A DNA stretch of 64,000 nucleotides from Methylocystaceae bacterium. GTDB lineage: Bacteria; Pseudomonadota; Alphaproteobacteria; Rhodospirillales; Terasakiellaceae. A model generated the notes under the pieces. That model was not told the DNA's origin. It worked only from the letters and a program-made list of their open reading frames with translations, and did no database searches. A program made the position numbers and the translations under genes. Positions within the stretch are counted from its first letter, which is position 1, and every line of letters starts with the position of its first letter. Location of the stretch: the NCBI GenBank assembly GCA_013373205.1, contig JABXIG010000003.1, forward strand, positions 310,001-374,000, written 5' to 3'. Of the stretch, positions 1-64,000 are shown one piece after another.

Positions 1-328
1 CAAGTGGTTCTGCATCATTCCAGCCACTGGGATAGTCAACGACACCATGCCTGATGATACATTGAACAATGTCTCCATATTGGGCGTTCTGATAGCGCAA
101 GGCCATCTTTTCCTGATGCTCGCGTTCTTTTTTTTCTTCTAGCGCTTTTTCTCTGGCACGTTCTTCGCGTTTTTGCTTATCAATCTCATTTTGCTTAAGC
201 CGCGCTTCATATTTCTGTTCTGGGCTAAGGGCTTCCCATTCCTCATCCGAAAACCCTATTGGGTTGGACGCCATACAGGCGGTGAGGCTGAGAAGGAAAG
301 CAAGACTGGAAATGCGAAGAAAATTCAT
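1..328 (-). CDS. Small lipoprotein with a charged helical region (3' end outside the window)
   Basis: The reading frame is open from an ATG at 328 down to the window edge (109 codons seen). The N-terminus is a short hydrophobic signal ending in a lipobox, LTAC, with the predicted lipidated Cys at about residue 18, so a membrane-anchored periplasmic lipoprotein is expected. Residues 45-80 are very rich in Lys, Glu and Arg and look like a charged coiled coil. The visible C-terminal part (YGDIVQCIIRHGVVDYP) contains a further Cys. I do not recognise the family. It follows mlaF by 21 bp on the same strand and could be the last gene of the alr-mlaEF operon, but no Mla function can be claimed. Confidence 0.75.
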   Translation of the reverse strand, partial: MNFLRISSLAFLLSLTACMASNPIGFSDEEWEALSPEQKYEARLKQNEIDKQKREERAREKALEEKKEREHQEKMALRYQNAQYGDIVQCIIRHGVVDYPSGWNDAEPL

Positions 329-349
329 AAGATCAATGCCTTTTGGGTT

Positions 350-1123
350 TTACTTCCGCACAGCCATCTCAATCGGCCCGTCCGCGCGGCCGTTAATAAA
401 CTGTTGGACGTATTCGTTGTCGCATTCATCGATGGTGGCTGCCGGGCCTTGCCAGATGATTTTACCTTGATAGAGCATGGCGATGCGATCAGCGATTTTG
501 CGGGCGCTTGCCATATCGTGCGTGATAGACAGGCCTGTTGCACCGACTTCTTTGGTGATTTTGACGATCAGGTCGTTAATCACATCCGCCATAATGGGGT
601 CAAGGCCTGTTGTGGGTTCGTCAAAGAAAATGATCTCAGGGTCGCCTGCAATGGCACGCGCCAGACCGACGCGTTTTTGCATGCCGCCAGATAGTTCACT
701 GGGGAAGAGGTCACCGACTTCAGGGGGCATGCCCACTTGGGCGAGCTTTTCGATGGCGAGTTCTTTGCCTTGTTTGCGATTGACCGTTTTATCCGCGATG
801 GGGCCAAAGGCGACATTTTCCCAAACGGGTAAGGAGTCAAAAAGGGCAGCACTTTGAAACAGCATGGAGAATTTATGGTTCACCCGTTCGCGATCACGTG
901 AATTTAGGCCCACCACATTTTCCCCGTCCACTTCGATGGTTCCGCTGTCAGGTTGCATCAGGCCGAGAGTGCATTTTAACGTGACTGATTTCCCCGTACC
1001 GGACCCGCCGATAATCACCACGGATTCACCGGGCATAACATCTAAATCCAGACCGTCCAGCACCACTTTGGGGCCGAAGGCCTTGTGAAGATCGCGTATT
1101 TTAATCTTTGGTGTATCGGTCAT
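350..1123 (-). CDS. mlaF: MlaF-type ABC transporter ATP-binding protein (phospholipid/ organic solvent transport)
   Basis: This is a 257-residue ATPase with Walker A GGSGTGKS at about residues 39-46, signature LSGGMQKR near 143 and Walker B IIFFDEPT near 165. The family powers MlaE permeases that move phospholipids between inner and outer membranes. The start ATG overlaps the mlaE stop by four bases (ATGA), so the two are translationally coupled. The membrane-anchored substrate-binding partner mlaD, which usually follows, is not next; a lipoprotein gene is. The family call is secure, while the exact substrate is inferred from homologues. Confidence 0.9.
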   Translation of the reverse strand: MTDTPKIKIRDLHKAFGPKVVLDGLDLDVMPGESVVIIGGSGTGKSVTLKCTLGLMQPDSGTIEVDGENVVGLNSRDRERVNHKFSMLFQSAALFDSLPVWENVAFGPIADKTVNRKQGKELAIEKLAQVGMPPEVGDLFPSELSGGMQKRVGLARAIAGDPEIIFFDEPTTGLDPIMADVINDLIVKITKEVGATGLSITHDMASARKIADRIAMLYQGKIIWQGPAATIDECDNEYVQQFINGRADGPIEMAVRK

Positions 1124-1893
1124 TTTTCAAAGAACAGTACGGTTAGAATGAAGTTAAAGCACAGGATCAGGATGGAGGCCGAAACTACAGAATCTGTAGT
1201 GGCTTTCCCCACACCTTGTGCGCCGCCTTTTGAGGTATAGCCGTGATAACAGCCCATCAGGGAAATGATGAAGCCAAAGACGGTGGCCTTTACAAGGCCG
1301 GAGACCACATCCATGGCGACCATGGCTTCCCAAGAACTTTGGATATAATTCGACGCGTTAAACCCAAGCTGATATACAGCGACAAGATAGCCACCCAAAA
1401 CGCCAATGATGTCACCGACCAGTACCAAGAGCGGCAGCATCAAAATGCCCGCGATCAGGCGCGGCGCGATCAGATATTTAAAGGGGTTGGTGGAAAGGGT
1501 GGTCAGTGCATCGACTTGTTCGGTCACACGCATGGTGCCCAGTTCTGCCGCCATGGAGGCCCCGATGCGACCGGTGACCATCAGGCCAGCCAAAACGGGA
1601 CCAAGTTCACGGGTGATGGAGATAATCACCACATTGGCAATGGCGCCTTCGGCAGAGAAGCGTGAAAATCCGGTGTAGCTTTGCAGGGCAAGAACCATAC
1701 CGGCGAAGATGGTGGTCAATCCCACAACAGGCAAAGAGAAATAGCCGATTTCAATCATCTGGCGCAGGATCGCACGTGGATAAAAGGGCGGTCGCAGGCA
1801 ATGGGACAGGGCGGTAAAGGTAAAGAGCACAAGCGCCCCGACCGATTTGAAAAACTTCAGCACATAGTGCCCAATGGGTTGAAGAATATTCAT
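1120..1893 (-). CDS. mlaE: MlaE-family ABC permease
   Basis: This 257-residue hydrophobic protein has the MlaE/YrbE features: an amphipathic N-terminus, several membrane segments and the conserved segment ELGPVLAGLMVTGRIGA near residues 93-109, followed by AAELGTMRVTEQVDAL. With MlaF it would form the inner-membrane core of a lipid transporter. It starts 6 bp after the alr stop and overlaps mlaF by four bases, so alr, mlaE and mlaF look like one transcription unit. Confidence 0.9.
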   Translation of the reverse strand: MNILQPIGHYVLKFFKSVGALVLFTFTALSHCLRPPFYPRAILRQMIEIGYFSLPVVGLTTIFAGMVLALQSYTGFSRFSAEGAIANVVIISITRELGPVLAGLMVTGRIGASMAAELGTMRVTEQVDALTTLSTNPFKYLIAPRLIAGILMLPLLVLVGDIIGVLGGYLVAVYQLGFNASNYIQSSWEAMVAMDVVSGLVKATVFGFIISLMGCYHGYTSKGGAQGVGKATTDSVVSASILILCFNFILTVLFFEK

Positions 1894-1899
1894 CTTTTG

Positions 1900-2952
1900 T
1901 TATCCGCTCCTGTAAACGCGCATATATCGCCCGCCCAAGCTTGTTAAAATTTCATAGCCGATGGTGCCGGCTTTGTCTGCCAGCTGGTCTGGCGGGTTAT
2001 GCGGGCCGATCACATCGACCAATTGACCTTCAACACAGTCTAGTCCGGTGACATCAATGGACGTTACATCCATAGATACGCGGCCCACCACAGGGGCAGG
2101 TTGATCCCCAATATAGACCACGCCCTTAGAACTCAGACTGCGCAAGTATCCATCGGCATAACCTAGTGCCAGTGTCGCCAGTTGTTGGCCTGCTTTTAAA
2201 GCATGTGTTGCACCATATCCAACGCTTGTTTGGCTGTCAATCTCGTGAACTTGCAAGACCTTAGCCTGCAGGCGAACCGGATTGCCCATAGGGTTGGGTA
2301 GATGCGGGGTGGGGTTGATGCCATAGAGGGCACAACCGGGACGCCCGAGATCAAAATGGGCTTCCGGTCCGGTGAAGATGCCTGCAGAATTGGAAAGACT
2401 TGCGCGTTTGTAAGAAATTTGTTCGCGCACCTGACGGAAATCGCGGATTTGTTGATGGGTCAGCGGGTGGTCTTTTTCATCGGCACAGGCCAGATGGGTC
2501 ATCAGCACATCAAATCCCAGCCCCGCTGGCAGCTGATTGACTTCATCCAGCGACAGTCCCAGCCGCGTCATGCCTGTATCCACGTGCAGGTCGCAACGTG
2601 CGCGGTTATTCCAACGTTTAATCTGGTCCAGCGTATTCAAAACCGGTATCAGGTTATAGTCTGCATAAGCCGCATCGCTATCGTGCAAGAAACCAACCAG
2701 TACATGAATGTCGGCATCGGGCAGGATTTGGCGCAGTTCAATGCCTTCATCAATTTGTGCGATAAAGAAGGTGCGCGCCCCCGCATCCCATAAGGCTTTG
2801 GCAACAGGTTCAACGCCCAGGCCGTAACCATCGGCCTTAACCACGGCGGCACAAGGGGTGCCGTTCAGTTCCTGACAGAGCCGTTTATAGTTGGATTTAA
2901 TGACATCCAGATCAATGGTGAGGATGGCACCAGCTGTTTCGGTTGTCGTCAT
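1900..2952 (-). CDS. alr: Alanine racemase
   Basis: This 350-residue PLP enzyme interconverts L- and D-alanine for peptidoglycan synthesis. The PLP lysine motif AVVKADGYGLG lies at about residues 35-45, DTGMTRLGL near 145, and the C-terminal catalytic tyrosine region SVGYGATHAL near 243. Length and domain order fit a biosynthetic Alr. It lies downstream of dnaB on the same strand, separated by 120 bp containing a perfect inverted repeat. The dnaB-alr neighbourhood is common in alphaproteobacteria. Confidence 0.95.
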   Translation of the reverse strand: MTTTETAGAILTIDLDVIKSNYKRLCQELNGTPCAAVVKADGYGLGVEPVAKALWDAGARTFFIAQIDEGIELRQILPDADIHVLVGFLHDSDAAYADYNLIPVLNTLDQIKRWNNRARCDLHVDTGMTRLGLSLDEVNQLPAGLGFDVLMTHLACADEKDHPLTHQQIRDFRQVREQISYKRASLSNSAGIFTGPEAHFDLGRPGCALYGINPTPHLPNPMGNPVRLQAKVLQVHEIDSQTSVGYGATHALKAGQQLATLALGYADGYLRSLSSKGVVYIGDQPAPVVGRVSMDVTSIDVTGLDCVEGQLVDVIGPHNPPDQLADKAGTIGYEILTSLGGRYMRVYRSG

Positions 2953-2994
2953 AGCTTGCTCCCCTGCCTAAAACTGTCATCGCGCACATGTTGC

Positions 2995-3039
2995 GGGACA
3001 ATCGGGTGAAGCAATAATCCGGCATCCACCGATTGTCCC
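2995..3039. repeat. Perfect 11-bp inverted repeat between dnaB and alr
   Basis: GGGACAATCGG at 2995-3005 and CCGATTGTCCC at 3029-3039 are exact reverse complements separated by 23 bases. No U-tract follows on either strand, so it is not a clear intrinsic terminator. It could be an mRNA-stabilising or attenuating hairpin in a dnaB-alr transcript, or a dispersed palindromic element. Confidence 0.55.
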
Positions 3040-3072
3040 AGAATAAAACCGGGATGACAAAATAGGGGGAGC

Positions 3073-4728
3073 TTAATAGTCGGGGATATGTTCTTCATCC
3101 AGATCACCAAACTGTGTAAATTCACCACGGAAGAAGAGCGGAATGTTGGCCAGTGGGCCATGACGTTGTTTACCGATCACCACTTCTGAACGGTTTACCA
3201 TTTCTTCGCAGCGTTGTTCCCATTGTTGATAACGTTCAGCAAATTTGTCATCGCCTTCGCTTTCACGTTTCGTGGGTTCGCTTCGATCAAGGTAATAGAA
3301 TTCACGATAGATGAACATCACGACGTCGGCATCTTGCTCAATCGATCCAGATTCACGAAGGTCAGACAGTTGCGGGCGTTTGTCTTCGCGTTGTTCCACC
3401 TGACGCGACAGCTGTGACAGGGCAATCACCGGAACATCCAGTTCCTTGGCCAGCATCTTCATGCCTCGGGTAATTTCCGAGATTTCGTTGACACGGTTGT
3501 TTTTGGTTTCCGGGCTACCTTGCACAAGCTGAAGGTAATCCACAATAATCAGGTCAAGCCCATGTTGACGTTTCAAACGGCGTGCACGGGTGCGCAGGGC
3601 CGAAATCGTCAGGCCCGGCGTATCGTCAATATAAAGCGGGGTATCCAGTAGTTCTTGTGAGGCCGCGATGGTACGTTCAAATTCTTCGTTGGACATTTCC
3701 CCTTTACGCATGGCAGAGGAATTGACCGCGCAAGCCTGTGACAGAATACGACCTGCCAGCTGTTCAGCAGACATTTCAAGGGAGAAAAAGCCGACCACGC
3801 CGCCTTCCTTGCCTTGGGATTTTTTATGGGCATAGGCTGCGTTATAGGCAATACAGGTCACAAGTGCCGTCTTCCCCATGGAAGGACGACCCGCCAGGAT
3901 CAAAAGGTCAGAACGGTGAAGTCCGCCAAGGGCGCGGTCAAGGTCACGCAGACCCGTTGTCACCCCGGCCAGACCACCACCACGCTGATGCGCGATTTGG
4001 GCTTGATTGATGGCTTCCATCAGACTTTCACGGAAACTGATAAAGCCACCTTCAACTTCGCCCATGGACGCCAGATTAAACAGCGATTGTTCCGCAGACT
4101 GGATCTGATCAAGGGCGGTGGCTTCGATTTGGCCGCTGTGGGCGTTATTGACCATCTCGGTGCCGAGGTGGATCAGTTCACGCTTGATATAAAGATCATA
4201 GATGATCCGGCCATATTCTGCCGCGTTGATGATGGTGACGGCAGAAGCTGCCAATTCCACCAGATATTCATTGCCGCCGATTTCGGAAAGTTCTTCATCG
4301 CGTTGGAAAAAATTCGACAGGGTAATGGGGTCGGCGATTTGGCCGCGTTCCATCAAGGCGATACAGGCGGCGAAAACTTTGGTGTGGATCGGGTCGGCAA
4401 AATGTTCAGGACGTAAAAATTCCGACACTTTGTCATAGGCTTTGTTATTGGCCATCAAGGCCCCGATCAGGGCTTTTTCCGCTTCGAAGTTACAAGGCGG
4501 CGTGCGGAAACCTTCCAGGTCTTTGTTGCTTAGATCCTTCGGTTTGGCAGGTAGCCATTCTGTCTTGGTAACAGGTGGTTGAATTTCAGCTTCGGCAACC
4601 TGAATATCCTGATCCATCACAGGTTCAGCATCACCCATATCATCAGGTCCGGCACCGTAGTCATCGGGGTCGGCTAAGGGCGGTTCATCCTGTCCGCCAA
4701 AAGGGATATCGTCATCTGAATTCATCAT
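3073..4728 (-). CDS. dnaB: Replicative DNA helicase DnaB
   Basis: This 551-residue hexameric helicase unwinds DNA at the replication fork. An acidic, low-complexity N-terminal extension (about 70 residues) precedes the DnaB N-terminal domain, which begins at TPPCNFEAEKALIG. The RecA-like domain has Walker A GRPSMGKTAL at about 280-289, Walker B LIIVDYLQL near 393-401 and the SQLSRQVEQR motif further on. The ATG at 4728 has no visible Shine-Dalgarno sequence and lies inside the 3' arm of a 10-bp inverted repeat. A second ATG follows immediately. The end GDLDEEHIPDY is complete. Confidence 0.95.
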   Translation of the reverse strand: MMNSDDDIPFGGQDEPPLADPDDYGAGPDDMGDAEPVMDQDIQVAEAEIQPPVTKTEWLPAKPKDLSNKDLEGFRTPPCNFEAEKALIGALMANNKAYDKVSEFLRPEHFADPIHTKVFAACIALMERGQIADPITLSNFFQRDEELSEIGGNEYLVELAASAVTIINAAEYGRIIYDLYIKRELIHLGTEMVNNAHSGQIEATALDQIQSAEQSLFNLASMGEVEGGFISFRESLMEAINQAQIAHQRGGGLAGVTTGLRDLDRALGGLHRSDLLILAGRPSMGKTALVTCIAYNAAYAHKKSQGKEGGVVGFFSLEMSAEQLAGRILSQACAVNSSAMRKGEMSNEEFERTIAASQELLDTPLYIDDTPGLTISALRTRARRLKRQHGLDLIIVDYLQLVQGSPETKNNRVNEISEITRGMKMLAKELDVPVIALSQLSRQVEQREDKRPQLSDLRESGSIEQDADVVMFIYREFYYLDRSEPTKRESEGDDKFAERYQQWEQRCEEMVNRSEVVIGKQRHGPLANIPLFFRGEFTQFGDLDEEHIPDY

Positions 4729-4797
4729 GGTGGGAGTTATAACATGTTTGTTCTTGTTGGGAACATCTTTGTCATGCTCCCACCATAATAAATTATA
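4727..4797 (-). promoter_or_regulatory. Putative dnaB promoter and 5'-terminal leader hairpin
   Basis: On the minus strand a perfect -10 hexamer TATAAT lies at 4797-4792. A start about seven bases later would place the mRNA 5' end at the first arm of an exact inverted repeat: ATGGTGGGAG (plus-strand 4727-4736) and CTCCCACCAT (4777-4786), with a 40-base loop. The dnaB AUG is the last part of the 3' arm. No good -35 is visible. The loop contains a short ORF ending in TAA just before the arm. This suggests control of dnaB initiation by leader structure; that role is inference. Confidence 0.45.
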
Positions 4798-4800
4798 CGA

Positions 4801-6300
4801 TCAGGCTTTCTTATTTTCTTTCGGGTCAAAGACAGTGACGGCCTGCATCATGCCCATGTCTTCATGCATCAAATTGTGACAATGGAAAACAAATTCCCCG
4901 GTAAAATCAAGGAAACGAGTTCTGAATTTGATCCGCTCGAAAGCCGGGAATTCCAAGGTATCCATCCATGTCCCCGGGTCCACATTACCGCCGGACACTA
5001 CCTGGAAAGGGTTGACGTGGATGTGGAAAGGGTGGGGATAGGCCGTATGGTTGTAGACTTCCCATTCTTCAACAGAATTCAGCGGGATCTCCCACGGATC
5101 ATCACAGGAAAACGGCTTGTCATTAATGGTGAATTTGGGATGTGTCCCATAGGCAAAATCAAATTCCAGACGGCGACCATAGGTGACTTCGGATTCGGGA
5201 ATATCCGTCAGATCCGGTACTTGTGGTAAATCACCTGCATAAAGGGTCATATCGGGCACTTCATCATCTTCAACAATGACCGTAGCGATGGTGCCTGCTG
5301 CATCGCCGCCGGATAAGAAGTAAACCCCCGGATCAAATCCTTTGACCAGAATATCAGCCCGGTTGCCCGGCACCATGCGGATTTGTTCAATCTCTTTGGT
5401 TGCTTTTAACGGGTTGCCGTCACGACATAACAAGGTCATGGGCATGGTTGTGGTGTAACGGTAGCTTGCGATTTTCAGGTCAAACGGCATCATGTGGCTT
5501 GCATTGCAAAGACGCCAGCGTTGGACTTCGCCTTTTTTGATGCGAATGACCGGGTTTAACTGACCGTTGATGAAGGTCTTATCTTCATTGTTCAGCAGGC
5601 TGAAACTTTCACACAGGCCCTTTTCATCAAAGCGCTGGGTCTGGATCATCAGAACCACTTCTTTGGCTGCTTTAATCGCGGGAATGTCATCCAATTCACC
5701 GCGCACAATCATACAGCCCGACATGCCACTTGCGACCTGCATGGCCGTGGAGCCATGAACATGGGCATGATAGAAGTAAGTCCCCGGTGGATGGTTGGGC
5801 GGGATGTCATAGATATATTGATAGGATTTTTCATTATCAATCCAGATCAGAATATCATCAGATGGCTGCTTGGGGGAGACATGCAGGCCATGAACATGCA
5901 TGTTGGTGATGTTAAACCCACGCGGGGAATTTTCGATCCCGTCAACAGAGGTACATAAATCAAAATCCCCTATGAACGGCATATTGTTAGTCAATTTTAG
6001 CCGGACCGTATCACCTGCGCGAAAATCAAGGGTGTTGCCCACAGGTCTGCCGTTATAGCAGCGTAAATAGACATTCTGTCCCCCAAGGTTAAAGGATCCA
6101 TATTGGGCGGATACTTGCGTATCCAACATACCATCTTTGGATTTTTCGACCATCGGCTGGATCAAGGGTTGTTGTTCGATGCGAAAGCCGGATGGCAGCG
6201 CACACGCCCCCAGACCCATCGCGGAAACCCCCGCCACGCCAGCTGTTTGCAGGAATTTGCGTCGGTCCATATTTAAAAAGTTTTTATAATCCTGTGTCAT
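4801..6300 (-). CDS. Tat-exported multicopper oxidase
   Basis: This is a 499-residue multicopper oxidase. A twin-arginine signal (MDRRKFLQTAGVAGVSA, about residues 11-27) is followed by a Cys-containing segment. Copper motifs are intact: HVHGLH near 135-140, HAHVHG near 178-183, HPFHIHVN near 428, and the T1/T3 motif HCHNLMHEDMGMM near the C-terminus with a Met in the axial position. The family reduces O2 to water with electrons from an organic substrate, metal or partner protein. It is the last of three tightly spaced genes after a GMC flavoprotein (5-bp gap) and its small subunit, so it may accept electrons from that dehydrogenase. No Met-rich CueO insert is apparent. Confidence 0.85.
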   Translation of the reverse strand: MTQDYKNFLNMDRRKFLQTAGVAGVSAMGLGACALPSGFRIEQQPLIQPMVEKSKDGMLDTQVSAQYGSFNLGGQNVYLRCYNGRPVGNTLDFRAGDTVRLKLTNNMPFIGDFDLCTSVDGIENSPRGFNITNMHVHGLHVSPKQPSDDILIWIDNEKSYQYIYDIPPNHPPGTYFYHAHVHGSTAMQVASGMSGCMIVRGELDDIPAIKAAKEVVLMIQTQRFDEKGLCESFSLLNNEDKTFINGQLNPVIRIKKGEVQRWRLCNASHMMPFDLKIASYRYTTTMPMTLLCRDGNPLKATKEIEQIRMVPGNRADILVKGFDPGVYFLSGGDAAGTIATVIVEDDEVPDMTLYAGDLPQVPDLTDIPESEVTYGRRLEFDFAYGTHPKFTINDKPFSCDDPWEIPLNSVEEWEVYNHTAYPHPFHIHVNPFQVVSGGNVDPGTWMDTLEFPAFERIKFRTRFLDFTGEFVFHCHNLMHEDMGMMQAVTVFDPKENKKA

Positions 6301-6305
6301 GAGAC

Positions 6306-8081
6306 TTACCCCTTGCTCCCCTGATAAGTATTGGCAATATATTCTGCCGAACGCATGCTAATGGCCGCGGCCGTCAGCGAAGGCGAAACCGACCCGCTGG
6401 TTACATAGCTACCTGTTCCGACGATGAACAGATTGTCATGGTCGTGAGATCGACAGTAGGTATCGACCACCGATGTGGCAGGATCTAGTCCCATGCGTGT
6501 GGTTCCGGCAATCATGGCGGCACCACTTTTAATGCCGTCTTTTTTGACGAGCTCGTCAAAATATTCACGGGTTGGTTTGGGGAGTGGTTTGCCACCGGGT
6601 TTATCTAGACGGCAGTTCATGGCACGCAGGACATCCCAGCCGCGTTTCCACGATACATATACACCTTCAACCGTATATTCGTCGATTTTATAGGTGATTT
6701 TGGGTCGTGGCAGGCCAGTGGCATCCAGTTTGTCATAATCAAGGGTAATCCGGTTGTTCGGATCAGGTAGCACTTCAACAGAATTATCGAAATATACTTG
6801 TGCTGCCGTGTTTGTATAGACACGGTCTTTCAGTTCTGGGCCAAACAGACCCTCATCAATTGCGGCATCCGCTTCATCCAGCGGGCCATTGGTCGGGTCA
6901 AACCCGCCGTTAATGACGATGGTGGCGATACTGGCGAAGTCTTTTCTGAAATCACCGTTGCGCAAATCCCAGAAAGCACCTGTTGCATTTACAGGGCCGC
7001 GATAAGGATAAACCGGGTCGGGGGAATAGGCCCACATGTTCATGCCCACCATGCTCATGAGGTTGCGTCCCACCTGATCGCTGGAGTTTGCCACCCCGTT
7101 GGGAGCATGTTTGTTTTTGGACATCAACAACAGGCGTGGGCTTTCAATCCCATGGGCAGCCAGAATATAAACTTTGCCTTTTGCAATTCCTTCTACCGGG
7201 TTTTTCGGATCGGTGTAGTTTTTAAATTTGATGTGCTTGATCTTCTTGTGTTTATTCACTTCGATATGGTGGACTACATGGTTTGAATAAAGATCGGCTC
7301 CTTCATCGACAGCCTTAAAGACATGAACGCTACCATCATATTTTGCACCTACTGGGCAGATGAAACGACAGCTGGCATTGCCACAACATTGCGGGCGACC
7401 ATCATATGGGACGGCATTACGGCAATGTGGCATGGGGCCAATAGCGTCTTTATGCGGGCTGGCCGGGTCCATCACTTTGGTTGCGGCCACATTGACCTGC
7501 TGATCCAGATAGGTCAGCGGTGTATAAGGCAGTGGGTAGGGGTGTTTGGTCGGGGCAACCACAGTGTCATTGCCCGATACCCCCCAGGCTTGTTCCACCT
7601 TGGCGTAATAAGGGTCTAAAAGGCTGTAAGAAATCGGCCAGTCTTCGCCGCGCCCGTAGGCGGTTTTTAGTTCGAAATCTTGGGGGTACATGCGTTCGGC
7701 ATGACCTGTAAAGTGCCAAGATGTCCCGCCGACATTGCGTAGGTAAAGCGCCCCAAATTCCACCCGTTTCAACGGATCGGTTATCCCTTCGCCATCCTGC
7801 ACATAATAGGACATGGGGTCGGTTTCCGGCGGGATAGGGGCATACCATTCTTTTTTGTAGGCGGAATTGCCATTTTTCAGCGGACTTTTTTTGAAACGAT
7901 CAATGGCATCTACCCGATCAACAACCGAACCGGAATCCAACATCGCGACCTTAAAACCTTGGACAGACAGTTCATAAGCCATCAAGCCGCCAAACAGGCC
8001 CGCCCCGATGATGATCACATCGGCTTCGATTTTTTCTTTGTGTTTTTCTTTATAGACTTTGCGTACGTCATACATATCCAT
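6306..8081 (-). CDS. GMC-family membrane-associated dehydrogenase, large flavoprotein subunit (atypical active site)
   Basis: This 591-residue protein resembles the FAD subunits of gluconate, sorbitol and glucose dehydrogenases. The Rossmann motif IGAGLFGG is at about residues 25-32. The Cys cluster at 232, 233, 238 and 242 (CCGNASCRFICPVGA) matches the region that binds an iron-sulfur cluster in FAD-glucose dehydrogenases. It has no signal peptide, which is known for this family: the small subunit carries the Tat signal. The C-terminal HxxGT motif reads MIAGTTRMG (Met about 523 in place of catalytic His), and the usual Asn of the VNPTLT motif is Ser (SVSPSLT, about 566). FAD binding seems intact, but catalysis may differ. 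Confidence 0.85.
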   Translation of the reverse strand: MDMYDVRKVYKEKHKEKIEADVIIIGAGLFGGLMAYELSVQGFKVAMLDSGSVVDRVDAIDRFKKSPLKNGNSAYKKEWYAPIPPETDPMSYYVQDGEGITDPLKRVEFGALYLRNVGGTSWHFTGHAERMYPQDFELKTAYGRGEDWPISYSLLDPYYAKVEQAWGVSGNDTVVAPTKHPYPLPYTPLTYLDQQVNVAATKVMDPASPHKDAIGPMPHCRNAVPYDGRPQCCGNASCRFICPVGAKYDGSVHVFKAVDEGADLYSNHVVHHIEVNKHKKIKHIKFKNYTDPKNPVEGIAKGKVYILAAHGIESPRLLLMSKNKHAPNGVANSSDQVGRNLMSMVGMNMWAYSPDPVYPYRGPVNATGAFWDLRNGDFRKDFASIATIVINGGFDPTNGPLDEADAAIDEGLFGPELKDRVYTNTAAQVYFDNSVEVLPDPNNRITLDYDKLDATGLPRPKITYKIDEYTVEGVYVSWKRGWDVLRAMNCRLDKPGGKPLPKPTREYFDELVKKDGIKSGAAMIAGTTRMGLDPATSVVDTYCRSHDHDNLFIVGTGSYVTSGSVSPSLTAAAISMRSAEYIANTYQGSKG

Positions 8082-8082
8082 G

Positions 8083-8622
8083 TTACACCTTCCCCGTATA
8101 CGGATGTTGCCAATAGCCGAAATGACCGCCGCAGGTTACAGGCGGTTTGGTGAAATCACAGGCAATCCAGACATTTGCTTCGTCGTAATTGATGACTTCG
8201 AAGGTGGTGAGTTTGCTATTCAGCAAAGGACGCGCAATGCGCCCGGTGTACCAGACCTTTGCCATCAGGCGCGCTTTTTGGTGAGCCCCTCTACCCATCA
8301 AGCGCAGCGTTTTATTGATGCGGGCGCTGTTGGCATTGGCCGGAAGGCTGGACACCTTGTCGATAAGCTTAGTCCATTCGCGCATATCTTTGTCAGTGGC
8401 GTTTAGCGTCAGGGCTTGCCAGATTTGGTGGGATAACTGGATATAGGATTTATCCATGGGAATGCCGCATAAGATGGATGAGGCATAAATGAATTGATCC
8501 ATTTTTGATGCATTTGCCAGGGCAAGATTTGGTTTAAAAGACGCCATAAAAGGCACGGATGCCATGCCGGCGATCACATGTCGCCGGGTGACTTTAAGTT
8601 TGCTTCGGGATTTAACGCTCAT
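8083..8622 (-). CDS. Tat-signal small subunit of a sorbitol/gluconate-type dehydrogenase
   Basis: This 179-residue protein resembles the membrane-bound FAD-sorbitol dehydrogenase small-subunit family. The Tat signal VTRRHVIAGMASVPFMAS lies near the N-terminus and would export the complex with the attached flavoprotein. The start at 8622 is chosen because AAGGAGGGGG precedes it at good spacing; an upstream in-frame ATG at 8658 has no such site. Conserved segments include DEANVWIACDF and a C-terminal GGHFGYWQHPYTGKV, as in related subunits that end near the catalytic partner. It is first of a three-gene unit, with one base between its stop and the GMC gene. Confidence 0.75.
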   Translation of the reverse strand: MSVKSRSKLKVTRRHVIAGMASVPFMASFKPNLALANASKMDQFIYASSILCGIPMDKSYIQLSHQIWQALTLNATDKDMREWTKLIDKVSSLPANANSARINKTLRLMGRGAHQKARLMAKVWYTGRIARPLLNSKLTTFEVINYDEANVWIACDFTKPPVTCGGHFGYWQHPYTGKV

Positions 8623-8783
8623 ATATTCCCCCTCCTTAGCGCAATTGTTATGACGCATATCATGACGTGTATTATTTTTATTTTGAAGGGTAATGGTATT
8701 ATTTTATCGCGTATTAGCAAGTGTTTTATAATTAGAAATATATGAAATTATGATGTCTCGTCGTGTAATAAGTGTGTTAATGT

Positions 8784-8816
8784 AAAAAAAGCGCACCCTC
8801 AAAGAGAGGATGCGCC
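8784..8816 (-). terminator. Intrinsic terminator after rplI
   Basis: On the minus strand GCGCATCCTC pairs with GAGGGTGCGC (one G-U pair, short loop) and is followed by seven T residues (plus-strand A-run 8784-8790). It ends the rpsF-rpsR-DUF2232-rplI unit. Confidence 0.9.
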
Positions 8817-8843
8817 TTAATTTGAATAGAAGGAAAAGGGGTC

Positions 8844-9428
8844 TTATTCAGACACTTCTTCTTCTGTTTCAGCTTCTTCAGAAACGGCTTCTTCAGCTGC
8901 TTCAACAACTTCTTCAACTTCAACTTCGTCGTCTTCGGAAGAAACCATAGCTTCGCCTGTTTCGGCTTGGATTTTTGCTTCTTCTTCAGTACGTGCAATG
9001 TTTGCAACAACTGTTACAAACACTTCCGGGTGAAGTTTAACTGAAACTTCGTGCAACCCGATGTTTTTCAGGGCACGGTCCAGTTTAACTTGTTGCCGTG
9101 AGATGGTGAAACCAGCTGCAGTGGCTGCATCAGCGATATCGCGTGTAGATACAGACCCGTAAAGCTGACCCATGTCGCCAGCAGAGCGGATGATCGCAAC
9201 CTTCAGGCCGTCCATTTTAGCTGCAACAGCGTCAGCTTCATCTTTGGCTTTCAGGTTAGCGGCTTCCAATTGTGCTTTTTGTGCTTCAAAGAACTTTACA
9301 TTCTCGTCAGAGGCACGCATTGCTTTTTTCTGAGGCAGTAGATAGTTACGTGCATAGCCAGGCTTGACGTTGACGAGGTCACCCATCTGGCCCAGTTTTT
9401 CCACGCGTTCAAGCAGGATAACTTGCAT
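8844..9428 (-). CDS. rplI: 50S ribosomal protein L9
   Basis: This 194-residue L9 begins [19 protein letters not shown] and contains the family segment [15 protein letters not shown]; the second domain runs to about residue 150. It is longer than E. coli L9 because of a Glu/Val-rich acidic tail of about 45 residues, a feature seen in several alphaproteobacteria. Its ATG overlaps the stop of the upstream DUF2232 gene (TAATG). Confidence 0.97.
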
Positions 9429-10399
9429 TAGTCATTCTCCTGTGATGGTGTTAGCGCAAGAATTTTCTTACGCAAACCGATCCATTGTTCAATTAATCCT
9501 AATCCAATAACGGGTACGCAGACCCACATGGACAATAGTAGCAGCAAATAAAAAGCTGACAGTAAAGCACCTGAAAAACGTGTCAGTCGCACCAGCTTGT
9601 GAACCACACTTAGGCCCAAAGCCAGAAAAGGTATCGCCATCACGATTGTAAAGTTGCGAAAGACATATGCCGTATCGCCACTGCTTAAAACCGTAACCGC
9701 TGCACAGCCAATAAAGGCCCACGACGCAAAATCCGGCAAGGTGATCTCACCATAAACAGGCGAGGGTCGTAGTGCTTTGTCCGATTTGGATAAAACACCT
9801 TGTGCCAAAACAGCGTTGATGATGGTCATGAGCATCCAGGAAACCAGAACCATCGCCGGGAAAAAATGCGTCATCTGTGTGACGAAGCCTTCCTTTTGCT
9901 CCGCATCAAGCGAAGCGGCAACGGTATCAAGTACCGTGGACAAGAAATCACGGACCATCTGTGCAATCCCATCCGCGCCAACTGGCAAAAAGGCCAGTGT
10001 GAGAACGAACAGGGCGCTACCGTATCCCGCTAAAGTGACAAGAATATTCCCAACCGGAAACCATTCTTCAACTCCGTCGCGGGTGCGGGACGTGAGAACC
10101 AGCCGAACAATCAGCCAGATCGGAACCGCACTCATGGCCGCATAAAGTACCCCGGAATAGGGGCCCCCAATGAGGATGGCAAATGCAATTCCGGCAAAGC
10201 CTGCTATAGCTGTGGCTTTGCCCCCGTTTCCCAATCCCACCAACAAAAGTGGGAAAGGTGCAAGATACGCGAGAATGAGTGCCAGACCAGAACCCGTTAT
10301 CAGCGATAAAGCCAATAAGGCGCTTAAGGCCCCGCTTCCCAAGGCAAATAGAACGACCTTCATATTAAATGGAAGTTTTTCATCTTCGCCCAGTTGCAT
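9428..10399 (-). CDS. DUF2232 (YybS-like) integral membrane protein
   Basis: This 323-residue protein has about eight to nine hydrophobic segments covering most of its length. It sits between rpsR and rplI, the position in which alphaproteobacterial DUF2232 proteins are found. The start at 10399 is preceded by AAGGAGCG. Its molecular role is unknown; the family assignment comes from hydrophobic pattern plus location and was not checked by search. Confidence 0.75.
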
Positions 10400-10448
10400 C
10401 TTTGACGCTCCTTATTCATGGGGGACCCCCCCCATAAACCAAGTAAAC

Positions 10449-10682
10449 TTAGTTGCTGCTGACGTACGGCATCAGGCCCAGGAAGCGAGCACGTTTGATG
10501 GCGCGAGACAGTTCACGTTGTTTCTTTGCAGAAACAGCTGTGATACGGCTCGGGACAATTTTCCCACGTTCAGATGTATAGCGCGAAAGCAGCTTTACAT
10601 CTTTATAGTCGATTTTCGGCGCACCTTCACCCGTGAACGGGCAAGATTTGCGGCGACGAAAGAACGGACGACGACCAGCCAT
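10449..10682 (-). CDS. rpsR: 30S ribosomal protein S18
   Basis: This 77-residue basic protein carries the S18 segments [17 protein letters not shown] and [16 protein letters not shown]; the N-terminus has the usual run of Arg and Phe. Its start overlaps the rpsF stop (TAATG), giving translational coupling. Confidence 0.97.
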
Positions 10683-11080
10683 TATTCATCTCCCCCTTTT
10701 TTGGAATCACGTTGCGGACGATCACCACGATCACCACCACGACGCGGACGGTCATCACGACCTTTTTGCATCATGATTGATGGTTCTTCGTCGAGTTCAT
10801 CAACGCGAACAACGAGGTGACGCAGAACGTCTTCGTTCAGGCGAAGCTGACGATCAAGTTCGTTGATCGCTTCTGACGGTGCATCGATGTTAAAGAGGAC
10901 ATAGTGACCTTTGCGGTTTTTCTTCATGCGATAAGCAATGTTCCGCAGGCCCCAGTATTCACGCTTCGTGACTTTCCCGCCATTCTCTTCAATTAGAGAA
11001 GCGAAAGTGTCTTGCAAACCCTCAACTTGGGCAGCCGAAGCGTCTTGACGCGCAATAAATACGCCTTCGTAAAACGCCAT
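10682..11080 (-). CDS. rpsF: 30S ribosomal protein S6
   Basis: This 132-residue S6 has the segments [20 protein letters not shown] and [13 protein letters not shown]. The C-terminal 35 residues are a low-complexity Arg/Gly/Asp tail typical of alphaproteobacterial S6. It is first gene of the rpsF-rpsR-DUF2232-rplI unit. Confidence 0.97.
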
Positions 11081-11515
11081 AGTATATTCTCCCTATGGAT
11101 TGTCTCAGTCTGTGAAAAAATCGGAATGACAGTTTCTTGCAGACATAGCCAGAGCTCGACGGCCCTAGCAAGGAGGCAGTTTGAAAGACGGCAATATACA
11201 GATTTCTAAAGCAGATGCAAGAGAAATACAGGTCTGTTTCAGGTTAAATTAATTTTATGTAATAAGCTGGATTGCTTTTATTGGTCAGGTTGTTTAGAAA
11301 ACTTTTCTTTTCAAGAGGAAAAGGCCTTGAAACCGTATTTGCAATCATCATTTAAGTTTAATAATAATAAAATAAGATTAAGCTACGGTTGATAAATGTG
11401 TCAAGGTACATAGCTGAGTAATGTGTAATGAATTTCTTTGCAGGAACATATTGTGAGCTGTTCCGCACAGCACCTTAATGGGTGCAAGGCAGGGAAATAA
11501 TTTGGGAGACCGTCA
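11081..11515. other. Gene-free divergent region between rpsF and the PAS gene
   Basis: This 435-bp AT-rich stretch has no convincing ORF. It must hold the rpsF promoter (minus) and the PAS-gene promoter (plus), but I cannot point to clear -35/-10 pairs. Just before the PAS gene there are small potential hairpins (GCTG/CAGC around 11457-11471 and GCACC/GGTGC around 11470-11485), then the ribosome-binding site GGGAG at about 11503-11507. I recognise no riboswitch class. Confidence 0.5.
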
Positions 11516-12049
11516 ATGACAGTTCAGGACCAAACCCTGACGGGTGTGGAATTGTTTTTTGATAAAGATGATGTGATCGTTTCAAAGACGGACACAAAAG
11601 GAATTATAACTTATGCCAATAGCACCTTTGCCAAAATGGCAGAAATAAATCGGCAGGGAGCCATTGGGAAGCCGCATAACTTTATCCGCCACCCTCATAT
11701 GCCACGTTGTATCTTCAAATTATTGTGGGACACCATCGCCAATGGCAAAGAAATTTTTGCTTATGTGGTAAACCGTTCCGTCAAAGGAAATGAATATTGG
11801 GTTCTGGCCCATGTCACCCCCAGCTTTGATGGATCGGGTCAAATCGTTGGCTATCATAGTAATCGTCGTGTACCGAACCGCGAGGTTTTGGAAACAATCA
11901 TCCAGCCTTTATACAAAAAGCTGCTAGAGATTGAGCAGGATGAAATCTCTCCCAAAACAGGATTGCAAAAATCCACTGAAGAACTGAACCGCATCATCGA
12001 AGACAGCGGTAAAAAATATAATCATTTTATTATGACATTGGGAGAATAG
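11516..12049 (+). CDS. PAS-domain sensor protein, Aer-like
   Basis: This 177-residue soluble protein is essentially one PAS domain plus a helical tail. The segment [15 protein letters not shown] near residues 60-75 matches the Aer-type PAS (RHPDMP motif) that binds FAD in aerotaxis receptors, and [11 protein letters not shown] follows. There is no membrane segment and no signalling domain. Two bases separate it from a soluble MCP gene, so the pair probably works as a split aerotaxis or redox receptor. Flavin binding is inferred from the motif only. Confidence 0.8.
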
Positions 12050-12051
12050 TC

Positions 12052-13197
12052 ATGTTTGGTAATTCACAGCAAATCGCAAGCGCAATTCGTGAGCTGGAAC
12101 AGGTTTTACGAGGTGACTTTGAGGTTCGCATTAGCGATATCCGTGACAAATCTGATCTGGACCGCCTCTTGTCGCTTGTCAATGATGTGATTGATCGAAG
12201 TGATGCCTACTTGCGGGAAGCTGCGGCTTGTACCGAACATGTGGCCAATAATGAATATTGGCGCAAGATTGTTACAGACGGGATGCTTGGGGACTACAAA
12301 ACGGCGAGTGAGAAAGTGAATGGTGCAGTCGACACCATGGCGGCCAAGGTGGATAGCTTTCAAAAGGTTCTGGATGAATTTGAAAAAGATTTAGGCATCG
12401 TTGTGTCTTCCGTGACCAATACATCTCAACAATTACAGGATTTTGCCCGTGGGATGGGGCGAGTGGCTGATTCTACATCGGAAAAAGCTACCAATGTGGC
12501 GGCGGCCTGTGAAGAAGCCAGCGTCAATGTGCAAACGGTGTCTTCTGCCTCTGAACAGTTATCTGCCTCAATCACTGAAATCAGTGCACAGGTCTCCACC
12601 ACATCCCAGTCAATGAATGCGACAAAAGCCAAATCAGAAGAAATCGGCACGAGTGTCTCGCAACTGTCCATTCTTTCCAATGAAATTGGTCTTGTGGTTA
12701 ATCTGATTAACGAGATTTCCGATCAAACCAACATGCTGGCCCTGAATGCCACGATTGAAGCTGCCCGGGCCGGTGATGCCGGTAAAGGGTTTGCCGTCGT
12801 GGCAACAGAGGTTAAGGATTTGGCAAATCAAACGGCACAGGCAACCGAAAATATTGCCAAACAGATTAAATCTATCCAGCATGCCACCCAAATTGCAGAG
12901 AATGGTTTTGGCGAAATTATGACGGATATTGATTATGTCACGTCGGCAAATTCATCTGTGTCGGCTGCCGTTGAAGAACAATCTGCCGCAACGGGTGAGA
13001 TTGCCCGCAACATTGAGCAAGCATCCTGTGCCACCCAGGAAGTGAATATCAATATTGTGGATGTGTCTGAAGGGGCCAAGCAAACAAAAGAAGCCGCAGA
13101 TCAGGTTAAGGCATGTTCTCTGGATTTGGGGGATAAAGCGCATCAATTGGAAGCGGGTGTTCAACGCTTTATGGAAATGGCACGCGCTGTTGTATAA
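12052..13197 (+). CDS. Cytoplasmic methyl-accepting chemotaxis protein
   Basis: This 381-residue chemoreceptor lacks membrane helices. The N-terminal 100 residues are helical and of unrecognised family; from about 110 onward it is an MCP signalling domain. The conserved hairpin tip reads [21 protein letters not shown] (broken here only by naming it, near residues 220-240), followed by [15 protein letters not shown]. It has no sensor domain, so the PAS protein encoded 2 bp upstream is the likely input partner. It would feed a CheA/CheW pathway not present in this window. Confidence 0.85.
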
Positions 13198-13200
13198 AAC

Positions 13201-13962
13201 TTAACTGTCGGGTTGCAATTTAATATCTGCTTCTTCATATCTTTGCCGCATAATCTTTGGGGCCAGTATGCCGTCGTGCCCAATCACATTTTCTTTGATC
13301 AGTTTGCGATAGGCCTGATTAAAGCGGTTTAAGATTTCTTCTTTTTCTTTACGCACCCATAAGACGACATTCTTATGGAATAATGGTTTGTAGTCGTAAC
13401 TGAACCCCGGTGCTATTTTATTGAGATACCATTTAAAGTCTTCGCCGCCCCATAAAAGATTTGCGCGTTTATGGACGAACATACGGATGGCAGACTCAAT
13501 ATCCTTTCCTTTAAAGACGTTAATTTTCTTTTGTTCGATCCATTCATCCATTTTAGGGATGAAGCTATAGGGGGATTGCATGCCGTGAGAGATGATAAAA
13601 GGTATGTCGAAGGTATCCTCGGCTTTATTGGGGATGGACAAATAAGGGTCGCTGGAGAAAAAACCGGCAGACCAAGGGGAATGCCAATCACTGGAAAGGC
13701 AACAATCGTTGAATTGCGCTAGGTCCAGTGTGACCAGCCCATCAACTCTATTTTTGCGTAAATCATTATATGCCCGCTTCAACGGCAGAAGTCTAAAGAC
13801 ACATTCAATTCCGGCTTGCTCACAGGTTTCGTAGATTGTTTCGCTTAAGGTGCCTGAAAATTTTCGGTTTTCAGTCAGATGCAATAAGGGGGGGAATGAA
13901 AAGGATCCGATGACCAGTTTGTCCTGAGCATGACTAACAGGGGTGATGCCAAGGCAGCACAC
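13201..13962 (-). CDS. Family-3-like periplasmic solute-binding protein, start uncertain
   Basis: This protein (253 residues from GTG at 13962) has the fold pattern of family-3 solute-binding proteins: SFPPLLHLTEN near the start and LPLKRAYNDLRKNRVDGLV in the first lobe. The GTG start would cut the signal peptide in half. The frame stays open upstream to a stop before 14007 and encodes a full signal (NNFRVLIAIFIGVCCLGI then a VSHAQ cleavage region), but the only upstream initiator would be ATA at 14001, 13 bases after AAGGTGAG. A rare start codon or a sequence error is possible. It ends 4 bp from the convergent MCP gene; no transporter genes accompany it. Confidence 0.65.
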   Translation of the reverse strand: MCCLGITPVSHAQDKLVIGSFSFPPLLHLTENRKFSGTLSETIYETCEQAGIECVFRLLPLKRAYNDLRKNRVDGLVTLDLAQFNDCCLSSDWHSPWSAGFFSSDPYLSIPNKAEDTFDIPFIISHGMQSPYSFIPKMDEWIEQKKINVFKGKDIESAIRMFVHKRANLLWGGEDFKWYLNKIAPGFSYDYKPLFHKNVVLWVRKEKEEILNRFNQAYRKLIKENVIGHDGILAPKIMRQRYEEADIKLQPDS

Positions 13963-14082
13963 CCCAATAAAAATCGCAATAAGGACGCGAAAATTGTTTA
14001 TTCTATATCAGTCACTCACCTTACTTTTGTGTTTCGTGCCTATTTTCACTTCTAACGATTAAAAAAATATGAAGGCCAAGGC

Positions 14083-14274
14083 TTAGCAGTTGCCTTTTTT
14101 AGCTTGTCCAGGGGGGCAGAATTTTCCGTCGCCGGATGAATTTTCCCCATCTTTTACTTTAATTTCAACACCGCCCGGTGTTTTGATTTCAACTTCTGGG
14201 GAACGGGTGGTAACCTGACATGCAGTGAGCAATCCGACGCAACAGAAAATTGTACATAGGCTTAGCTTTTTCAT
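14083..14274 (-). CDS. Small lipoprotein
   Basis: This 63-residue ORF has a clear lipoprotein signal, MKKLSLCTIFCCVGLLTAC, with lipidation at Cys19. The mature part is only 45 residues, Lys/Gly rich, and ends in CPPGQAKKGNC, so two Cys could form a disulfide. I do not recognise the family. It stands alone, divergent from fetA, with AT-rich DNA upstream. Confidence 0.7.
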   Translation of the reverse strand: MKKLSLCTIFCCVGLLTACQVTTRSPEVEIKTPGGVEIKVKDGENSSGDGKFCPPGQAKKGNC

Positions 14275-14381
14275 AGGGATAACCTTTTATTAATTCTATC
14301 ATAGTTTTATATAATTTAAGTATAGGTGAACAAATTTGACCTGCAAGCTTTGTCTTAAAGTTTTGGAAAAAGGCCTTAGAA

Positions 14382-14993
14382 ATGCTGACAATCCATAACC
14401 TGGATATAAAAGGGATCAGTGCCCATGGGCTTACGATCCAACCGGGTGATTGTGTATCCTTAAGCGGTGCTTCTGGCATGGGCAAGACCCTGTTCATGAA
14501 AGGAATTGCTGATTTACAGGTCAACCGCGGTGAAATTTCACTTGAGGGGCGCGGTCGTTCTGACATGAGTGCTCCGGCGTGGCGCAAACGTGTGACTTTT
14601 GTCGGAGCAAATCCGGCGTGGTGGGAAGAACGTGTGGTCGATCATTTTCAGGACCGCGATTGGTTGGAAGCCGTACTCGGGGAATTTGATTTACCTGTAA
14701 AGCTGATGGAAGCTCCGGTCAGTCGCCTGTCGAATGGGGAGGCGCAACGTTTTGCATTGCTGCGGGCGCTGGAAGGGACCGAAGAAGGTCAAGCGCGTTA
14801 TTTCTTACTGGATGAACCGACCTCTGCACTGGATAGCGGACGTCAGTTGATGGTGGAAAATCTGTTAAATCGATTGATGAAAGCGGGGCAGATTGCTGTC
14901 CTGTTTGTCAGTCATGATGAACACCAGATTGAACGGTTTGCCCAAAGACACTGGCAAATTTATGACCGTCGGGTACACGAGGTTAGCCTATGA
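14382..14993 (+). CDS. fetA: ABC transporter ATP-binding protein, FetA-like
   Basis: This 203-residue ATPase has Walker A SGASGMGKT near 30-38, signature LSNGEAQRFALL near 112 and Walker B YFLLDEPTSAL near 138. The short length and pairing with a UPF0014 permease match E. coli FetAB (YbbLM), associated with iron export and resistance to oxidative stress. The substrate here is inferred. It overlaps fetB by four bases (ATGA). Confidence 0.8.
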   Translation: MLTIHNLDIKGISAHGLTIQPGDCVSLSGASGMGKTLFMKGIADLQVNRGEISLEGRGRSDMSAPAWRKRVTFVGANPAWWEERVVDHFQDRDWLEAVLGEFDLPVKLMEAPVSRLSNGEAQRFALLRALEGTEEGQARYFLLDEPTSALDSGRQLMVENLLNRLMKAGQIAVLFVSHDEHQIERFAQRHWQIYDRRVHEVSL

Positions 14994-15784
14994 TCGAAAT
15001 AGGTTATATGGAACTGGCGCTGGGAAGCCTGTTGTTGCTCATCCATGGTCTGGTGTCTTTATGGTATCGCGTTGGCACCACCTTGCCTTTGCTGATCGCA
15101 GCCATTCGAATGGTCGTGCAGCTCAGTTTGATGGCTTATGTCTTACAGTTTCTGTTTAAGGCACCATCACCATTTTGGACCGTGCTGGCTGTAATTGTCA
15201 TGATGATCTTTGCCGGATATGAAATCATCGCCCGACAAAAGCGCCGCATTGATGGCTGGTGGGGCTATGGTATTGGCACGAGCAGTATCTTTATGGCCGC
15301 AACGCTCGTTACGGGCTTTGCCTTGATTGTGCAGGTCAAGCCAGAGCCATGGTATGAAGCCCGATATGCTATTCCGTTGCTGGGAATGGTGTTAGGCAAC
15401 ACGATGACGGGGATCAGTATTGGACTGACGACTTTGACCAACAGTCTAAAGCAGGAACGCGACGCGGTGGAAACCCGTCTGGCACTTGGACATAGCCGGT
15501 TTCAAGCCTGTCAAAATGTAGTGCGTCATGCGCTGCATACCGGTTTGATCGGGATCGTCAATTCCATGTCCGCAGCCGGGCTTGTCTTTATTCCGGGGAT
15601 GATGACCGGACAGTTGATGGCGGGCGCCGATCCGATTGAGGCGGCAAAATATCAGGCGTTAATAATGTTTATGATCGCAGGTGGCACGGCCTTGGGGACA
15701 ACATTTGCGGTTTTTCTTGGGGTGTACCGATTAACGGATGATCGTCACCGCTTACGACTGGAACGCTTATCCATCAAGATGTGA
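14990..15784 (+). CDS. fetB: UPF0014/FetB-family permease
   Basis: This 264-residue membrane protein has about seven hydrophobic segments and the family motifs RMVVQLSLMAYVLQFLF, GMVLGNTMTGISIGL and FIPGMMTGQLMAGADP. It is the membrane partner of the ATPase encoded just upstream; start and stop codons overlap. Confidence 0.87.
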   Translation: MIEIGYMELALGSLLLLIHGLVSLWYRVGTTLPLLIAAIRMVVQLSLMAYVLQFLFKAPSPFWTVLAVIVMMIFAGYEIIARQKRRIDGWWGYGIGTSSIFMAATLVTGFALIVQVKPEPWYEARYAIPLLGMVLGNTMTGISIGLTTLTNSLKQERDAVETRLALGHSRFQACQNVVRHALHTGLIGIVNSMSAAGLVFIPGMMTGQLMAGADPIEAAKYQALIMFMIAGGTALGTTFAVFLGVYRLTDDRHRLRLERLSIKM

Positions 15785-15832
15785 TCTTATGAACGTCATC
15801 CAGCCTATTTGCTTTTTTAGGCCGTAAAAGAG

Positions 15833-15860
15833 TTGACACTTGGGAGCAAGTCTTTATTTG
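15833..15860 (+). promoter_or_regulatory. Possible sigma70-type promoter for the fab genes
   Basis: A consensus -35 TTGACA lies at 15833-15838. Sixteen bases later is a weak -10, TATTTG (15855-15860). This is 50-75 bp before the fabD ATG at 15911. Only the -35 is strong, so the call is tentative. Confidence 0.35.
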
Positions 15861-15910
15861 TTGGTCCAAACAATCTTTATTTTAGCAGTCTAAAAGAGGC
15901 GTTTCATATT

Positions 15911-16852
15911 ATGACCCGCGCATTTGTATTTCCCGGTCAAGGTTCACAAGCTGTTGGCATGGGTAAGGATTTGGCTGATGCCTTTTCAGTCGCCCGCGAA
16001 GTGTTTGAAGAAGTGGACGAGGCCCTGTCCCAGAAACTATCCAAGATCATGTTTGAAGGGCCGGACGATGAACTTGTCCTGACTGAAAACGCACAACCGG
16101 CCTTGATGGCGGTTTCCATTGCGGTTTCACGTGTTTTGGAAACCGAAGGCAACATCAAATTGGCGGATCATTGTTCCATGGTCGCAGGGCATTCATTGGG
16201 TGAATATTCTGCCTTGGCTGCGATGGGTGCTTTTTCCCTAGCGGACACGGCCCGTTTGCTGAAAGTTCGTGGTCGCGCGATGCAAGCCGCTGTTCCAGTT
16301 GGCGAAGGGGCGATGGCAGCTTGCCTCGGTCTGTCTTTGGAAGATGCGCAAGCGGTTGCTGTCGAGGCTGCACAAGGTGATGTTTGTACCGCTGCAAACG
16401 ATAACGCACCGGGGCAGGTGGTACTGTCTGGCGCCAAGGCCGCGATTGAACGCGCGATTGAACTGGCAAAGGAAAAAGGTGCGAAACGATCTGTGCTTCT
16501 GCCCGTATCTGCACCGTTCCATTGCGCGCTGATGCAACCAGCTGCAGATGCGATGGCCGAAGCCTTGGCAGATGTGACGATTAACGCGCCGTCTGTTCCG
16601 GTTGTTGCAAACGTGGCGGCTGAACAGGTTACAGACCCGGAAGAAATTCGTAAATTGTTGGTCGAACAGGTCTGTGGGTCGGTTCGCTGGCGCGAAGGTG
16701 TCTTATATATGAAAGACAATGGCGTTGAACAATTGGTCGAACTGGGCACAGGCAAAGTCCTTTCCGGTCTGGCACGTCGTATTGATCGTTCCTTAACCGG
16801 TGTCGCGGTGAATGGGCCTGCGGATATCGAATCCTTTTTGGGTTCATTGTAA
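15911..16852 (+). CDS. fabD: Malonyl-CoA:ACP transacylase
   Basis: This 313-residue enzyme moves malonyl from CoA to acyl carrier protein. It begins MTRAFVFPGQGSQAVGMG; the nucleophilic Ser lies in GHSLGEYSALAA near residue 93, and the catalytic His is in PVSAPFHCALM. The ATG at 15911 is preferred over an in-frame TTG at 15833, because the protein then starts at the family's usual residue and the TTG belongs to a -35 box. fabG follows after 16 bp. Confidence 0.96.
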   Translation: MTRAFVFPGQGSQAVGMGKDLADAFSVAREVFEEVDEALSQKLSKIMFEGPDDELVLTENAQPALMAVSIAVSRVLETEGNIKLADHCSMVAGHSLGEYSALAAMGAFSLADTARLLKVRGRAMQAAVPVGEGAMAACLGLSLEDAQAVAVEAAQGDVCTAANDNAPGQVVLSGAKAAIERAIELAKEKGAKRSVLLPVSAPFHCALMQPAADAMAEALADVTINAPSVPVVANVAAEQVTDPEEIRKLLVEQVCGSVRWREGVLYMKDNGVEQLVELGTGKVLSGLARRIDRSLTGVAVNGPADIESFLGSL

Positions 16853-16868
16853 GAAATAGGGGAACAGT

Positions 16869-17609
16869 ATGTTTGATTTAACTGGAAAATGTGCCTTGGT
16901 CACTGGGGCGTCGGGTGGCATTGGTGCTGATATTGCAAAAGCCTTGCATGCACAGGGCGCAACTGTCGGCCTGACAGGCACACGCGTAGAAGCATTGGAA
17001 AAGGTTGCTGCAGAAATCGGTGGCGAACGTGTACACATTCTGCCTTGCAATCTGTCTGATGATGAGGCATTGGCCGCTTTGCCAAAACAAGCAGAAGAAG
17101 CCATGGGATCTTTGGATATTCTGGTCAATAACGCAGGTCTGACCCGTGATAATCTGGCCATGCGTCTGAAAGATGAAGATTGGGACACCGTTATTAATGT
17201 AAACCTGACGGCTGCGTTTAAACTGTCCAAGGCTGTATTGCGTGGCATGATGAAAAAACGTTGGGGTCGTATCATCGGTATTACATCCATTGTGGGTGTG
17301 ACCGGTAACCCGGGACAAACCAACTATGCTGCATCAAAAGCCGGTATGATCGGTTATTCAAAATCATTGGCGGCGGAAGTCGGTTCGCGCGGGATCACGG
17401 TAAACTGTGTGGCACCAGGCTATATTGCAACGGCGATGACGGATGAATTGTCTGATGATGTGAAAAACAGCATGTTGACCAAAATTCCGGCAGGCCGGAT
17501 GGGCAACCCGGACGAGATTGCAGCCGGCGTGGTTTATCTGGCGTCTGATGAAGCCCAATATGTGACGGGTCAGACCCTGCACATCAATGGCGGCATGGCA
17601 ATGATTTAA
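16869..17609 (+). CDS. fabG: 3-oxoacyl-ACP reductase
   Basis: This 246-residue SDR enzyme carries the NADPH motif TGASGGIG near residue 13, NNAGLTRDN near 85 and the catalytic YAASKAG (Tyr/Lys near 152-156). It reduces 3-ketoacyl-ACP in the elongation cycle. It lies between fabD and acpP, in the usual order. Confidence 0.97.
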   Translation: MFDLTGKCALVTGASGGIGADIAKALHAQGATVGLTGTRVEALEKVAAEIGGERVHILPCNLSDDEALAALPKQAEEAMGSLDILVNNAGLTRDNLAMRLKDEDWDTVINVNLTAAFKLSKAVLRGMMKKRWGRIIGITSIVGVTGNPGQTNYAASKAGMIGYSKSLAAEVGSRGITVNCVAPGYIATAMTDELSDDVKNSMLTKIPAGRMGNPDEIAAGVVYLASDEAQYVTGQTLHINGGMAMI

Positions 17610-17688
17610 CGTTATCGGCGCTTCTTCACAAAGTCGTGATACAAGTGCTGAAATATGTTGATAAGGGTAGAAAAACTGTGCTACCAAA

Positions 17689-17718
17689 CCCCAATCCTGA
17701 CTTTTTCTTTGGTTGGGG
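17689..17718 (+). promoter_or_regulatory. Hairpin in the fabG-acpP spacer
   Basis: CCCCAATCC (17689-17697) can pair with GGTTGGGG (17711-17718) with one bulged T; the loop is U-rich. It sits in the 178-bp gap before acpP, where many bacteria have an extra acpP promoter or processing site. Function not shown. Confidence 0.35.
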
Positions 17719-17787
17719 AACAGATTTAAAGAGAGGTCAGGCAAGGGTGCCGGGCCAAGTACCAATACCTTTAAGGGAATTATTAAG

Positions 17788-18021
17788 ATGAGCGATGTCG
17801 CAGAGCGCGTAAAGAAAATCGTAGTTGAACACCTCGGCGTAGAAGAAGCTAAAGTAACTGAAAACGCTTCTTTCATCGACGATCTGGGCGCTGACAGCTT
17901 GGACACTGTTGAGCTGGTTATGGCGTTTGAAGAAGAATTCGGTTGTGAAATTCCGGACGACGCTGCTGAAAAAATCTTGACTGTTAAGGATGCCATCGAC
18001 TTCATCGAAGCAAACGGCTAA
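17788..18021 (+). CDS. acpP: Acyl carrier protein
   Basis: This 77-residue acidic protein contains the phosphopantetheine site [13 protein letters not shown] (Ser near residue 37). The start at 17788 gives the standard [17 protein letters not shown] terminus; an upstream in-frame ATG at 17713 would add 25 atypical residues. It carries the growing fatty-acid chain between the Fab enzymes encoded here. Confidence 0.98.
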
Positions 18022-18038
18022 TTCCTTCAAGTGCGTAA

Positions 18039-18090
18039 AAAACAAGAGTTGAGCGTCGGCCGTAAGAACGGTTTGCGCTCATTCTTGTTT
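18039..18090 (+). terminator. Long hairpin after acpP, possible partial terminator or processing site
   Basis: AACAAGA (18041-18047) pairs with TCTTGTT (18083-18089), GAGCG with CGCTC inside it, and CCGT with ACGG at the tip. Only three T residues follow, so it may reduce read-through into fabF or protect the acpP message rather than stop transcription fully. Confidence 0.6.
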
Positions 18091-18130
18091 CTAAGCCTAC
18101 CAATCCAGACGTTAGGGATTTTGATCTGAC

Positions 18131-19390
18131 ATGAGACGTGTTGTCGTTACTGGCCTGGGCATGGTGTCACCGTTGGCAAATGGTGTGAAACCGACCTGGG
18201 AAAAACTTTTAAATGCCGAATCCGGTATTAATGCTATCGAATCTTTCGATGTTTCCGACATTCCTGCCAAAATCGCAGGCCAAGTGCCCTTGGGTGTAGG
18301 CGAAGGGTTGTTTAACTCTGACGACTACGTCACGCCGAAAGAGCGCCGTCGCATGGATGATTTTATCGTCTACGGTCTGGCTGCTGCGATCGAAGCGGTA
18401 GAAGATTCCGGCTGTCAGTCTGATGACGAAGAAACATTATGCCGAACAGGTGTGATGATCGGTTCCGGCATTGGCGGTCTGCCTGAAATTTCCAAAGGGG
18501 CAGTGACGGTTGAAACCAATAGTGTTCGCCGTTTGTCACCTTTCTTTATTCCGGCAAGCTTGATCAACCTTGTGTCTGGTCATGTATCCATTAAATACGG
18601 CTTTAAAGGCCCGAACCACGCGGTTGTGACAGCCTGTGCAACAGGGGCGCATGCCATTGGGGATGCGGCGCGTATTATTGCTTTGGATGATGCAGACGTG
18701 ATGGTTGCAGGTGGAGCGGAAGCGGCATGCTGCCGTCTTGGTATGGCGGGTTTTGCCCAAGCCAAAGCCCTGTCCACATCTTATAACGATGACCCGACAG
18801 CCGGTTCACGCCCATGGGATGAAGGCCGTGATGGCTTTGTCATGGGTGAAGGTGCTGGTGTTGTTGTTTTGGAAGAATATGAACACGCCAAAGCCCGTGG
18901 TGCAAAAATCTATGGCGAAGTTATTGGCTATGGTATGTCTGGTGATGCCTATCACATTACGGCACCTGCTTCTGATGGCAACGGTGGTTTCCGTGCGATG
19001 CAAGCATCAATCAAACGTGCAGGCATCAATGTTGAAGACATCGACTATATCAACGCACATGGAACATCTACACCTTTGGGTGACGAGATCGAACATGGTG
19101 CGGTGAAGCGACTGTTGGGTGCACATTACAAAAAACCGACGATGTCTTCTACCAAATCGGCTATAGGTCACCTGTTGGGTGCTGCTGGTGCGGTTGAAGC
19201 CATTTTCTCTTTGCTATCAATCCAGAACAATGTTGTTCCACCGACCTTGAACCTGAACAACCCGTCAGAGGGATGTGACATGGATCTGGCACCGCTGCAA
19301 GCCAAAGAACGTGAAGTCAATGTCGCGCTTTCCAACTCTTTCGGGTTTGGCGGGACGAACGCATCTTTGGTCTTTAAAGCAATCGACTAA
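18131..19390 (+). CDS. fabF: 3-oxoacyl-ACP synthase II
   Basis: This 419-residue condensing enzyme begins MRRVVVTGLGMVSPLANG. The Cys nucleophile is in VTACATGAHAIGDA near residue 168; the two catalytic His lie in NAHGTSTPLGD and SAIGHLLGAAG. It elongates acyl-ACP with malonyl-ACP. It follows acpP by 109 bp and precedes mltG by 9 bp. Confidence 0.97.
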   Translation: MRRVVVTGLGMVSPLANGVKPTWEKLLNAESGINAIESFDVSDIPAKIAGQVPLGVGEGLFNSDDYVTPKERRRMDDFIVYGLAAAIEAVEDSGCQSDDEETLCRTGVMIGSGIGGLPEISKGAVTVETNSVRRLSPFFIPASLINLVSGHVSIKYGFKGPNHAVVTACATGAHAIGDAARIIALDDADVMVAGGAEAACCRLGMAGFAQAKALSTSYNDDPTAGSRPWDEGRDGFVMGEGAGVVVLEEYEHAKARGAKIYGEVIGYGMSGDAYHITAPASDGNGGFRAMQASIKRAGINVEDIDYINAHGTSTPLGDEIEHGAVKRLLGAHYKKPTMSSTKSAIGHLLGAAGAVEAIFSLLSIQNNVVPPTLNLNNPSEGCDMDLAPLQAKEREVNVALSNSFGFGGTNASLVFKAID

Positions 19391-19399
19391 GGGTGTTGT

Positions 19400-20437
19400 A
19401 TGTCTGAAGCGGATCAAACGCAGAAGAAAAAAACACAAAAAGCCAAGCCGAAATCTTCTTTCAGGAAGGTTTCGGCTTTTCTTGTGGCCTTTGTGGTCAT
19501 TGCCGTTTTTGCCGCTAGCGGTTTTTCGTTCTGGCTGGCAAAAAGCTTTACCCGTTCGTGGGTGTTGCAGGAAGACAAAGTCGTTGTCATCCCACAAGGC
19601 AGCGGCGTGGCAAGAATTGCGAATATCTTGCATGAAGAAGGCGTGATTGATAATCCGCTGGCCTTTCGTATTGTGTTGCGATTTAACAAGCTGGATAAAA
19701 ACCTGAAAGCCGGGGAATATCTTTTTCCGGCCAAAGTCACTCCGAAAAAAGTCGCCCGCATTCTGGAGGAAGGTAAAACGGTTTTATACCGCTTAACATT
19801 CCCGGAAGGGCTAACGTCTGTTGAAATTATTGATCTGTTAAATGCACAGGACGGGCTCGAAGGTCAGGTCCTGACCATCCCTGAAGAAGGCACCTTACTG
19901 CCGGAAACCTACACCTATGCCCGCGGGATGAAACGCAGTCAGATCGTCACCCAAATGCAGCAACATATGCGCGATGCACTGGATGACCTGTGGGAAAAAC
20001 GTGCCAGCGATTTACCGTTAAAAAACAAACAAGAAGCCTTGATCTTGGCATCCATTGTAGAAAAAGAAACCGCGATCAGTTCAGAACGTGGCATGGTCGC
20101 AGGTGTCTTTGTCAATCGGCTGAATAAGCGCATGCGGCTACAGACAGACCCGACGGTGGTTTATGGTATTACGTTGGGTGAAAAAGAATTGGGCCGTCCT
20201 TTGTCAAAAAAAGATCTAAAGACCCCAACTGATTATAATACTTACACAAACTACGGTCTGCCCCCCGGTCCAATCTGTAACCCGGGTCGCGCGTCTATCG
20301 AAGCGGTGATGAACCCCACCCAAACAAAAGCACTTTATTTTGTCGCGGACGGTTCAGGTGGTCATGCTTTTGCCAATAGTTTGAAAGAACATAACCGCAA
20401 TGTCGCAAACTGGCGCAGGATCGAACGCTCACAATAA
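19400..20437 (+). CDS. mltG: Endolytic murein transglycosylase MltG
   Basis: This 345-residue protein has a Lys-rich cytoplasmic N-terminus, one membrane helix (about 25-48) and a periplasmic YceG domain. The catalytic Glu is in LASIVEKETA near residue 215, followed by RLQTDPTVVYG and the C-terminal YTNYGLPPGPICNPG. The enzyme cleaves nascent glycan strands. It lies 9 bp after fabF, a common arrangement in proteobacteria. Confidence 0.95.
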   Translation: MSEADQTQKKKTQKAKPKSSFRKVSAFLVAFVVIAVFAASGFSFWLAKSFTRSWVLQEDKVVVIPQGSGVARIANILHEEGVIDNPLAFRIVLRFNKLDKNLKAGEYLFPAKVTPKKVARILEEGKTVLYRLTFPEGLTSVEIIDLLNAQDGLEGQVLTIPEEGTLLPETYTYARGMKRSQIVTQMQQHMRDALDDLWEKRASDLPLKNKQEALILASIVEKETAISSERGMVAGVFVNRLNKRMRLQTDPTVVYGITLGEKELGRPLSKKDLKTPTDYNTYTNYGLPPGPICNPGRASIEAVMNPTQTKALYFVADGSGGHAFANSLKEHNRNVANWRRIERSQ

Positions 20438-20543
20438 GAACATGCCAATGACGTAAGTCCCCTTCTCCCTCACGCCCTTGTGATTGGTGTGTGAAGGCTG
20501 ATCTCGCTACATTTTGGGAAAGTTTTTTCAAAATGAGGCCGCC

Positions 20544-21926
20544 ATGTCGCAAGATTTATTGATTGTTTTGACCTTGACCCTTGGGGTGGTCAGTTTTCTT
20601 CTTTCACCGCGTGTCAAAACGCTGGATGGTTTTTTTAAAGGTGTGGATGGTTTTGGTCATGCCCCCGGTTTATGGACCCTGACCTTATCGCAAGTCACCA
20701 CCTGGATTTTTGCGCGTTCGCTGATGAATGCCGCGATTTTGGGCTTTTATTACGGGATTGCCGGGACACTGGCCTATGCAGCTTATTACCTTAGTTTTCT
20801 GACAGGTGGTGTGATCGTAGATCGCATCCGGTTTGGACTGGGATATGACAGTATTCAGGTCTTTTTAGAAGATCGTTATGGTCGGGCAGGGACGCTCAGT
20901 TACAATATTCTGGTCGGTGTTCGGCTGTTAAGCGAGGTCTTTGCCAACCTGTTAGTTATTGGAATTATTTTCGGGGTAGCTGGCAGCACGGGCTATACCC
21001 TGTCCATCATTGCGTTGGCTGTGTTGACCTTATGTTATTCCATGATGGGCGGTTTGCGGGCTTCCCTTCGAACGGATGTGTTTCAAACTATTTTGCTCGT
21101 GGTGGCCTTGATGGTACTGGCGGGATCTATGTTTGCCCAGACGGCTTTTGACTGGTCGGCTATTATGGTCAGTAGCCCTGATCTGGATAGTCCGGGCTGG
21201 ATTTTATTGCTGGTGGCTGCTCTTCAGGTCTGGAGCTATCCCATGCATGATCCGGTGATGATGGATCGTGGTTTTCTTTCAGATCGAAAAATAACACGTA
21301 AAAGTTTTCATTATGCTTGCCTGATTTCTGTAACAGCGATTTTGTTGTTTGGTTTGCTGGGTGTGTTTGCCGGATTAAATAAAGAAGCTGGCGAGGCCAT
21401 GGTCGCCACCTTGACCCGTCTGTTGGGGGAACCGATCATGATGGTCTTTAATCTGGCCTTGGTGGTTTCAGCCGTTTCGACGCTGGATTCAACCTATTCC
21501 AGTGCTGCCAAGCTGGTGGTGGATCAAATGGGGGTAATGCAACGTTCTGTGCGCAATGGCCGCATTGTGATGACGTTGTTTCTGCTGGGCGGCTTGTTCT
21601 TTCTGTTCTTGGGACAAAAGGATTTATTTGCCGCCGTGGCGGTAAGCGGCACGGCTTCCATGTTCTTAACGCCCGTCATTTTCTTTAATATTCTGGGGCG
21701 TGTCGAGACAGCACGCTGGGCCTATCTGGTTAGCTTTTTTGCGGCCTTGGCCGGGGCAGCGCTTTATATGATGGAAACAGGTGGCTATCTTTCCGTGATG
21801 ACACCGCTGTTGGGGCTGGAACATAAATATGCCAAACTTTTGGTGATATGTGTCTCGGTCCTTGGTGTTGGGATGGGCAGTTTTGCCCTTGGCGTATTTG
21901 GAAAAGTTAAAGAAAGTCATTCATGA
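20544..21926 (+). CDS. Sodium:solute symporter family transporter
   Basis: This 460-residue protein has 12-13 hydrophobic segments and resembles the SSS family; motifs include LLSPRVKTLDGFF near the N-terminus and a Ser/Thr-rich VSAVSTLDSTYSSAAKL near residue 335, the region forming the second sodium site in this family. The start at 20544 is preferred for its GAGG ribosome-binding site, although the frame opens at 20514. Substrate unknown. It overlaps the phosphoesterase gene by four bases. Confidence 0.75.
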   Translation: MSQDLLIVLTLTLGVVSFLLSPRVKTLDGFFKGVDGFGHAPGLWTLTLSQVTTWIFARSLMNAAILGFYYGIAGTLAYAAYYLSFLTGGVIVDRIRFGLGYDSIQVFLEDRYGRAGTLSYNILVGVRLLSEVFANLLVIGIIFGVAGSTGYTLSIIALAVLTLCYSMMGGLRASLRTDVFQTILLVVALMVLAGSMFAQTAFDWSAIMVSSPDLDSPGWILLLVAALQVWSYPMHDPVMMDRGFLSDRKITRKSFHYACLISVTAILLFGLLGVFAGLNKEAGEAMVATLTRLLGEPIMMVFNLALVVSAVSTLDSTYSSAAKLVVDQMGVMQRSVRNGRIVMTLFLLGGLFFLFLGQKDLFAAVAVSGTASMFLTPVIFFNILGRVETARWAYLVSFFAALAGAALYMMETGGYLSVMTPLLGLEHKYAKLLVICVSVLGVGMGSFALGVFGKVKESHS

Positions 21927-22750
21927 AACGCAGACTAAATGGCCCGTTGTTGGTTTTTGGCGGGCCTTATTCGAACCTTGAAGCCTTAAAAGCTATGCGC
22001 GAGATCGCGGACATGCGCGGCCTCACACCGGAACAATGTCTCTGTACCGGGGATGTGGTCGCCTATTGTGCTGATGCAAAAGCATGCGTCGATGAAATTC
22101 GTAACTGGGGTGTCCCTGTGGTCATGGGCAACTGCGAAGAGTCACTAGCGGAAGGGGCGAGTGATTGCGGCTGTGGTTTTGAAGAAGGCACAGCTTGTGA
22201 TCTTTTATCCAAACAATGGTTTGACTATGCAAGCCAGCAGATTACCCAAGACGACCGTAATTGGATGGCCGGATTACCTAGACAGATCGATTATAGCTAT
22301 GCGCCTTTTCGCTTGAAAGCCATTCATGGTGGTGTGGATGAAATTAACCGGTTTGTCTTTGCCAGCCAGAAAATGATCATCAGCGAAGAACTTCTGAAAG
22401 CCGATGTTGATATCGTTCTGGCAGGACATTGCGGGTTGCCGTTTTATCAAAAAGTTGGGGATCAACATTGGATCAATGCAGGCGTTATCGGCATGCCTGC
22501 CAATGATGCACAACCGCGCAGTTGGTATTGTCTGATTGAACCGGATGAAAATGGTCTGGATGTAAGCTTTCATCAACTGGCCTATAATCATGAGCGTTCG
22601 GCTGAAAAAATGCGACAGGCAGAACTTGGAGAAGGATATGCGACAGCACTGGAAACAGGCTTGTGGCCCAATTTGGATGTGTTGCCTGAATTGGAAAAGA
22701 AACGAACCGGTCAGGCTTTGTCTTTTAATCGGTTCAGGATCAATCCGTAA
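21923..22750 (+). CDS. Calcineurin-like metallophosphoesterase
   Basis: This 275-residue protein has the metallophosphoesterase signatures GDVVAYCAD near residue 47, VMGNCEE near 70 (the usual GNH reads GNC), IHGGVDE and AGHCGLPF. It belongs near the bacterial YfcE/ApaH-like group. The Cys in place of the GNH histidine is visible, and two further Cys (CGCG) follow. Its start overlaps the symporter stop (ATGA), so both are probably co-regulated. Its 3' end overlaps the convergent CULT gene by 40 bp. Substrate unknown. Confidence 0.75.
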   Translation: MKRRLNGPLLVFGGPYSNLEALKAMREIADMRGLTPEQCLCTGDVVAYCADAKACVDEIRNWGVPVVMGNCEESLAEGASDCGCGFEEGTACDLLSKQWFDYASQQITQDDRNWMAGLPRQIDYSYAPFRLKAIHGGVDEINRFVFASQKMIISEELLKADVDIVLAGHCGLPFYQKVGDQHWINAGVIGMPANDAQPRSWYCLIEPDENGLDVSFHQLAYNHERSAEKMRQAELGEGYATALETGLWPNLDVLPELEKKRTGQALSFNRFRINP

Positions 22751-23079
22751 AAAGCTGGAATGGATCTGTCTGCGGTATAAAGCCACCCCAGCTGTTTGCC
22801 GCATCCCTCGCATAAGGCAAGGCGCCAGCGATAACCAGGAAACCATGTGAAATCGGCACTGGGTTGACCTGTTGCCCAACAGCCCGGTGCATCCCGGAAA
22901 CAACCAATATGAAAAACGAGTCCGGCCGGGTTAAAGACCGTATGTTCATGTCCGTCCTTGATACTGATCTGCCAGTCCTTTGCCGTGATCCAGTGGGAGC
23001 AAGCCGCACAGAACAGTTTTTCTTTCCCGAGCTTGAGCAGGTCTTTGGGGGCATGTTTTTGTTGTGCATCAAAGGGCAT
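22711..23079 (-). CDS. Single-domain bacterial cereblon-type (CULT) protein
   Basis: This 122-residue protein is almost exactly one CULT domain, the fold of the thalidomide-binding part of human cereblon. It resembles the characterised Magnetospirillum gryphiswaldense protein MsCI4. Zinc ligands are C24-x2-C27 and C90-x2-C93. The aromatic cage is present as W79 (TWF), W85 (YRW), W99 (LGW) and Y101. Related segments include HEHTVFNPAGLVFHI. The cellular role of bacterial CULT proteins is unknown. It starts 3 bp after an SDR gene on the same strand, and its end overlaps the convergent phosphoesterase gene. Family identity is confident from motif spacing; no search was run. Confidence 0.85.
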   Translation of the reverse strand: MPFDAQQKHAPKDLLKLGKEKLFCAACSHWITAKDWQISIKDGHEHTVFNPAGLVFHIGCFRDAPGCWATGQPSADFTWFPGYRWRLALCEGCGKQLGWLYTADRSIPAFYGLILNRLKDKA

Positions 23080-23082
23080 GGA

Positions 23083-23835
23083 TTATTCCTTCGACGGCAT
23101 ATATTTTGATATAAATTCGACAAGACCTAACGGTAACAGGGAAAACAGCCTGACACTGAATGCCATGGGGAAGGGAAAGGCGATGATTGCTTTATTTTTA
23201 AATAGGCCGCGTCTGATGATCTTGGCTGCTTTTTGACCTTTCATCAAGAAGGGCATTTTAAAGTTGTTCTTGTCTGTGATGCGGCTTTCCACAAAACCGG
23301 GGCAAATGACATTCACCTTTAATCCTGTGTCCTGATAACGCATGCGCAAAGCTTCCCCATAAGCTTTGACGGCGACTTTGCTGGCGCTATAGGCGGGGGA
23401 GCTCGCAAGACCGCGAAATCCAGCCAGCGAACTCATCAGCGCGATCTGGCCACGACCACGGTTTATCATGACCGGGATAAGGGGTAGGATCGTGTTGAGT
23501 GTGCCCGCCAGATTAACGGCAAAAATATCACGTGTGCTTTCTTCCCAATTTTCAATGCCACTGGACCCGCCTGAAATTCCGGCATTCGCAATCACCAGAT
23601 CAAGCGGGGCTGCCTCGTCTATTTCAAGTAGCCATTTGGTCATGGCGGCACGGTCCATCACATCAATGATGCGTTCTTCCACGATAGCCCCTTTGGCGCG
23701 GCATGCGTCGCCAACCTGTTTTAAACGCACATCATTGCGCCCTGTCAGGAAGAGGTGATGTTCCGGTTCGGCATATTCAAGTGCAAGAGCCTCTCCAATG
23801 CCGCTGGAAGCCCCGGTGATCAAGATATGTTTCAT
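23083..23835 (-). CDS. Short-chain dehydrogenase/reductase
   Basis: This 250-residue SDR has TGASSGIGEALA at the N-terminus, NAGISGG near 85 and the catalytic YSASKVAV near 150. The start MKHILITG at 23835 is chosen over an in-frame TTG two codons upstream. The C-terminus is hydrophobic and basic. Substrate is unknown. It is probably co-transcribed with the CULT gene downstream and is divergent from yicC. Confidence 0.85.
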   Translation of the reverse strand: MKHILITGASSGIGEALALEYAEPEHHLFLTGRNDVRLKQVGDACRAKGAIVEERIIDVMDRAAMTKWLLEIDEAAPLDLVIANAGISGGSSGIENWEESTRDIFAVNLAGTLNTILPLIPVMINRGRGQIALMSSLAGFRGLASSPAYSASKVAVKAYGEALRMRYQDTGLKVNVICPGFVESRITDKNNFKMPFLMKGQKAAKIIRRGLFKNKAIIAFPFPMAFSVRLFSLLPLGLVEFISKYMPSKE

Positions 23836-23900
23836 AGACAACAGCTTAACAAGAAAGGTATAAGCAAAGTCAAATCTTATCTGAATTTATGGAGATGGAT

Positions 23901-24791
23901 ATGTCGATCCATTCAATGACAGGCTTTGCCCGTTCAAGTGCGCAACATGGCAATTATAATTGGACATGGGAAATCCGCAGCGTTAATGGCAAAGGCTTGG
24001 ATGTGCGCATGCGCCTGCCCTCTGGTTTTGATGCGCTGGACCTGCCAACGCGTACCGCAATAGGAAAACGCTTCAAACGGGGCAATATGTCAGTCGGCCT
24101 GAATATTTCTCGCAATCAGGAACAAGCGGGATATCGCGTCAACCATGATCTGTTGAAACAGCTTGTCACCATGATGCAGGATGTGAAAGACGATCTGCCA
24201 AATGTATCGGCCCCTTCGCTGGATGGGTTGATGGGCCTGCGCGGCGTGATCGAACCGGTGGAAGAAGAAGAAAGCGAAGCAATGCGCGAAGAAATCCACG
24301 CCAAGATTTTGGAAAGTCTGGATGAAGCCTTAAGTGATCTGGCTGAAAACCGCGCATCTGAAGGGGCACGTATGGAAACTGTTCTCGCAGGCCATATTGA
24401 TGAGATTGAAAGCTTATGTGCCAAGGCCGAGGCTTGTGCCAGTGCTCAACCAGCCGCGATCAAGGCCCGGCTTGTACGCCAGTTAAAAGACGTTATGGAT
24501 GATCTGCCAGAACTGGACCATGAACGTATTTCACAAGAAGCTGCGATCATTATGACCAAGGCAGATGTGCGCGAAGAACTGGATCGCCTGCGCGCCCATA
24601 TAGAAGGAGCGCGCGACCTTTTGTCCAAGGGAAGCCCGTGTGGTCGCAAGTTGGATTTTCTCTGTCAGGAATTCAACCGCGAAGCCAATACCCTTTGTTC
24701 CAAAGCCCAAGACGTAGACTTAACCCGTATCGGTTTGGATTTCAAAGCGGTGATCGACCAATTTAGAGAGCAGGTACAGAACATTGAATAA
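23901..24791 (+). CDS. yicC: YicC-family endoribonuclease
   Basis: This 296-residue protein begins MSIHSMTGFARSSA, the family signature, and has the C-terminal segment GRKLDFLCQEFNREANTL. YicC proteins are endoribonucleases implicated in RNA turnover. The start at 23901 has GGAG five to six bases upstream; the frame also opens at 23889. The last codons overlap the gmk start. Confidence 0.92.
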   Translation: MSIHSMTGFARSSAQHGNYNWTWEIRSVNGKGLDVRMRLPSGFDALDLPTRTAIGKRFKRGNMSVGLNISRNQEQAGYRVNHDLLKQLVTMMQDVKDDLPNVSAPSLDGLMGLRGVIEPVEEEESEAMREEIHAKILESLDEALSDLAENRASEGARMETVLAGHIDEIESLCAKAEACASAQPAAIKARLVRQLKDVMDDLPELDHERISQEAAIIMTKADVREELDRLRAHIEGARDLLSKGSPCGRKLDFLCQEFNREANTLCSKAQDVDLTRIGLDFKAVIDQFREQVQNIE

Positions 24792-25416
24792 TATTGATGA
24801 CAATATTCAACGCCGTGGCCTTTTGCTGGTTTTAACAGCGCCAAGTGGTTGCGGGAAAAGTACGATTACGCGCAAGATCATGGGCGATGACAACTCTATT
24901 GTTGTGTCGGTTTCTGCCACAACGCGCGATGCGCGGCCCGGTGAAGTCGATGGCGAAGATTATTTCTTCATGTCTACGGAAGAATTCCGTCACAAGGTGA
25001 GTGCAGGTGATTTTCTGGAATGGGCTGAAGTATTTGGCCGTCATTATGGTACCCCGAAAGCCCCAGTGGAAGCTGCGCTGGTTTCGGGCAAGGATGTGTT
25101 TTTTGATATTGATTGGCAAGGCGCAGAACAATTGCGCAGAAACGCCCCGGACGATCTGGTGTGGATTTGTATTTTACCGCCAACCATTCAATCCCTAGAA
25201 GATCGTTTGCGCGCGCGCGGCCAAGACAGTGATGAAGTGATTGCCCGTCGTATGTTGGAAGCCGAAAGCGAAGCCAGTCATTGGCGTGATGCAGATTATG
25301 TGGTGGTTAATGATGATCTGGACAAAGCGATCCATCAGGTTCGTTCCATCCTTCAGGCCGAACGCATCAAACGTATCCGCCGTACTGGTCTGGAAGAGTT
25401 TGTGAAGAATATGTAA
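24784..25416 (+). CDS. gmk: Guanylate kinase, TTG start
   Basis: This 210-residue kinase phosphorylates GMP to GDP. The P-loop is APSGCGKST near residue 19; VSATTRDARPGEVDGEDYFF follows (here GMP-binding), and GTPKAPVE lies further on. No ATG precedes the P-loop, so TTG at 24784, overlapping the end of yicC, is the likely start. yicC-gmk is a conserved pair. Confidence 0.95.
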   Translation: MNNIDDNIQRRGLLLVLTAPSGCGKSTITRKIMGDDNSIVVSVSATTRDARPGEVDGEDYFFMSTEEFRHKVSAGDFLEWAEVFGRHYGTPKAPVEAALVSGKDVFFDIDWQGAEQLRRNAPDDLVWICILPPTIQSLEDRLRARGQDSDEVIARRMLEAESEASHWRDADYVVVNDDLDKAIHQVRSILQAERIKRIRRTGLEEFVKNM

Positions 25417-25425
25417 TAGAGACAA

Positions 25426-25460
25426 GAAAGGCTCCTGCTTTCACAAGAGCCTTTCTTTCT
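25426..25460 (+). terminator. Intrinsic terminator after gmk
   Basis: GAAAGGCTC (25426-25434) and GAGCCTTTC (25447-25455) form a perfect 9-bp stem with a 12-base loop, followed by TTTCTT. It ends the yicC-gmk unit and lies just before the convergent PCuAC gene. Confidence 0.85.
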
Positions 25461-25479
25461 TCGCAAAATAAGACAAAGC

Positions 25480-25968
25480 TTATTCCATTTTCATTTTACC
25501 ATGACCCTGGCCCTGGCCATGGTTCATTTTCTTCATTTTGCCCATGGCGCCGGGGGATTTGATGTCAACGGTTACGTTGATTTCACCGGCTTTTTCAAAC
25601 ACCAATGTGAGAGGGAAGGATTTACCTTCCTCAAGCGGGGCGTTTAGTCCCATAAACATGACATGGTAGCTGCCAGGCTCAAGCATCGTCATGCCTTTTG
25701 CTGCCATGATATGATCAACTTGACGCATTTTCATGATACCGTTTTCATGAATATGTGTATGAAGTTCAACTTTTTTGGAAACGTCGGCTTTTGCTGCGAT
25801 CAGTTTGTCAGCTTCCCCTGAGTTTTTGATGGTCATGAAAGCAGCACCCGCACGGGCCATTCCGGCAGAAGCACGTGCCCAGACATCTTCAACAACAAGA
25901 TCACCAGCAAAGGATGGTGTGGCAAGGCCAACGACCATCGCACAGCAGAGAACTAAACGTTTAAACAT
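25480..25968 (-). CDS. Periplasmic copper chaperone, PCuAC family
   Basis: This 162-residue exported protein begins MFKRLVLCCAMVVGLATPS with a signal ending at SFAG. The PCuAC domain has the copper motif ELHTHIHENGIMKMRQV (H-x-n-M-x-M pattern) and later MLEPGSYHVMFMGL, with the usual H(M)x10Mx21HxM-type spacing. The C-terminal 25 residues are Met-, His- and Lys-rich and could bind more metal. Homologues deliver Cu(I) to cytochrome oxidase. The start at 25968 follows GGAG. Confidence 0.9.
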   Translation of the reverse strand: MFKRLVLCCAMVVGLATPSFAGDLVVEDVWARASAGMARAGAAFMTIKNSGEADKLIAAKADVSKKVELHTHIHENGIMKMRQVDHIMAAKGMTMLEPGSYHVMFMGLNAPLEEGKSFPLTLVFEKAGEINVTVDIKSPGAMGKMKKMNHGQGQGHGKMKME

Positions 25969-26044
25969 GGATAACTCCAATATATATAGACTATAAGAAG
26001 GCCACCTCTTATGTGCGCTATTAGGTCATGTTCTAAATGGCTTG

Positions 26045-27871
26045 TCAATTAATAGGCACCGCGATCGGACGGGTTTGTCCGTTTGATTTAAAGATGGCTT
26101 TTGATCCGTTAAATTGCAGCGCACTGCGTCGCCCATAATGGGAAAGCGGGCGCATCAGGGCTTTTAAGCTTTCTGCATCCACGACTGAAATCACCATATA
26201 GGGTGCCCCACTATGCGTTTTACCTGCCCAGACTTGTGCCGATGCGCCCATGTCGCCTAGGTTATGGGGGGGCAGGCGTGATGTATGAAGGTATTGAGCA
26301 ACATCGTCAGCCAGTCCGATCATAATGAAAGGCCGATTTTCACTATCATCGCTTAAACCTGTAAGGCCGCCTTCGACCAATCTATTGGCAAGAGGGAGAG
26401 CCGTGTCTTTTAAACTGGGGCTTAGAAGGACAAGCCCGACATCTTGCGACAACATGACATCTCGTAAAATCGGCGGGGCTTCGTTGGGGCCCAATTTGCG
26501 AAACAGGTTAAAGTCCGGGTCAAGACTGACAGCATTGGGGCGGTCTTTCACCCAAAAGGTCGATTGCGACATGGCGTTTGAAAGTTGCGCCTGATGATAG
26601 TGGAGCCCTTTAGCAGTTCCAACGGATAAGGGAAGATGTGTTTTGAAGGTAGGTGTGTTTTGAACCACACGGGTTGTCACCGCCCAGCCTTTGCCCTGTT
26701 GATGACGTGCCTGTGCAGAAAAATTTTTAAAGCCGGGGGCCCCTGTTCCATTTACCCATTGTTGGAAGAAGTCGTTTAAATCAGTTTGGCTGACCTGTTC
26801 AAAGCTGTCCTGAATATTTATCCAGCCCGCCATCTTGAAAGCATGGTTTTGCCAGAAATGGCGTAAGGCTTTAAAGAATATACCATCACCGATTTTTTGG
26901 CGTAACATATGAAAGATAAAGGCAGATTTGTTGTAGCCGATGACCTGACTAGCCTGGCCGTGTTTGGCCTTGAAACGGCTGACAGGTTGGTCCTGACCGT
27001 CAGGTAGGGCCGCATAATCGCGCAGCCAGGAAAGCCGCATGTCACGTGCTTTTTCCGCTGATTTTTGTTCGGCTGTCATATAATCGGCCATATAGGTGGT
27101 CAGGCCTTCTGCCCAGTTTCCGGTCTGGTAATCTGGAAAAACGCCATTTCCCCAGTAATTATGTAAAATTTCATGGCCTAAAGAGCTGTCCTGAATAAAG
27201 GGGAGCGCCAGCACCCGTGCCCCCATGTAGGTCAATCCGGCGAAACCATATCCGGCAGGAATCGGACTTGCAACGATATGAAATCCGGCAAAAGGATAGG
27301 GGCCGATTTGTTTTTCAAAGCGGGTGATATATTGGGCTGTGCGTTTTAAATAGCGATCACTCAGGCTTTCCATTCCTTCATAGAAATAGCTGCGCAGGCG
27401 GATGTTGCCGCTGATTAGTTCACTGATTTGATAAGGTCCGCTAAAAAGTGGCATACCTTCAGTTGGGCGCTCCATCGTGAAGCGCGCCTGATAGGATTGA
27501 TCTGTGTGATGTTCTTCAGTGATTTTGCCGGGCAGAATAGTGGGCAGCCCTGAAGTGACCTTAACGTTATAAGTGATCAAATCTGTTGTTTGGGGATGCC
27601 ATCCAACCGGGAGGTAAAGGTTTTCCTTTCCCTTAAAAGGCCCCGCGCGCCATGTGTCCGCTTTGTCAATCGCGCCCAAATCAAAATGGTAGTCGAAATT
27701 TTTGGCTTCTTGCTGAGTGCGCGGGGCAACGGCAGGCTTGTCAGATTTTCCCCTGACAATAATCTGACGTTTTTCAAGGTCGATGCGCACATCCAGGTCA
27801 AAATGCGTTACGGCCTGTGCAGGTAGGCTGCACAGGATTGTGGCAAAAAGGACAAGTAAAAAACGTTTCAT
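26045..27871 (-). CDS. Exported M1 (gluzincin) peptidase-like protein
   Basis: This 608-residue protein has a signal peptide ending near AQA. The zinc motif is intact: HEILH followed after 18 residues by the Glu of NWAEGLTTY, as in M1 aminopeptidases. The M1 exopeptidase GAMEN motif is not obvious; GYGFAGLTYMG occupies its place. It therefore may be a divergent M1 peptidase. The C-terminal third is of unclear family. It follows the ChaN-PDZ gene after 3 bp. Confidence 0.75.
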   Translation of the reverse strand: MKRFLLVLFATILCSLPAQAVTHFDLDVRIDLEKRQIIVRGKSDKPAVAPRTQQEAKNFDYHFDLGAIDKADTWRAGPFKGKENLYLPVGWHPQTTDLITYNVKVTSGLPTILPGKITEEHHTDQSYQARFTMERPTEGMPLFSGPYQISELISGNIRLRSYFYEGMESLSDRYLKRTAQYITRFEKQIGPYPFAGFHIVASPIPAGYGFAGLTYMGARVLALPFIQDSSLGHEILHNYWGNGVFPDYQTGNWAEGLTTYMADYMTAEQKSAEKARDMRLSWLRDYAALPDGQDQPVSRFKAKHGQASQVIGYNKSAFIFHMLRQKIGDGIFFKALRHFWQNHAFKMAGWINIQDSFEQVSQTDLNDFFQQWVNGTGAPGFKNFSAQARHQQGKGWAVTTRVVQNTPTFKTHLPLSVGTAKGLHYHQAQLSNAMSQSTFWVKDRPNAVSLDPDFNLFRKLGPNEAPPILRDVMLSQDVGLVLLSPSLKDTALPLANRLVEGGLTGLSDDSENRPFIMIGLADDVAQYLHTSRLPPHNLGDMGASAQVWAGKTHSGAPYMVISVVDAESLKALMRPLSHYGRRSALQFNGSKAIFKSNGQTRPIAVPIN

Positions 27872-27874
27872 CAA

Positions 27875-29074
27875 CTATTGTGTCACTTGTGGAAATTTGG
27901 CGAGGATTTCCAGCGTGTCTTCCCCGCGTTGCACGCTTAAGGGCAGCCAGGTTCCGGGGGCGACCCGTTGAATGATTTTGACCAGTTCTTTCGGACTGTT
28001 GGTGTCTGTTTCAGCGGCGCGCAGGATGATATCGCCTTCTTGAAGGCCGGCATCTTCGGCGACACTTTCTTCAATGATTTGATCGATGCGCACGCCTTTT
28101 GGGGTGTCGTTTTTATCAATGCGCACACCAAGAAGCGGTTTTTCGCTATCTGTCCCTTCTTCCATTTCTTCCAGACCGAAGATCGCATCTGCATAGGTGG
28201 GGGAGAGGTCATTGCAATCCCAGCCTAATGTCCATGGTAGCAAGATGGTGGAGTCCAGCCCTAAGCTTTCTAACTGATGGGGAACGCCGTGGCGGTTGGA
28301 AAGATGGCCGCTGCCCATCACGCCAATGACAAGTGGATTGCCCCCCATTTTTTGCACCTCGGCAATTTTTTGTGCCATGGCGGCATCCCATGTCAATTGC
28401 GACTGAAGGAAACGGTTGAAGCGATCATCCGATTGTTTTTCATCTTTGCTGACATGGCTGTGATGGCTGAAAACTTCTTGTAAGGATTCTATATAATCGG
28501 GATGGGCCGCACGGGGTGTCTGGACCCCTTCTTTCAGGTCTTTATTTACCGCATCCCAGCCTTTTTGGGAGACTTGTGAGATCAGGGATCGTTCTACATT
28601 TAATGCCATAATGGGGATGCGGTTCATGCGGGCAAAACGAAACAGGGGCAGGTATATATCGGCGTTATATTTCCAGACATCATCCCAATCGGTTTCTTCC
28701 AGAAATTCATGCTCGCTGAGTTCCCCCCGGATCCAGGCATCCAGTGCAGGCTGCACACGACGCGGGAACATTTCAAATCCGATGACGATATTGGGGTTGT
28801 GGGCATAGAGTTGGGTAATGGTTTGTAATTGCCAGCGGTGATGAACGGCATCCGGGTGCTGTTCGCCCAACAGGACGACTTTTTGCTGGGCCGCCTGTTT
28901 AATCAATTGCTGTCCATCCAACGGTTTCATGTCTTTGGGGGCAATCCATTGGGCGCGTTGAATGCAAGATAGATCGGCTGTTTTTTCTTCTTTTTGATCT
29001 GGCATCGCCAGACTTTGGGCAATCAACAAGAAACTGAAGGCTGTGCTCATCAGTGTGATGGATTTAAACGACAT
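27875..29074 (-). CDS. ChaN-like haem-regulated protein fused to a PDZ domain
   Basis: This 399-residue protein has an N-terminal export signal (about 1-23). Residues 50-290 match the ChaN/DUF399 fold: VVLLGEQHPDAVHHRWQ near 72-88, IGFEMFPRRVQPAL and the closing VIGVMGSGHLSNRHGVP. ChaN binds haem and is linked to iron uptake. The C-terminal 90 residues form a PDZ domain (GVRIDQIIEESVAEDAGLQ... DIILRA), which suggests recruitment of a partner. It is transcribed with the M1 peptidase-like gene 3 bp downstream. Confidence 0.8.
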   Translation of the reverse strand: MSFKSITLMSTAFSFLLIAQSLAMPDQKEEKTADLSCIQRAQWIAPKDMKPLDGQQLIKQAAQQKVVLLGEQHPDAVHHRWQLQTITQLYAHNPNIVIGFEMFPRRVQPALDAWIRGELSEHEFLEETDWDDVWKYNADIYLPLFRFARMNRIPIMALNVERSLISQVSQKGWDAVNKDLKEGVQTPRAAHPDYIESLQEVFSHHSHVSKDEKQSDDRFNRFLQSQLTWDAAMAQKIAEVQKMGGNPLVIGVMGSGHLSNRHGVPHQLESLGLDSTILLPWTLGWDCNDLSPTYADAIFGLEEMEEGTDSEKPLLGVRIDKNDTPKGVRIDQIIEESVAEDAGLQEGDIILRAAETDTNSPKELVKIIQRVAPGTWLPLSVQRGEDTLEILAKFPQVTQ

Positions 29075-29129
29075 TTTTTATATACCTGCGTGGTTGTTCG
29101 TCTTTATTTTATGGAAAATAAAAATGGCT

Positions 29130-29936
29130 TTATTGTGGTTTCTTATCCCCGGGATTCGGGATTTTTCCTGCGATAATCTCCCAGGCTTTAACATTAAAAG
29201 AATCCAGTTGCAGGGCGAGTGCCGCCTTTAAGGCTTGTTTGACATTTTTTGCCTCCGCCGATTTTTTTAGATCTTTTTCTTTATATGCTTTAAGCGAGAC
29301 AGCATCCATAGCAACGGTGTCTTCTGCCTGACGATAAAGCGCGGTTGCTGATAAAAACTCTTCATAGCCCGTGGCGATTTCCGGCAGATTTAGGGTGATC
29401 TGATAAATCGGTTGGTTCCCCAGATCAACGGGGACTTCAGACATAAACATCATGGCTGTAAAACGAAAAATATCAAATCCCATCTCGCATTTAAAATGAA
29501 CCAGATAATCAGAAGATACAAAAGAGATATCTTCTTCAATGGCTCGGCCTTCATAGGTCAGTTGATAGCTGCACTCAGGTTTGTCTTTTTCGCTTAAATC
29601 AATCTGACCCGATAGGGCATCTTTGAGCGATGCATCAATCATCGGGGTTAACGATGGGGCATAGACATAGCCAATGTTTTCCCCTTCACGCCTGACAGCA
29701 AGCCATTGTGTGCCTTTGGCGCGCCCTTGGACTGTCACAATATCGTTTTTAGACAGTTTACCAAGTTTTTTGCCTGTGTTTGCTGGTTTTTCACGAACAT
29801 TGACATGGCTTCTGATGACCAAGTGTGGTCCTGATGGACCTACCAGTTGATCGGGGGCAAAAATAATTTCAGCCCGTACCGGTTGGGACAGGATGATCAG
29901 GCCTAAAGTTATGGTGAAAAGAAACTTCAAATTCAC
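29130..29936 (-). CDS. Exported SH3-domain protein
   Basis: This 268-residue protein has a signal peptide ending PVRAE. A bacterial SH3 domain occupies about residues 38-100 (VIRSHVNVREKPANTG, then GTQWLAVRREGENIGYVY), usually a peptidoglycan- or protein-binding module. The remaining 160 residues are of no family I recognise; they contain two Cys (ECSY, KCEMGF). The gene heads the minus-strand run SH3, chaN-PDZ, M1, PCuAC and is divergent from ruvX. Confidence 0.7.
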   Translation of the reverse strand: MNLKFLFTITLGLIILSQPVRAEIIFAPDQLVGPSGPHLVIRSHVNVREKPANTGKKLGKLSKNDIVTVQGRAKGTQWLAVRREGENIGYVYAPSLTPMIDASLKDALSGQIDLSEKDKPECSYQLTYEGRAIEEDISFVSSDYLVHFKCEMGFDIFRFTAMMFMSEVPVDLGNQPIYQITLNLPEIATGYEEFLSATALYRQAEDTVAMDAVSLKAYKEKDLKKSAEAKNVKQALKAALALQLDSFNVKAWEIIAGKIPNPGDKKPQ

Positions 29937-30064
29937 CTAAACCTCCGCATTGCAAACAAATTTCACGCATCATAGCGGAATGTCTACGCTCTGACAATGC
30001 GATCTGGCCTCGACTTTTGTTCACGTTTGCGTCATAAGCAGGAAAATTTTTCATAGAGGATATG

Positions 30065-30538
30065 ATGGTCTTACAGGAATTGGCTGAATTTGCTGCCTTG
30101 CTTAAACCGCATGAACGTTTGTTAGGGATTGATTTAGGGACTAAGACAATTGGTCTGGCGATTTCTGATGTAATGCGCATGGTGGCCAGCCCTGTGGAAA
30201 CATTGCCTAAAGGCAAATTTTCAAAAGATATTATTAAAATTAAAGATTTGATCGCCAAAGAAGAAGTTGGCGCCATCGTTCTAGGCTTGCCAAAGGAAAT
30301 GGACGGCACACAAGGAAAACGCGCCCAAGCCACCAAGGCCTTTGCCTCTAACATGGCGCGTGAAATTGATCTGCCGATTTTATTGTGGGATGAACGTTTA
30401 TCAACAGTCGCGGTGGAACGCGTCCTGATCGGGGAAGCTGATATGACGCGCAAACGCCGTGCCGAAGTCGTGGATCGCGCGGCGGCAGCCTATATCTTGC
30501 AAGGGGCCTTAGAAGCGTTGGAGTATCAAAATGGCTGA
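30065..30538 (+). CDS. ruvX: Holliday-junction-resolvase-like protein RuvX (YqgF)
   Basis: This 157-residue protein has the RNase H-like motifs LGIDLGTKTIGLAISD near residue 20, IVLGLPKEMDGT near 75 and LLWDERLSTVAVERVL near 107, with a final DRAAAAYIL. YqgF proteins act in 16S rRNA 5'-end maturation and possibly recombination. Of two adjacent ATGs (30062, 30065), the second has better spacing from GAGG. It overlaps the next gene by 8 bp. Confidence 0.92.
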   Translation: MVLQELAEFAALLKPHERLLGIDLGTKTIGLAISDVMRMVASPVETLPKGKFSKDIIKIKDLIAKEEVGAIVLGLPKEMDGTQGKRAQATKAFASNMAREIDLPILLWDERLSTVAVERVLIGEADMTRKRRAEVVDRAAAAYILQGALEALEYQNG

Positions 30539-31196
30539 TCATTCCATTCGTCTGGATGACGGGTTGGATGCCTATATCCGTCGTGTTGGTATGCGCGAAA
30601 GTGAGCCCCTGCGCCGTCTGCGTGAAAAATCAAAAGCTACCTTGGTCAACGCCCAGTTGGCGATCATGCCGGAAGAAGCCTGTTTTTTGGATCTTTTGGT
30701 GCGGATCACCGGGGCAAAGCGAATTGTGGAAATTGGGGTGTATGCCGGATATTCCACACTCGCGCTTGCCCAAGCCATCCCGGATGATGGTTATATTGTT
30801 GCGCTGGAACGCGATGAACGTTTTCCACCCGTTGGTCAACCTTACTGGAAAGAAGCCGGCGTTGATCACAAGATTGATCTGCGCTTGTGTGATGCCAACG
30901 AAGGCATTAAGGATGTACTGGCGGAAAATGGGCCGGAAAGTTTTGACTTTGCCTTTATTGATGCCGATAAAGCAAGCTACATGAACTATTATGAAAAATG
31001 CCTCGAGCTGGTGAAACCCGGCGGGGTTATTTGTGTGGATAATGTGCTTTGGTATGGTCGTGTGATTGACCAAGCCGACACCACCCATCAGACCGAAGCT
31101 ATCCGTAAGATCAATGAATATATTGTAGCTGATGACCGGGTGGATATGTCCATGCTTAGCCTTGGGGATGGTTTGACGGTGGTCAGAAAACGCTAG
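30531..31196 (+). CDS. Class I SAM-dependent O-methyltransferase
   Basis: This 221-residue protein resembles the caffeoyl-CoA/catechol O-methyltransferase family. Motif I is VEIGVYAGYSTLALAQA near residue 66; the metal-binding and catalytic region is FAFIDADKASYMNYYE near 140 and VICVDNVLWYGRV near 163. Substrate unknown. It is coupled to ruvX by an 8-bp overlap. Confidence 0.87.
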   Translation: MADHSIRLDDGLDAYIRRVGMRESEPLRRLREKSKATLVNAQLAIMPEEACFLDLLVRITGAKRIVEIGVYAGYSTLALAQAIPDDGYIVALERDERFPPVGQPYWKEAGVDHKIDLRLCDANEGIKDVLAENGPESFDFAFIDADKASYMNYYEKCLELVKPGGVICVDNVLWYGRVIDQADTTHQTEAIRKINEYIVADDRVDMSMLSLGDGLTVVRKR

Positions 31197-31233
31197 TTTT
31201 GTATCTGCCTTCCTGTTATCGCGCGAAACAGTT

Positions 31234-31304
31234 CACCTGTGAAAGCAGGTGTGTCTTTCAAGAAAGGCCCTGACACCAAACAAGGTCCCTGTTTGCACAG
31301 GGAC
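31234..31304. repeat. Paired palindromes, REP-like element, copy 1
   Basis: Two hairpins with 6-base loops lie in the gap after the O-methyltransferase gene: CACCTG-tgaaag-CAGGTG (31234-31251) and GTCCCTG-tttgca-CAGGGAC (31285-31304). The same architecture, with related sequence, occurs at 62576-62633. This fits a dispersed palindromic element such as REP/BIME units. Confidence 0.6.
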
Positions 31305-31361
31305 ACAGGGGCTAAGAATAGAAAAATCTGTATATTAATCTTTTCAAAAGAGGAGATTGCG

Positions 31362-31391
31362 GTTTATCCTTCTACCTTCAAGCGGATAAAC
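31362..31391 (+). promoter_or_regulatory. Hairpin upstream of the AEC carrier gene
   Basis: GTTTATCC (31362-31369) and GGATAAAC (31384-31391) form an exact 8-bp stem with a 14-base loop, 18 bp before the ATG at 31410. There is no U-tract. It may influence translation of the AEC gene; no function is shown. Confidence 0.35.
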
Positions 31392-31409
31392 AAATAAAGG
31401 CGTGCTGGT

Positions 31410-32345
31410 ATGCAGTCTATTCTTTATGCCCTCGGTCCAATTTTCCTGCTGATCCTGATCGGCTTTTGGATCAAGAAAAAGAAGGTGATTGATGCAAGCT
31501 TTTGGGAACCGGCCGAAGGGCTGACCTATTATATCTTTTTTCCTGCGCTGTTGTTGCAAACCACAATTAATGCCGATGTTGGGCAATTGGAAGTAGGCCC
31601 CATGGCCTTTGCGGTTGTAGGCGCGATGGTGCTGGTCAGTGCTGTTCTGGTCAAAGCAAAACCTTTTCTCGGGGTCGATGGACCAAGTTTTACGTCCATG
31701 TTTCAGGGCTCGGTTCGGTTCAACACCTATGTGGGGATTGCGGCTGCGTCATCTCTTTGGGGGGAGCCGGGGCTTACCCTGATTGCCATTGCAGTTTCTT
31801 TTGCGGTGCCGCTGGTGAATGTTCTGTGTGTCATTGTGATGGAAACTTATGGCGACAGTCCCCATCGCAAAGACGGCCCGCCGGAAATATCGAAAATGTC
31901 TAAGGCGGTGATACGGAACCCGTTGATTTTGGCCTGTATCGTTGGGCTGTCCTTAAATGGTCTGGATGTCAGTTTGCCGCCGATTCTTAACCCGCTGGTG
32001 GAAATTCTTGCCCGGGCATCCCTGCCGATCGGGCTATTATGTGTCGGGGCCGGTCTGCATTTTACTGCGGTAAAAGAAGCAGGTCGCTCAGTGGTTATAA
32101 CCAACCTGATAAAGCTGGTCGGTCTTCCCTTGGTTTGTCTGGCCTGCTGCATTGGTTTGGGGGTGGAAGGGCTAACCCGGGATTTATGCGTTTTCTTCTG
32201 CGGATTACCCACCGCGACGTCTTCTTATGTGTTGGCGCGCAAGATGGGCGGGAATGCAGAAATTATGTCGGGGATTATTACTTTGACGACTCTATCAGCG
32301 ATGGTGACTTTGCCGTTGATTCTGCTTTTACTGGAATGGCTTTGA
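31410..32345 (+). CDS. AEC-family auxin efflux/malonate carrier
   Basis: This 311-residue protein has about ten hydrophobic segments in two halves, as in AEC carriers. Conserved parts are LIGFWIKKKKVID near the start, FPALLLQTT, FNTYVGIAAASSLWG and the C-terminal LPTATSSYVLARKMGG. Substrates in the family are usually dicarboxylates; none can be assigned here. It stands apart from the pyr genes by 71 bp. Confidence 0.82.
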   Translation: MQSILYALGPIFLLILIGFWIKKKKVIDASFWEPAEGLTYYIFFPALLLQTTINADVGQLEVGPMAFAVVGAMVLVSAVLVKAKPFLGVDGPSFTSMFQGSVRFNTYVGIAAASSLWGEPGLTLIAIAVSFAVPLVNVLCVIVMETYGDSPHRKDGPPEISKMSKAVIRNPLILACIVGLSLNGLDVSLPPILNPLVEILARASLPIGLLCVGAGLHFTAVKEAGRSVVITNLIKLVGLPLVCLACCIGLGVEGLTRDLCVFFCGLPTATSSYVLARKMGGNAEIMSGIITLTTLSAMVTLPLILLLLEWL

Positions 32346-32416
32346 AAGGCGCAGAATAGCTTATGTTCAAACGGGGGCTTGCATGGTCCCTATGCTTATG
32401 CATATAGTCCGCCCTC

Positions 32417-33388
32417 ATGAGCACCAGAGACAGAGAATTACGCTTTACGCATCGGCACCTGCTCGGCATTGAAGGGTTATACCCATTTGAATTGACCGAC
32501 ATTTTGGACCGGGCGGAAAGATACGCCGCACTGAACCGACAACGAGCCGCTATCGAGCCTTTGTTGGAAGGTCGTACTGTTATCAATCTCTTCTTTGAAA
32601 ATTCCACACGAACAAGGACATCATTCGAACGTGCCGCCAAACGGCTTGGGGCGGATGTGATTAATATGTCTGTGGCAACGTCATCGATCAAAAAAGGCGA
32701 AACCCTGATCGATACGGCTGTGACGCTGAACGCTATGCACCCCGATGTGCTGGTTGTGCGCCATGGTGATTCCGGTGCTGTGGAATTGTTGTCTCAAAAA
32801 GTCAATTGCGCGGTTTTGAATGCAGGGGATGGCACTCATGAACACCCGACACAGGCCTTGCTGGATGCGCTGACCATTCGTCGTCGCAAAGGCAGTATCA
32901 CGGGGTTGGTGGTTGCCATCTGTGGAGATATTCTGCATTCACGGGTGGCGCGCTCTAATATTCATTTGCTCTCTGCCATGGGGGCGCAGGTGCGCCTTGT
33001 CGCCCCAAGCACATTGCTGCCGTCCAACATGGGAATTTTGGGGGCAGAAGTCTATCACGACATGCGCGAAGGTTTAAAAGACGTGGATGTGGTCATGATG
33101 CTGCGCCTTCAAAAAGAACGGATGGAAGGGGCATATTTACCGTCCCAGCGGGAATATTTCCATTTCTACGGTCTGGATTACGACAAGCTATCATATGCCA
33201 AGGAAGATGCCTTGATTATGCATCCGGGGCCGATGAACCGCGGGGTCGAAATTGACTCCGACGTGGCCGATGATATTGAACGATCTGCCATTCAGGAACA
33301 GGTGGAAATGGGCGTAGCTGCGCGCATGGCCTGTCTGGAAGTGGTGACGGCCAACCTTGAGGACTGGCGCAAGGAGAATGGATTATGA
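32417..33388 (+). CDS. pyrB: Aspartate carbamoyltransferase catalytic subunit
   Basis: This 323-residue enzyme makes carbamoyl-aspartate in pyrimidine synthesis. The carbamoyl-phosphate loop [13 protein letters not shown] lies near residues 60-72, the HPTQALLD motif near 143 and [12 protein letters not shown] near 275. Length and overlap with pyrC' match the Pseudomonas-type enzyme, in which PyrB assembles with an inactive PyrC'. It overlaps pyrC' by four bases. Confidence 0.96.
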
Positions 33389-34689
33389 GCTTGAAACCTC
33401 AGGGCCGTGTAGTCTATGTCAACGCGCGTCTTTTGGACCCGGCAACCGGTCTGGACGTCATGGGTGGCGTGTTGACCGAAAATGAAAAAATCGTTGATTT
33501 CGGGGCCGGCTATGCAAAGGCTGACGGGGAATATGGTGACGTCAGCGTGGTCGATTGTGAAGGCGCGTGCCTGTGTCCCGGTTTAGTCGATATTCGCGTT
33601 CAATTGCGCGAACCCGGCGAAGAACACAAAGGCACGTTGAAAATTGCCGGTGTAGCGGCAACGTCTGGCGGGATCACCTCCATGGTCTGTCTGCCCAATA
33701 CCACGCCTGTAATTGATGATATGAGCGTAGTGGAATTTGTGGCACGCCGTGCCCGCATGCTGGGTCTGACCAAAGTCTATCCTTACGGGGCCATCACGAA
33801 AGGCCTTGAAGGCAAGGACATGGCTGAAATGGGCATGTTGTCAGAATCCGGCGCTGTGGCTTTTACCGACGGGGTTCATGCGGTGTCTTCTGCTAAAGTT
33901 ATGCGCAAGGCGCTGGCTTATGCACGAAACTATGATCTGTTATTGGTTCAACACCCCGAAGAGCCGTCTTTGGCGGCGGGTGGGGATATGAATTCCGGTG
34001 ATCTAGCCATTCGTATGGGGTTGACCGGTATTCCTGCTGTTGCCGAAGTGATCATGGTGGCCCGCGATGTCCGTCTGGCCGAAGATACTGGCGGACGTTT
34101 GCACTTTGGGCATATTTCAACGGCGGAAAGTATTGATATTATCCGCCGGGCCAAAGAACGCGGGGTCAAAGTCACCTGTGATACAGCTCCACCATATTTT
34201 TCATTAAATGAACTGGCGGTGGGGGAATATCGGACATTTGCGAAACTGTCCCCGCCCTTGCGTAGCGAAGAAGATCGACAAGCCATCATTCAGGGCCTGA
34301 AAGACGGGGTGATTGATGTTGTCGCATCCGACCACGCACCGGAAGATGAAGATTCAAAACGTCTTCCTTTTGCGCAGGCTGCTTTTGGCGGAGTCGGGTT
34401 GGAAACATTGCTGTCCATCACGCTGGAACTTTATCACAATGGACATATGAGCCTGCTGGACTGTCTGAAAACAGTGACTTGCGGACCTGCGGATATTGTT
34501 GGTTTACCTGCGGGTCGTCTGGAAAAAGGCGCATCAGCTGACTTATGCATCTTTGACCCGGATCGTGGCTGGAAAATTGATGCGGACCAATTGGCATCCA
34601 AATCCAAAAACTCCCCCTTTGACGGGCGTCTGGCTCAGGGGCGCTGTTTGCGCACTGTGATTGATGGACGTACTGTTTTTGAACTTTAA
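33385..34689 (+). CDS. pyrC': Dihydroorotase-like PyrC', probably non-catalytic
   Basis: This 434-residue amidohydrolase-fold protein is usually labelled dihydroorotase. The metal-binding HxH before LREPG is missing: the sequence is [10 protein letters not shown], so R71 and Q73 replace the two His. The HISTA and SDHAPE motifs remain, and the usual TPHH segment reads APPY. In Pseudomonas an inactive PyrC' is required to assemble aspartate carbamoyltransferase, and the gene overlaps pyrB in the same way. This protein is therefore most likely a structural subunit, with the active dihydroorotase encoded elsewhere. Family is certain; inactivity is inferred from residues. Confidence 0.88.
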
Positions 34690-34707
34690 AATATTAGGAG
34701 CACCTCG

Positions 34708-35319
34708 GTGGGCACTTTACCTGTAATCGTTACGCATGAATGGCAAATGGCAGCTATATTAGGCTATTTGCTGGGCTCGATCCCGTTCGGTTTGCTTCTG
34801 ACCAAATTGTTTCAAGCTGGGGACTTACGATCCATCGGATCGGGCAATATTGGGACAACAAATGTATTGCGCACGGGGCGTAAGGATTTGGCCGCAGCCA
34901 CTTTGTTGCTAGATGGTGGCAAGGGGGCTGTGGCTGTCTTGCTGGCGGGCTACTGGTTTGCGCCCGATGCCGCGATTGTTGCCGGGATGATGGCTGTCAT
35001 TGGTCACAATTTTCCTGTTTGGTTAAAGTTTGAAGGCGGCAAAGGTGTTGCGACGACTTTGGGGGTCTTGTTGGCTTTGTCCTGGCCTGCCGGATTGGCA
35101 ACAGCAGCAACTTGGTTGGTGGTTGCTCTTACTTTAAGATATTCTTCTTTGTCAGCATTGATTGCATTGGTTGCATCTCCTGTTTATATGTACGTACTTG
35201 GAGATGAAAATAAGGCTGTTTTGGCTGTTCTGCTTGCAGCTTTGGGTCTTGTTCGGCACAATGAAAATATAAAACGATTGCTGGCTGGCGAGGAACCAAA
35301 GATCGGCCAGAAAAAATAA
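34708..35319 (+). CDS. plsY: Glycerol-3-phosphate acyltransferase PlsY, GTG start
   Basis: This 203-residue membrane protein has five to six helices and the three PlsY motifs: LGSIPFGLLL near residue 24, GSGNIGTTNVLRTG near 46-59 and GHNFPVWLKFEGGKGVATTLG near 93 onward (named in parts). It transfers acyl from acyl-phosphate to glycerol-3-phosphate. GTG at 34708 is supported by AGGAG seven bases upstream. Confidence 0.95.
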   Translation: MGTLPVIVTHEWQMAAILGYLLGSIPFGLLLTKLFQAGDLRSIGSGNIGTTNVLRTGRKDLAAATLLLDGGKGAVAVLLAGYWFAPDAAIVAGMMAVIGHNFPVWLKFEGGKGVATTLGVLLALSWPAGLATAATWLVVALTLRYSSLSALIALVASPVYMYVLGDENKAVLAVLLAALGLVRHNENIKRLLAGEEPKIGQKK

Positions 35320-35341
35320 CAAATGGGAACGAATTTTGGAC

Positions 35342-36262
35342 ATGCAAGTTAATGCCGATAGTTTAATCGAAACGATTGAAGAAACGAATCTTCTTCAAGC
35401 TGTGATTAATTCTGTCCCTGTACCTATTTTTTTTAAAGATAACCAAGGTCGCTATCTTGGCTGCAACCTTGCCTTTGAAGAATATATAGGAAAAACCAAA
35501 GATGAACTGATCGGTAAAGGTGTTTACGATTTGTTTGATTCTGATCTGGCAGCTGTCTATGACAAGGCCGATCGGGCCCTTATTGATGCAAAGGGTAAAC
35601 AGATTTATGAAGCTCAGGTGGAATATGCCGATGGCAGCATTCGCGATGTGATGTTTCATAAAGCCTGTTTTCATGCAGTTTACGAAGATATCAACGGGAT
35701 TGTCGGGGCGATTTTAGACATTACAGATCGCAAAAAAGCCGAAAGAGAACTGGAACGCCGGGCTATGACGGATAGCTTGACGGGGCTGAACAATCGTCAT
35801 GCATTGGTCAATAAGCTTGAACATGCGCTAAAGTTGGCGAAACGCAGCCAAAAGCACGTGGTCTTCATGATGCTGGATCTAGATGATTTTAAAAAGATCA
35901 ATGACAACTTTGGTCACCCCATTGGTGATTCTTTGCTGGTCGAAGCCGCGCAAAGATTAGAGCATTGCATACGTGAAAGTGACATTCTGGCGCGTATTGG
36001 CGGGGATGAATTTGCTATTGTTCTTGAAAGTATGGAAGGTGACAGTGGCATCATTACTGTTGCAGAGAAAATCATATCCGCTTTGTCGCGTGGTTTCCAT
36101 ATCGAAGGTCATGATTTATCCGTTGGCGTTAGTATCGGGATTGCCAGTTCACCGTTAAACGGTACATCTTCACGTGATCTTATGAAACTGGCTGATATTG
36201 CCATGTATCAAAGCAAGGCACGTGGTAAAGGCCAATATAGTTTTTATTCCGAAAACGAATAA
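35342..36262 (+). CDS. PAS-GGDEF diguanylate cyclase
   Basis: This 306-residue soluble protein has a PAS domain (about 15-130; VPVPIFFKDNQGRYLG) and a GGDEF domain (about 140-305). The active site RIGGDEFAIV is intact and is preceded by RESD five residues upstream, an allosteric I-site, so an active, product-inhibited c-di-GMP synthase is expected. There are no membrane helices. The ATG at 35342 is used; an in-frame TTG at 35336 is possible. It sits alone between plsY and dprA. Confidence 0.9.
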   Translation: MQVNADSLIETIEETNLLQAVINSVPVPIFFKDNQGRYLGCNLAFEEYIGKTKDELIGKGVYDLFDSDLAAVYDKADRALIDAKGKQIYEAQVEYADGSIRDVMFHKACFHAVYEDINGIVGAILDITDRKKAERELERRAMTDSLTGLNNRHALVNKLEHALKLAKRSQKHVVFMMLDLDDFKKINDNFGHPIGDSLLVEAAQRLEHCIRESDILARIGGDEFAIVLESMEGDSGIITVAEKIISALSRGFHIEGHDLSVGVSIGIASSPLNGTSSRDLMKLADIAMYQSKARGKGQYSFYSENE

Positions 36263-36313
36263 AATCCCTCAAAACCGTTCATAGCCCTTTTAAGATAGAT
36301 AAAGGGTAGGGTT

Positions 36314-37432
36314 ATGCCGGAACAAAATATATCAACATCTGAACGTTTGGCTTGGCTGCGTCTGATCCGCAGTGAAAATGTTGGGCCAATCACATTTTAT
36401 AGATTGCTGGAACAGTATGGCTGTGCAAGCAAGGCACTGGAGGCCTTGCCGGAACTTGCCAAAAAAGGCGGACGAAAAAAACGCATTAAGGTTTGCAGTA
36501 AATCCGATGCGGTTGCGGAGCTGGATCAACTGGCCGAATTAGGTGCGCATTTGGTTTTACGTAACGAGGCTGCTTATCCACCCTTATTGGCGCAAGTTGA
36601 AGATGCCCCGCCTGTTTTATCTGTGCGCGGCCATATTCATTTGTTGTGTAAGAAAAGTGTTGCCATTGTCGGGGCGCGTAATGCCTCGATCAATGGTTGT
36701 AAGTTTGCAGGTCAATTGGCACGTGACTTGGGGCAGGGAGGTATTTGTGTGGTTTCCGGTCTGGCCCGTGGGGTAGATGGCGCCGCTCACGCTGCAGCGC
36801 TGGAGACAGGGACTGTTGGTGTGCAGGGCGGGGGCGTTGATGTCATTTATCCAAAAGAAAACGCCACCTTATATAATGAGATGGTGGAACGCGGCTGTGT
36901 GGTCAGTGAACCTAAGGTCGCCACCCAGCCCCAAGCGCGACATTTCCCAAGGCGCAATCGCATTATTTCTGGTATGAGCCGGGCCATTGTGGTTGTGGAA
37001 GCTTCACCACGTTCAGGGTCTTTAATCACGGCTCGGCTTGCCTTGGAGCAGGGACGTGATGTTTTTGCTGTTCCCGGCTCTCCGCTTGATGCCAGATCAA
37101 AGGGAGCAAATGCCCTGATTCGCGATGGGGCGATTTTAATCGAAAGCGCACAAGATATTTTATCTGAGCTTAATTCGTCGAAAAATATGCCCTTGGAAGA
37201 AGGAAAAAACATTTATTCACAAAGTGTTGAGGGCTTTTTACCCGATGAAAGTGATGTATGCGCAGCCAGGGGGGTAATCATAAAAAGTTTGTCGCCAACG
37301 CCAGTTTTCGTTGACGAAATCATCCGTCAGTGCCAAATCTCTGCTTCTATTGTACAAACCGTTTTGTTGGAACTGGAACTTGCCGGTAGCTTAGAACGCT
37401 CACCGGGAAATAAAGTTTCTTTAATTGTATGA
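36314..37432 (+). CDS. dprA: DNA-processing protein DprA
   Basis: This 372-residue protein loads RecA on incoming single-stranded DNA in transformation. It has an N-terminal helical domain, then a Rossmann-like core with AIVGARNAS near 115, VVSGLARGVDGAAHAAAL near 140 and FPRRNRIISGMS near 212, then GSLITARLALEQGRDVFAVPG (in parts) and a C-terminal winged-helix domain. It precedes topA, as in many proteobacteria. Confidence 0.95.
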   Translation: MPEQNISTSERLAWLRLIRSENVGPITFYRLLEQYGCASKALEALPELAKKGGRKKRIKVCSKSDAVAELDQLAELGAHLVLRNEAAYPPLLAQVEDAPPVLSVRGHIHLLCKKSVAIVGARNASINGCKFAGQLARDLGQGGICVVSGLARGVDGAAHAAALETGTVGVQGGGVDVIYPKENATLYNEMVERGCVVSEPKVATQPQARHFPRRNRIISGMSRAIVVVEASPRSGSLITARLALEQGRDVFAVPGSPLDARSKGANALIRDGAILIESAQDILSELNSSKNMPLEEGKNIYSQSVEGFLPDESDVCAARGVIIKSLSPTPVFVDEIIRQCQISASIVQTVLLELELAGSLERSPGNKVSLIV

Positions 37433-37486
37433 ATGGTTTATGTACAGTTCGTCTTATTTGAAAACTGATGCTAAGAAGTCTTACTG

Positions 37487-40081
37487 ATGAACGTTGTTGT
37501 CGTCGAATCGCCCGCAAAAGCCAAAACAATCAATAAATATCTAGGCAAGGACTATGTGGTCCTGGCCTCTTATGGTCATATTCGCGATCTTCCGGCAAAA
37601 GATGGGTCGGTGCGCCCCGATGATGATTTTTCCATGGATTGGGAAATGGATGCGCGTTCGAAAAAGCAGTTCAAAGAAATTACCGACGCCATGAAGGGCG
37701 CGGACAAACTGTTCCTCGCAACTGACCCGGATCGTGAAGGGGAAGCCATTTCATGGCACGTTCAGGAAGTTCTGGAAAAACGCCGCCTTCTTAAAGGGGT
37801 AGACGTTAAACGTATCGTTTTCCATGAAATCACCAAGCAAGCTGTTTTGGATGCGGTTGCTTCGCCTCGTGAAATTAATCAGGAATTAGTCGAAGCCTAT
37901 CTTGCACGACGCGCGCTGGATTACCTTGTTGGCTTTAATCTGTCACCTGTTCTGTGGCGCAAATTGCCTGGCTCACGTTCTGCGGGTCGCGTTCAATCTG
38001 TTGCGCTGCGCCTGATTTGTGAACGCGAAGCCGAGATTGAAGCCTTTAAACCAATTGAATATTGGTCGGTGGACGCAAAATTTACTACCCCGAAACGCAA
38101 GACATTGGCAGCGCATCTGACCCATTTAAATGGGGAAAAACTGGGCAAGCATGACATCGGCAATGAAGATGCTGCGAACAAGGCTGTTGCGAATGTGGAA
38201 GCTGGCAAGTTCACCGTTGGTGATGTGGAGCGGAAAAAATCCAAACGTAACCCGGCCCCGCCATTTACGACATCGACCTTGCAACAAGAAGCCTCGCGTA
38301 AATTGGGTTTTGGTGCAAAGCGCACCATGCAGGTGGCGCAAAAACTTTATGAAGGGATCAACCTTGGTGGGGAAACCGTCGGTCTGATCACTTATATGCG
38401 TACCGATGCGGTGAACCTGTCGAATGAAGCCATCTTTGGCGCTCGTGACCTGATTGGCAAGCAATATGGTGAACGTTATGTGCCTAAAGCCCCACGCACA
38501 TACAAAACCAAAGCCAAAAATGCGCAAGAAGCTCACGAAGCCATCCGTCCAACGGCTGTAACACGCCGTCCGGAAGAAATGGCAAAGTATCTTGATGGGG
38601 ATCAGCTTAAACTCTATAGCCTGATTTGGAAACGGACCGTTGCCTGTCAGATGGCCAGTGCGGAACTGGACCAAGTTGCTGTTGTGATCCAAAGTGAAGA
38701 TAAGAAAACATGGCTGCGTGCCAGTGGTTCCGTCGTCACATTTGATGGCTTCCTGACGCTTTATCAGGAAGGTAATGACGATGTGGAAGATGAAAATGGC
38801 GATAAGATTTTACCCGATGTGCAAACCGGGGATGTGTTGAACCTTGGTCCGGTAAAAGCAGATCAGCACTTTACCCAACCCCCTCCACGCTATTCAGAAG
38901 CTTCACTGGTTAAAAAGATGGAAGAGCTTGGCATCGGCCGTCCGTCTACTTACGCCAGCATCATCTCTGTTTTGCAGGATCGTGATTATGTGAAGCTTGA
39001 AAAGAAACGCTTTATCCCGGAAGACCGGGGCCGTTTGGTCACCGCCTTCCTGAATAACTTTTTCAAGCGCTATGTTGAATATGATTTCACTGCCAACCTT
39101 GAAGACCAATTGGATGAAGTCTCCAATGGCGATCAGGACTGGCAAAAAGTATTGCGTGATTTCTGGGTTGCCTTTAGCGGGGCGATTGACGAAACAAAAG
39201 AATTGCGCGTGCGCGACGTTTTGGATGCACTCAACGAAGAATTGGCCGATCACTTCTTCCACGAACATGAAGATGGCAAAGATCCGCGTTCATGTCCGAC
39301 CTGTGATGATGGTCGTTTAAGTCTAAAACTGGGCAAATTTGGTGCCTTTATCGGCTGTTCCAACTACCCTGACTGTCGCTATACCCGTCCGTTGATTAAA
39401 ACAGACGAGGGCGATGAAAATCTTCCTGATTTGGAAAGTGGCCCTAAAGAACTGGGGCTTGATCCGGAAACGGGTGAGATGGTGACCTTGCGACGTGGCC
39501 CTTATGGTCTTTATGTGCAGATTGGTGATATTGATCCGGAAGATAAAAAGAAAAAACCAAAACGTGCGTCGCTGACATCGGATATGAATGCAGCCGAAAT
39601 GGATTTGGAAGCTGCACTTAAGCTTTTATCCTTGCCGCGTAATGTCGGTATTTTCCCGGAAACAGGTGAAATCATTAAAGCCGGTATTGGTCGTTTCGGT
39701 CCGTACGTAAGCGTCGGTAAAACTTTTGTCTCTATCAAGGAAGACAGCCCCTATACCATCGGGGAAAACCGTGCCATTGATTTGATCCATGAGAAAATGG
39801 AAAAAACGCAGATGGTTGTTCTGGGGCAGCACCCGGAAGAGAAGAAAGACATCATCATGCAAAATGGCCGTTGGGGGCCGTTTGTGAAAGTCGGTCGTAT
39901 CAACGCGCGTTTGCCAAAGGATATGGACCGCGAAGATATGACGTTGGAAATTGCAATTGAGATGCTGAACAAGAAAGGTGCGGGTAAAAAGAAAAAAGCC
40001 CCTGCCAAGAAAAAGACAGCAGCGAAGAAAGCACCTGCTAAAAAGAAAGCGTCTGCAAAGAAAAAAGCCGACAGCCAATAA
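37487..40081 (+). CDS. topA: DNA topoisomerase I
   Basis: This 864-residue type IA enzyme relaxes negative supercoils. It has the Toprim start VVVESPAKAKTINKYLG, the acidic DPDREGEAISWH near 82, and catalytic Tyr in GLITYMRTDAVNLS near residue 307. One zinc-ribbon (CPTCDDGRLSLKLGKFGAF... C..C) follows near 605, then repeated C-terminal domains and a Lys/Ala-rich tail of about 40 residues. Such basic tails are typical in alphaproteobacteria and assist DNA binding. Confidence 0.97.
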   Translation: MNVVVVESPAKAKTINKYLGKDYVVLASYGHIRDLPAKDGSVRPDDDFSMDWEMDARSKKQFKEITDAMKGADKLFLATDPDREGEAISWHVQEVLEKRRLLKGVDVKRIVFHEITKQAVLDAVASPREINQELVEAYLARRALDYLVGFNLSPVLWRKLPGSRSAGRVQSVALRLICEREAEIEAFKPIEYWSVDAKFTTPKRKTLAAHLTHLNGEKLGKHDIGNEDAANKAVANVEAGKFTVGDVERKKSKRNPAPPFTTSTLQQEASRKLGFGAKRTMQVAQKLYEGINLGGETVGLITYMRTDAVNLSNEAIFGARDLIGKQYGERYVPKAPRTYKTKAKNAQEAHEAIRPTAVTRRPEEMAKYLDGDQLKLYSLIWKRTVACQMASAELDQVAVVIQSEDKKTWLRASGSVVTFDGFLTLYQEGNDDVEDENGDKILPDVQTGDVLNLGPVKADQHFTQPPPRYSEASLVKKMEELGIGRPSTYASIISVLQDRDYVKLEKKRFIPEDRGRLVTAFLNNFFKRYVEYDFTANLEDQLDEVSNGDQDWQKVLRDFWVAFSGAIDETKELRVRDVLDALNEELADHFFHEHEDGKDPRSCPTCDDGRLSLKLGKFGAFIGCSNYPDCRYTRPLIKTDEGDENLPDLESGPKELGLDPETGEMVTLRRGPYGLYVQIGDIDPEDKKKKPKRASLTSDMNAAEMDLEAALKLLSLPRNVGIFPETGEIIKAGIGRFGPYVSVGKTFVSIKEDSPYTIGENRAIDLIHEKMEKTQMVVLGQHPEEKKDIIMQNGRWGPFVKVGRINARLPKDMDREDMTLEIAIEMLNKKGAGKKKKAPAKKKTAAKKAPAKKKASAKKKADSQ

Positions 40082-40173
40082 ATACTCATTTATTTGTGTG
40101 AAAATGAAGAATCTCAATTAAAAATAAAGTCTTTTGTGATATTCTCCTTATTGGCTAATTCTAGGAGGGGATC

Positions 40174-42507
40174 ATGTCTATCTTTCGTAATATCAGGCTG
40201 GCATATAAGATCAGCTTCGGGGTGGTTTTGGTTGCTTTGGCCTCCATCCTGATTATCGTCTTTTCGATGTCGCGGTCCTTCGAACAAGTGATTGAGCAGT
40301 CTGAAAACCGGGAACTTAAAAATCATTATATTTCTATTTTGGGGGCGATTCAGGCTGAAGCTTATCGGGCGGAAAGTCTTGCGCAACTGGTTGCACATAT
40401 CCCGGATGCCAATGAAAAATTCGCCATGCAAGATCGAGATGGCCTGTTTGGAATGTTTTTGCCAGCTTTTAAGGAGCTAAAAGCAAACTACGCAGTGCGA
40501 CAGTTCCAATATCACCTGCCGCCTGCAACGTCCTTTGCCCGCATTCACAAACCGGAGAAGTTTGGCGACGACCTTTCTGGTTTTCGCAATACTGTGATCG
40601 AAACCAATGCGGAAAAAAAAGCCATTGTAGGTCTTGAAAAAGGTGTCGCAGGTTTGGGGGTACGCGGCGTTGTGCCCGTCTATAATAATGAAAATCATGT
40701 GGGTTCTGTTGAATTTGGCATGTCCTTTGGTCAACCCTTTTTTGATCGCTACAAAGAAAATTTTGCCATTGATTTGGCCCTTCACATCAAAACAGATAAA
40801 GGGTTTATCCCCTTCGCCAGCACCTTGGATGGCAAGCCTATGTTAAAAGGCGTGGATTTACAGTCTGTGTTGGATGGCAAGGCGATTATCAAACAGATTG
40901 ATTCCAATGACCAGCACCATACCGTCATGTACGATGTGGTGCGTGATTATTCAAATAAAGCCATCGGTGTTTTGGAAATTGCCATGGATACCACTAGGTA
41001 TCATCATATGTTGATCGATGCTGAGAAAAATGCGCTGATCTTTGGGGCAATTGCTTTGGCATTATCTGTGATTTTGTCAGTCTTTTTATCAAAATCCATT
41101 TCAAACCCGATTTTGCTCATGAGCCGGGCTTTGAACGGTTTGGCTCAAAAACAGTTTGAGGTCGATATTCCAAGCGCGGACCGCGCCGATGAGGTCGGGG
41201 TCATGGCAAAGGCTGTACACGATTTACGCGCAAGTGCCATCGAAATGGACCGTTTTGAAAAAGAACGTGAAAGCCATGTGAAAAAGTTGGAAAGTTGGGA
41301 AGAAGACGTCAAAAAACAATCCAAGGCCCAATTGCATGGGGTGGTAGAAGCCGCTATTCAGGGTAATGAAGCCATTGTTGTGATGGCAGCAATGCGCAAT
41401 GACATCGCAAATGTTAATCAAGCAAGTGAGACTATGGCTTCTGCAGTGGAAGAATTGGTCGCATCCGTTAATGAGATTGCACAAAATGGGGAAGCCATTG
41501 CCATTGATGCCCGTTCTGCTGAAGAAGCCTCTGGTGATGGTATGGCACAGGCAGAAAACGCAACACAGGCGATGAGAGATATTTTTGATGCCGTTAATCT
41601 GGCGGTTGAAAAAACAACCATGCTGGCAAAATCGTCTGAACAGATCGGTGACATTGTCAGCCAGATTGAGGCAATTGCAGAACAGACAAACCTACTGGCA
41701 TTGAACGCGACCATTGAGGCTGCGCGAGCTGGTGAAGCCGGTAAAGGCTTTGCTGTCGTTGCCAGTGAGGTGAAAAACCTTGCGAATCAAACATCGAAAG
41801 CGACCGAAGATATTAATGCTCGGATTTCAACTCTCTTGAGCGAAATGGATGAAATTACCACGTCAATGAGTACCGGTAACGAAGCGGTTCATAAAGGTCA
41901 GGACGTTATTTCTGAACTTTACAGTCGTTTGGGACAAATGAATACACAGGTCAACAGTGTGACGGGAAAAGTTGAAGAAATTGCCGGAATCCTGTCTCAA
42001 CAAACGGCCGCAGCCAATGAAGTGGCCGACGGCACCAGCAATATTGCCCATCTTGCCAAGCAGAATAATATCGAGATTGATAAAGTTCTGACGGCGATTG
42101 ATAACAGTAATAAGGAACTGGATACCCGGGTTGAAGAATTCGCTGCCAATGGTGATGCCTACAGTATCGTTCATGTTGCGAAAAATGATCATATGAGCTT
42201 TAAACGCCGTGTTGTGAATACGGTTATGGGGCGGCGCGATCACAAGTCAGAGGACATGCCGGATCATCACGCTTGTCGTTTGGGGCGTTGGTATGATGGG
42301 GTCAGTGATGAACGCCTTTTGAATCACCCCGCCTTTTTGAAACTGGTGGAACCGCATAAACGGGTTCATGACCATGGAGTGGCTGCTTTGCGTGCCCATG
42401 AAGACAATGACTTTGATCGGGCTATTGAAGAGTTGAACCAGCTTGATAAATATTCAAAACAGGTTTTGGATATTCTGGATGAACTTTGTGAAGCTGTAGC
42501 ATCTTAA
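40174..42507 (+). CDS. Transmembrane chemoreceptor with double Cache-like sensor and CZB domain
   Basis: This 777-residue MCP has membrane helices at about 11-33 and 285-308, enclosing a periplasmic double-sensor domain with FHLPP-type features (QYHLPPATSFARIHKPEKFG). HAMP, a signalling domain with [19 protein letters not shown] near 505, and a C-terminal CZB domain follow. The CZB zinc motif DHHACRLGRWYDG (near 690) with later H residues (HKRVHDHG) is intact; CZB domains respond to zinc or hypochlorous acid. An excellent AGGAGG precedes the ATG. Confidence 0.9.
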   Translation: MSIFRNIRLAYKISFGVVLVALASILIIVFSMSRSFEQVIEQSENRELKNHYISILGAIQAEAYRAESLAQLVAHIPDANEKFAMQDRDGLFGMFLPAFKELKANYAVRQFQYHLPPATSFARIHKPEKFGDDLSGFRNTVIETNAEKKAIVGLEKGVAGLGVRGVVPVYNNENHVGSVEFGMSFGQPFFDRYKENFAIDLALHIKTDKGFIPFASTLDGKPMLKGVDLQSVLDGKAIIKQIDSNDQHHTVMYDVVRDYSNKAIGVLEIAMDTTRYHHMLIDAEKNALIFGAIALALSVILSVFLSKSISNPILLMSRALNGLAQKQFEVDIPSADRADEVGVMAKAVHDLRASAIEMDRFEKERESHVKKLESWEEDVKKQSKAQLHGVVEAAIQGNEAIVVMAAMRNDIANVNQASETMASAVEELVASVNEIAQNGEAIAIDARSAEEASGDGMAQAENATQAMRDIFDAVNLAVEKTTMLAKSSEQIGDIVSQIEAIAEQTNLLALNATIEAARAGEAGKGFAVVASEVKNLANQTSKATEDINARISTLLSEMDEITTSMSTGNEAVHKGQDVISELYSRLGQMNTQVNSVTGKVEEIAGILSQQTAAANEVADGTSNIAHLAKQNNIEIDKVLTAIDNSNKELDTRVEEFAANGDAYSIVHVAKNDHMSFKRRVVNTVMGRRDHKSEDMPDHHACRLGRWYDGVSDERLLNHPAFLKLVEPHKRVHDHGVAALRAHEDNDFDRAIEELNQLDKYSKQVLDILDELCEAVAS

Positions 42508-42514
42508 AAACAAG

Positions 42515-42578
42515 GGTAGCCTTTGGTCTGTCCAACCTATACAAGTGTTATAGAATTGGATGAATAACAAAGGCTACC
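42515..42578 (+). promoter_or_regulatory. Strong leader hairpin sequestering the rnr ribosome-binding site
   Basis: Three stacked helices: GGTAGCCTTTG (42515-42525) with CAAAGGCTACC (42568-42578), TCCAA (42531-42535) with TTGGA (42556-42560), and CTATA (42537-42541) with TATAG (42549-42553). All are exact, with a 7-base apical loop. The outer helix contains AAAGG (42569-42573), the only Shine-Dalgarno candidate for the TTG start at 42582. No U-tract follows. This suggests control of rnr translation or message decay, for example RNase III cleavage or a temperature-sensitive fold. The role is inferred. Confidence 0.6.
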
Positions 42579-42581
42579 ACT

Positions 42582-44837
42582 TTGACCGATACCCCCAGAA
42601 AGCCCGTTCCTTTCCCGACGAAAGAACAAATACTCGATTTTATAAATGACTCGCCTTCAACCGTGGGCAAGCGTGAGATTGCGCGTGCCTTTGGTCTGCG
42701 CGGACCAGCGAAGATTGAACTGAAAAAAGTTTTAAAAGAACTGGAACGTGACGGGAAAATCGGACGCGGGCGTCAACGTCGTTTTGCCACGCCCGGGTCA
42801 ATGCCTGATGTGGCGGTACTGGAAATCACAGGCATTGATGAAGATGGGGAATTACTGGCAAAGCCTTTAAGCTGGCAAGGCGATGATCGGCCCCCCAAAA
42901 TCTATGTGGCCCAATCGGGCGGGCGTGCGGCTTATGGTATTCGAGACCGGGTTCTGTGCCGGATGCGCAAACTCTCGCCTAAGGAATATGAAGCACAGGT
43001 CATCCGTCAAATTTCTGAAGCGCCATCTCGGATTTTGGGGATTTATCAAACCAATGGGCAGGAAGGTCGCCTGATCCCGACCGATCGACGTGCCAAAAGC
43101 GAATTTATCATTGCCTTAGAAAATGCAGGAGAAGCCGAAGATGGCGAACTGGTTTTGTGTGAACCCTTGCCGGGGCGGGTTTACGGCTTAAAGCCGGCGC
43201 GCGTGGTGGAGCGTTTGGGCGATAGCAATCAGCCAAAGGCGGTTTCACTTGTCTGTATCAATGCCCATGATATCCCCACGGATTTTACCCCCGAAGCCGT
43301 TGAACAGGCCGAAAAAGCCGAAGCTGTGCCTTTGGGCAAGCGGGTGGACTTGCGCCAAATTCCGCTGGTGACCATTGATGGGGCGGATGCGCGCGATTAT
43401 GACGATGCCGTGTTTGCAGAAGCTGATGAGGACCCGAACAACAAAGGGGGCTGGCATATTATCGTGGCCATTGCCGATGTTGCTCATTATGTGCGCCCCA
43501 TGGATGATCTGGATCGATGCGCGTTTGAGCGGGGCAATTCGGTCTATTTCCCGGATCGGGTGGTGCCTATGTTGCCGGAAGCCTTGTCAAACGGGTGGTG
43601 TTCGCTGGTCCCCTATGAAGATCGTGGCTGTTTGGCGGCCCATATGTGGATTGATGCCGATGGGCGTTTGCTGCGCCACAAGTTCATTCGGGGCCTGATG
43701 CGATCTCATGCGCGTTTGACCTACGAACAAGCTCAAGCAGCGCGTGATGGTCAAACGGATGAAACGACACAAGCCTTGATGGAAAAAGTCATAAATCCGC
43801 TTTATGGCGCTTATGAAAGCTTTTTGAAATATCGCAAGGCCCGCAATGTTCTGGAATTGGATGTGCCGGAACGTAAAATGTCTTTTAGCGAAGATGGTAA
43901 GGTTGCTTCTATCGACAAACGCCAACGGCTGGATAGTCACAAGCTGATTGAAGAATTCATGATTACGGCCAATGTGGCAGCCGCGGAAGCGTTGGAGGCA
44001 AAACGTCAGCCTTGTATGTATCGTATTCATGATGCGCCGGGGCTTGAAAAAATGGAAGCCTTGCGTCAGTTCTTGGGTTCTTTGGATATCAAGCTTGCCA
44101 AGGGGCAGCAGCCAAGTCCGAAAATTTTTAACCGGATTTTATCACAAGCCGCAGAAAGCGATCAGAGCCATATGATTAACACGATCGTGTTGAGATCACA
44201 GGCTCAGGCCGAATATAACCCGGAAAATATCGGTCACTTTGGTTTGGCGCTGCATCGGTATGCGCATTTTACCTCCCCCATTCGTCGCTATAGCGATTTG
44301 TTGGTTCACCGCGCCTTGATTAAAGGCTATGGGCTAGGGGAAGGTGGTTTGCAGGAAGATGCCAAAGATTTCGGCGATATTGGGGAACATCTGTCCAAGA
44401 CGGAACGACGTGCCGCAGCCGCAGAACGTGATGCAATGGATCGTTACACCACCTTGTTTATGGCAGACCGAGTGGGGGCCAGCTTTGGGGCGCGCATTAA
44501 TGGGGTGACGCGTTTTGGCCTGTTTATCACGCTGGATGAAACAGGCGCTGACGGGTTGGTGCCCATCCGCAGCTTGCCAACCGATTATTATGATCATGAT
44601 GAACAGTTGCATCAGTTGCGGGGCAAACGGAACGGATTGACCTTCCGTCTGGGCGAACGCGTAGAAGTCAAACTGATGGAAGCCGATGTGATCACGGGCG
44701 GCATGGTGTTTAATTTGGTTTTAAAACCCGAAGACGTCGCGAAAGCGGCAAAAGCAGGGGATGGGCGCAGAAAAATCAAGCAAGGCCATCGTAAGGGCTT
44801 TAAAAAGGCTCCTAAAAGTCGTCGACGTCAGCGTTGA
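42582..44837 (+). CDS. rnr: Ribonuclease R, TTG start
   Basis: This 751-residue 3'-5' exoribonuclease degrades structured RNA. It has an N-terminal winged-helix region, OB/cold-shock domains, the RNB domain with catalytic Asp cluster DGADARDYDDAVF near residue 268, and a C-terminal S1 domain (GARINGVTRFGLFITLDE) ending in a basic Lys/Arg tail. No in-frame ATG occurs before residue 69, so the TTG at 42582 is the start. Its Shine-Dalgarno sequence lies in a strong hairpin. Confidence 0.95.
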   Translation: MTDTPRKPVPFPTKEQILDFINDSPSTVGKREIARAFGLRGPAKIELKKVLKELERDGKIGRGRQRRFATPGSMPDVAVLEITGIDEDGELLAKPLSWQGDDRPPKIYVAQSGGRAAYGIRDRVLCRMRKLSPKEYEAQVIRQISEAPSRILGIYQTNGQEGRLIPTDRRAKSEFIIALENAGEAEDGELVLCEPLPGRVYGLKPARVVERLGDSNQPKAVSLVCINAHDIPTDFTPEAVEQAEKAEAVPLGKRVDLRQIPLVTIDGADARDYDDAVFAEADEDPNNKGGWHIIVAIADVAHYVRPMDDLDRCAFERGNSVYFPDRVVPMLPEALSNGWCSLVPYEDRGCLAAHMWIDADGRLLRHKFIRGLMRSHARLTYEQAQAARDGQTDETTQALMEKVINPLYGAYESFLKYRKARNVLELDVPERKMSFSEDGKVASIDKRQRLDSHKLIEEFMITANVAAAEALEAKRQPCMYRIHDAPGLEKMEALRQFLGSLDIKLAKGQQPSPKIFNRILSQAAESDQSHMINTIVLRSQAQAEYNPENIGHFGLALHRYAHFTSPIRRYSDLLVHRALIKGYGLGEGGLQEDAKDFGDIGEHLSKTERRAAAAERDAMDRYTTLFMADRVGASFGARINGVTRFGLFITLDETGADGLVPIRSLPTDYYDHDEQLHQLRGKRNGLTFRLGERVEVKLMEADVITGGMVFNLVLKPEDVAKAAKAGDGRRKIKQGHRKGFKKAPKSRRRQR

Positions 44838-44848
44838 GGTGCTTTTAA

Positions 44849-46462
44849 GTGACATCTGGTGATTTATTTGCCATGATGCATTTTATGAAAAAGACGAAAC
44901 GCAAGTTATCATATTCAATCATGGCGGTTTTGATGCTGGGGGCCTGTAATGGTGCCCACACAACATCCTATCAGGACCGCCTTGACCAAGTCAGCAACGA
45001 CATGCGTGTAAAATTGCCGCGTGATGAAATTTCGTCTGTGTTGGCTTCTGGATTTTATAGTATTTCAGAACGGGCACTGACACAAGTCGATGTTCGCGCC
45101 CTTGGTTTGGAAGGCATGCGCGGGCTTGCAACGATTGATCCTGAAATTGGCGTGAGAGAAAATAACGGGACGGTCGAAATTCGCTATGGCGATGAATTTG
45201 TCACCGCATTGATTGAACCCATGGCCCATGACAGTGAAAGCTGGTCCGATGTGGTTTATGAAGCTTTACAGGCCTTGTGGCCCTATTCAACCGACTTGGC
45301 AGCAACGCAAGCTGAACGGATATATGAAGCCGTCTTTGATGCCGCCCTTGCCAATCTGGATATATTCTCGCGCTATGCTGGCAAGAAAGAAGCCGAAGGA
45401 CATCGTGATAAACGCGAAGGCCATGGTGGGATTGATGTCACCTTAAAAAAGATTGATGAACGGTTTTTCATTGATCGGGTCGGACCGGGTAGTCCTGCTT
45501 TTGATAGCGGTTTAAGAAAAGGCGATATGCTGATTTCGGTGGACGGTGAAGCGGTGATCGGGAAAAACCTGAATGATGTTTACGCACAGATACGCGGCAA
45601 GATACAGACCGAACTTGTGCTGGAAATTGAACGTCCGCAAACCAATATTGCACAAAAATTGTTCCTCTGGCGTGAATTGGTGATCCCGCAAACTGTCTGG
45701 TCGACCTATGATGATGGTGTGCTGGATGTGCGTATCACAAGCTTTAACGAACGCACGGTGGCAAGTCTGTCACAGGATATTCAGGATATCGCCCTGATGC
45801 ATGGTAAAAGATTTCAGGGCATTGTGCTGGATTTACGCGGTAATCCGGGTGGTTTGCTGAAAAAAGCTGTGCAAGTAGCAGATTTGTTTTTAGCCGGTGG
45901 GCGTATCATTTCTACAAAAGGGCGCCATCCGGACAGTTTTGAAGTTTATGAAGCTGATCCGGTAGATGTGGCTCAAGGTCGCCCTTTGGTCATTGTTATG
46001 GACGGTAAAAGCGCATCTGCTTCAGAAATCGTGGCAGCTGCGTTACAGGACCGTGGGCGCGCAGTGGTGGTTGGAAGCTCATCTTATGGAAAAGGCACTG
46101 TGCAGTCTGTTCAGCGGCTTCCTAATGACGGGGAAATCACGGTCACGTGGTCACGCCTGATTGCACCCAGTGGATATGCTTTCCATGGGCTAGGGGTGCG
46201 CCCATCTGTTTGTACCAGCGGTGTCAACTTAAAAGGCGACCAAGGGGCCCCGCTATGGGAAAATGATGGGCGCGATCTGATGAAAAACTGGCGCACGGTC
46301 GCGATTGAGGATCGAAATGGACGTAAACAACTGCGCCTGACCTGCCCGCCGGACCGTAAACGAAAAAGAATCGATATCGTGGTTGCCCGTAACATCTTGT
46401 TGGATAGAAGCCTTTATAAAAGATTCATGGGCTTTACAACGATCGCAACTGTGGCGCAATAA
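44849..46462 (+). CDS. S41-family C-terminal processing protease, lipoprotein
   Basis: This 537-residue (GTG start) exported protease has a signal sequence ending in lipobox LMLGAC. A PDZ domain lies near 195-260 (FFIDRVGPGSPAFDSGLRKGD), then the S41 domain with LDLRGNPGGLL near 330, the Ser nucleophile in GKSASASEIVAAAL near 390 and the general-base Lys in SYGKGTVQSVQ near 413. GTG at 44849 has GAGGTG eight bases upstream; an ATG at 44885 would give a tighter signal but lacks a ribosome-binding site. Substrate unknown. Confidence 0.87.
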   Translation: MTSGDLFAMMHFMKKTKRKLSYSIMAVLMLGACNGAHTTSYQDRLDQVSNDMRVKLPRDEISSVLASGFYSISERALTQVDVRALGLEGMRGLATIDPEIGVRENNGTVEIRYGDEFVTALIEPMAHDSESWSDVVYEALQALWPYSTDLAATQAERIYEAVFDAALANLDIFSRYAGKKEAEGHRDKREGHGGIDVTLKKIDERFFIDRVGPGSPAFDSGLRKGDMLISVDGEAVIGKNLNDVYAQIRGKIQTELVLEIERPQTNIAQKLFLWRELVIPQTVWSTYDDGVLDVRITSFNERTVASLSQDIQDIALMHGKRFQGIVLDLRGNPGGLLKKAVQVADLFLAGGRIISTKGRHPDSFEVYEADPVDVAQGRPLVIVMDGKSASASEIVAAALQDRGRAVVVGSSSYGKGTVQSVQRLPNDGEITVTWSRLIAPSGYAFHGLGVRPSVCTSGVNLKGDQGAPLWENDGRDLMKNWRTVAIEDRNGRKQLRLTCPPDRKRKRIDIVVARNILLDRSLYKRFMGFTTIATVAQ

Positions 46463-46503
46463 CTGGAATTTTTAAAGATTGTCATAAAAACGTAGAAAGC
46501 GGG

Positions 46504-46531
46504 TTGACATAGATGAATTTGCCTGTATTGT
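46504..46531 (+). promoter_or_regulatory. Sigma70-type promoter of rpmG
   Basis: -35 TTGACA (46504-46509) and -10 TATTGT (46526-46531) are separated by 16 bp, about 44 bp before the rpmG start. Both fit the housekeeping consensus well. Confidence 0.65.
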
Positions 46532-46574
46532 CCGGCCCTCGAAGCGCAATATTTTTGCAACAGGATTTAATAAG

Positions 46575-46742
46575 ATGGCTAAGCCAACCACCATTCAGGT
46601 CAGACTGGTAAGCACCGCTGACACGGGTTATTTTTACGTAACGAAGAAAAACCCGCGCAACATCACCGAGAAGCTGGAATTCCGCAAATACGACCCGGTG
46701 GTACGCAAGCACGTGCTGTTTAAAGAAGCGAAGATTAAATAA
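46575..46742 (+). CDS. rpmG: 50S ribosomal protein L33
   Basis: This 55-residue basic protein begins [18 protein letters not shown] and includes [10 protein letters not shown] and [21 protein letters not shown], the L33 signature. It lacks the CxxC zinc pairs, so it is the Cys-free form. The gene is monocistronic, with its own promoter and terminator. Confidence 0.97.
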
Positions 46743-46775
46743 TCTACGCCTCACCAGACGTATACCTTATTGAAA

Positions 46776-46805
46776 AAGGCTTTCGTGATGACGAAAGCCT
46801 TTTTT
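46776..46805. terminator. Bidirectional intrinsic terminator between rpmG and divK
   Basis: AAGGCTTTCG (46776-46785) pairs exactly with CGAAAGCCTT (46792-46801) with a 6-base loop; T-runs follow on both strands (six on plus, five on minus). It serves the convergent rpmG and divK genes. Confidence 0.92.
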
Positions 46806-46834
46806 ATTGTCTGTCGAACGTTGTGAAAAGGAAC

Positions 46835-47203
46835 TCAGTCGCCGAGGAAGTTTTTTACCGTTTCGATAAAGATCGGTACCGAGATGGGTTTCGAGATATA
46901 CCCGTCACATCCACCTTCCAGAATTTTTTCCTCATCACCTTTCATGGCAAAGGCCGTGACGGCGATGACGGGGATATGGGCCAAGCTCTCTTCGGCCTTG
47001 AGAATTTTTGTCACCTCAATACCTGAGATTTCCGGTAGCTGGATATCCATGATAACCAGATCGGGGTGATGTGTGCTCGCTAAATCTTTGGCGTCGTGGC
47101 CATTGCTTGTCTGTATTGTGTTGTAGCCATGGGCTTGCAAGAGATCGTTGAACAATTTCATGTTCATCTCATTATCTTCGACGATGAGAACTGTTTTTGT
47201 CAT
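46835..47203 (-). CDS. divK: Single-domain response regulator DivK
   Basis: This 122-residue receiver has acidic pocket EDNE near residue 10, phospho-acceptor Asp in [14 protein letters not shown] near 53 and Lys in YISKPISV near 105. Extended identity to DivK is seen in [19 protein letters not shown] and [21 protein letters not shown]. DivK controls cell-cycle and polarity kinases in alphaproteobacteria. A TTGACA lies upstream on the minus strand (47298-47293), but no good -10 pairs with it. Confidence 0.93.
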
Positions 47204-47364
47204 GTGTCAGCTCAATATTTTACCCAAGAGTAGGTATGTTTGTGTTTTATATTTAAGTTATTGGATTGTAGCATGATAATGCAACTCTGCTCTGTCAATC
47301 TAAAGTGTGAAATGCAATAACATTAGGTTAACCGAATGCCTCTATTGGTTAGCTGAGGCTTTTT

Positions 47365-47482
47365 AAAAAAAAGGACTGCCGATGGGCAGCCCTTGAAAGT
47401 TTACTCTTGAGGGATAACGAATGGACCGGTGAAGATAATAGCCGCGTTAACACCACACATGTGGTGCACCAGTCCCGGCTAT
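47365..47482 (-). ncRNA. Small RNA, tandem copy 1 (distal)
   Basis: Predicted transcript of about 118 nt. From the 5' end: AUAGCCG (47482-47476), GGACUGGUG (47475-47467), a 6-bp hairpin CACCAC-AUGU-GUGGUG (47466-47451), UUAACG, CGGCUAU (47444-47438), six bases, then CACCGGUCC (47431-47423). AUAGCCG can pair with CGGCUAU and GGACUGGUG with CACCGGUCC; the order interleaves, giving a pseudoknot or alternative folds. A segment identical in copy 2 (47422-47398, including UUAUCCCUCAAGAGUAAAC) follows, then terminator AAGGGCUGCC-GGCAGUCCUU with eight U. The -10 is CATATT at 47494-47489, and a CRP-type site lies 41.5 bp upstream. No conserved ORF. RNA expression is predicted, not shown. Confidence 0.7.
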
Positions 47483-47515
47483 GTATGTAATATGCCGTAT
47501 CCTTCGTTGTGGCGA

Positions 47516-47531
47516 TGTGATGGCTATCACA
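47516..47531. promoter_or_regulatory. CRP-type site upstream of small RNA copy 1
   Basis: TGTGATGGCTATCACA fits TGTGA-N6-TCACA exactly. Its centre (47523.5) lies 41.5 bp from the predicted RNA 5' end at 47482, the class II activator position. Confidence 0.75.
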
Positions 47532-47557
47532 GGGTTAGGTTTTTTTACAAAAAAGAC

Positions 47558-47681
47558 AAAAAAAACCCGTAAGAAAAAAAATCTTACGGGTGAATAGTTT
47601 ACTCTTGAGGGATAACGAATGGACTGGTGAAAAATAATAGCCGCGTTAACACCGCACATACGGTGCACCAGTCCCGGCTAT
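47558..47681 (-). ncRNA. Small RNA, tandem copy 2 (proximal)
   Basis: Predicted transcript of about 124 nt, same organisation as copy 1 about 199 bp away. Helix A: AUAGCCG/CGGCUAU. Helix B: GGACUGGUG/CACCAGUCC, fully Watson-Crick, where copy 1 has a U-G pair. The inner hairpin is CACCGU-AUGU-GCGGUG: relative to copy 1, one A-U pair became G-C and one C-G became U-G with loop AUGU unchanged. The 25-nt segment after helix B is identical. The terminator is unrelated in sequence: CCCGUAAGA/UCUUACGGG with eight U (47558-47565). The -10 is CATATT at 47693-47688. Confidence 0.72.
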
Positions 47682-47715
47682 GTAAGTAATATGCTTTAGA
47701 TCAGCTCCGTTGCGA

Positions 47716-47731
47716 TGTGATGGCTATCACA
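47716..47731. promoter_or_regulatory. CRP-type site upstream of small RNA copy 2
   Basis: TGTGATGGCTATCACA, identical to the copy 1 site and 200 bp from it; the centre is 42.5 bp from the predicted 5' end at 47681. Confidence 0.75.
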
Positions 47732-47757
47732 GGGGCGAAATTTTATGAAAAAATCCC

Positions 47758-47889
47758 AAAAGAAAAGCCATACAAGGTATGTATGGCTTGGGAAGTCTTG
47801 GGAATGAAAAAGTTCTTGAGAAACCGCTCGACCACTGCTCTCGTTAATGTCCGTTGGGTGGCGGACTGTGGTGTGCTTGTCTCTTCAAT
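47758..47889 (-). ncRNA. Third small RNA unit, unrelated in sequence
   Basis: Predicted transcript of about 132 nt with nested helices: UUGAAGAGAC (47888-47879) with GUUUCUCAA (47824-47816, one bulge, one G-U), ACCAC (47872-47868) with GUGGU (47835-47831), and GUCCG (47866-47862) with CGGAC (47853-47849). A pyrimidine-rich single-stranded part follows, then the terminator AAGCCAUACA/UGUAUGGCUU (47765-47789) with a U-rich tail. A CRP-type site lies 41.5 bp upstream of 47889 and CATTCT stands at the -10 position, as CATATT does in the tandem copies. The terminator could alternatively end the crp-like transcript. Confidence 0.55.
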
Positions 47890-47922
47890 AATTGTAGAAT
47901 GCCTTAACAGAACGTAAAGGTC

Positions 47923-47938
47923 TGTGACCATAATCACA
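47923..47938. promoter_or_regulatory. CRP-type site upstream of the third small RNA
   Basis: On the minus strand the site reads TGTGATTATGGTCACA, again an exact TGTGA-N6-TCACA. It lies 20 bp after the crp-like stop codon and is centred at 47930.5, 41.5 bp from the predicted 5' end. Confidence 0.7.
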
Positions 47939-47957
47939 CGTAGAATCTTTTTCTAAA

Positions 47958-48650
47958 TTAATCGCCACGCACATCTTCGACCATCTGGGAAAGTTCGTCG
48001 ATATTGCGCACAATCAGGCCATCTTTTTTGCGTTCCACAAAGCCCTTACGGGCGAGGTCATTCATCACGCGAGCGACGGTTTCACGGGTAGAGCTGATGC
48101 GTGATCCAATTTCGGAATGAATGGGGATGGGGGAAATAAAAGCTTCATCTTCATCGGTCATATTATCGCGCGCCTGGCGTAAAATTTCTGCATGGACCCG
48201 GTTGGCCGCCCCAAGCGTGGAAAGGTCCATAATCCGTTCGTTGGAAATGCGGATGATGTTTGCCATATTTTTCAGGACACGTTCTGCGACAATGGAATGT
48301 CCGGTCAAGAGAGCTATAAATCGGCTTTGCGGCATGGCAGCAAGTAATGATTTCTGAATTGCCATTACACTGGCAGAACGGGGCAGGCCATCAATGGCCG
48401 CCATTTCGCCAAATTGCTTGCCTTCGGTAAAGTCATCCAGCGTAATCTCTTTGCCGCCCACTGTGTAGATCACGATACGCACACGACCATCGACAATAAA
48501 AAAGACATCCGTACTTTCGGCTTGTCGGTCAATGATTTGTTCATTTGTATCATACCACTTCCAGCGGCACTGCTTATTGAGCTCTTCGATAACTTCAATC
48601 GGCAGACCGTCTAACAGGGCGATGTTTGCAAGTGTATGTTGTGCGCTCAC
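47958..48650 (-). CDS. CRP-family transcriptional regulator
   Basis: This 230-residue protein has a cyclic-nucleotide-binding beta-roll with a phosphate-binding cassette FGEMAAIDGLPRSASVMA (about 80-97) that keeps the Glu and Arg-Ser needed for cAMP. The winged helix near 175-205 has recognition helix STRETVARVMNDL; the R-E-T-V-x-R pattern is that of E. coli CRP, which reads TGTGA half-sites. No FNR-type Cys cluster is present. GTG at 48650 is chosen for its AAGGTC site and MSAQ start; the frame is open to 48758. Three TGTGA-N6-TCACA sites lie directly downstream, so it may control the small RNAs there. Confidence 0.85.
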   Translation of the reverse strand: MSAQHTLANIALLDGLPIEVIEELNKQCRWKWYDTNEQIIDRQAESTDVFFIVDGRVRIVIYTVGGKEITLDDFTEGKQFGEMAAIDGLPRSASVMAIQKSLLAAMPQSRFIALLTGHSIVAERVLKNMANIIRISNERIMDLSTLGAANRVHAEILRQARDNMTDEDEAFISPIPIHSEIGSRISSTRETVARVMNDLARKGFVERKKDGLIVRNIDELSQMVEDVRGD

Positions 48651-48715
48651 GCTTTTGACCTTATGGTTTAAAAGAACCTTATTGTGCAAGGATTTACCGT
48701 TTAGTGCAATAGTCG

Positions 48716-48759
48716 ATTGAATCGGAACCGATTCGAATTTGATTCGGGTTCGATTCAAT
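48716..48759. repeat. Nested GATTC palindromes upstream of the crp-like gene
   Basis: ATTGAATCG (48716-48724) and CGATTCAAT (48751-48759) are exact inverted repeats. Inside, GAATCGG (48719-48725) and CCGATTC (48728-48734) form another palindrome with a 2-base centre. GATTC/GAATC occurs at least five times in 44 bp. This may be a regulator-binding region for the crp-like gene. GANTC is also the CcrM methylation target in alphaproteobacteria, so methylation could matter. Confidence 0.45.
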
Positions 48760-48790
48760 AAAACTGCAAATGCAGATGCATAAGTTTTTC

Positions 48791-49651
48791 TTATTTAAAG
48801 ACAACAGTTTTAATACCGTTCATGAGGATGCGATGATCCACATGGGCACGAACCGCACGGGAAAGCACGCCATTTTCGATGTCACGGCCGACAGCTTTCA
48901 GCTTTTCGGGTGTGTAGGTATGATCAACCCGTTCGACAGCCTGTTCAATGATTGGTCCTTCATCAAGGTCGCCAGTAACGTAATGCGCCGTTGCCCCGAT
49001 CAATTTTACCCCACGTTCATGTGCCTGACGATATGGGTTCGCTCCTTTAAAGCTGGGCAGGAAGGAATGATGGATATTGATGCATCGTCCACGCAACTTT
49101 TCACACATACGGGGTGACAAAATTTGCATGTAACGCGCCAGAACCACCAGGTCAATTTCCAGGTTTTCAATCAGGTCCCATAGTTTTTCTTCCTGTTCGT
49201 CCTTGGTGTCTTTGGTTACCGGCATATGATAAAATGGGATGTCATGCCATTGTGCCAAATGTTCGAGGTCAGGGTGGTTGGAGACAATCGCCGGAATATC
49301 TGCGTTCAGTTCGCCTGTGCGATAACGATAGAGCAAATCGTTTAGACAGTGATCGAATTTGGAGACCATAACCAGCAGGCGTTGTTTGCGCATGGCATCA
49401 TGGATGCCCCAGACCATTTGAAAACGTTCCGCCACGCGAGAGAATTTTTTCGCAAGTTCAAACGCATCCGGTGTGTAAGGGCCGGGGGTAAAGACTGTGC
49501 GCATGAAAAAACGGTCAGAAACAGCATCGCCAAAATGGGCGGACTCGTTAATGAAAGCATCCTGATCGGCCAAAAAGCCGGAAACTTGCGCCACAATACC
49601 TGTATGGTCCGGGCACGAAATGGTCAGAATATATTTTTTATCCACTGTCAT
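48791..49651 (-). CDS. purU: Formyltetrahydrofolate deformylase
   Basis: This 286-residue enzyme hydrolyses 10-formyl-THF to THF and formate. It has an N-terminal ACT domain (YILTISCPDHTGIVAQVSG) and a C-terminal formyltransferase fold with catalytic NIHHSFLPSFKGANPY near 222 and GATAHYVTGDLDEGPIIEQ near 245. Its start follows the ggt stop by 2 bp, so ggt and purU are coupled. Confidence 0.95.
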   Translation of the reverse strand: MTVDKKYILTISCPDHTGIVAQVSGFLADQDAFINESAHFGDAVSDRFFMRTVFTPGPYTPDAFELAKKFSRVAERFQMVWGIHDAMRKQRLLVMVSKFDHCLNDLLYRYRTGELNADIPAIVSNHPDLEHLAQWHDIPFYHMPVTKDTKDEQEEKLWDLIENLEIDLVVLARYMQILSPRMCEKLRGRCINIHHSFLPSFKGANPYRQAHERGVKLIGATAHYVTGDLDEGPIIEQAVERVDHTYTPEKLKAVGRDIENGVLSRAVRAHVDHRILMNGIKTVVFK

Positions 49652-49653
49652 TT

Positions 49654-51219
49654 TTATAGGCTTTCATCAATGATTATGGCCGCTCCACCGCGTCGGCTAT
49701 CGCCCACGCCATCGAACCGGCCTGTTTTTGCGTTGAACCGGACGCTATGGACGCCCCCGAAAAAGAGGTTTTGCTGGTCCCACTGTTTATAGTCGGGCAC
49801 ATGGTCTTTTAAGTTTTGTGTGGCGTCAAGACTAAAGCCCGGTTCCAGATTTAAAAGGCCGCGTTCATAATGCATGCGTGGGGCTGTGACGGCCTGTTCC
49901 AAATTCATGTCAAATTCCAACAGGTTGATCAGAACTTGCAATACCGCTGTTCTGATCCGATTGGATCCACCGGAACCCAAAGCCACATTAATCCCGTCGT
50001 CACGCAGCAACAACGTGGGTGACATCATGGAACACATGCGCGTATCTTCGGGCCATTGGTTAAACCCATGGGGGTTAATATCTTCTTCGCCCAACATGTT
50101 GTTGAGCATGACGCCCGTGCCGGGCAGGATAAACCCGCAACCTTCGCCATTTGAGACTGTCATGCTGGCGGCATTGCCATCTTGGTCAATGGCACTGATA
50201 TGAGTCGTGCCGCGAAGGGCTGTGGGGCGGCCCATAATCTGTGTGCGATAGGTTTGGAGGTAATCCTGATCCAACATTTTAAGCTGGGCCTGTTCTGCCC
50301 CGTCACTAAGCGCGGCATCGATGCGCGCCTTGTTGGTCAGCGCCATGATTTGCGAGAGGCGTTCCACATGGTCTTGAGCCCCAAAAGCTAGATCACGAAA
50401 GCCTGCGTGTTTAATTAATTCAAGGGCAAAAGCAATAAGCAACCCACCCGTAGATGGCGCCGGGTTGGTATAAAAATGCGAACGGCCATAATCCACCCGC
50501 AGGGGCGCACGTTTTTCAACGCGGTAGTCTTGCAGGTCTGCAAGGGTGAGGTGACCGCCATGGTCCCAACTGTCTTGTTCAATATGTTTGGCGACCTCAC
50601 CTTTATAAAACAGGTCGCTGCCCTCATGGGCGAGGGCATCAAGCAGATTGCCCATGTCAGGATTTTTTTGAATTTCACCTTCACGCAGGAGGCTATCTGC
50701 ATTCAAGCCACTTTGATAGAGGGTTTTACATTCCGATGAGGTCTTATAGATAGCTTCGACAATATCAAATAGGGACGCCTGCATGGGATTGACCCGCACA
50801 CCGCCTTTGGCAAGTTCCACGGCTGGCGCAACAATCACGTCCATGGGCAGGCTGGCGAGGTCTTTATGGGCCTCAAACAAGCCGTTGACCATGCCGGGAG
50901 TCGCGACGGCCCCGCGCCCAATGTGGAATTCCTGTGTCACTGTGCCGAAATCAGCCAAGATGGGGTAAAATTGATTATCCGTGCGGCGTTGCTTTGGCGT
51001 CTGAGTGAAAAAGTCATAAAGAACGGGCGCGCTATCGTGACCATGGGCCAGTAAGAACCCGCCGCCGCCAAGCGAAGATAAAACAGGTTCACAGACGCAA
51101 GACGCGCAAGCTGCGGCCAAAATGGCGTCAAAGGCATTGCCACCTTCTTCAAACATGCGTGCGCCGGCTTTTACCGTTTCACTATGACCTGCCGCGATGG
51201 CTCCTGACGTTTTCCCCAT
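49654..51219 (-). CDS. ggt: Gamma-glutamyltransferase-family protein
   Basis: This 521-residue Ntn-hydrolase precursor has the autoprocessing threonine in RGTTHISAIDQDGNAAS near residue 335, then GSGGSNRIRTAVLQV and the C-terminal GVGDSRRGGAA. It has no signal peptide, unlike periplasmic Ggt, so it probably acts in the cytoplasm on gamma-glutamyl compounds. ATG at 51219 is used; an in-frame TTG at 51228 is possible. It lies between sua5 and purU with short spacers. Confidence 0.88.
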   Translation of the reverse strand: MGKTSGAIAAGHSETVKAGARMFEEGGNAFDAILAAACASCVCEPVLSSLGGGGFLLAHGHDSAPVLYDFFTQTPKQRRTDNQFYPILADFGTVTQEFHIGRGAVATPGMVNGLFEAHKDLASLPMDVIVAPAVELAKGGVRVNPMQASLFDIVEAIYKTSSECKTLYQSGLNADSLLREGEIQKNPDMGNLLDALAHEGSDLFYKGEVAKHIEQDSWDHGGHLTLADLQDYRVEKRAPLRVDYGRSHFYTNPAPSTGGLLIAFALELIKHAGFRDLAFGAQDHVERLSQIMALTNKARIDAALSDGAEQAQLKMLDQDYLQTYRTQIMGRPTALRGTTHISAIDQDGNAASMTVSNGEGCGFILPGTGVMLNNMLGEEDINPHGFNQWPEDTRMCSMMSPTLLLRDDGINVALGSGGSNRIRTAVLQVLINLLEFDMNLEQAVTAPRMHYERGLLNLEPGFSLDATQNLKDHVPDYKQWDQQNLFFGGVHSVRFNAKTGRFDGVGDSRRGGAAIIIDESL

Positions 51220-51237
51220 AATCCCCAACGTATTGTT

Positions 51238-52188
51238 TTATCGTGGTGCTGCTGCTCTTTTTAACCGATCATTTATGGCAAGACCAAGGCCTTCTTTAGG
51301 TATGGGTGAAACCGCCATGCGTTTATAGCCCACTTGGTCCAAGTCTCGCATCATAGCAAACAGGTTGGCGGCAGCTTCTTCAAGGTTGCCTTTGGGGCTT
51401 AAATTCAGACTGGCCTTTTCACATTTCCCAAAACCCAGCAGGATTTCCCCTTCTTCGATTTGATCCGCATTTAGTCGCATGGGCAGGGTGGGGGCATAAT
51501 GGCTGGTCAGCATACCCGGTGATTTTGGCGCATCGGGGGCATCATCGGGAAAGATCAGTGGGCCGACAACATTTTCCAGCTGTTCAATGGAAATGCCACC
51601 GGGGCGCAAAAAACCAACCTGGTCACCACAAGCATCCACCACGGTCGATTCAAGCCCAACCGCGCAAGGTCCACCATCTACAATCATATCCACCTTACCC
51701 GGTAAAGACTGCGCCACATGGGCGGCAAGGGTGGGGGAAATTTGACCGGATTTATTTGCACTTGGGGCGGCAATGGGTTTACCCGCGGCACGCAGCAGGC
51801 GGGTTGCTATGGGATGGTTGGGCATACGTACTGCTACTGTATCTAATCCAGCACTGACGAGTAACGAGAGACTGGCGTCTTTCTTTCTGGGGAGTACAAG
51901 GGTCAGCGCACCGGGCCAAAAGGTCGCGGCCAGCTTTTCAGCCGCCGGGGTAAATTCCACCAGTTCTTTGGCCGCATCCATATCCGGGACATGCACGATC
52001 AGCGGATTAAAAGAGGGCCGTTCCTTGGCGGCGAAAATAGATGCGACAGCCTCTTCCGAAGTCGCATCCGCACCAAGTCCGTAAACCGTTTCCGTTGGAA
52101 AAGCCACAAGGCCACCGCGGACGATGACCTCACCAGCTTTTTTTATGGTGTCCTCAGTCGCAGGATATATGGATGTTTCAATATTCAT
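51238..52188 (-). CDS. sua5: Threonylcarbamoyl-AMP synthase, Sua5 type
   Basis: This 316-residue enzyme starts the tRNA t6A modification by making threonylcarbamoyl-AMP. The YrdC domain (about 10-205) has FPTETVYGLGADAT, the KERPSFNPLIVHV motif and IAAPSANKSGQISPT. A linker and a C-terminal Sua5 domain (about 225-316) follow, starting at SPGMLTSHYAPTLP. The extra domain distinguishes it from TsaC. Confidence 0.95.
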   Translation of the reverse strand: MNIETSIYPATEDTIKKAGEVIVRGGLVAFPTETVYGLGADATSEEAVASIFAAKERPSFNPLIVHVPDMDAAKELVEFTPAAEKLAATFWPGALTLVLPRKKDASLSLLVSAGLDTVAVRMPNHPIATRLLRAAGKPIAAPSANKSGQISPTLAAHVAQSLPGKVDMIVDGGPCAVGLESTVVDACGDQVGFLRPGGISIEQLENVVGPLIFPDDAPDAPKSPGMLTSHYAPTLPMRLNADQIEEGEILLGFGKCEKASLNLSPKGNLEEAAANLFAMMRDLDQVGYKRMAVSPIPKEGLGLAINDRLKRAAAPR

Positions 52189-52250
52189 AGCGCAATTTCA
52201 ATATCGCGAATGGGGAAAAAAGGGAAGAAAAACCCGCGTTCTGTTCCGTG

Positions 52251-53096
52251 TTATTGCAAGTTTGCAATTTTATTTTGTCGTTCTAAGGCCAAACGCTGCC
52301 TTTCATTTTCAAGCAAAGTGACTTTGTTAATGAAATCATTCAGCACGACGTCAATATCCGTGATGCCATTTTGTTCATTAGTGAAGCTGAAAAAGGTCAT
52401 AAGTTCTTCCAAGAGCTTTTCTTCAATATGAAAAGAGGCTGGAACATTTTGGCTTAGTACCTCGATAAGAACCTCTTTCATTTTTTTTATTTCTTCATTT
52501 TTTGCCGGTATCACGGTGAAAATCATTCGCTGTTGGCTAGTTTGCTTCCGGCCTTGGTCTATATAATCTTGTCCATTTTTGTGCAGGACTTTGGCCTCTT
52601 CCATCATCGTTTGTAAACTATCATGTGATAGGTCAGTGTCATTTATCGCAGTCTTTAAAAATAGAATGAGTAATTCCGTTGATGCTTTGTAGCTTTGTGT
52701 CAAATAGTAGGAAAAGGAGCTTTTTTTCTCTAAAGTCAGATGGTTTTCATAAAGGGTAAGTTGAGAATTAAAGTGGCCCAGTAATCTTTTCATCGTGTTT
52801 TGATTAATTTGGACGAATATATCAGTTTCACCCTCAAGCGCGGCTGTTATAAGTTCTTCACCGTCACGAATGCAATCAAGGGACATATCACGAGATATTT
52901 CAGCCATTAAAACGGTATTTGCCACACGTTCGTTTGTATTATGGCCTAATGATGTCTTAGGTGCAGGGGGGAGATTATCAAGGTTGTCAGATAATTCCTT
53001 ATATTTTGACCGTAGCTCGACGGAAAGTCGTTGGGAACGAAGTTCCGCAAAGGAGGCATCAATTTTATTTTTCAAGTAAAGCGATGGCCAGTTCAT
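52251..53096 (-). pseudogene. 3' part of a frameshifted periplasmic protein, unknown family
   Basis: This frame (281 codons from an ATG at 53096) encodes a mostly helical, charged protein with no recognised domain and no signal. Its first 9 codons overlap the end of the upstream ORF in another frame. Removing one A from the A5 run at 53068-53072 joins the upstream signal-bearing ORF in frame, giving a protein of about 335 residues that reads smoothly across the join (ALLENKIDASFAELRS). The simplest view is one exported protein broken by a single-base indel. Independent translation from ATG 53096 or programmed frameshifting are alternatives. Confidence 0.55.
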
Positions 53097-53259
53097 CCCA
53101 TTCGTTTGTTCTGTTAACGATCTGCGAGAACCCTTGTGTGATTTTATTCACGGATGATGTGTAGGTTGCGATTTTTGCCAGTTCTGCCGTTTGTGCATGT
53201 GCTTTTAGTGTGAAGCTACACATCATGAAAAGAACGACTAAAAGCTTCTGGGAATGCAT
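53065..53259 (-). pseudogene. 5' part of the frameshifted periplasmic protein (signal peptide)
   Basis: This 64-codon ORF starts at 53259, with AGGTGG upstream. It encodes a clear signal peptide (MHSQKLLVVLFMMCSF, cleavage near AHA-Q) and about 40 mature residues, then stops in GAA AAA TAA. The stop lies beside an A5 run, and the next frame continues as the 52251-53096 ORF. Alone it could be a small exported protein, but the join described there is more likely. Confidence 0.55.
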
Positions 53260-53343
53260 GAAAATTTTCCACCTAATATAAATGCGCTTTCTTGTTTTAA
53301 AGGTTTTATACCGTTTTTTATCACTCAAAGGTGTAAAAAAATA

Positions 53344-54255
53344 TCAAACCCCAAATTCTTCCAATCCATTTTGGGCGCTGACCCCTTCGGTGGCATAATA
53401 GAAACCGTTGGAAAAGGGCAGGCCGTCCATGAGGTCGTCGAGCTTTTCGGTTGTGCTTTCGGGTTCTTGAATGCCATCAAGGACGCGGCGATAAAGGTTT
53501 GCGACTTCGACCATGTCGGTGTTTTGGGGGGAGAGGCGGAAATTTCTAATGCCCATGGTTTGCATGTCTGTCAGTTCCCCGATGAGGTTGGCACACGTAT
53601 AAGACAGGGTTTGAAGGCCATTGACGGCGAGGAACGGGTCACCATCCAGTGTGTCCAGATCCATGCCGTCGGGATGTTTTTCACAGACATACTGACAGGA
53701 ATCTTTTGCCAGGCCCATGGCCCGGGCATGATAGCAACGTGCAGAAATGGCTAAGGGCTGGCGACCAAAGATTTGTACTTCGAGATCGGCTTGGGCATTT
53801 TTGGCTAAGGCCGCCAAGGATTTACGCGACAGTTCACCGGGTAGGGAAATATGGGTGGCCCCTTGACCTTCAAAAACTTTCAAGCTGCCTTCGTTATAGA
53901 TATTAATGAAGGGACCGATGGCATGGTCGCGGCCCATCAATTGCGAGGCAGCAGACAAATCATTGGCTTCGACCATCACATCATCAAGGGCACAGAGCTC
54001 GCGCACCAATTCTACCTCGCGTTTTGAAAGGACAAGGGCAAGACTGGAGAAGATGACCCGTTTGCCCGCAGCGGTTAGACGTTCAGCTACTTCGGGCAGA
54101 TGCGGGGCGAAAAACGGTTGGCGTTTTGAACAAACCACCTCGCCCAAAAAGACCGTATGGACAGGCGCTTCATCGGCAATGCGAAAATAAAAGTCGCGCA
54201 GTTTATCAGCAGGCCAGTTAAACAGGACGGGACCAAGGTTGAGATGTGATGTCAT
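53344..54255 (-). CDS. ubiV: O2-independent ubiquinone hydroxylation protein UbiV
   Basis: This 303-residue U32-peptidase-family protein pairs with UbiU to hydroxylate the quinone ring without oxygen, using an iron-sulfur cluster. Typical parts are GPVLFNWPADKLRDFY, FLGEVVCSKRQPFF and the Cys region SARCYHARAMGLAKDSCQYVC, where the cluster ligands lie. ATG at 54255 overlaps the ubiU stop (TAATG) and has AAAGG upstream. The order ubiT-ubiU-ubiV is complete. Confidence 0.93.
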   Translation of the reverse strand: MTSHLNLGPVLFNWPADKLRDFYFRIADEAPVHTVFLGEVVCSKRQPFFAPHLPEVAERLTAAGKRVIFSSLALVLSKREVELVRELCALDDVMVEANDLSAASQLMGRDHAIGPFINIYNEGSLKVFEGQGATHISLPGELSRKSLAALAKNAQADLEVQIFGRQPLAISARCYHARAMGLAKDSCQYVCEKHPDGMDLDTLDGDPFLAVNGLQTLSYTCANLIGELTDMQTMGIRNFRLSPQNTDMVEVANLYRRVLDGIQEPESTTEKLDDLMDGLPFSNGFYYATEGVSAQNGLEEFGV

Positions 54256-55247
54256 TATTGCCACCTTTTATTATATGCGCCTGTGGTTTCTCGTTGGCCT
54301 TCGGTGATGTTTTCAAGACCTAAGGGTGGGACGGTTTCCCCGCGGGCTGCCGCATCGGCCGCTCGACGAAAGGCGGCAACGACTTGTGCGATATAGGCTT
54401 TGCCGCGCTGGCGCCCTTCGATCTTAAGAGCAGTCACGCCTGCTTCCATCAGTTCGGGCAGGAACTGGGCGGCGTTTAGGCTGGTTGGGTCCTCAAACAA
54501 ATAAGACGGCTTGTCTTCGGTGACGAAACGTCCTTTACATAAGGTCGGATAACCCGCTGCTTCTGATTGGCTGAACTGGTTGATGGTAAAATCCCCCAGC
54601 TTGGAGACAAGTTTGTTACCTTTGTTTTCATAGCGTACATGGCTGGCAGGCGAGCAAACCCCGTTCATGTTTGGGGATTGTCCGGTGGCATAAGAAGAGA
54701 GCGAACAGCGCCCTTCGGCCATGACGCACAAGCCCCCAAAGACAAAAACTTCGGTTTCCACATCGATTTGTTTGTTGAGGGCGGCAATTTCCGGCACTGT
54801 TAAAACGCGCGGAAGCACGACACGTTTCACATCAAAGGCTTTTTGATAATAGCCAATGGCATCAGGGTTGGAGGCAGAGGCCTGAACGGATAAATGGCGT
54901 CTTGTGTCGGGGCGATTGTCGGCGGCATAAGATAGTAAGCCCACATCGGCCATAATCAAGGCATGCGCCCCGAGATCAGCAGCATCTAAAACCGCTTGAT
55001 GCCACGGTTCAGGATTGCCCGCTTCGGGGTAGGTGTTCAACGCAACCAGCACCTTGGATCCATGCTGTTTAGCATACTCAATGCCCTCGGCCAGTTCATC
55101 GCGTGAAAAGTTGAGCCCCGGAAAGTTCCGTGCATTGGTTGCATCACGAAAACCGCAATAGACCGTATCAGCGCCTGCATCCACAGCTGCGCGTAAAGCA
55201 GCCGGGGTGCCCGCGGGGCAGACGAGTTCTAGTTTTTCGGTTGTCAT
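54255..55247 (-). CDS. ubiU: O2-independent ubiquinone hydroxylation protein UbiU
   Basis: This 330-residue U32-family protein has LELVCPAGTPAALRAAVDAGAD near the N-terminus and the Cys-rich VFGGLCVMAEGRCSLSSY and MNGVCSPASHVRY around 170-205, matching UbiU's iron-sulfur ligands; a fourth Cys is in YPTLCKGRF. It forms a heterodimer with UbiV. Its start overlaps ubiT by four bases. Confidence 0.94.
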   Translation of the reverse strand: MTTEKLELVCPAGTPAALRAAVDAGADTVYCGFRDATNARNFPGLNFSRDELAEGIEYAKQHGSKVLVALNTYPEAGNPEPWHQAVLDAADLGAHALIMADVGLLSYAADNRPDTRRHLSVQASASNPDAIGYYQKAFDVKRVVLPRVLTVPEIAALNKQIDVETEVFVFGGLCVMAEGRCSLSSYATGQSPNMNGVCSPASHVRYENKGNKLVSKLGDFTINQFSQSEAAGYPTLCKGRFVTEDKPSYLFEDPTSLNAAQFLPELMEAGVTALKIEGRQRGKAYIAQVVAAFRRAADAAARGETVPPLGLENITEGQRETTGAYNKRWQ

Positions 55248-55924
55248 GCCGTTTTCTCCCGTCGCCGACGTAATTGTTTCTTTAGGGTGGCAACCGTTTC
55301 TTCCAGTTCTTCAATGCTGGCAGCCTGGGCATCGCATTTGCGTTGCAAGGGGGCCGTGCTGGCTTGACTAATCAGGCTGAGATCACGACTAAATCGGTTA
55401 AAGATTTTTCCGGCAATCTGGGCAGCCCCATCTATGGGTTTAGACAATGGGCCGAACAAATCCAGTAAATCTTCATGAACATTGATGTCAGCCCCATCAA
55501 CCGCATTTCTTAAGCCTAATACAGCTTCTGTATCACCTTCTACAACAAGGTCGCGTGAAAAGAACAGCGCATCTCCGTCGATACGACCTTCCAGCAATTC
55601 GATCAGCTGTAACAGGGGGCCACGCACGCACGCCTTGATATCCATGATCGTTTCATCTGAGCCTTCAGCCAAAACATCAAGCGTCGGATGAGCGGGGTTG
55701 GTATCCATGATGAAACTGAAAGGCAGGTCAACAGGGTCGATCAGATAGCGTGGAGAGCCAAGCGCGATTAATCGTTCAAACACATCTGAGTGACGGTTGT
55801 GCATCTGGCGTATAGCTTTGGTGAAGATTGGTTGCAGCAAGACATAGGGGACAGGGCGCAAGGCAAGTCCAGCCAAAAGGATCGGCGATAAAGGGGCCGG
55901 AGGCCCTTTGGGTGAATGAGACAT
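55244..55924 (-). CDS. ubiT: SCP2-domain ubiquinone biosynthesis protein UbiT
   Basis: This 226-residue protein has an SCP2 lipid-binding domain (about 35-160; includes SFIMDTNPAHPTLDV and DALFFSRDLVVEGDTEAVLGLRN in parts). A C-terminal helix with Glu/Arg repeats, about 40 residues, looks like a coiled coil. UbiT binds isoprenoid quinone intermediates for UbiU/UbiV. GAGGT precedes the ATG; an FNR-like box lies 60 bp upstream. Confidence 0.92.
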   Translation of the reverse strand: MSHSPKGPPAPLSPILLAGLALRPVPYVLLQPIFTKAIRQMHNRHSDVFERLIALGSPRYLIDPVDLPFSFIMDTNPAHPTLDVLAEGSDETIMDIKACVRGPLLQLIELLEGRIDGDALFFSRDLVVEGDTEAVLGLRNAVDGADINVHEDLLDLFGPLSKPIDGAAQIAGKIFNRFSRDLSLISQASTAPLQRKCDAQAASIEELEETVATLKKQLRRRREKTA

Positions 55925-55984
55925 GAATAGACCTCAAAAAAGCGTCGGTTTTTGATGTCTTAGCGGATTTAATAGAATAAGAAA

Positions 55985-55998
55985 TTGATCTGACGCAA
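55985..55998. promoter_or_regulatory. FNR-type box upstream of ubiTUV
   Basis: On the minus strand the site is TTGCG-TCAG-ATCAA; the consensus is TTGAT-N4-ATCAA, so 8 of 10 bases match. It is centred 67 bp before the ubiT start. Anaerobic induction of ubiTUV is known in other proteobacteria and fits this box. Confidence 0.5.
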
Positions 55999-56007
55999 AT
56001 TGACCTT

Positions 56008-56050
56008 AAAAAACGAAGAAGGGCCGGAAAAAATCACCGGCCCCTTCTTT
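56008..56050 (-). terminator. Intrinsic terminator downstream of cysQ and the small ORF
   Basis: A GC-rich stem, AAGGGGCCGG with CCGGCCCTT (one bulge) extended by AGAA/TTCT pairs, is followed on the minus strand by six T (plus-strand A-run 56008-56013). Confidence 0.8.
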
Positions 56051-56211
56051 CACATTTTCTGCATCTTGCGACAGACCGTGCGCGCTTTACGACCTTCGCT
56101 GCAGTCACCGTACAGGAAATACGGCGGCTATTTCATGGCCCCTGTACTTGGCGGGGTCACTACAAAGACTTTATCTCTGTATCCTTGATATACTGCCATA
56201 AAACCGTTCAT
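56050..56211 (-). pseudogene. Small ORF (53 codons) interrupted by one in-frame TAG
   Basis: From ATG 56211 (or 56199) the frame reads 27 codons, meets TAG at 56130-56128, and continues for 25 codons to a TGA at 56052-56050. The second part (FLYGDCSEGRKARTVCRKMQ) has two Cys, a basic character and codon choices like the neighbours. The first contains YRDKVFVVTPPSTGAMK. CAG to TAG by a single C-to-T change would explain it. TAG is used as a normal stop nearby (O-methyltransferase gene), so genome-wide recoding is not expected. The TAG is flanked by possible stems (GTACAG/CTGTAC and GAAATA/TATTTC). I do not recognise a family; a structured RNA is the alternative. Confidence 0.35.
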
Positions 56212-56244
56212 TTTGCAAGTTTAATTTGTGAAAAAATACACAGA

Positions 56245-57021
56245 TTAGTCTAGGCCTTTGGCAATGAAATAGCCGTTTTTAAATCCGTCTTTTGCGTATT
56301 TAAAATCATCACCTTCCGGTGTTTTAACGCTACCGCCAGCCCCTAATACAACGGCATGGCCGGCGCCCGTATCCCATTCCATTGTTGGGCCGAAACGGGG
56401 GTAGACATCGGCAAGTCCCTCTGCGACCTGACAGAATTTAATGCTGGATCCCGAAGATACTTCTTCAGCGACCTTGAAATCTTTAAGATAGTCATCGACC
56501 TCGGGTGTTTTGTGGGAGCGGCTGACAACGGCGGTGATGCCTTCTTCTGGGGCTTTTCTGACTTTTAATTCTTTAATGCTGCCGTCGGCTTCTTTGACAT
56601 AAGCGCCAAATCCTTTTGCCCCCCAAAACATGCGATCAAGTGCAGGGGCGTGAACGACACCAAAGATAGGGGTGCGATTTTCATCAATCAGGGCAATGTT
56701 GACGGTGAATTCATCCTGTTTCTTGATGAACTGTTTGGTGCCATCTACCGGATCGACAAGCCAAAAAGGCATACCTGAAACATCTGGTATATGGCCTGCG
56801 CTGAAGGCTTCTTCGGCGACAATGGGGATATGCGGGGCAAGTTCTTTCAACACAGGCGTGATGATTTCTTCAGCCTTGCGGTCAGCTTCTGTGACAGGGG
56901 ATTCGTCTTTTTTTGAATAAATTTCGAAATCCGTTTTATAGATTTCCATGGTGGCATCACCTGCAATGCGTGCGATATCCAGCAGTTTGTCAATGGTTGC
57001 TTGATCCAGTTTAAAGGTCAC
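56245..57021 (-). CDS. cysQ: 3'(2'),5'-bisphosphate nucleotidase CysQ
   Basis: This 258-residue inositol-monophosphatase-fold enzyme hydrolyses 3'-phosphoadenosine 5'-phosphate in sulfur metabolism. It has the metal motifs ESPVTEADRKAEE near 40, VAEEAF near 70, WLVDPVDGTKQFIK near 88 and EWDTGAGHAVVLGAGG near 213. It lies 26 bp after the Memo-AMMECR1 gene on the same strand. Confidence 0.92.
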   Translation of the reverse strand: MTFKLDQATIDKLLDIARIAGDATMEIYKTDFEIYSKKDESPVTEADRKAEEIITPVLKELAPHIPIVAEEAFSAGHIPDVSGMPFWLVDPVDGTKQFIKKQDEFTVNIALIDENRTPIFGVVHAPALDRMFWGAKGFGAYVKEADGSIKELKVRKAPEEGITAVVSRSHKTPEVDDYLKDFKVAEEVSSGSSIKFCQVAEGLADVYPRFGPTMEWDTGAGHAVVLGAGGSVKTPEGDDFKYAKDGFKNGYFIAKGLD

Positions 57022-57047
57022 GAAAGGCTCCGATTCTTAAAGCAGTG

Positions 57048-58505
57048 TTAGGTTGAAGGCGTGTCTTGCCACAAATTCAGGCTTGCGTCCAGATCATGTG
57101 AATGGACCCCTTCGGTAATAAAGCGCCAGGCATGGAAATCATTTGACCAATGGTCGTGTTTCATGCCGGCTTTTAATTTTAACTGAGTGAGGAACTGACG
57201 TTTGTTTTTAATCTTGTCCCATACCGATGGTAAAAATAAGGCCCGATGGCCACCGTCTTGAATGATAAGACCATCTACACCCGGGCGTAATTGTTCAAGT
57301 AGGTCACTCTCATCTTTAAAGGTCATGGGAAAAGAGGGGGAGAGAACAGAGATATGCAGCGTCAGGCCGGATAATTCGTTTGATTGTATAGGGGGGAAAC
57401 GCGGGTCTTCGAACCCGGCTTTATATGCATTATCTGCGACATCCTTGACTAAAGACTGATGCGGGGCAAGGGAGCCGATACAGCCGCGCAGGTTGCCGTC
57501 GTCTTTTTCAATGGTGACAAAACTTGCGCCATATTGACGCAGACTGTCGGGGAAACTGCCCATATCCAGCTTGATCGGTTCACCGTGGCTAATTCCGCGT
57601 TTGATGGAGGCTGCGGCCACTTGTAAAAGCGTCGGGCCAAACCGTTCCAGAATGGCCTGTGTTTTAAAAGCAAAGGCTTCATGCGCGCTGGGCTGGCATC
57701 CACCGCTCAAGGCCCAGGCACCGTACCCAACAACCCGATCGCGTGGTCCGGCTGTGTCACCGGAATTTCGAACGTCCAGTGTTTCGATGTTCATGCCGCG
57801 CGCACGTGCTATTTCCAACAACCCTTTAACTGGTATGCGCCCACAGGCTTGGGAATTACCTATTTTGTTCGGGGCGAGGTCCTGAATGGCGCTGACGGTT
57901 TGCGCATCGGTTTTCTGGCATGTTTCATAATCAAGGTAGTGGGATAAATCAGTGCTGACAACGATCAAGGTTTCTTCCCCACCCCAGACAGTCTCCAAAG
58001 CATCCGCAACTTCTTCAGGAGAAGCTTGACCGACTACGATGGGCAGGAGGGTGAAATCTTTTAAGACACGTTGTAAAAAGGGGAGATGAACTTCCAGACT
58101 ATGTTCTTCGATATGGGTATCATCAAAGGTAAAGACTTGCGGCTTTTTCAAAAGTTTTTGACTGAGTTCTTTGTCAATTGGTACACGGCCCAAGGGCGTC
58201 TCGTAAAAAGCGGCAGAACATAAAGCAAGCCCGCCGACAGGGACGCGATGACAAGGTCCTAACAGGATGACCCGTTTGATGATGTTCTTTAACGGTTTAA
58301 GTCTGGCATAAGCGCTGGCCGCAACAGGACCGGAATAGACATATCCCGCATGGGGTGCGATCAGGGCCTTTGGTGTTGGTGTTTCTTTATTTAAAGGATG
58401 GATGCTTTCAGCTTCGCTTAGGAAGGCATCGACATCCCGTGCAAGAATTTGTGGGTTATCCGGATAAAAGGTCCCGGCAACAGCCATTTGTCGAATTTTC
58501 ACCAT
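57048..58505 (-). CDS. Memo-AMMECR1 fusion (AmmeMemoRadiSam proteins B and A)
   Basis: This 485-residue protein joins two domains usually encoded separately. Residues 1 to about 275 are Memo-like: MAVAGTFYPDNP, LIAPHAGYVYSGPVAASAY, LLGPCHRVPV and IEEHSLEVHLPFLQ, with metal-site His residues present. Residues about 290-480 are AMMECR1: GASFVTIEKDDGNLRGCIGSL and EDPRFPPIQ. The start at 58505 has AAGGTG. The third family member, a radical SAM protein, is encoded 0.9 kb away (59416). The system is conserved across life, but its reaction is not firmly established. Confidence 0.9.
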   Translation of the reverse strand: MVKIRQMAVAGTFYPDNPQILARDVDAFLSEAESIHPLNKETPTPKALIAPHAGYVYSGPVAASAYARLKPLKNIIKRVILLGPCHRVPVGGLALCSAAFYETPLGRVPIDKELSQKLLKKPQVFTFDDTHIEEHSLEVHLPFLQRVLKDFTLLPIVVGQASPEEVADALETVWGGEETLIVVSTDLSHYLDYETCQKTDAQTVSAIQDLAPNKIGNSQACGRIPVKGLLEIARARGMNIETLDVRNSGDTAGPRDRVVGYGAWALSGGCQPSAHEAFAFKTQAILERFGPTLLQVAAASIKRGISHGEPIKLDMGSFPDSLRQYGASFVTIEKDDGNLRGCIGSLAPHQSLVKDVADNAYKAGFEDPRFPPIQSNELSGLTLHISVLSPSFPMTFKDESDLLEQLRPGVDGLIIQDGGHRALFLPSVWDKIKNKRQFLTQLKLKAGMKHDHWSNDFHAWRFITEGVHSHDLDASLNLWQDTPST

Positions 58506-58580
58506 GGGTGGACACCTTCTTTTGTAATCATCTCTCAAGTGTACTGCACAGAAGGGGCTGACATCAATAGGGCAGGCTTC

Positions 58581-59324
58581 TTAGCGGTATTTATTCATGA
58601 TGGCGTCATATGCACCTGTTTCATGGAGTTGCTTAAGGCCTGTGTTGAACTGGTCAATGAGTGTAGGATAGTCAGGGCGTTTTTTGCTGATGCAGGTGAA
58701 ATAGGGGGAGCTTCTGGCTTCGCTATATTCAATGTGATGGTCGAATGGTTGTTTGGAAAGAATGTATTTTCCTGTGTCACGGTAACTGTAAAAAGCTTTG
58801 ACCCGATCATTTAACAGCATTCTTATGCCAACTTTGTCATTGTTGACCCTGATAACTTTAATCCCTTGATAAGCCAGATCGTTTTGAATGGCATAGCCCC
58901 GAACGACGGCTGTTGGGGATAAGGGACTGAAATGATCTGATTTGTTATGATTGGGATGATAGAAATGGCCGATGCCCACGCTGCCCATTTGATCTGAATA
59001 GGCCAACCATGTGTCACGCCCCTGACTTTTGGAGCATGAACATAATCCGTCAACAATTCCGGATTTTGTATTTTCAAGGGCGCGCTTCCAAGGGTAATAT
59101 TCAACATTGATGTTTATGTTTGAATATGAAAAAGCCTGTTTTAGGACTTCCACATCAAAGCCGGGCAGACCATCTGCAGATTTTTCCATTTTATGGGGTG
59201 GAAATTCATTGCAGGCAAATGTCAGGACCATATCATTTTGTGCATGTGCAGAAAATGCTATCGCAGAAAGCGCAAATGTGCCAAATGTTGCACGTTTAAA
59301 TGATGTGTATCGCCTGAAAAACAT
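58581..59324 (-). CDS. Family-3-like periplasmic solute-binding protein
   Basis: This 247-residue protein has a signal peptide ending in AHA-Q. The two-lobe pattern of family-3 binding proteins is visible: FACNEFPPHKM, PGFDVEVLKQAF and YPWKRALENTKSGIVDGLCS. No permease or ATPase is nearby, so it may be a sensor input or orphan binding protein. Start M at 59324 gives a normal signal; the frame is open to 59366. It is divergent from amrS and near a second orphan of similar type at 13201. Confidence 0.75.
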   Translation of the reverse strand: MFFRRYTSFKRATFGTFALSAIAFSAHAQNDMVLTFACNEFPPHKMEKSADGLPGFDVEVLKQAFSYSNININVEYYPWKRALENTKSGIVDGLCSCSKSQGRDTWLAYSDQMGSVGIGHFYHPNHNKSDHFSPLSPTAVVRGYAIQNDLAYQGIKVIRVNNDKVGIRMLLNDRVKAFYSYRDTGKYILSKQPFDHHIEYSEARSSPYFTCISKKRPDYPTLIDQFNTGLKQLHETGAYDAIMNKYR

Positions 59325-59415
59325 CAAAAGAAACCATAAGTTAGCTGGTATAAATGAATATACCACAGAATATGGTAACGATAACGCATGTAAGTATTAA
59401 GATAAAGAAGTGGTT

Positions 59416-60492
59416 ATGTATAAGGCAGCAAAATTTTGGCACGAGCTGGAGAATGGTCGTATTCAATGCGACCTCTGTCCGCGTGATTGCAAGATCAAGC
59501 CGGGACAGCGGGGATTGTGCTTTGTTCGCGCCAATGAAAATGGCCAGATGGTGCTGACGACATATGGACGTTCCAGCGGGTTTTGTATCGACCCGATTGA
59601 AAAAAAGCCCCTTAATCATTTTTATCCGGGCACACCTGTTCTGTCATTTGGGACAGCAGGATGCAATCTGACCTGCAAGTTTTGCCAGAACTGGGATATT
59701 TCAAAATCGCGGGAATTTGATAAGCTGCAATCATATGCAGCGCCTGAAGCAATTGCTGAGGCTTGCGTGAAAACGAAATGCACATCTGTTGCCTTTACTT
59801 ATAACGATCCGGTGATTTTTTTGGAATATGCAGTGGATGTTGCAAAGGCATGTCGGGCACATGGTATCAAGACGGTTGCGGTAACGGCGGGATATATCCA
59901 CGAAGAGGCCCGTAAAGAATTTTTTTCTCATATGGATGCGGCCAATGTGGATTTAAAATCGTTTAACCCTGATTTTTATCACAAGCTCTGTTCAGCCGAT
60001 TTGGATAATGTGCTTGAGACACTCGTTTATCTCAAACATGAAACCAATGTCTGGTTTGAACTGACGGACCTGATTATTCCCGGTGAAAACGATAGTCTGG
60101 ACGAAATTGATCAGATGACGCGTTGGGTGGTTAAGGAGCTGGGTCCAGACGTTCCCATGCATTTTAGCGCCTTTCATCCAGACTGGAAAATGATGGATAA
60201 GCCACGCACCCCGCTTGAAACGCTGATTATGGCGCGTGAAATTGCGATGAAAAATGGGGTGCGTTATGCCTATACGGGCAATGTGCATCATGAAGACGGG
60301 GATACGACCTATTGTTCTAAGTGTACTGAGGTATTGATCAAGCGCGATTGGTACGAGATCACAGGATGGAACATCTCGGATCAGGGGGAATGTCTGTCTT
60401 GCGGAACAATATGCGCCGGACATTTCGATGGGCCTGCCGGGAAATGGGGGCGAAAACGTATTCCTTTAAGATTTGCCAGCAAACAAAAGTGA
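59416..60492 (+). CDS. amrS: AmmeMemoRadiSam radical SAM protein
   Basis: This 358-residue protein has the SAM [4Fe-4S] motif C83-x3-C87-x2-C90 (GCNLTCKFCQN). An N-terminal Cys cluster (C18, C21, C25, C35: CDLCPRDCKI...GLC) and C-terminal CSKC and CLSCGTIC clusters suggest more iron-sulfur or zinc sites. It resembles pyruvate-formate-lyase activases and is named for co-occurrence with Memo and AMMECR1, both fused in the protein encoded at 57048-58505. The ATG at 59416 is chosen; GTG at 59410 is possible. Confidence 0.9.
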   Translation: MYKAAKFWHELENGRIQCDLCPRDCKIKPGQRGLCFVRANENGQMVLTTYGRSSGFCIDPIEKKPLNHFYPGTPVLSFGTAGCNLTCKFCQNWDISKSREFDKLQSYAAPEAIAEACVKTKCTSVAFTYNDPVIFLEYAVDVAKACRAHGIKTVAVTAGYIHEEARKEFFSHMDAANVDLKSFNPDFYHKLCSADLDNVLETLVYLKHETNVWFELTDLIIPGENDSLDEIDQMTRWVVKELGPDVPMHFSAFHPDWKMMDKPRTPLETLIMAREIAMKNGVRYAYTGNVHHEDGDTTYCSKCTEVLIKRDWYEITGWNISDQGECLSCGTICAGHFDGPAGKWGRKRIPLRFASKQK

Positions 60493-60595
60493 CGATTTTA
60501 GGGCAGGTCGGAGAAAAACTTATAAAAAATGGGGTTTTAATTGGTTTGCGTTCGGGCTAACCTGTGCAAAACAACTCAGATTACAAGAGGATTTT

Positions 60596-62104
60596 ATGAA
60601 AATTTCGTTCACGAAACCGGGTTTGCCTGAAACAGGTGTATTAGTGGTGATGGGCTATGAAGGTGGCGAACTTTCTGAAAGTGCCAAGGCCATTGACAAG
60701 GTGATTAACGGATCGCTGGCACGCGCGGCAAAAATTGCGAAATTTAAAGGAAAACTGGGAGAATTGGTTTCCGTTCTCGCCCCGCAAGGGACGAAGCTGG
60801 AACGAATTGTCCTAATCGGTACAGGCAAGCCGGAAAAGCTCGACCTGTTGGGCGCTGAAAAGCTGGGCGGGACCATTTATATGGCCCTGTCGGCAAAACA
60901 ACCGCGCACGGTTTCAATCGCTTTTGATCAGTTTGATGAAGGTGAAAGCCGCGTGTGGGAGCAAGCGGCCCATATCGCCAATGGCGCGTTGTTGCGATCT
61001 TTCCGTTTCGATAAGTATCGTACCAAGGAAGAAGCCGATAAAAAACCATCTATTCGGGCGCTCAAAATTTTAACACCGAGCGGGGGGCGTGCACGCAAAG
61101 CCTTCGAACAATTGGAAAAAGTTGCTGGCGGTGTGTTCTTAACCCGTAACCTGGTGTCTGAACCAGCCAATATTCTGTATCCGGAAAGCTTTGCCAATAT
61201 CTGTCAGGAATTGACGGAACTGGGCGTTGAAGTAGACGTCATGGGCGAAGCGGAAATGAAAAAACTGGGCATGGGTGCCTTGCTGGGTGTCGGCCAAGGC
61301 AGTGATCGGGAATCGAAAATGGTGACCATGCGCTGGAACGGTCAGCAAGGAAAGGGGCGCAAAGCCCAGTCCACCCAAATCGCCTTTGTCGGTAAAGGGG
61401 TAACGTTCGATACCGGTGGGATCAGCATCAAGCCTGCGGCGGGCATGGAAGACATGAAATGGGACATGGGTGGCGCTGGTGCAGTGACTGGTCTGATGAA
61501 GGCCTTGGCCTCGCGTAAAGCCAATATCAATGTGGTGGGCGTCATTGGTCTTGTGGAAAATATGCCGGATGGCCAAGCCCAACGCCCCGGGGATGTGGTG
61601 ACATCTATGTCTGGCCAAACCATCGAAGTGATCAACACGGATGCGGAAGGTCGGCTGGTTTTGGCCGATGCGTTGACCTATACGCAAAAAGAATTTGCAC
61701 CGAAGACCGTGATTAATCTTGCGACCCTGACCGGGGCGATTTTAGTGTCTTTGGGTAATGAACGCGCGGGCGTGTTTGCCAATGATGATGAACTGGCAGA
61801 TCGTTTGAAAGCAGCAGGTGAAAAGACAGGCGATAAGGTCTGGCCTTTCCCGATGGATGCGGCTTACGACGAGCAGATCAAATCACAAATTGCCGATATG
61901 AAAAATACCGGTGGTCGTTTTGGGGGCAGTATTACAGCGGCAAAATTCCTCGAACGTTTCATCGAAAAAGAGACCACTTGGGCTCATATCGACATTGCCG
62001 GAATGGCCTGGTCGCAGGCTGATAAACCGACCTGTCCAAAAGGTGGAACAGGATATGGCGTGCGTCTTTTGGATCAATTGGTTGCCGATTATTATGAAGG
62101 CTAA
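60596..62104 (+). CDS. pepA: Leucyl aminopeptidase (M17)
   Basis: This 502-residue di-zinc aminopeptidase has an N-terminal macro-like domain and a catalytic domain with FVGKGVTFDTGGISIKP near 268, MKWDMGGAG, NTDAEGRLVLADAL near 348 and NLATLTGAILVSLG. Zinc and lysine residues are in place. ATG at 60596 has AAGAGG upstream; the longer frame from 60473 lacks support. Confidence 0.95.
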   Translation: MKISFTKPGLPETGVLVVMGYEGGELSESAKAIDKVINGSLARAAKIAKFKGKLGELVSVLAPQGTKLERIVLIGTGKPEKLDLLGAEKLGGTIYMALSAKQPRTVSIAFDQFDEGESRVWEQAAHIANGALLRSFRFDKYRTKEEADKKPSIRALKILTPSGGRARKAFEQLEKVAGGVFLTRNLVSEPANILYPESFANICQELTELGVEVDVMGEAEMKKLGMGALLGVGQGSDRESKMVTMRWNGQQGKGRKAQSTQIAFVGKGVTFDTGGISIKPAAGMEDMKWDMGGAGAVTGLMKALASRKANINVVGVIGLVENMPDGQAQRPGDVVTSMSGQTIEVINTDAEGRLVLADALTYTQKEFAPKTVINLATLTGAILVSLGNERAGVFANDDELADRLKAAGEKTGDKVWPFPMDAAYDEQIKSQIADMKNTGGRFGGSITAAKFLERFIEKETTWAHIDIAGMAWSQADKPTCPKGGTGYGVRLLDQLVADYYEG

Positions 62105-62115
62105 GGCTTAAAACT

Positions 62116-62565
62116 GTGAGCGAGATTGCGTTTTACCACCTGACCAAATTTTCTTTGGAACAGGCTTTACCCAAATTGCTGGAAAAAACCTTGCAGGTGG
62201 GAAAGCGCGCTCATGTTCAGGTCGCCAATGACGACAAGGCCGAAAAATTAACCGACACCTTGTGGACCTATCAGGCTGAGAGCTGGCTCCCCCATGGGGC
62301 TAAAAAAGATGGTCATCCAGAAAAGCAACCGATCTGGATTTCACCGGAAGCGGTTAATGAAAACGGGGCGAGTTTTCTCTTTTTAACGGATGGCACGGAT
62401 AACCCGGAACTGGCCAGTTTTGAACGCTGTTTTGTTGTGTTTGATGGTCGATCCGATATGGCTGTGCAAAAGGCACGTAGCCAATGGAAAACATTTAAAG
62501 AAGATGGACATGACCTGACCTACTGGCAGCAAACCGATACGGGCGGTTGGGAGAAAAAGGCTTAA
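62116..62565 (+). CDS. holC: DNA polymerase III chi subunit, GTG start
   Basis: This 149-residue protein has FYHLTKFSLEQALPKLLEK at the N-terminus, LTDTLWTYQAESWLPHG near 50 and a Rossmann-like LFLTDGTDNP, all typical of HolC. It links the clamp loader to single-strand-binding protein. GTG at 62116 lies 11 bp after pepA, its usual neighbour. Confidence 0.93.
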   Translation: MSEIAFYHLTKFSLEQALPKLLEKTLQVGKRAHVQVANDDKAEKLTDTLWTYQAESWLPHGAKKDGHPEKQPIWISPEAVNENGASFLFLTDGTDNPELASFERCFVVFDGRSDMAVQKARSQWKTFKEDGHDLTYWQQTDTGGWEKKA

Positions 62566-62575
62566 AGACCATGTG

Positions 62576-62633
62576 CATCTGCCAAAGCAGGTGTCTTTTT
62601 CTTGCAAAGAAAAGCTTCCTGCTTGCGCAGGAA
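62576..62633. repeat. Paired palindromes, REP-like element, copy 2
   Basis: Hairpins CATCTG-ccaaag-CAGGTG (62576-62593) and TTCCTG-cttgcg-CAGGAA (62616-62633) both have 6-base loops. They repeat the two-hairpin layout at 31234-31304, including the CAGGTGT-CTTT stretch after the first. The element fills the gap between convergent holC and the BtuF-like gene. Confidence 0.6.
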
Positions 62634-62636
62634 CGC

Positions 62637-63431
62637 TTAAACCCCCTTCGCAAAATCACTTAAATAACGAAGCCCGGCAATGGCCCGGCTACCATACCAA
62701 GACGTCATTTCGCCATCGATGACATGCAGCTTGTCGCGTGCAATGCCATATGTATCAGCAAATTCATCAAGATGGTTTTGCTTAAACAAAAACGGCTCAG
62801 ATGAAAAAAGAACCGCATCGACCTCACCCAATATTCCGTTTTCAAGATCAATCTCTGGGTAACGATTATCTGTTTGATCGGGCAATGTGATCATGTTTGC
62901 CCCACGTAATGCCTGTGAAATATAGGTGTCTGGCGAGACGCTCATCCATGGGTCTTTCCAGATGAGATAGAGGACCTTTTTTTCCGGCAGATCAAAGGCG
63001 CTCATTTGTGCGTGGGTGCGCGCGGCTTGAAATTCGCTCATCAAGCGGGCTGCCTGATCGCGTCGATCAAAGATATTTCCAAGAAGTTGATATAGACTGA
63101 TATTATCAACAGGGCTTTGCGGGTGGGTGACGATAATATGAGGGATGATCGTTGCCAGTTCATCCACCAGTTCTTTGGGGTTTTCATCCACGTTAACGAT
63201 TAGGTGGGTCGCATTTAAGGCTTTCACCTTATCCATGTTGACTTGCTTGGTTCCGCCAATGCTTTGGATATGTGTGACACGTTCTTTTGGATGAATGCAA
63301 AAAGCGGTTCGCCCGACCAGTTCCTTACCAAGATCAAGATCAAAAAGAAGTTCAGTGATGCTTGGAACTAAAGAGAGAATGCGTGGCTGTGTGCTGGTTT
63401 GATGTTCTTGGCCAATGGCGTCAATAAACAT
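62637..63431 (-). CDS. BtuF-like metal/cobalamin-binding protein without signal peptide
   Basis: This 264-residue protein has the helical-backbone metal receptor fold: RILSLVPSITELLFDLDLG, LVGRTAFCIHP and IGGTKQVNMDKVKALNATHLIV (in parts). Family members bind cobalamin or ferric siderophores for ABC import. No signal peptide precedes the domain in this frame and no transporter is adjacent, so it is cytoplasmic or its annotated start is incomplete. It follows the STAS gene after 2 bp. Confidence 0.78.
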   Translation of the reverse strand: MFIDAIGQEHQTSTQPRILSLVPSITELLFDLDLGKELVGRTAFCIHPKERVTHIQSIGGTKQVNMDKVKALNATHLIVNVDENPKELVDELATIIPHIIVTHPQSPVDNISLYQLLGNIFDRRDQAARLMSEFQAARTHAQMSAFDLPEKKVLYLIWKDPWMSVSPDTYISQALRGANMITLPDQTDNRYPEIDLENGILGEVDAVLFSSEPFLFKQNHLDEFADTYGIARDKLHVIDGEMTSWYGSRAIAGLRYLSDFAKGV

Positions 63432-63433
63432 GT

Positions 63434-63739
63434 TTAATCGATGATCTCAAATAATTCTTCAAACTTGGACAGTTCAAACATGCGCTTGACCATAGTGTTC
63501 GCGCCTGACAAGGAAACCTTGATCCCATTTTCATTTGCTTTTTCATTCAATTCGATCAGCATGCCAAGTCCGGCTGAATCGATATATTCTAATTCGCCGA
63601 CTTCCAGAACCCATTGTTTTTGAGCGGAGTTCGGAAAATCATTTGTGATTTCCAGGAATTTGCTGCGCGAGGATGGTACGATGTTGCCGTAAAACACCAC
63701 ATGTTTTTTACCCCCCTTGTTAAGCAATGAATATTCCAT
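63434..63739 (-). CDS. STAS-domain anti-sigma factor antagonist
   Basis: This 101-residue protein is one STAS domain. The phospho-site region is EYIDSAGLGMLIEL near residues 51-64, with the conserved Ser in DSAG. Such proteins bind anti-sigma kinases and release sigma factors or other targets. AGAAGGGGG precedes the ATG. No kinase or phosphatase partner is in the window. Confidence 0.88.
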   Translation of the reverse strand: MEYSLLNKGGKKHVVFYGNIVPSSRSKFLEITNDFPNSAQKQWVLEVGELEYIDSAGLGMLIELNEKANENGIKVSLSGANTMVKRMFELSKFEELFEIID

Positions 63740-63847
63740 ACAGTCCCCCTTCTTTTTTACTTTATTAAGTTTAGTAAGGTTAATTTATGTCATATGCAAT
63801 GAATTGCAATGAGTTATTACTGGTGCTATGAAAGAAAAATATTTTGA

Positions 63848-64000
<153 letters not shown>

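Follow-up and report, generated by a model that had tools for sequence, protein, structure and literature searches.

The enterobacterial small RNA (sRNA) CyaR (RyeE) is Hfq dependent and pairs through a C-rich region with Shine-Dalgarno sites. According to one published source (PMC8672173), CyaR is activated by CRP and Spot 42 is repressed by it. In the same source, VcdRP of Vibrio cholerae is CRP controlled, being repressed rather than activated, pairs in an Hfq-dependent manner via a run of four cytosines in its 3' portion, and carries a small ORF in its transcript (PMC8672173).

We analyzed a tandem pair of like units in a 64-kb stretch of DNA from a Terasakiella genome (referred to here as the window). 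The pair resembles CyaR in its putative activation by CRP and its putative mode of Shine-Dalgarno pairing; the likeness is functional, and no kinship is claimed. The layout differs from that of CyaR, the pair is linked to crp itself, and no Rfam family matches it. Spot 42 (RF00021) is likewise a CRP-linked sRNA, of carbon metabolism; its model scored 24.1 bits, below the gathering score of 80, and membership in that family was rejected. VcdRP (PMC8672173) is similar in plan to two f11 members of the wider family described below (G015 and G039), whereas the Terasakiella copies have no conserved ORF; this is a likeness of plan, with no sequence relation claimed. Among the titles and abstract openings listed in searches of the open-licence literature, none described a CRP-controlled sRNA of Rhodospirillales or the present family. 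We conclude that the units represent a new sRNA family of Rhodospirillales that is missing from Rfam and whose functional kind is known; its uncommon part is the modular conservation beside crp.

Tandem predicted sRNA genes next to a crp-type gene

Direct reading of the sequence confirmed the two minus-strand units of the initial annotation, with a spacing of 199 bp. Both are intergenic: a Crp/Fnr-family gene (47958-48758) lies on one side and a response regulator gene (46835-47203), which we take by resemblance to be divK, on the other. The predicted first bases are 47681 (copy 1) and 47482 (copy 2).

47558..47681, minus strand: predicted sRNA, copy 1 (transcript of about 124 nt; start placed by CRP-box spacing and -10 element)
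47365..47482, minus strand: predicted sRNA, copy 2 (transcript of about 118 nt; predicted start)
47558..47590, minus strand: intrinsic terminator, copy 1 (sequence and folding)
47365..47394, minus strand: intrinsic terminator, copy 2 (sequence and folding)
47596..47620, minus strand: C-rich single-stranded conserved segment (seed), copy 1 (sequence and homolog comparison)
47398..47422, minus strand: C-rich single-stranded conserved segment (seed), copy 2 (sequence and homolog comparison)

Both terminators are on the minus strand and are unrelated to each other in sequence, and the 25-nt segment AUUCGUUAUCCCUCAAGAGUAAACU is identical between the copies, in agreement with the earlier description. 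In folding energy, each copy outperformed 200/200 dinucleotide shuffles (z, -5.4 for copy 1 and -3.8 for copy 2). Folding energy alone does not settle the strand because the opposite strand folds well too (z, -5.0 and -2.5; equaled by 0 and 2 of 200 shuffles). We assigned the minus strand from the T-runs of the terminators, the arrangement of the promoter elements, and the G-U pairs. Across eight homologs, 173/175 scored pairs were standard on the minus strand vs 166/175 on the plus strand, which bears out the strand-specific pairing proposed earlier. Each copy combines the features of a predicted sRNA gene, i.e., a CRP box, a -10 element (by eye), an intrinsic terminator, and an intergenic location, together with a covarying structure (helix B and the inner hairpin) and no conserved ORF. 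From these features, we infer transcription of both units.

CRP boxes and a third predicted sRNA

In CRP promoters, a box centered near -41.5 is in the class II position. The boxes of the pair are centered about 41.5 and 42.5 nt upstream of the predicted starts, i.e., at an activating position, and CATATT occupies -12 to -7 in both copies (by eye).

47716..47731, minus strand: CRP box TGTGATAGCCATCACA, copy 1 (exact TGTGAN6TCACA; center about -42.5)
47516..47531, minus strand: CRP box TGTGATAGCCATCACA, copy 2 (exact TGTGAN6TCACA; center about -41.5)
47688..47693, minus strand: -10 element CATATT, copy 1 (read by eye)
47489..47494, minus strand: -10 element CATATT, copy 2 (read by eye)
47958..48758, minus strand: Crp/Fnr-family regulator gene (cNMP_binding and HTH_Crp_2 domains)
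47923..47938, minus strand: third exact CRP box, upstream of the third predicted sRNA
47758..47889, minus strand: third predicted sRNA (ends set by box spacing and by eye)

The exact sequence TGTGAN6TCACA occurs three times in the window, each time upstream of one of three predicted RNAs; about 0.06 occurrences per 64 kb would be expected by chance (arithmetic, equal base frequencies). In all eight Terasakiella copies, the A of AUAGCC follows the center of an exact box by 41.5 or 42.5 nt, and a CRP-type box was found within 300 nt upstream in 28/28 placed members of the wider family. The regulator coincides with PDB 6dt4 ("Cyclic AMP receptor protein") in the R-S-A of the nucleotide-binding cassette and in the R-E-T-V-x-R of the recognition helix, and its closest solved structure by sequence is 7pza, a putative cAMP-binding catabolite gene activator. 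Judged from sequence, this neighboring regulator is likely the activator of all three predicted RNAs. The CRP boxes, the crp-type neighbor, and the third predicted RNA are absent from the initial annotation.

The third predicted sRNA resembles the tandem pair in plan: it has a CRP box of its own, and its 3' end reads UUUUUCAUUCCCRARACU followed by a terminator. It was detected in 6/6 Terasakiella genomes, with an exact CRP box ahead of it in 6/6. Three of the six loci scored 27.5, 26.0, and 24.6 bits against the Rfam family mmgR/suhB (RF00519), the best of which is below the gathering score of 41, and we rejected membership. This weak likeness is limited to the third RNA (47758-47889); the tandem pair has no match to mmgR/suhB.

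Compensatory changes in helix B and the inner hairpin

We aligned the eight Terasakiella copies (six genomes) and examined the three helices that had been proposed from the two window copies.

47666..47674, minus strand: helix B 5' arm, copy 1 (pairs with 47621-47629)
47621..47629, minus strand: helix B 3' arm, copy 1 (alignment of eight copies)
47467..47475, minus strand: helix B 5' arm, copy 2 (pairs with 47423-47431)
47423..47431, minus strand: helix B 3' arm, copy 2 (alignment of eight copies)
47650..47665, minus strand: inner hairpin, copy 1 (loop AUGU; 3/6 pairs changed on both sides)
47451..47466, minus strand: inner hairpin, copy 2 (alignment of eight copies)
47675..47681, minus strand: 5' arm of helix A (AUAGCCG), copy 1 (pairing with 47637-47643; of uncertain role)

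The arms of helix B (GGACUGGUG / CACCAGUCC, with CACCGGUCC in copy 2) are as previously described. Helix B was 100% paired across the eight copies and had one pair in which both bases had changed, and the inner hairpin was 97.9% paired, with three such pairs; the homolog comparison that had been suggested as a check thus revealed compensatory changes in both elements. The loop AUGU, described as fixed, is common to the two window copies and differs in the other six, from which its AUG is missing. For the three helices jointly, the covariation score was reached by 0/500 shuffles and the number of double-changed pairs by 9/500, the aligned rows being related.

The proposal that helices A and B interleave as a pseudoknot or switch was not supported. 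Helix A was 98.2% paired with zero compensatory changes (six of its seven pairs were invariant, and the seventh was broken in one copy; n = 8), so that covariation in both interleaved helices, the mark of an H-type pseudoknot, is lacking. Helix B with the hairpin was more stable than helix A with the hairpin in 8/8 copies, although an alignment gap weakens the helix B value of the copy G4b. If both helices formed in full, a linker of 6 to 7 nt between the 3' arms of A and B would have to span approximately 16 stacked pairs, for which, on geometric grounds, it looks too short. An A/B pseudoknot or conformational switch, e.g., one in which the seed is accessible in one structure and masked in the other, would fit the perfect complementarity of AUAGCCG to CGGCUAU over seven bases (intact in 7/8 copies) and the alternative proposed by RNAalifold, in which the 5' end pairs with GUUAU in the seed region. 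Against these points stand the missing covariation, the greater stability of helix B, the strained geometry, and the position of the CCCUC core outside both helices, and we consider such a structure quite improbable. Helix A is unproven; a mutually exclusive folding order during transcription, A and then B, is possible.

Homologs in Terasakiella and database searches

Among 60 genomes searched by blastn, the full-length RNA was found in all six Terasakiella genomes. A covariance model with strict filters recovered the same six and none of the 311 other genomes in a set of 317 Rhodospirillales genomes. Weak short blastn matches in G021 and G044 look unrelated on reading of the loci, and those in G033 and G049 are confined to the query's terminator. 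There are two copies in the window genome (G000) and in G004 and one in each other Terasakiella genome. The RNA adjoins the crp gene in every case, with the second G004 copy 1.4 kb farther away.

In Rfam, the whole 64-kb window gave 0 families at gathering score, and 15 family loci gave nothing but two tRNAs. The plasmid collection gave no match. An exact 18-mer search of contigs returned six stretches, four of which were on three contigs of G002, G003, and G004; the matches in Nitrospinota and Wenyingzhuangia lie inside long open frames and were taken as chance.

The location between two same-strand genes, where serial terminators would also cut read-through into divK, might suggest nonfunctional repeats or an attenuator of the crp-divK intergenic region. 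The units have promoter boxes of their own and compensatory changes, they are kept in four genomes that have no neighboring divK (G001, G002, G003, and G005), and their 3' module recurs across the order (see below), all of which makes this explanation highly improbable.

A 3' module shared across Rhodospirillales

The same 3' end was found by position, not by pattern, behind crp orthologs in L044, L049, and L054. The pattern CCCTCAAGAGYADACT matched 27/317 Rhodospirillales genomes vs 0/317 for the reversed pattern, and a class-wide search matched 0/384 other genomes (four of the 384 belong to Rhodospirillales). One of the 21 non-Terasakiella matches (L078) lies inside a coding sequence, pgk by eye, and was dropped from the family counts. 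When three positions were freed and a T-run was required, 26/317 genomes matched (i.e., the 27 minus the L078 genome), and the reversed pattern again gave 0. These 26 genomes belong to nine families (f1, f2, f4, f5, f11, f14, f18, f19, and f22) and 11/115 genera, so the distribution across the order is patchy. The recurrence of the core CCCUCAAGAGYADACU in nine families supports the earlier suggestion that the C-rich segment is a candidate target-pairing region. Within the module, position 7 was always A, position 11 was C or T, and position 13 was A, G, or T; the search pattern dictated the other 13 of the 16 positions, so the constancy of those is in part built in.

Outside Terasakiella, the module and its terminator were present in 20 genomes of eight other families. 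All 20 loci have an upstream CRP-type box (13 exact TGTGAN6TCACA and 7 with the GTGAN6TCAC core) and a G+C-rich hairpin with a T-run directly 3' of the module (by eye). In 14 of them, the HTH codons of a Crp-type gene are no more than about 460 nt away, and in four more, divK is within 230 nt; L074, which falls outside the position filter of the locus scan, was counted from locus reading and box placement. For the 16 members that belong neither to Terasakiella nor to f11, we placed the start 41 nt past the box center; in the minimum-energy folds, the first paired base was then +1 or +2 in 16/16. The folds were cut at this start, such that stems reaching farther upstream would be missed (in L074, up to three further upstream pairs are possible by eye). 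Helix B of Terasakiella starts at about +8 to +9. The members share a plan consisting of a box, a 5' stem, unpaired UUUCCCUCAAGAGCAAACU, and a terminator, and the 5' stems appear unrelated between families.

In one Terasakiella genome (G005), about 7.5 kb separate the sRNA 3' module from a second module and terminator (L173; G005:C1:2223600-2232600), and the second module copy carries G at position 9. A tyrosine recombinase gene lies beside the far copy, and a shorter recombinase frame and an AbiTii protein are encoded inside. The 7.5-kb segment looks like a defense-carrying island integrated at the sRNA 3' end.

The f11 transcripts are longer, and in G015 and G039, a single CRP-box transcript comprises a 32-aa ORF followed by the sRNA module. 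This arrangement would be expected if the RNA were dual functional or derived from a 3' untranslated region, the module having once been the 3' end of a CRP-controlled mRNA for a hydrophobic peptide of approximately 30 aa whose ORF was lost in Terasakiella. ORFs of 29 to 47 aa with M..KAF and a hydrophobic stretch were observed in L039, L041, L042, L043, L046, L051, L054, and L056 (downstream of crp) and in L082. They were present in 8/24 crp loci (L037 to L060), representing seven families, and in 7/8, a GTGAN6TCAC core (an exact box in 3) lies no more than 220 nt upstream, which is also consistent with such an origin. These ORFs possibly encode a CRP-controlled microprotein. Against a dual-function origin, such an ORF was absent from the 22 other module-bearing or Terasakiella crp loci scanned, the genomes of seven of the eight ORF-bearing loci have no module, and the one frame that traverses both window copies (73 aa, GTG start) is impossible in single-copy genomes. 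We therefore regard this origin as rather unlikely.

More broadly, and only tentatively, the loci might be read as one modular family, in which a near-invariant 16-nt 3' module sits on unrelated 5' domains (i.e., a short hairpin, a long stem, the Terasakiella domain of helix B and hairpin, or a microprotein ORF), is coupled physically and transcriptionally to crp, has moved between stand-alone sRNA and dual-function mRNA, and has kept one conserved partner throughout.

Target search and Hfq

The UCCCUC core of the seed is complementary to Shine-Dalgarno sequences (GAGGGA). Target prediction with the conserved segment, a check put forward in the initial annotation, yielded candidates in one or two genomes, none of them conserved. 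In the window genome, the 20-nt seed complement had no site at up to 3 mismatches besides the two sRNA genes. The pattern TTGAGGGAN{3,9}ATG gave 84 matches in the six Terasakiella genomes vs 19 for the reversed pattern, with 7 of the 84 being sRNA genes and one being the second G005 module copy; among ORFs of at least 35 aa compared, two homologous pairs recurred, each in 2/6 genomes.

The divK leader ranked 4 among 157 candidate starts of 59 window ORFs in pairing prediction. Strong pairing of this leader was found in 2/6 Terasakiella genomes and, for other families, in two (L069 and L092) of the six leaders listed for eight loci. A site in G004 (L017:1480-1523) is antisense to the seed at 22/23 nt, over the Shine-Dalgarno sequence and AUG of a 70-aa ORF between OsmC-like and ligA-like genes (names by eye); we rejected it as a target, since three better homologs (L021 to L023) have no site, with L023 carrying GAGGGAUGAUAUG. 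In the window genome, the leader UUUUUGAGGGAUAAACCAAUG of a 76-aa ORF (L124; G000 C54) has a predicted pairing energy of -34.6 kcal/mol with most of the RNA and is a single-genome candidate. An hfq gene was detected in 15/16 searched genomes of the 26 with the module, including the window genome; the exception is 88% complete.

The module is conserved beyond the needs of a seed of 6 to 8 nt, which Shine-Dalgarno blocking alone leaves unexplained. It could instead be a binding site, used either to titrate or modulate a protein or to pair with a single conserved RNA partner; its near-constancy over nine families, its length relative to a usual mRNA seed, and the lack of a recurrent target in the mRNA search would fit. 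We consider this unlikely, given that the search pattern imposed 13 of the 16 positions and that the UCCCUC core complements Shine-Dalgarno sequences.

Proposed function and implications

On sequence evidence, we consider it quite probable that each unit is a stand-alone trans-acting sRNA gene whose product would be CRP activated, Hfq dependent, and Shine-Dalgarno blocking. The crp-type regulator encoded next door would bind the box at about -41.5 (class II) and activate transcription. The RNA of approximately 120 nt would fold into a 5' stem (helix B and the inner hairpin), an exposed AUUCGUUAUCCCUCAAGAGUAAACU, and a terminator hairpin whose U tail would serve as the Hfq site; the sRNAs are probably Hfq dependent. 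The UCCCUC core would pair with GAGGGA Shine-Dalgarno regions of target mRNAs, resulting in repressed translation. In other words, the regulator probably switches the sRNAs on, and the sRNAs probably silence mRNAs. By analogy with CyaR, CRP-activated repression via Shine-Dalgarno pairing is the likeliest mechanism, and the gene duplication may raise dosage or permit divergence.

The family offers a testable posttranscriptional arm for CRP-type regulation in Rhodospirillales. With a conserved module and interchangeable 5' domains, it also provides a natural series on how sRNAs originate and change under a kept seed.
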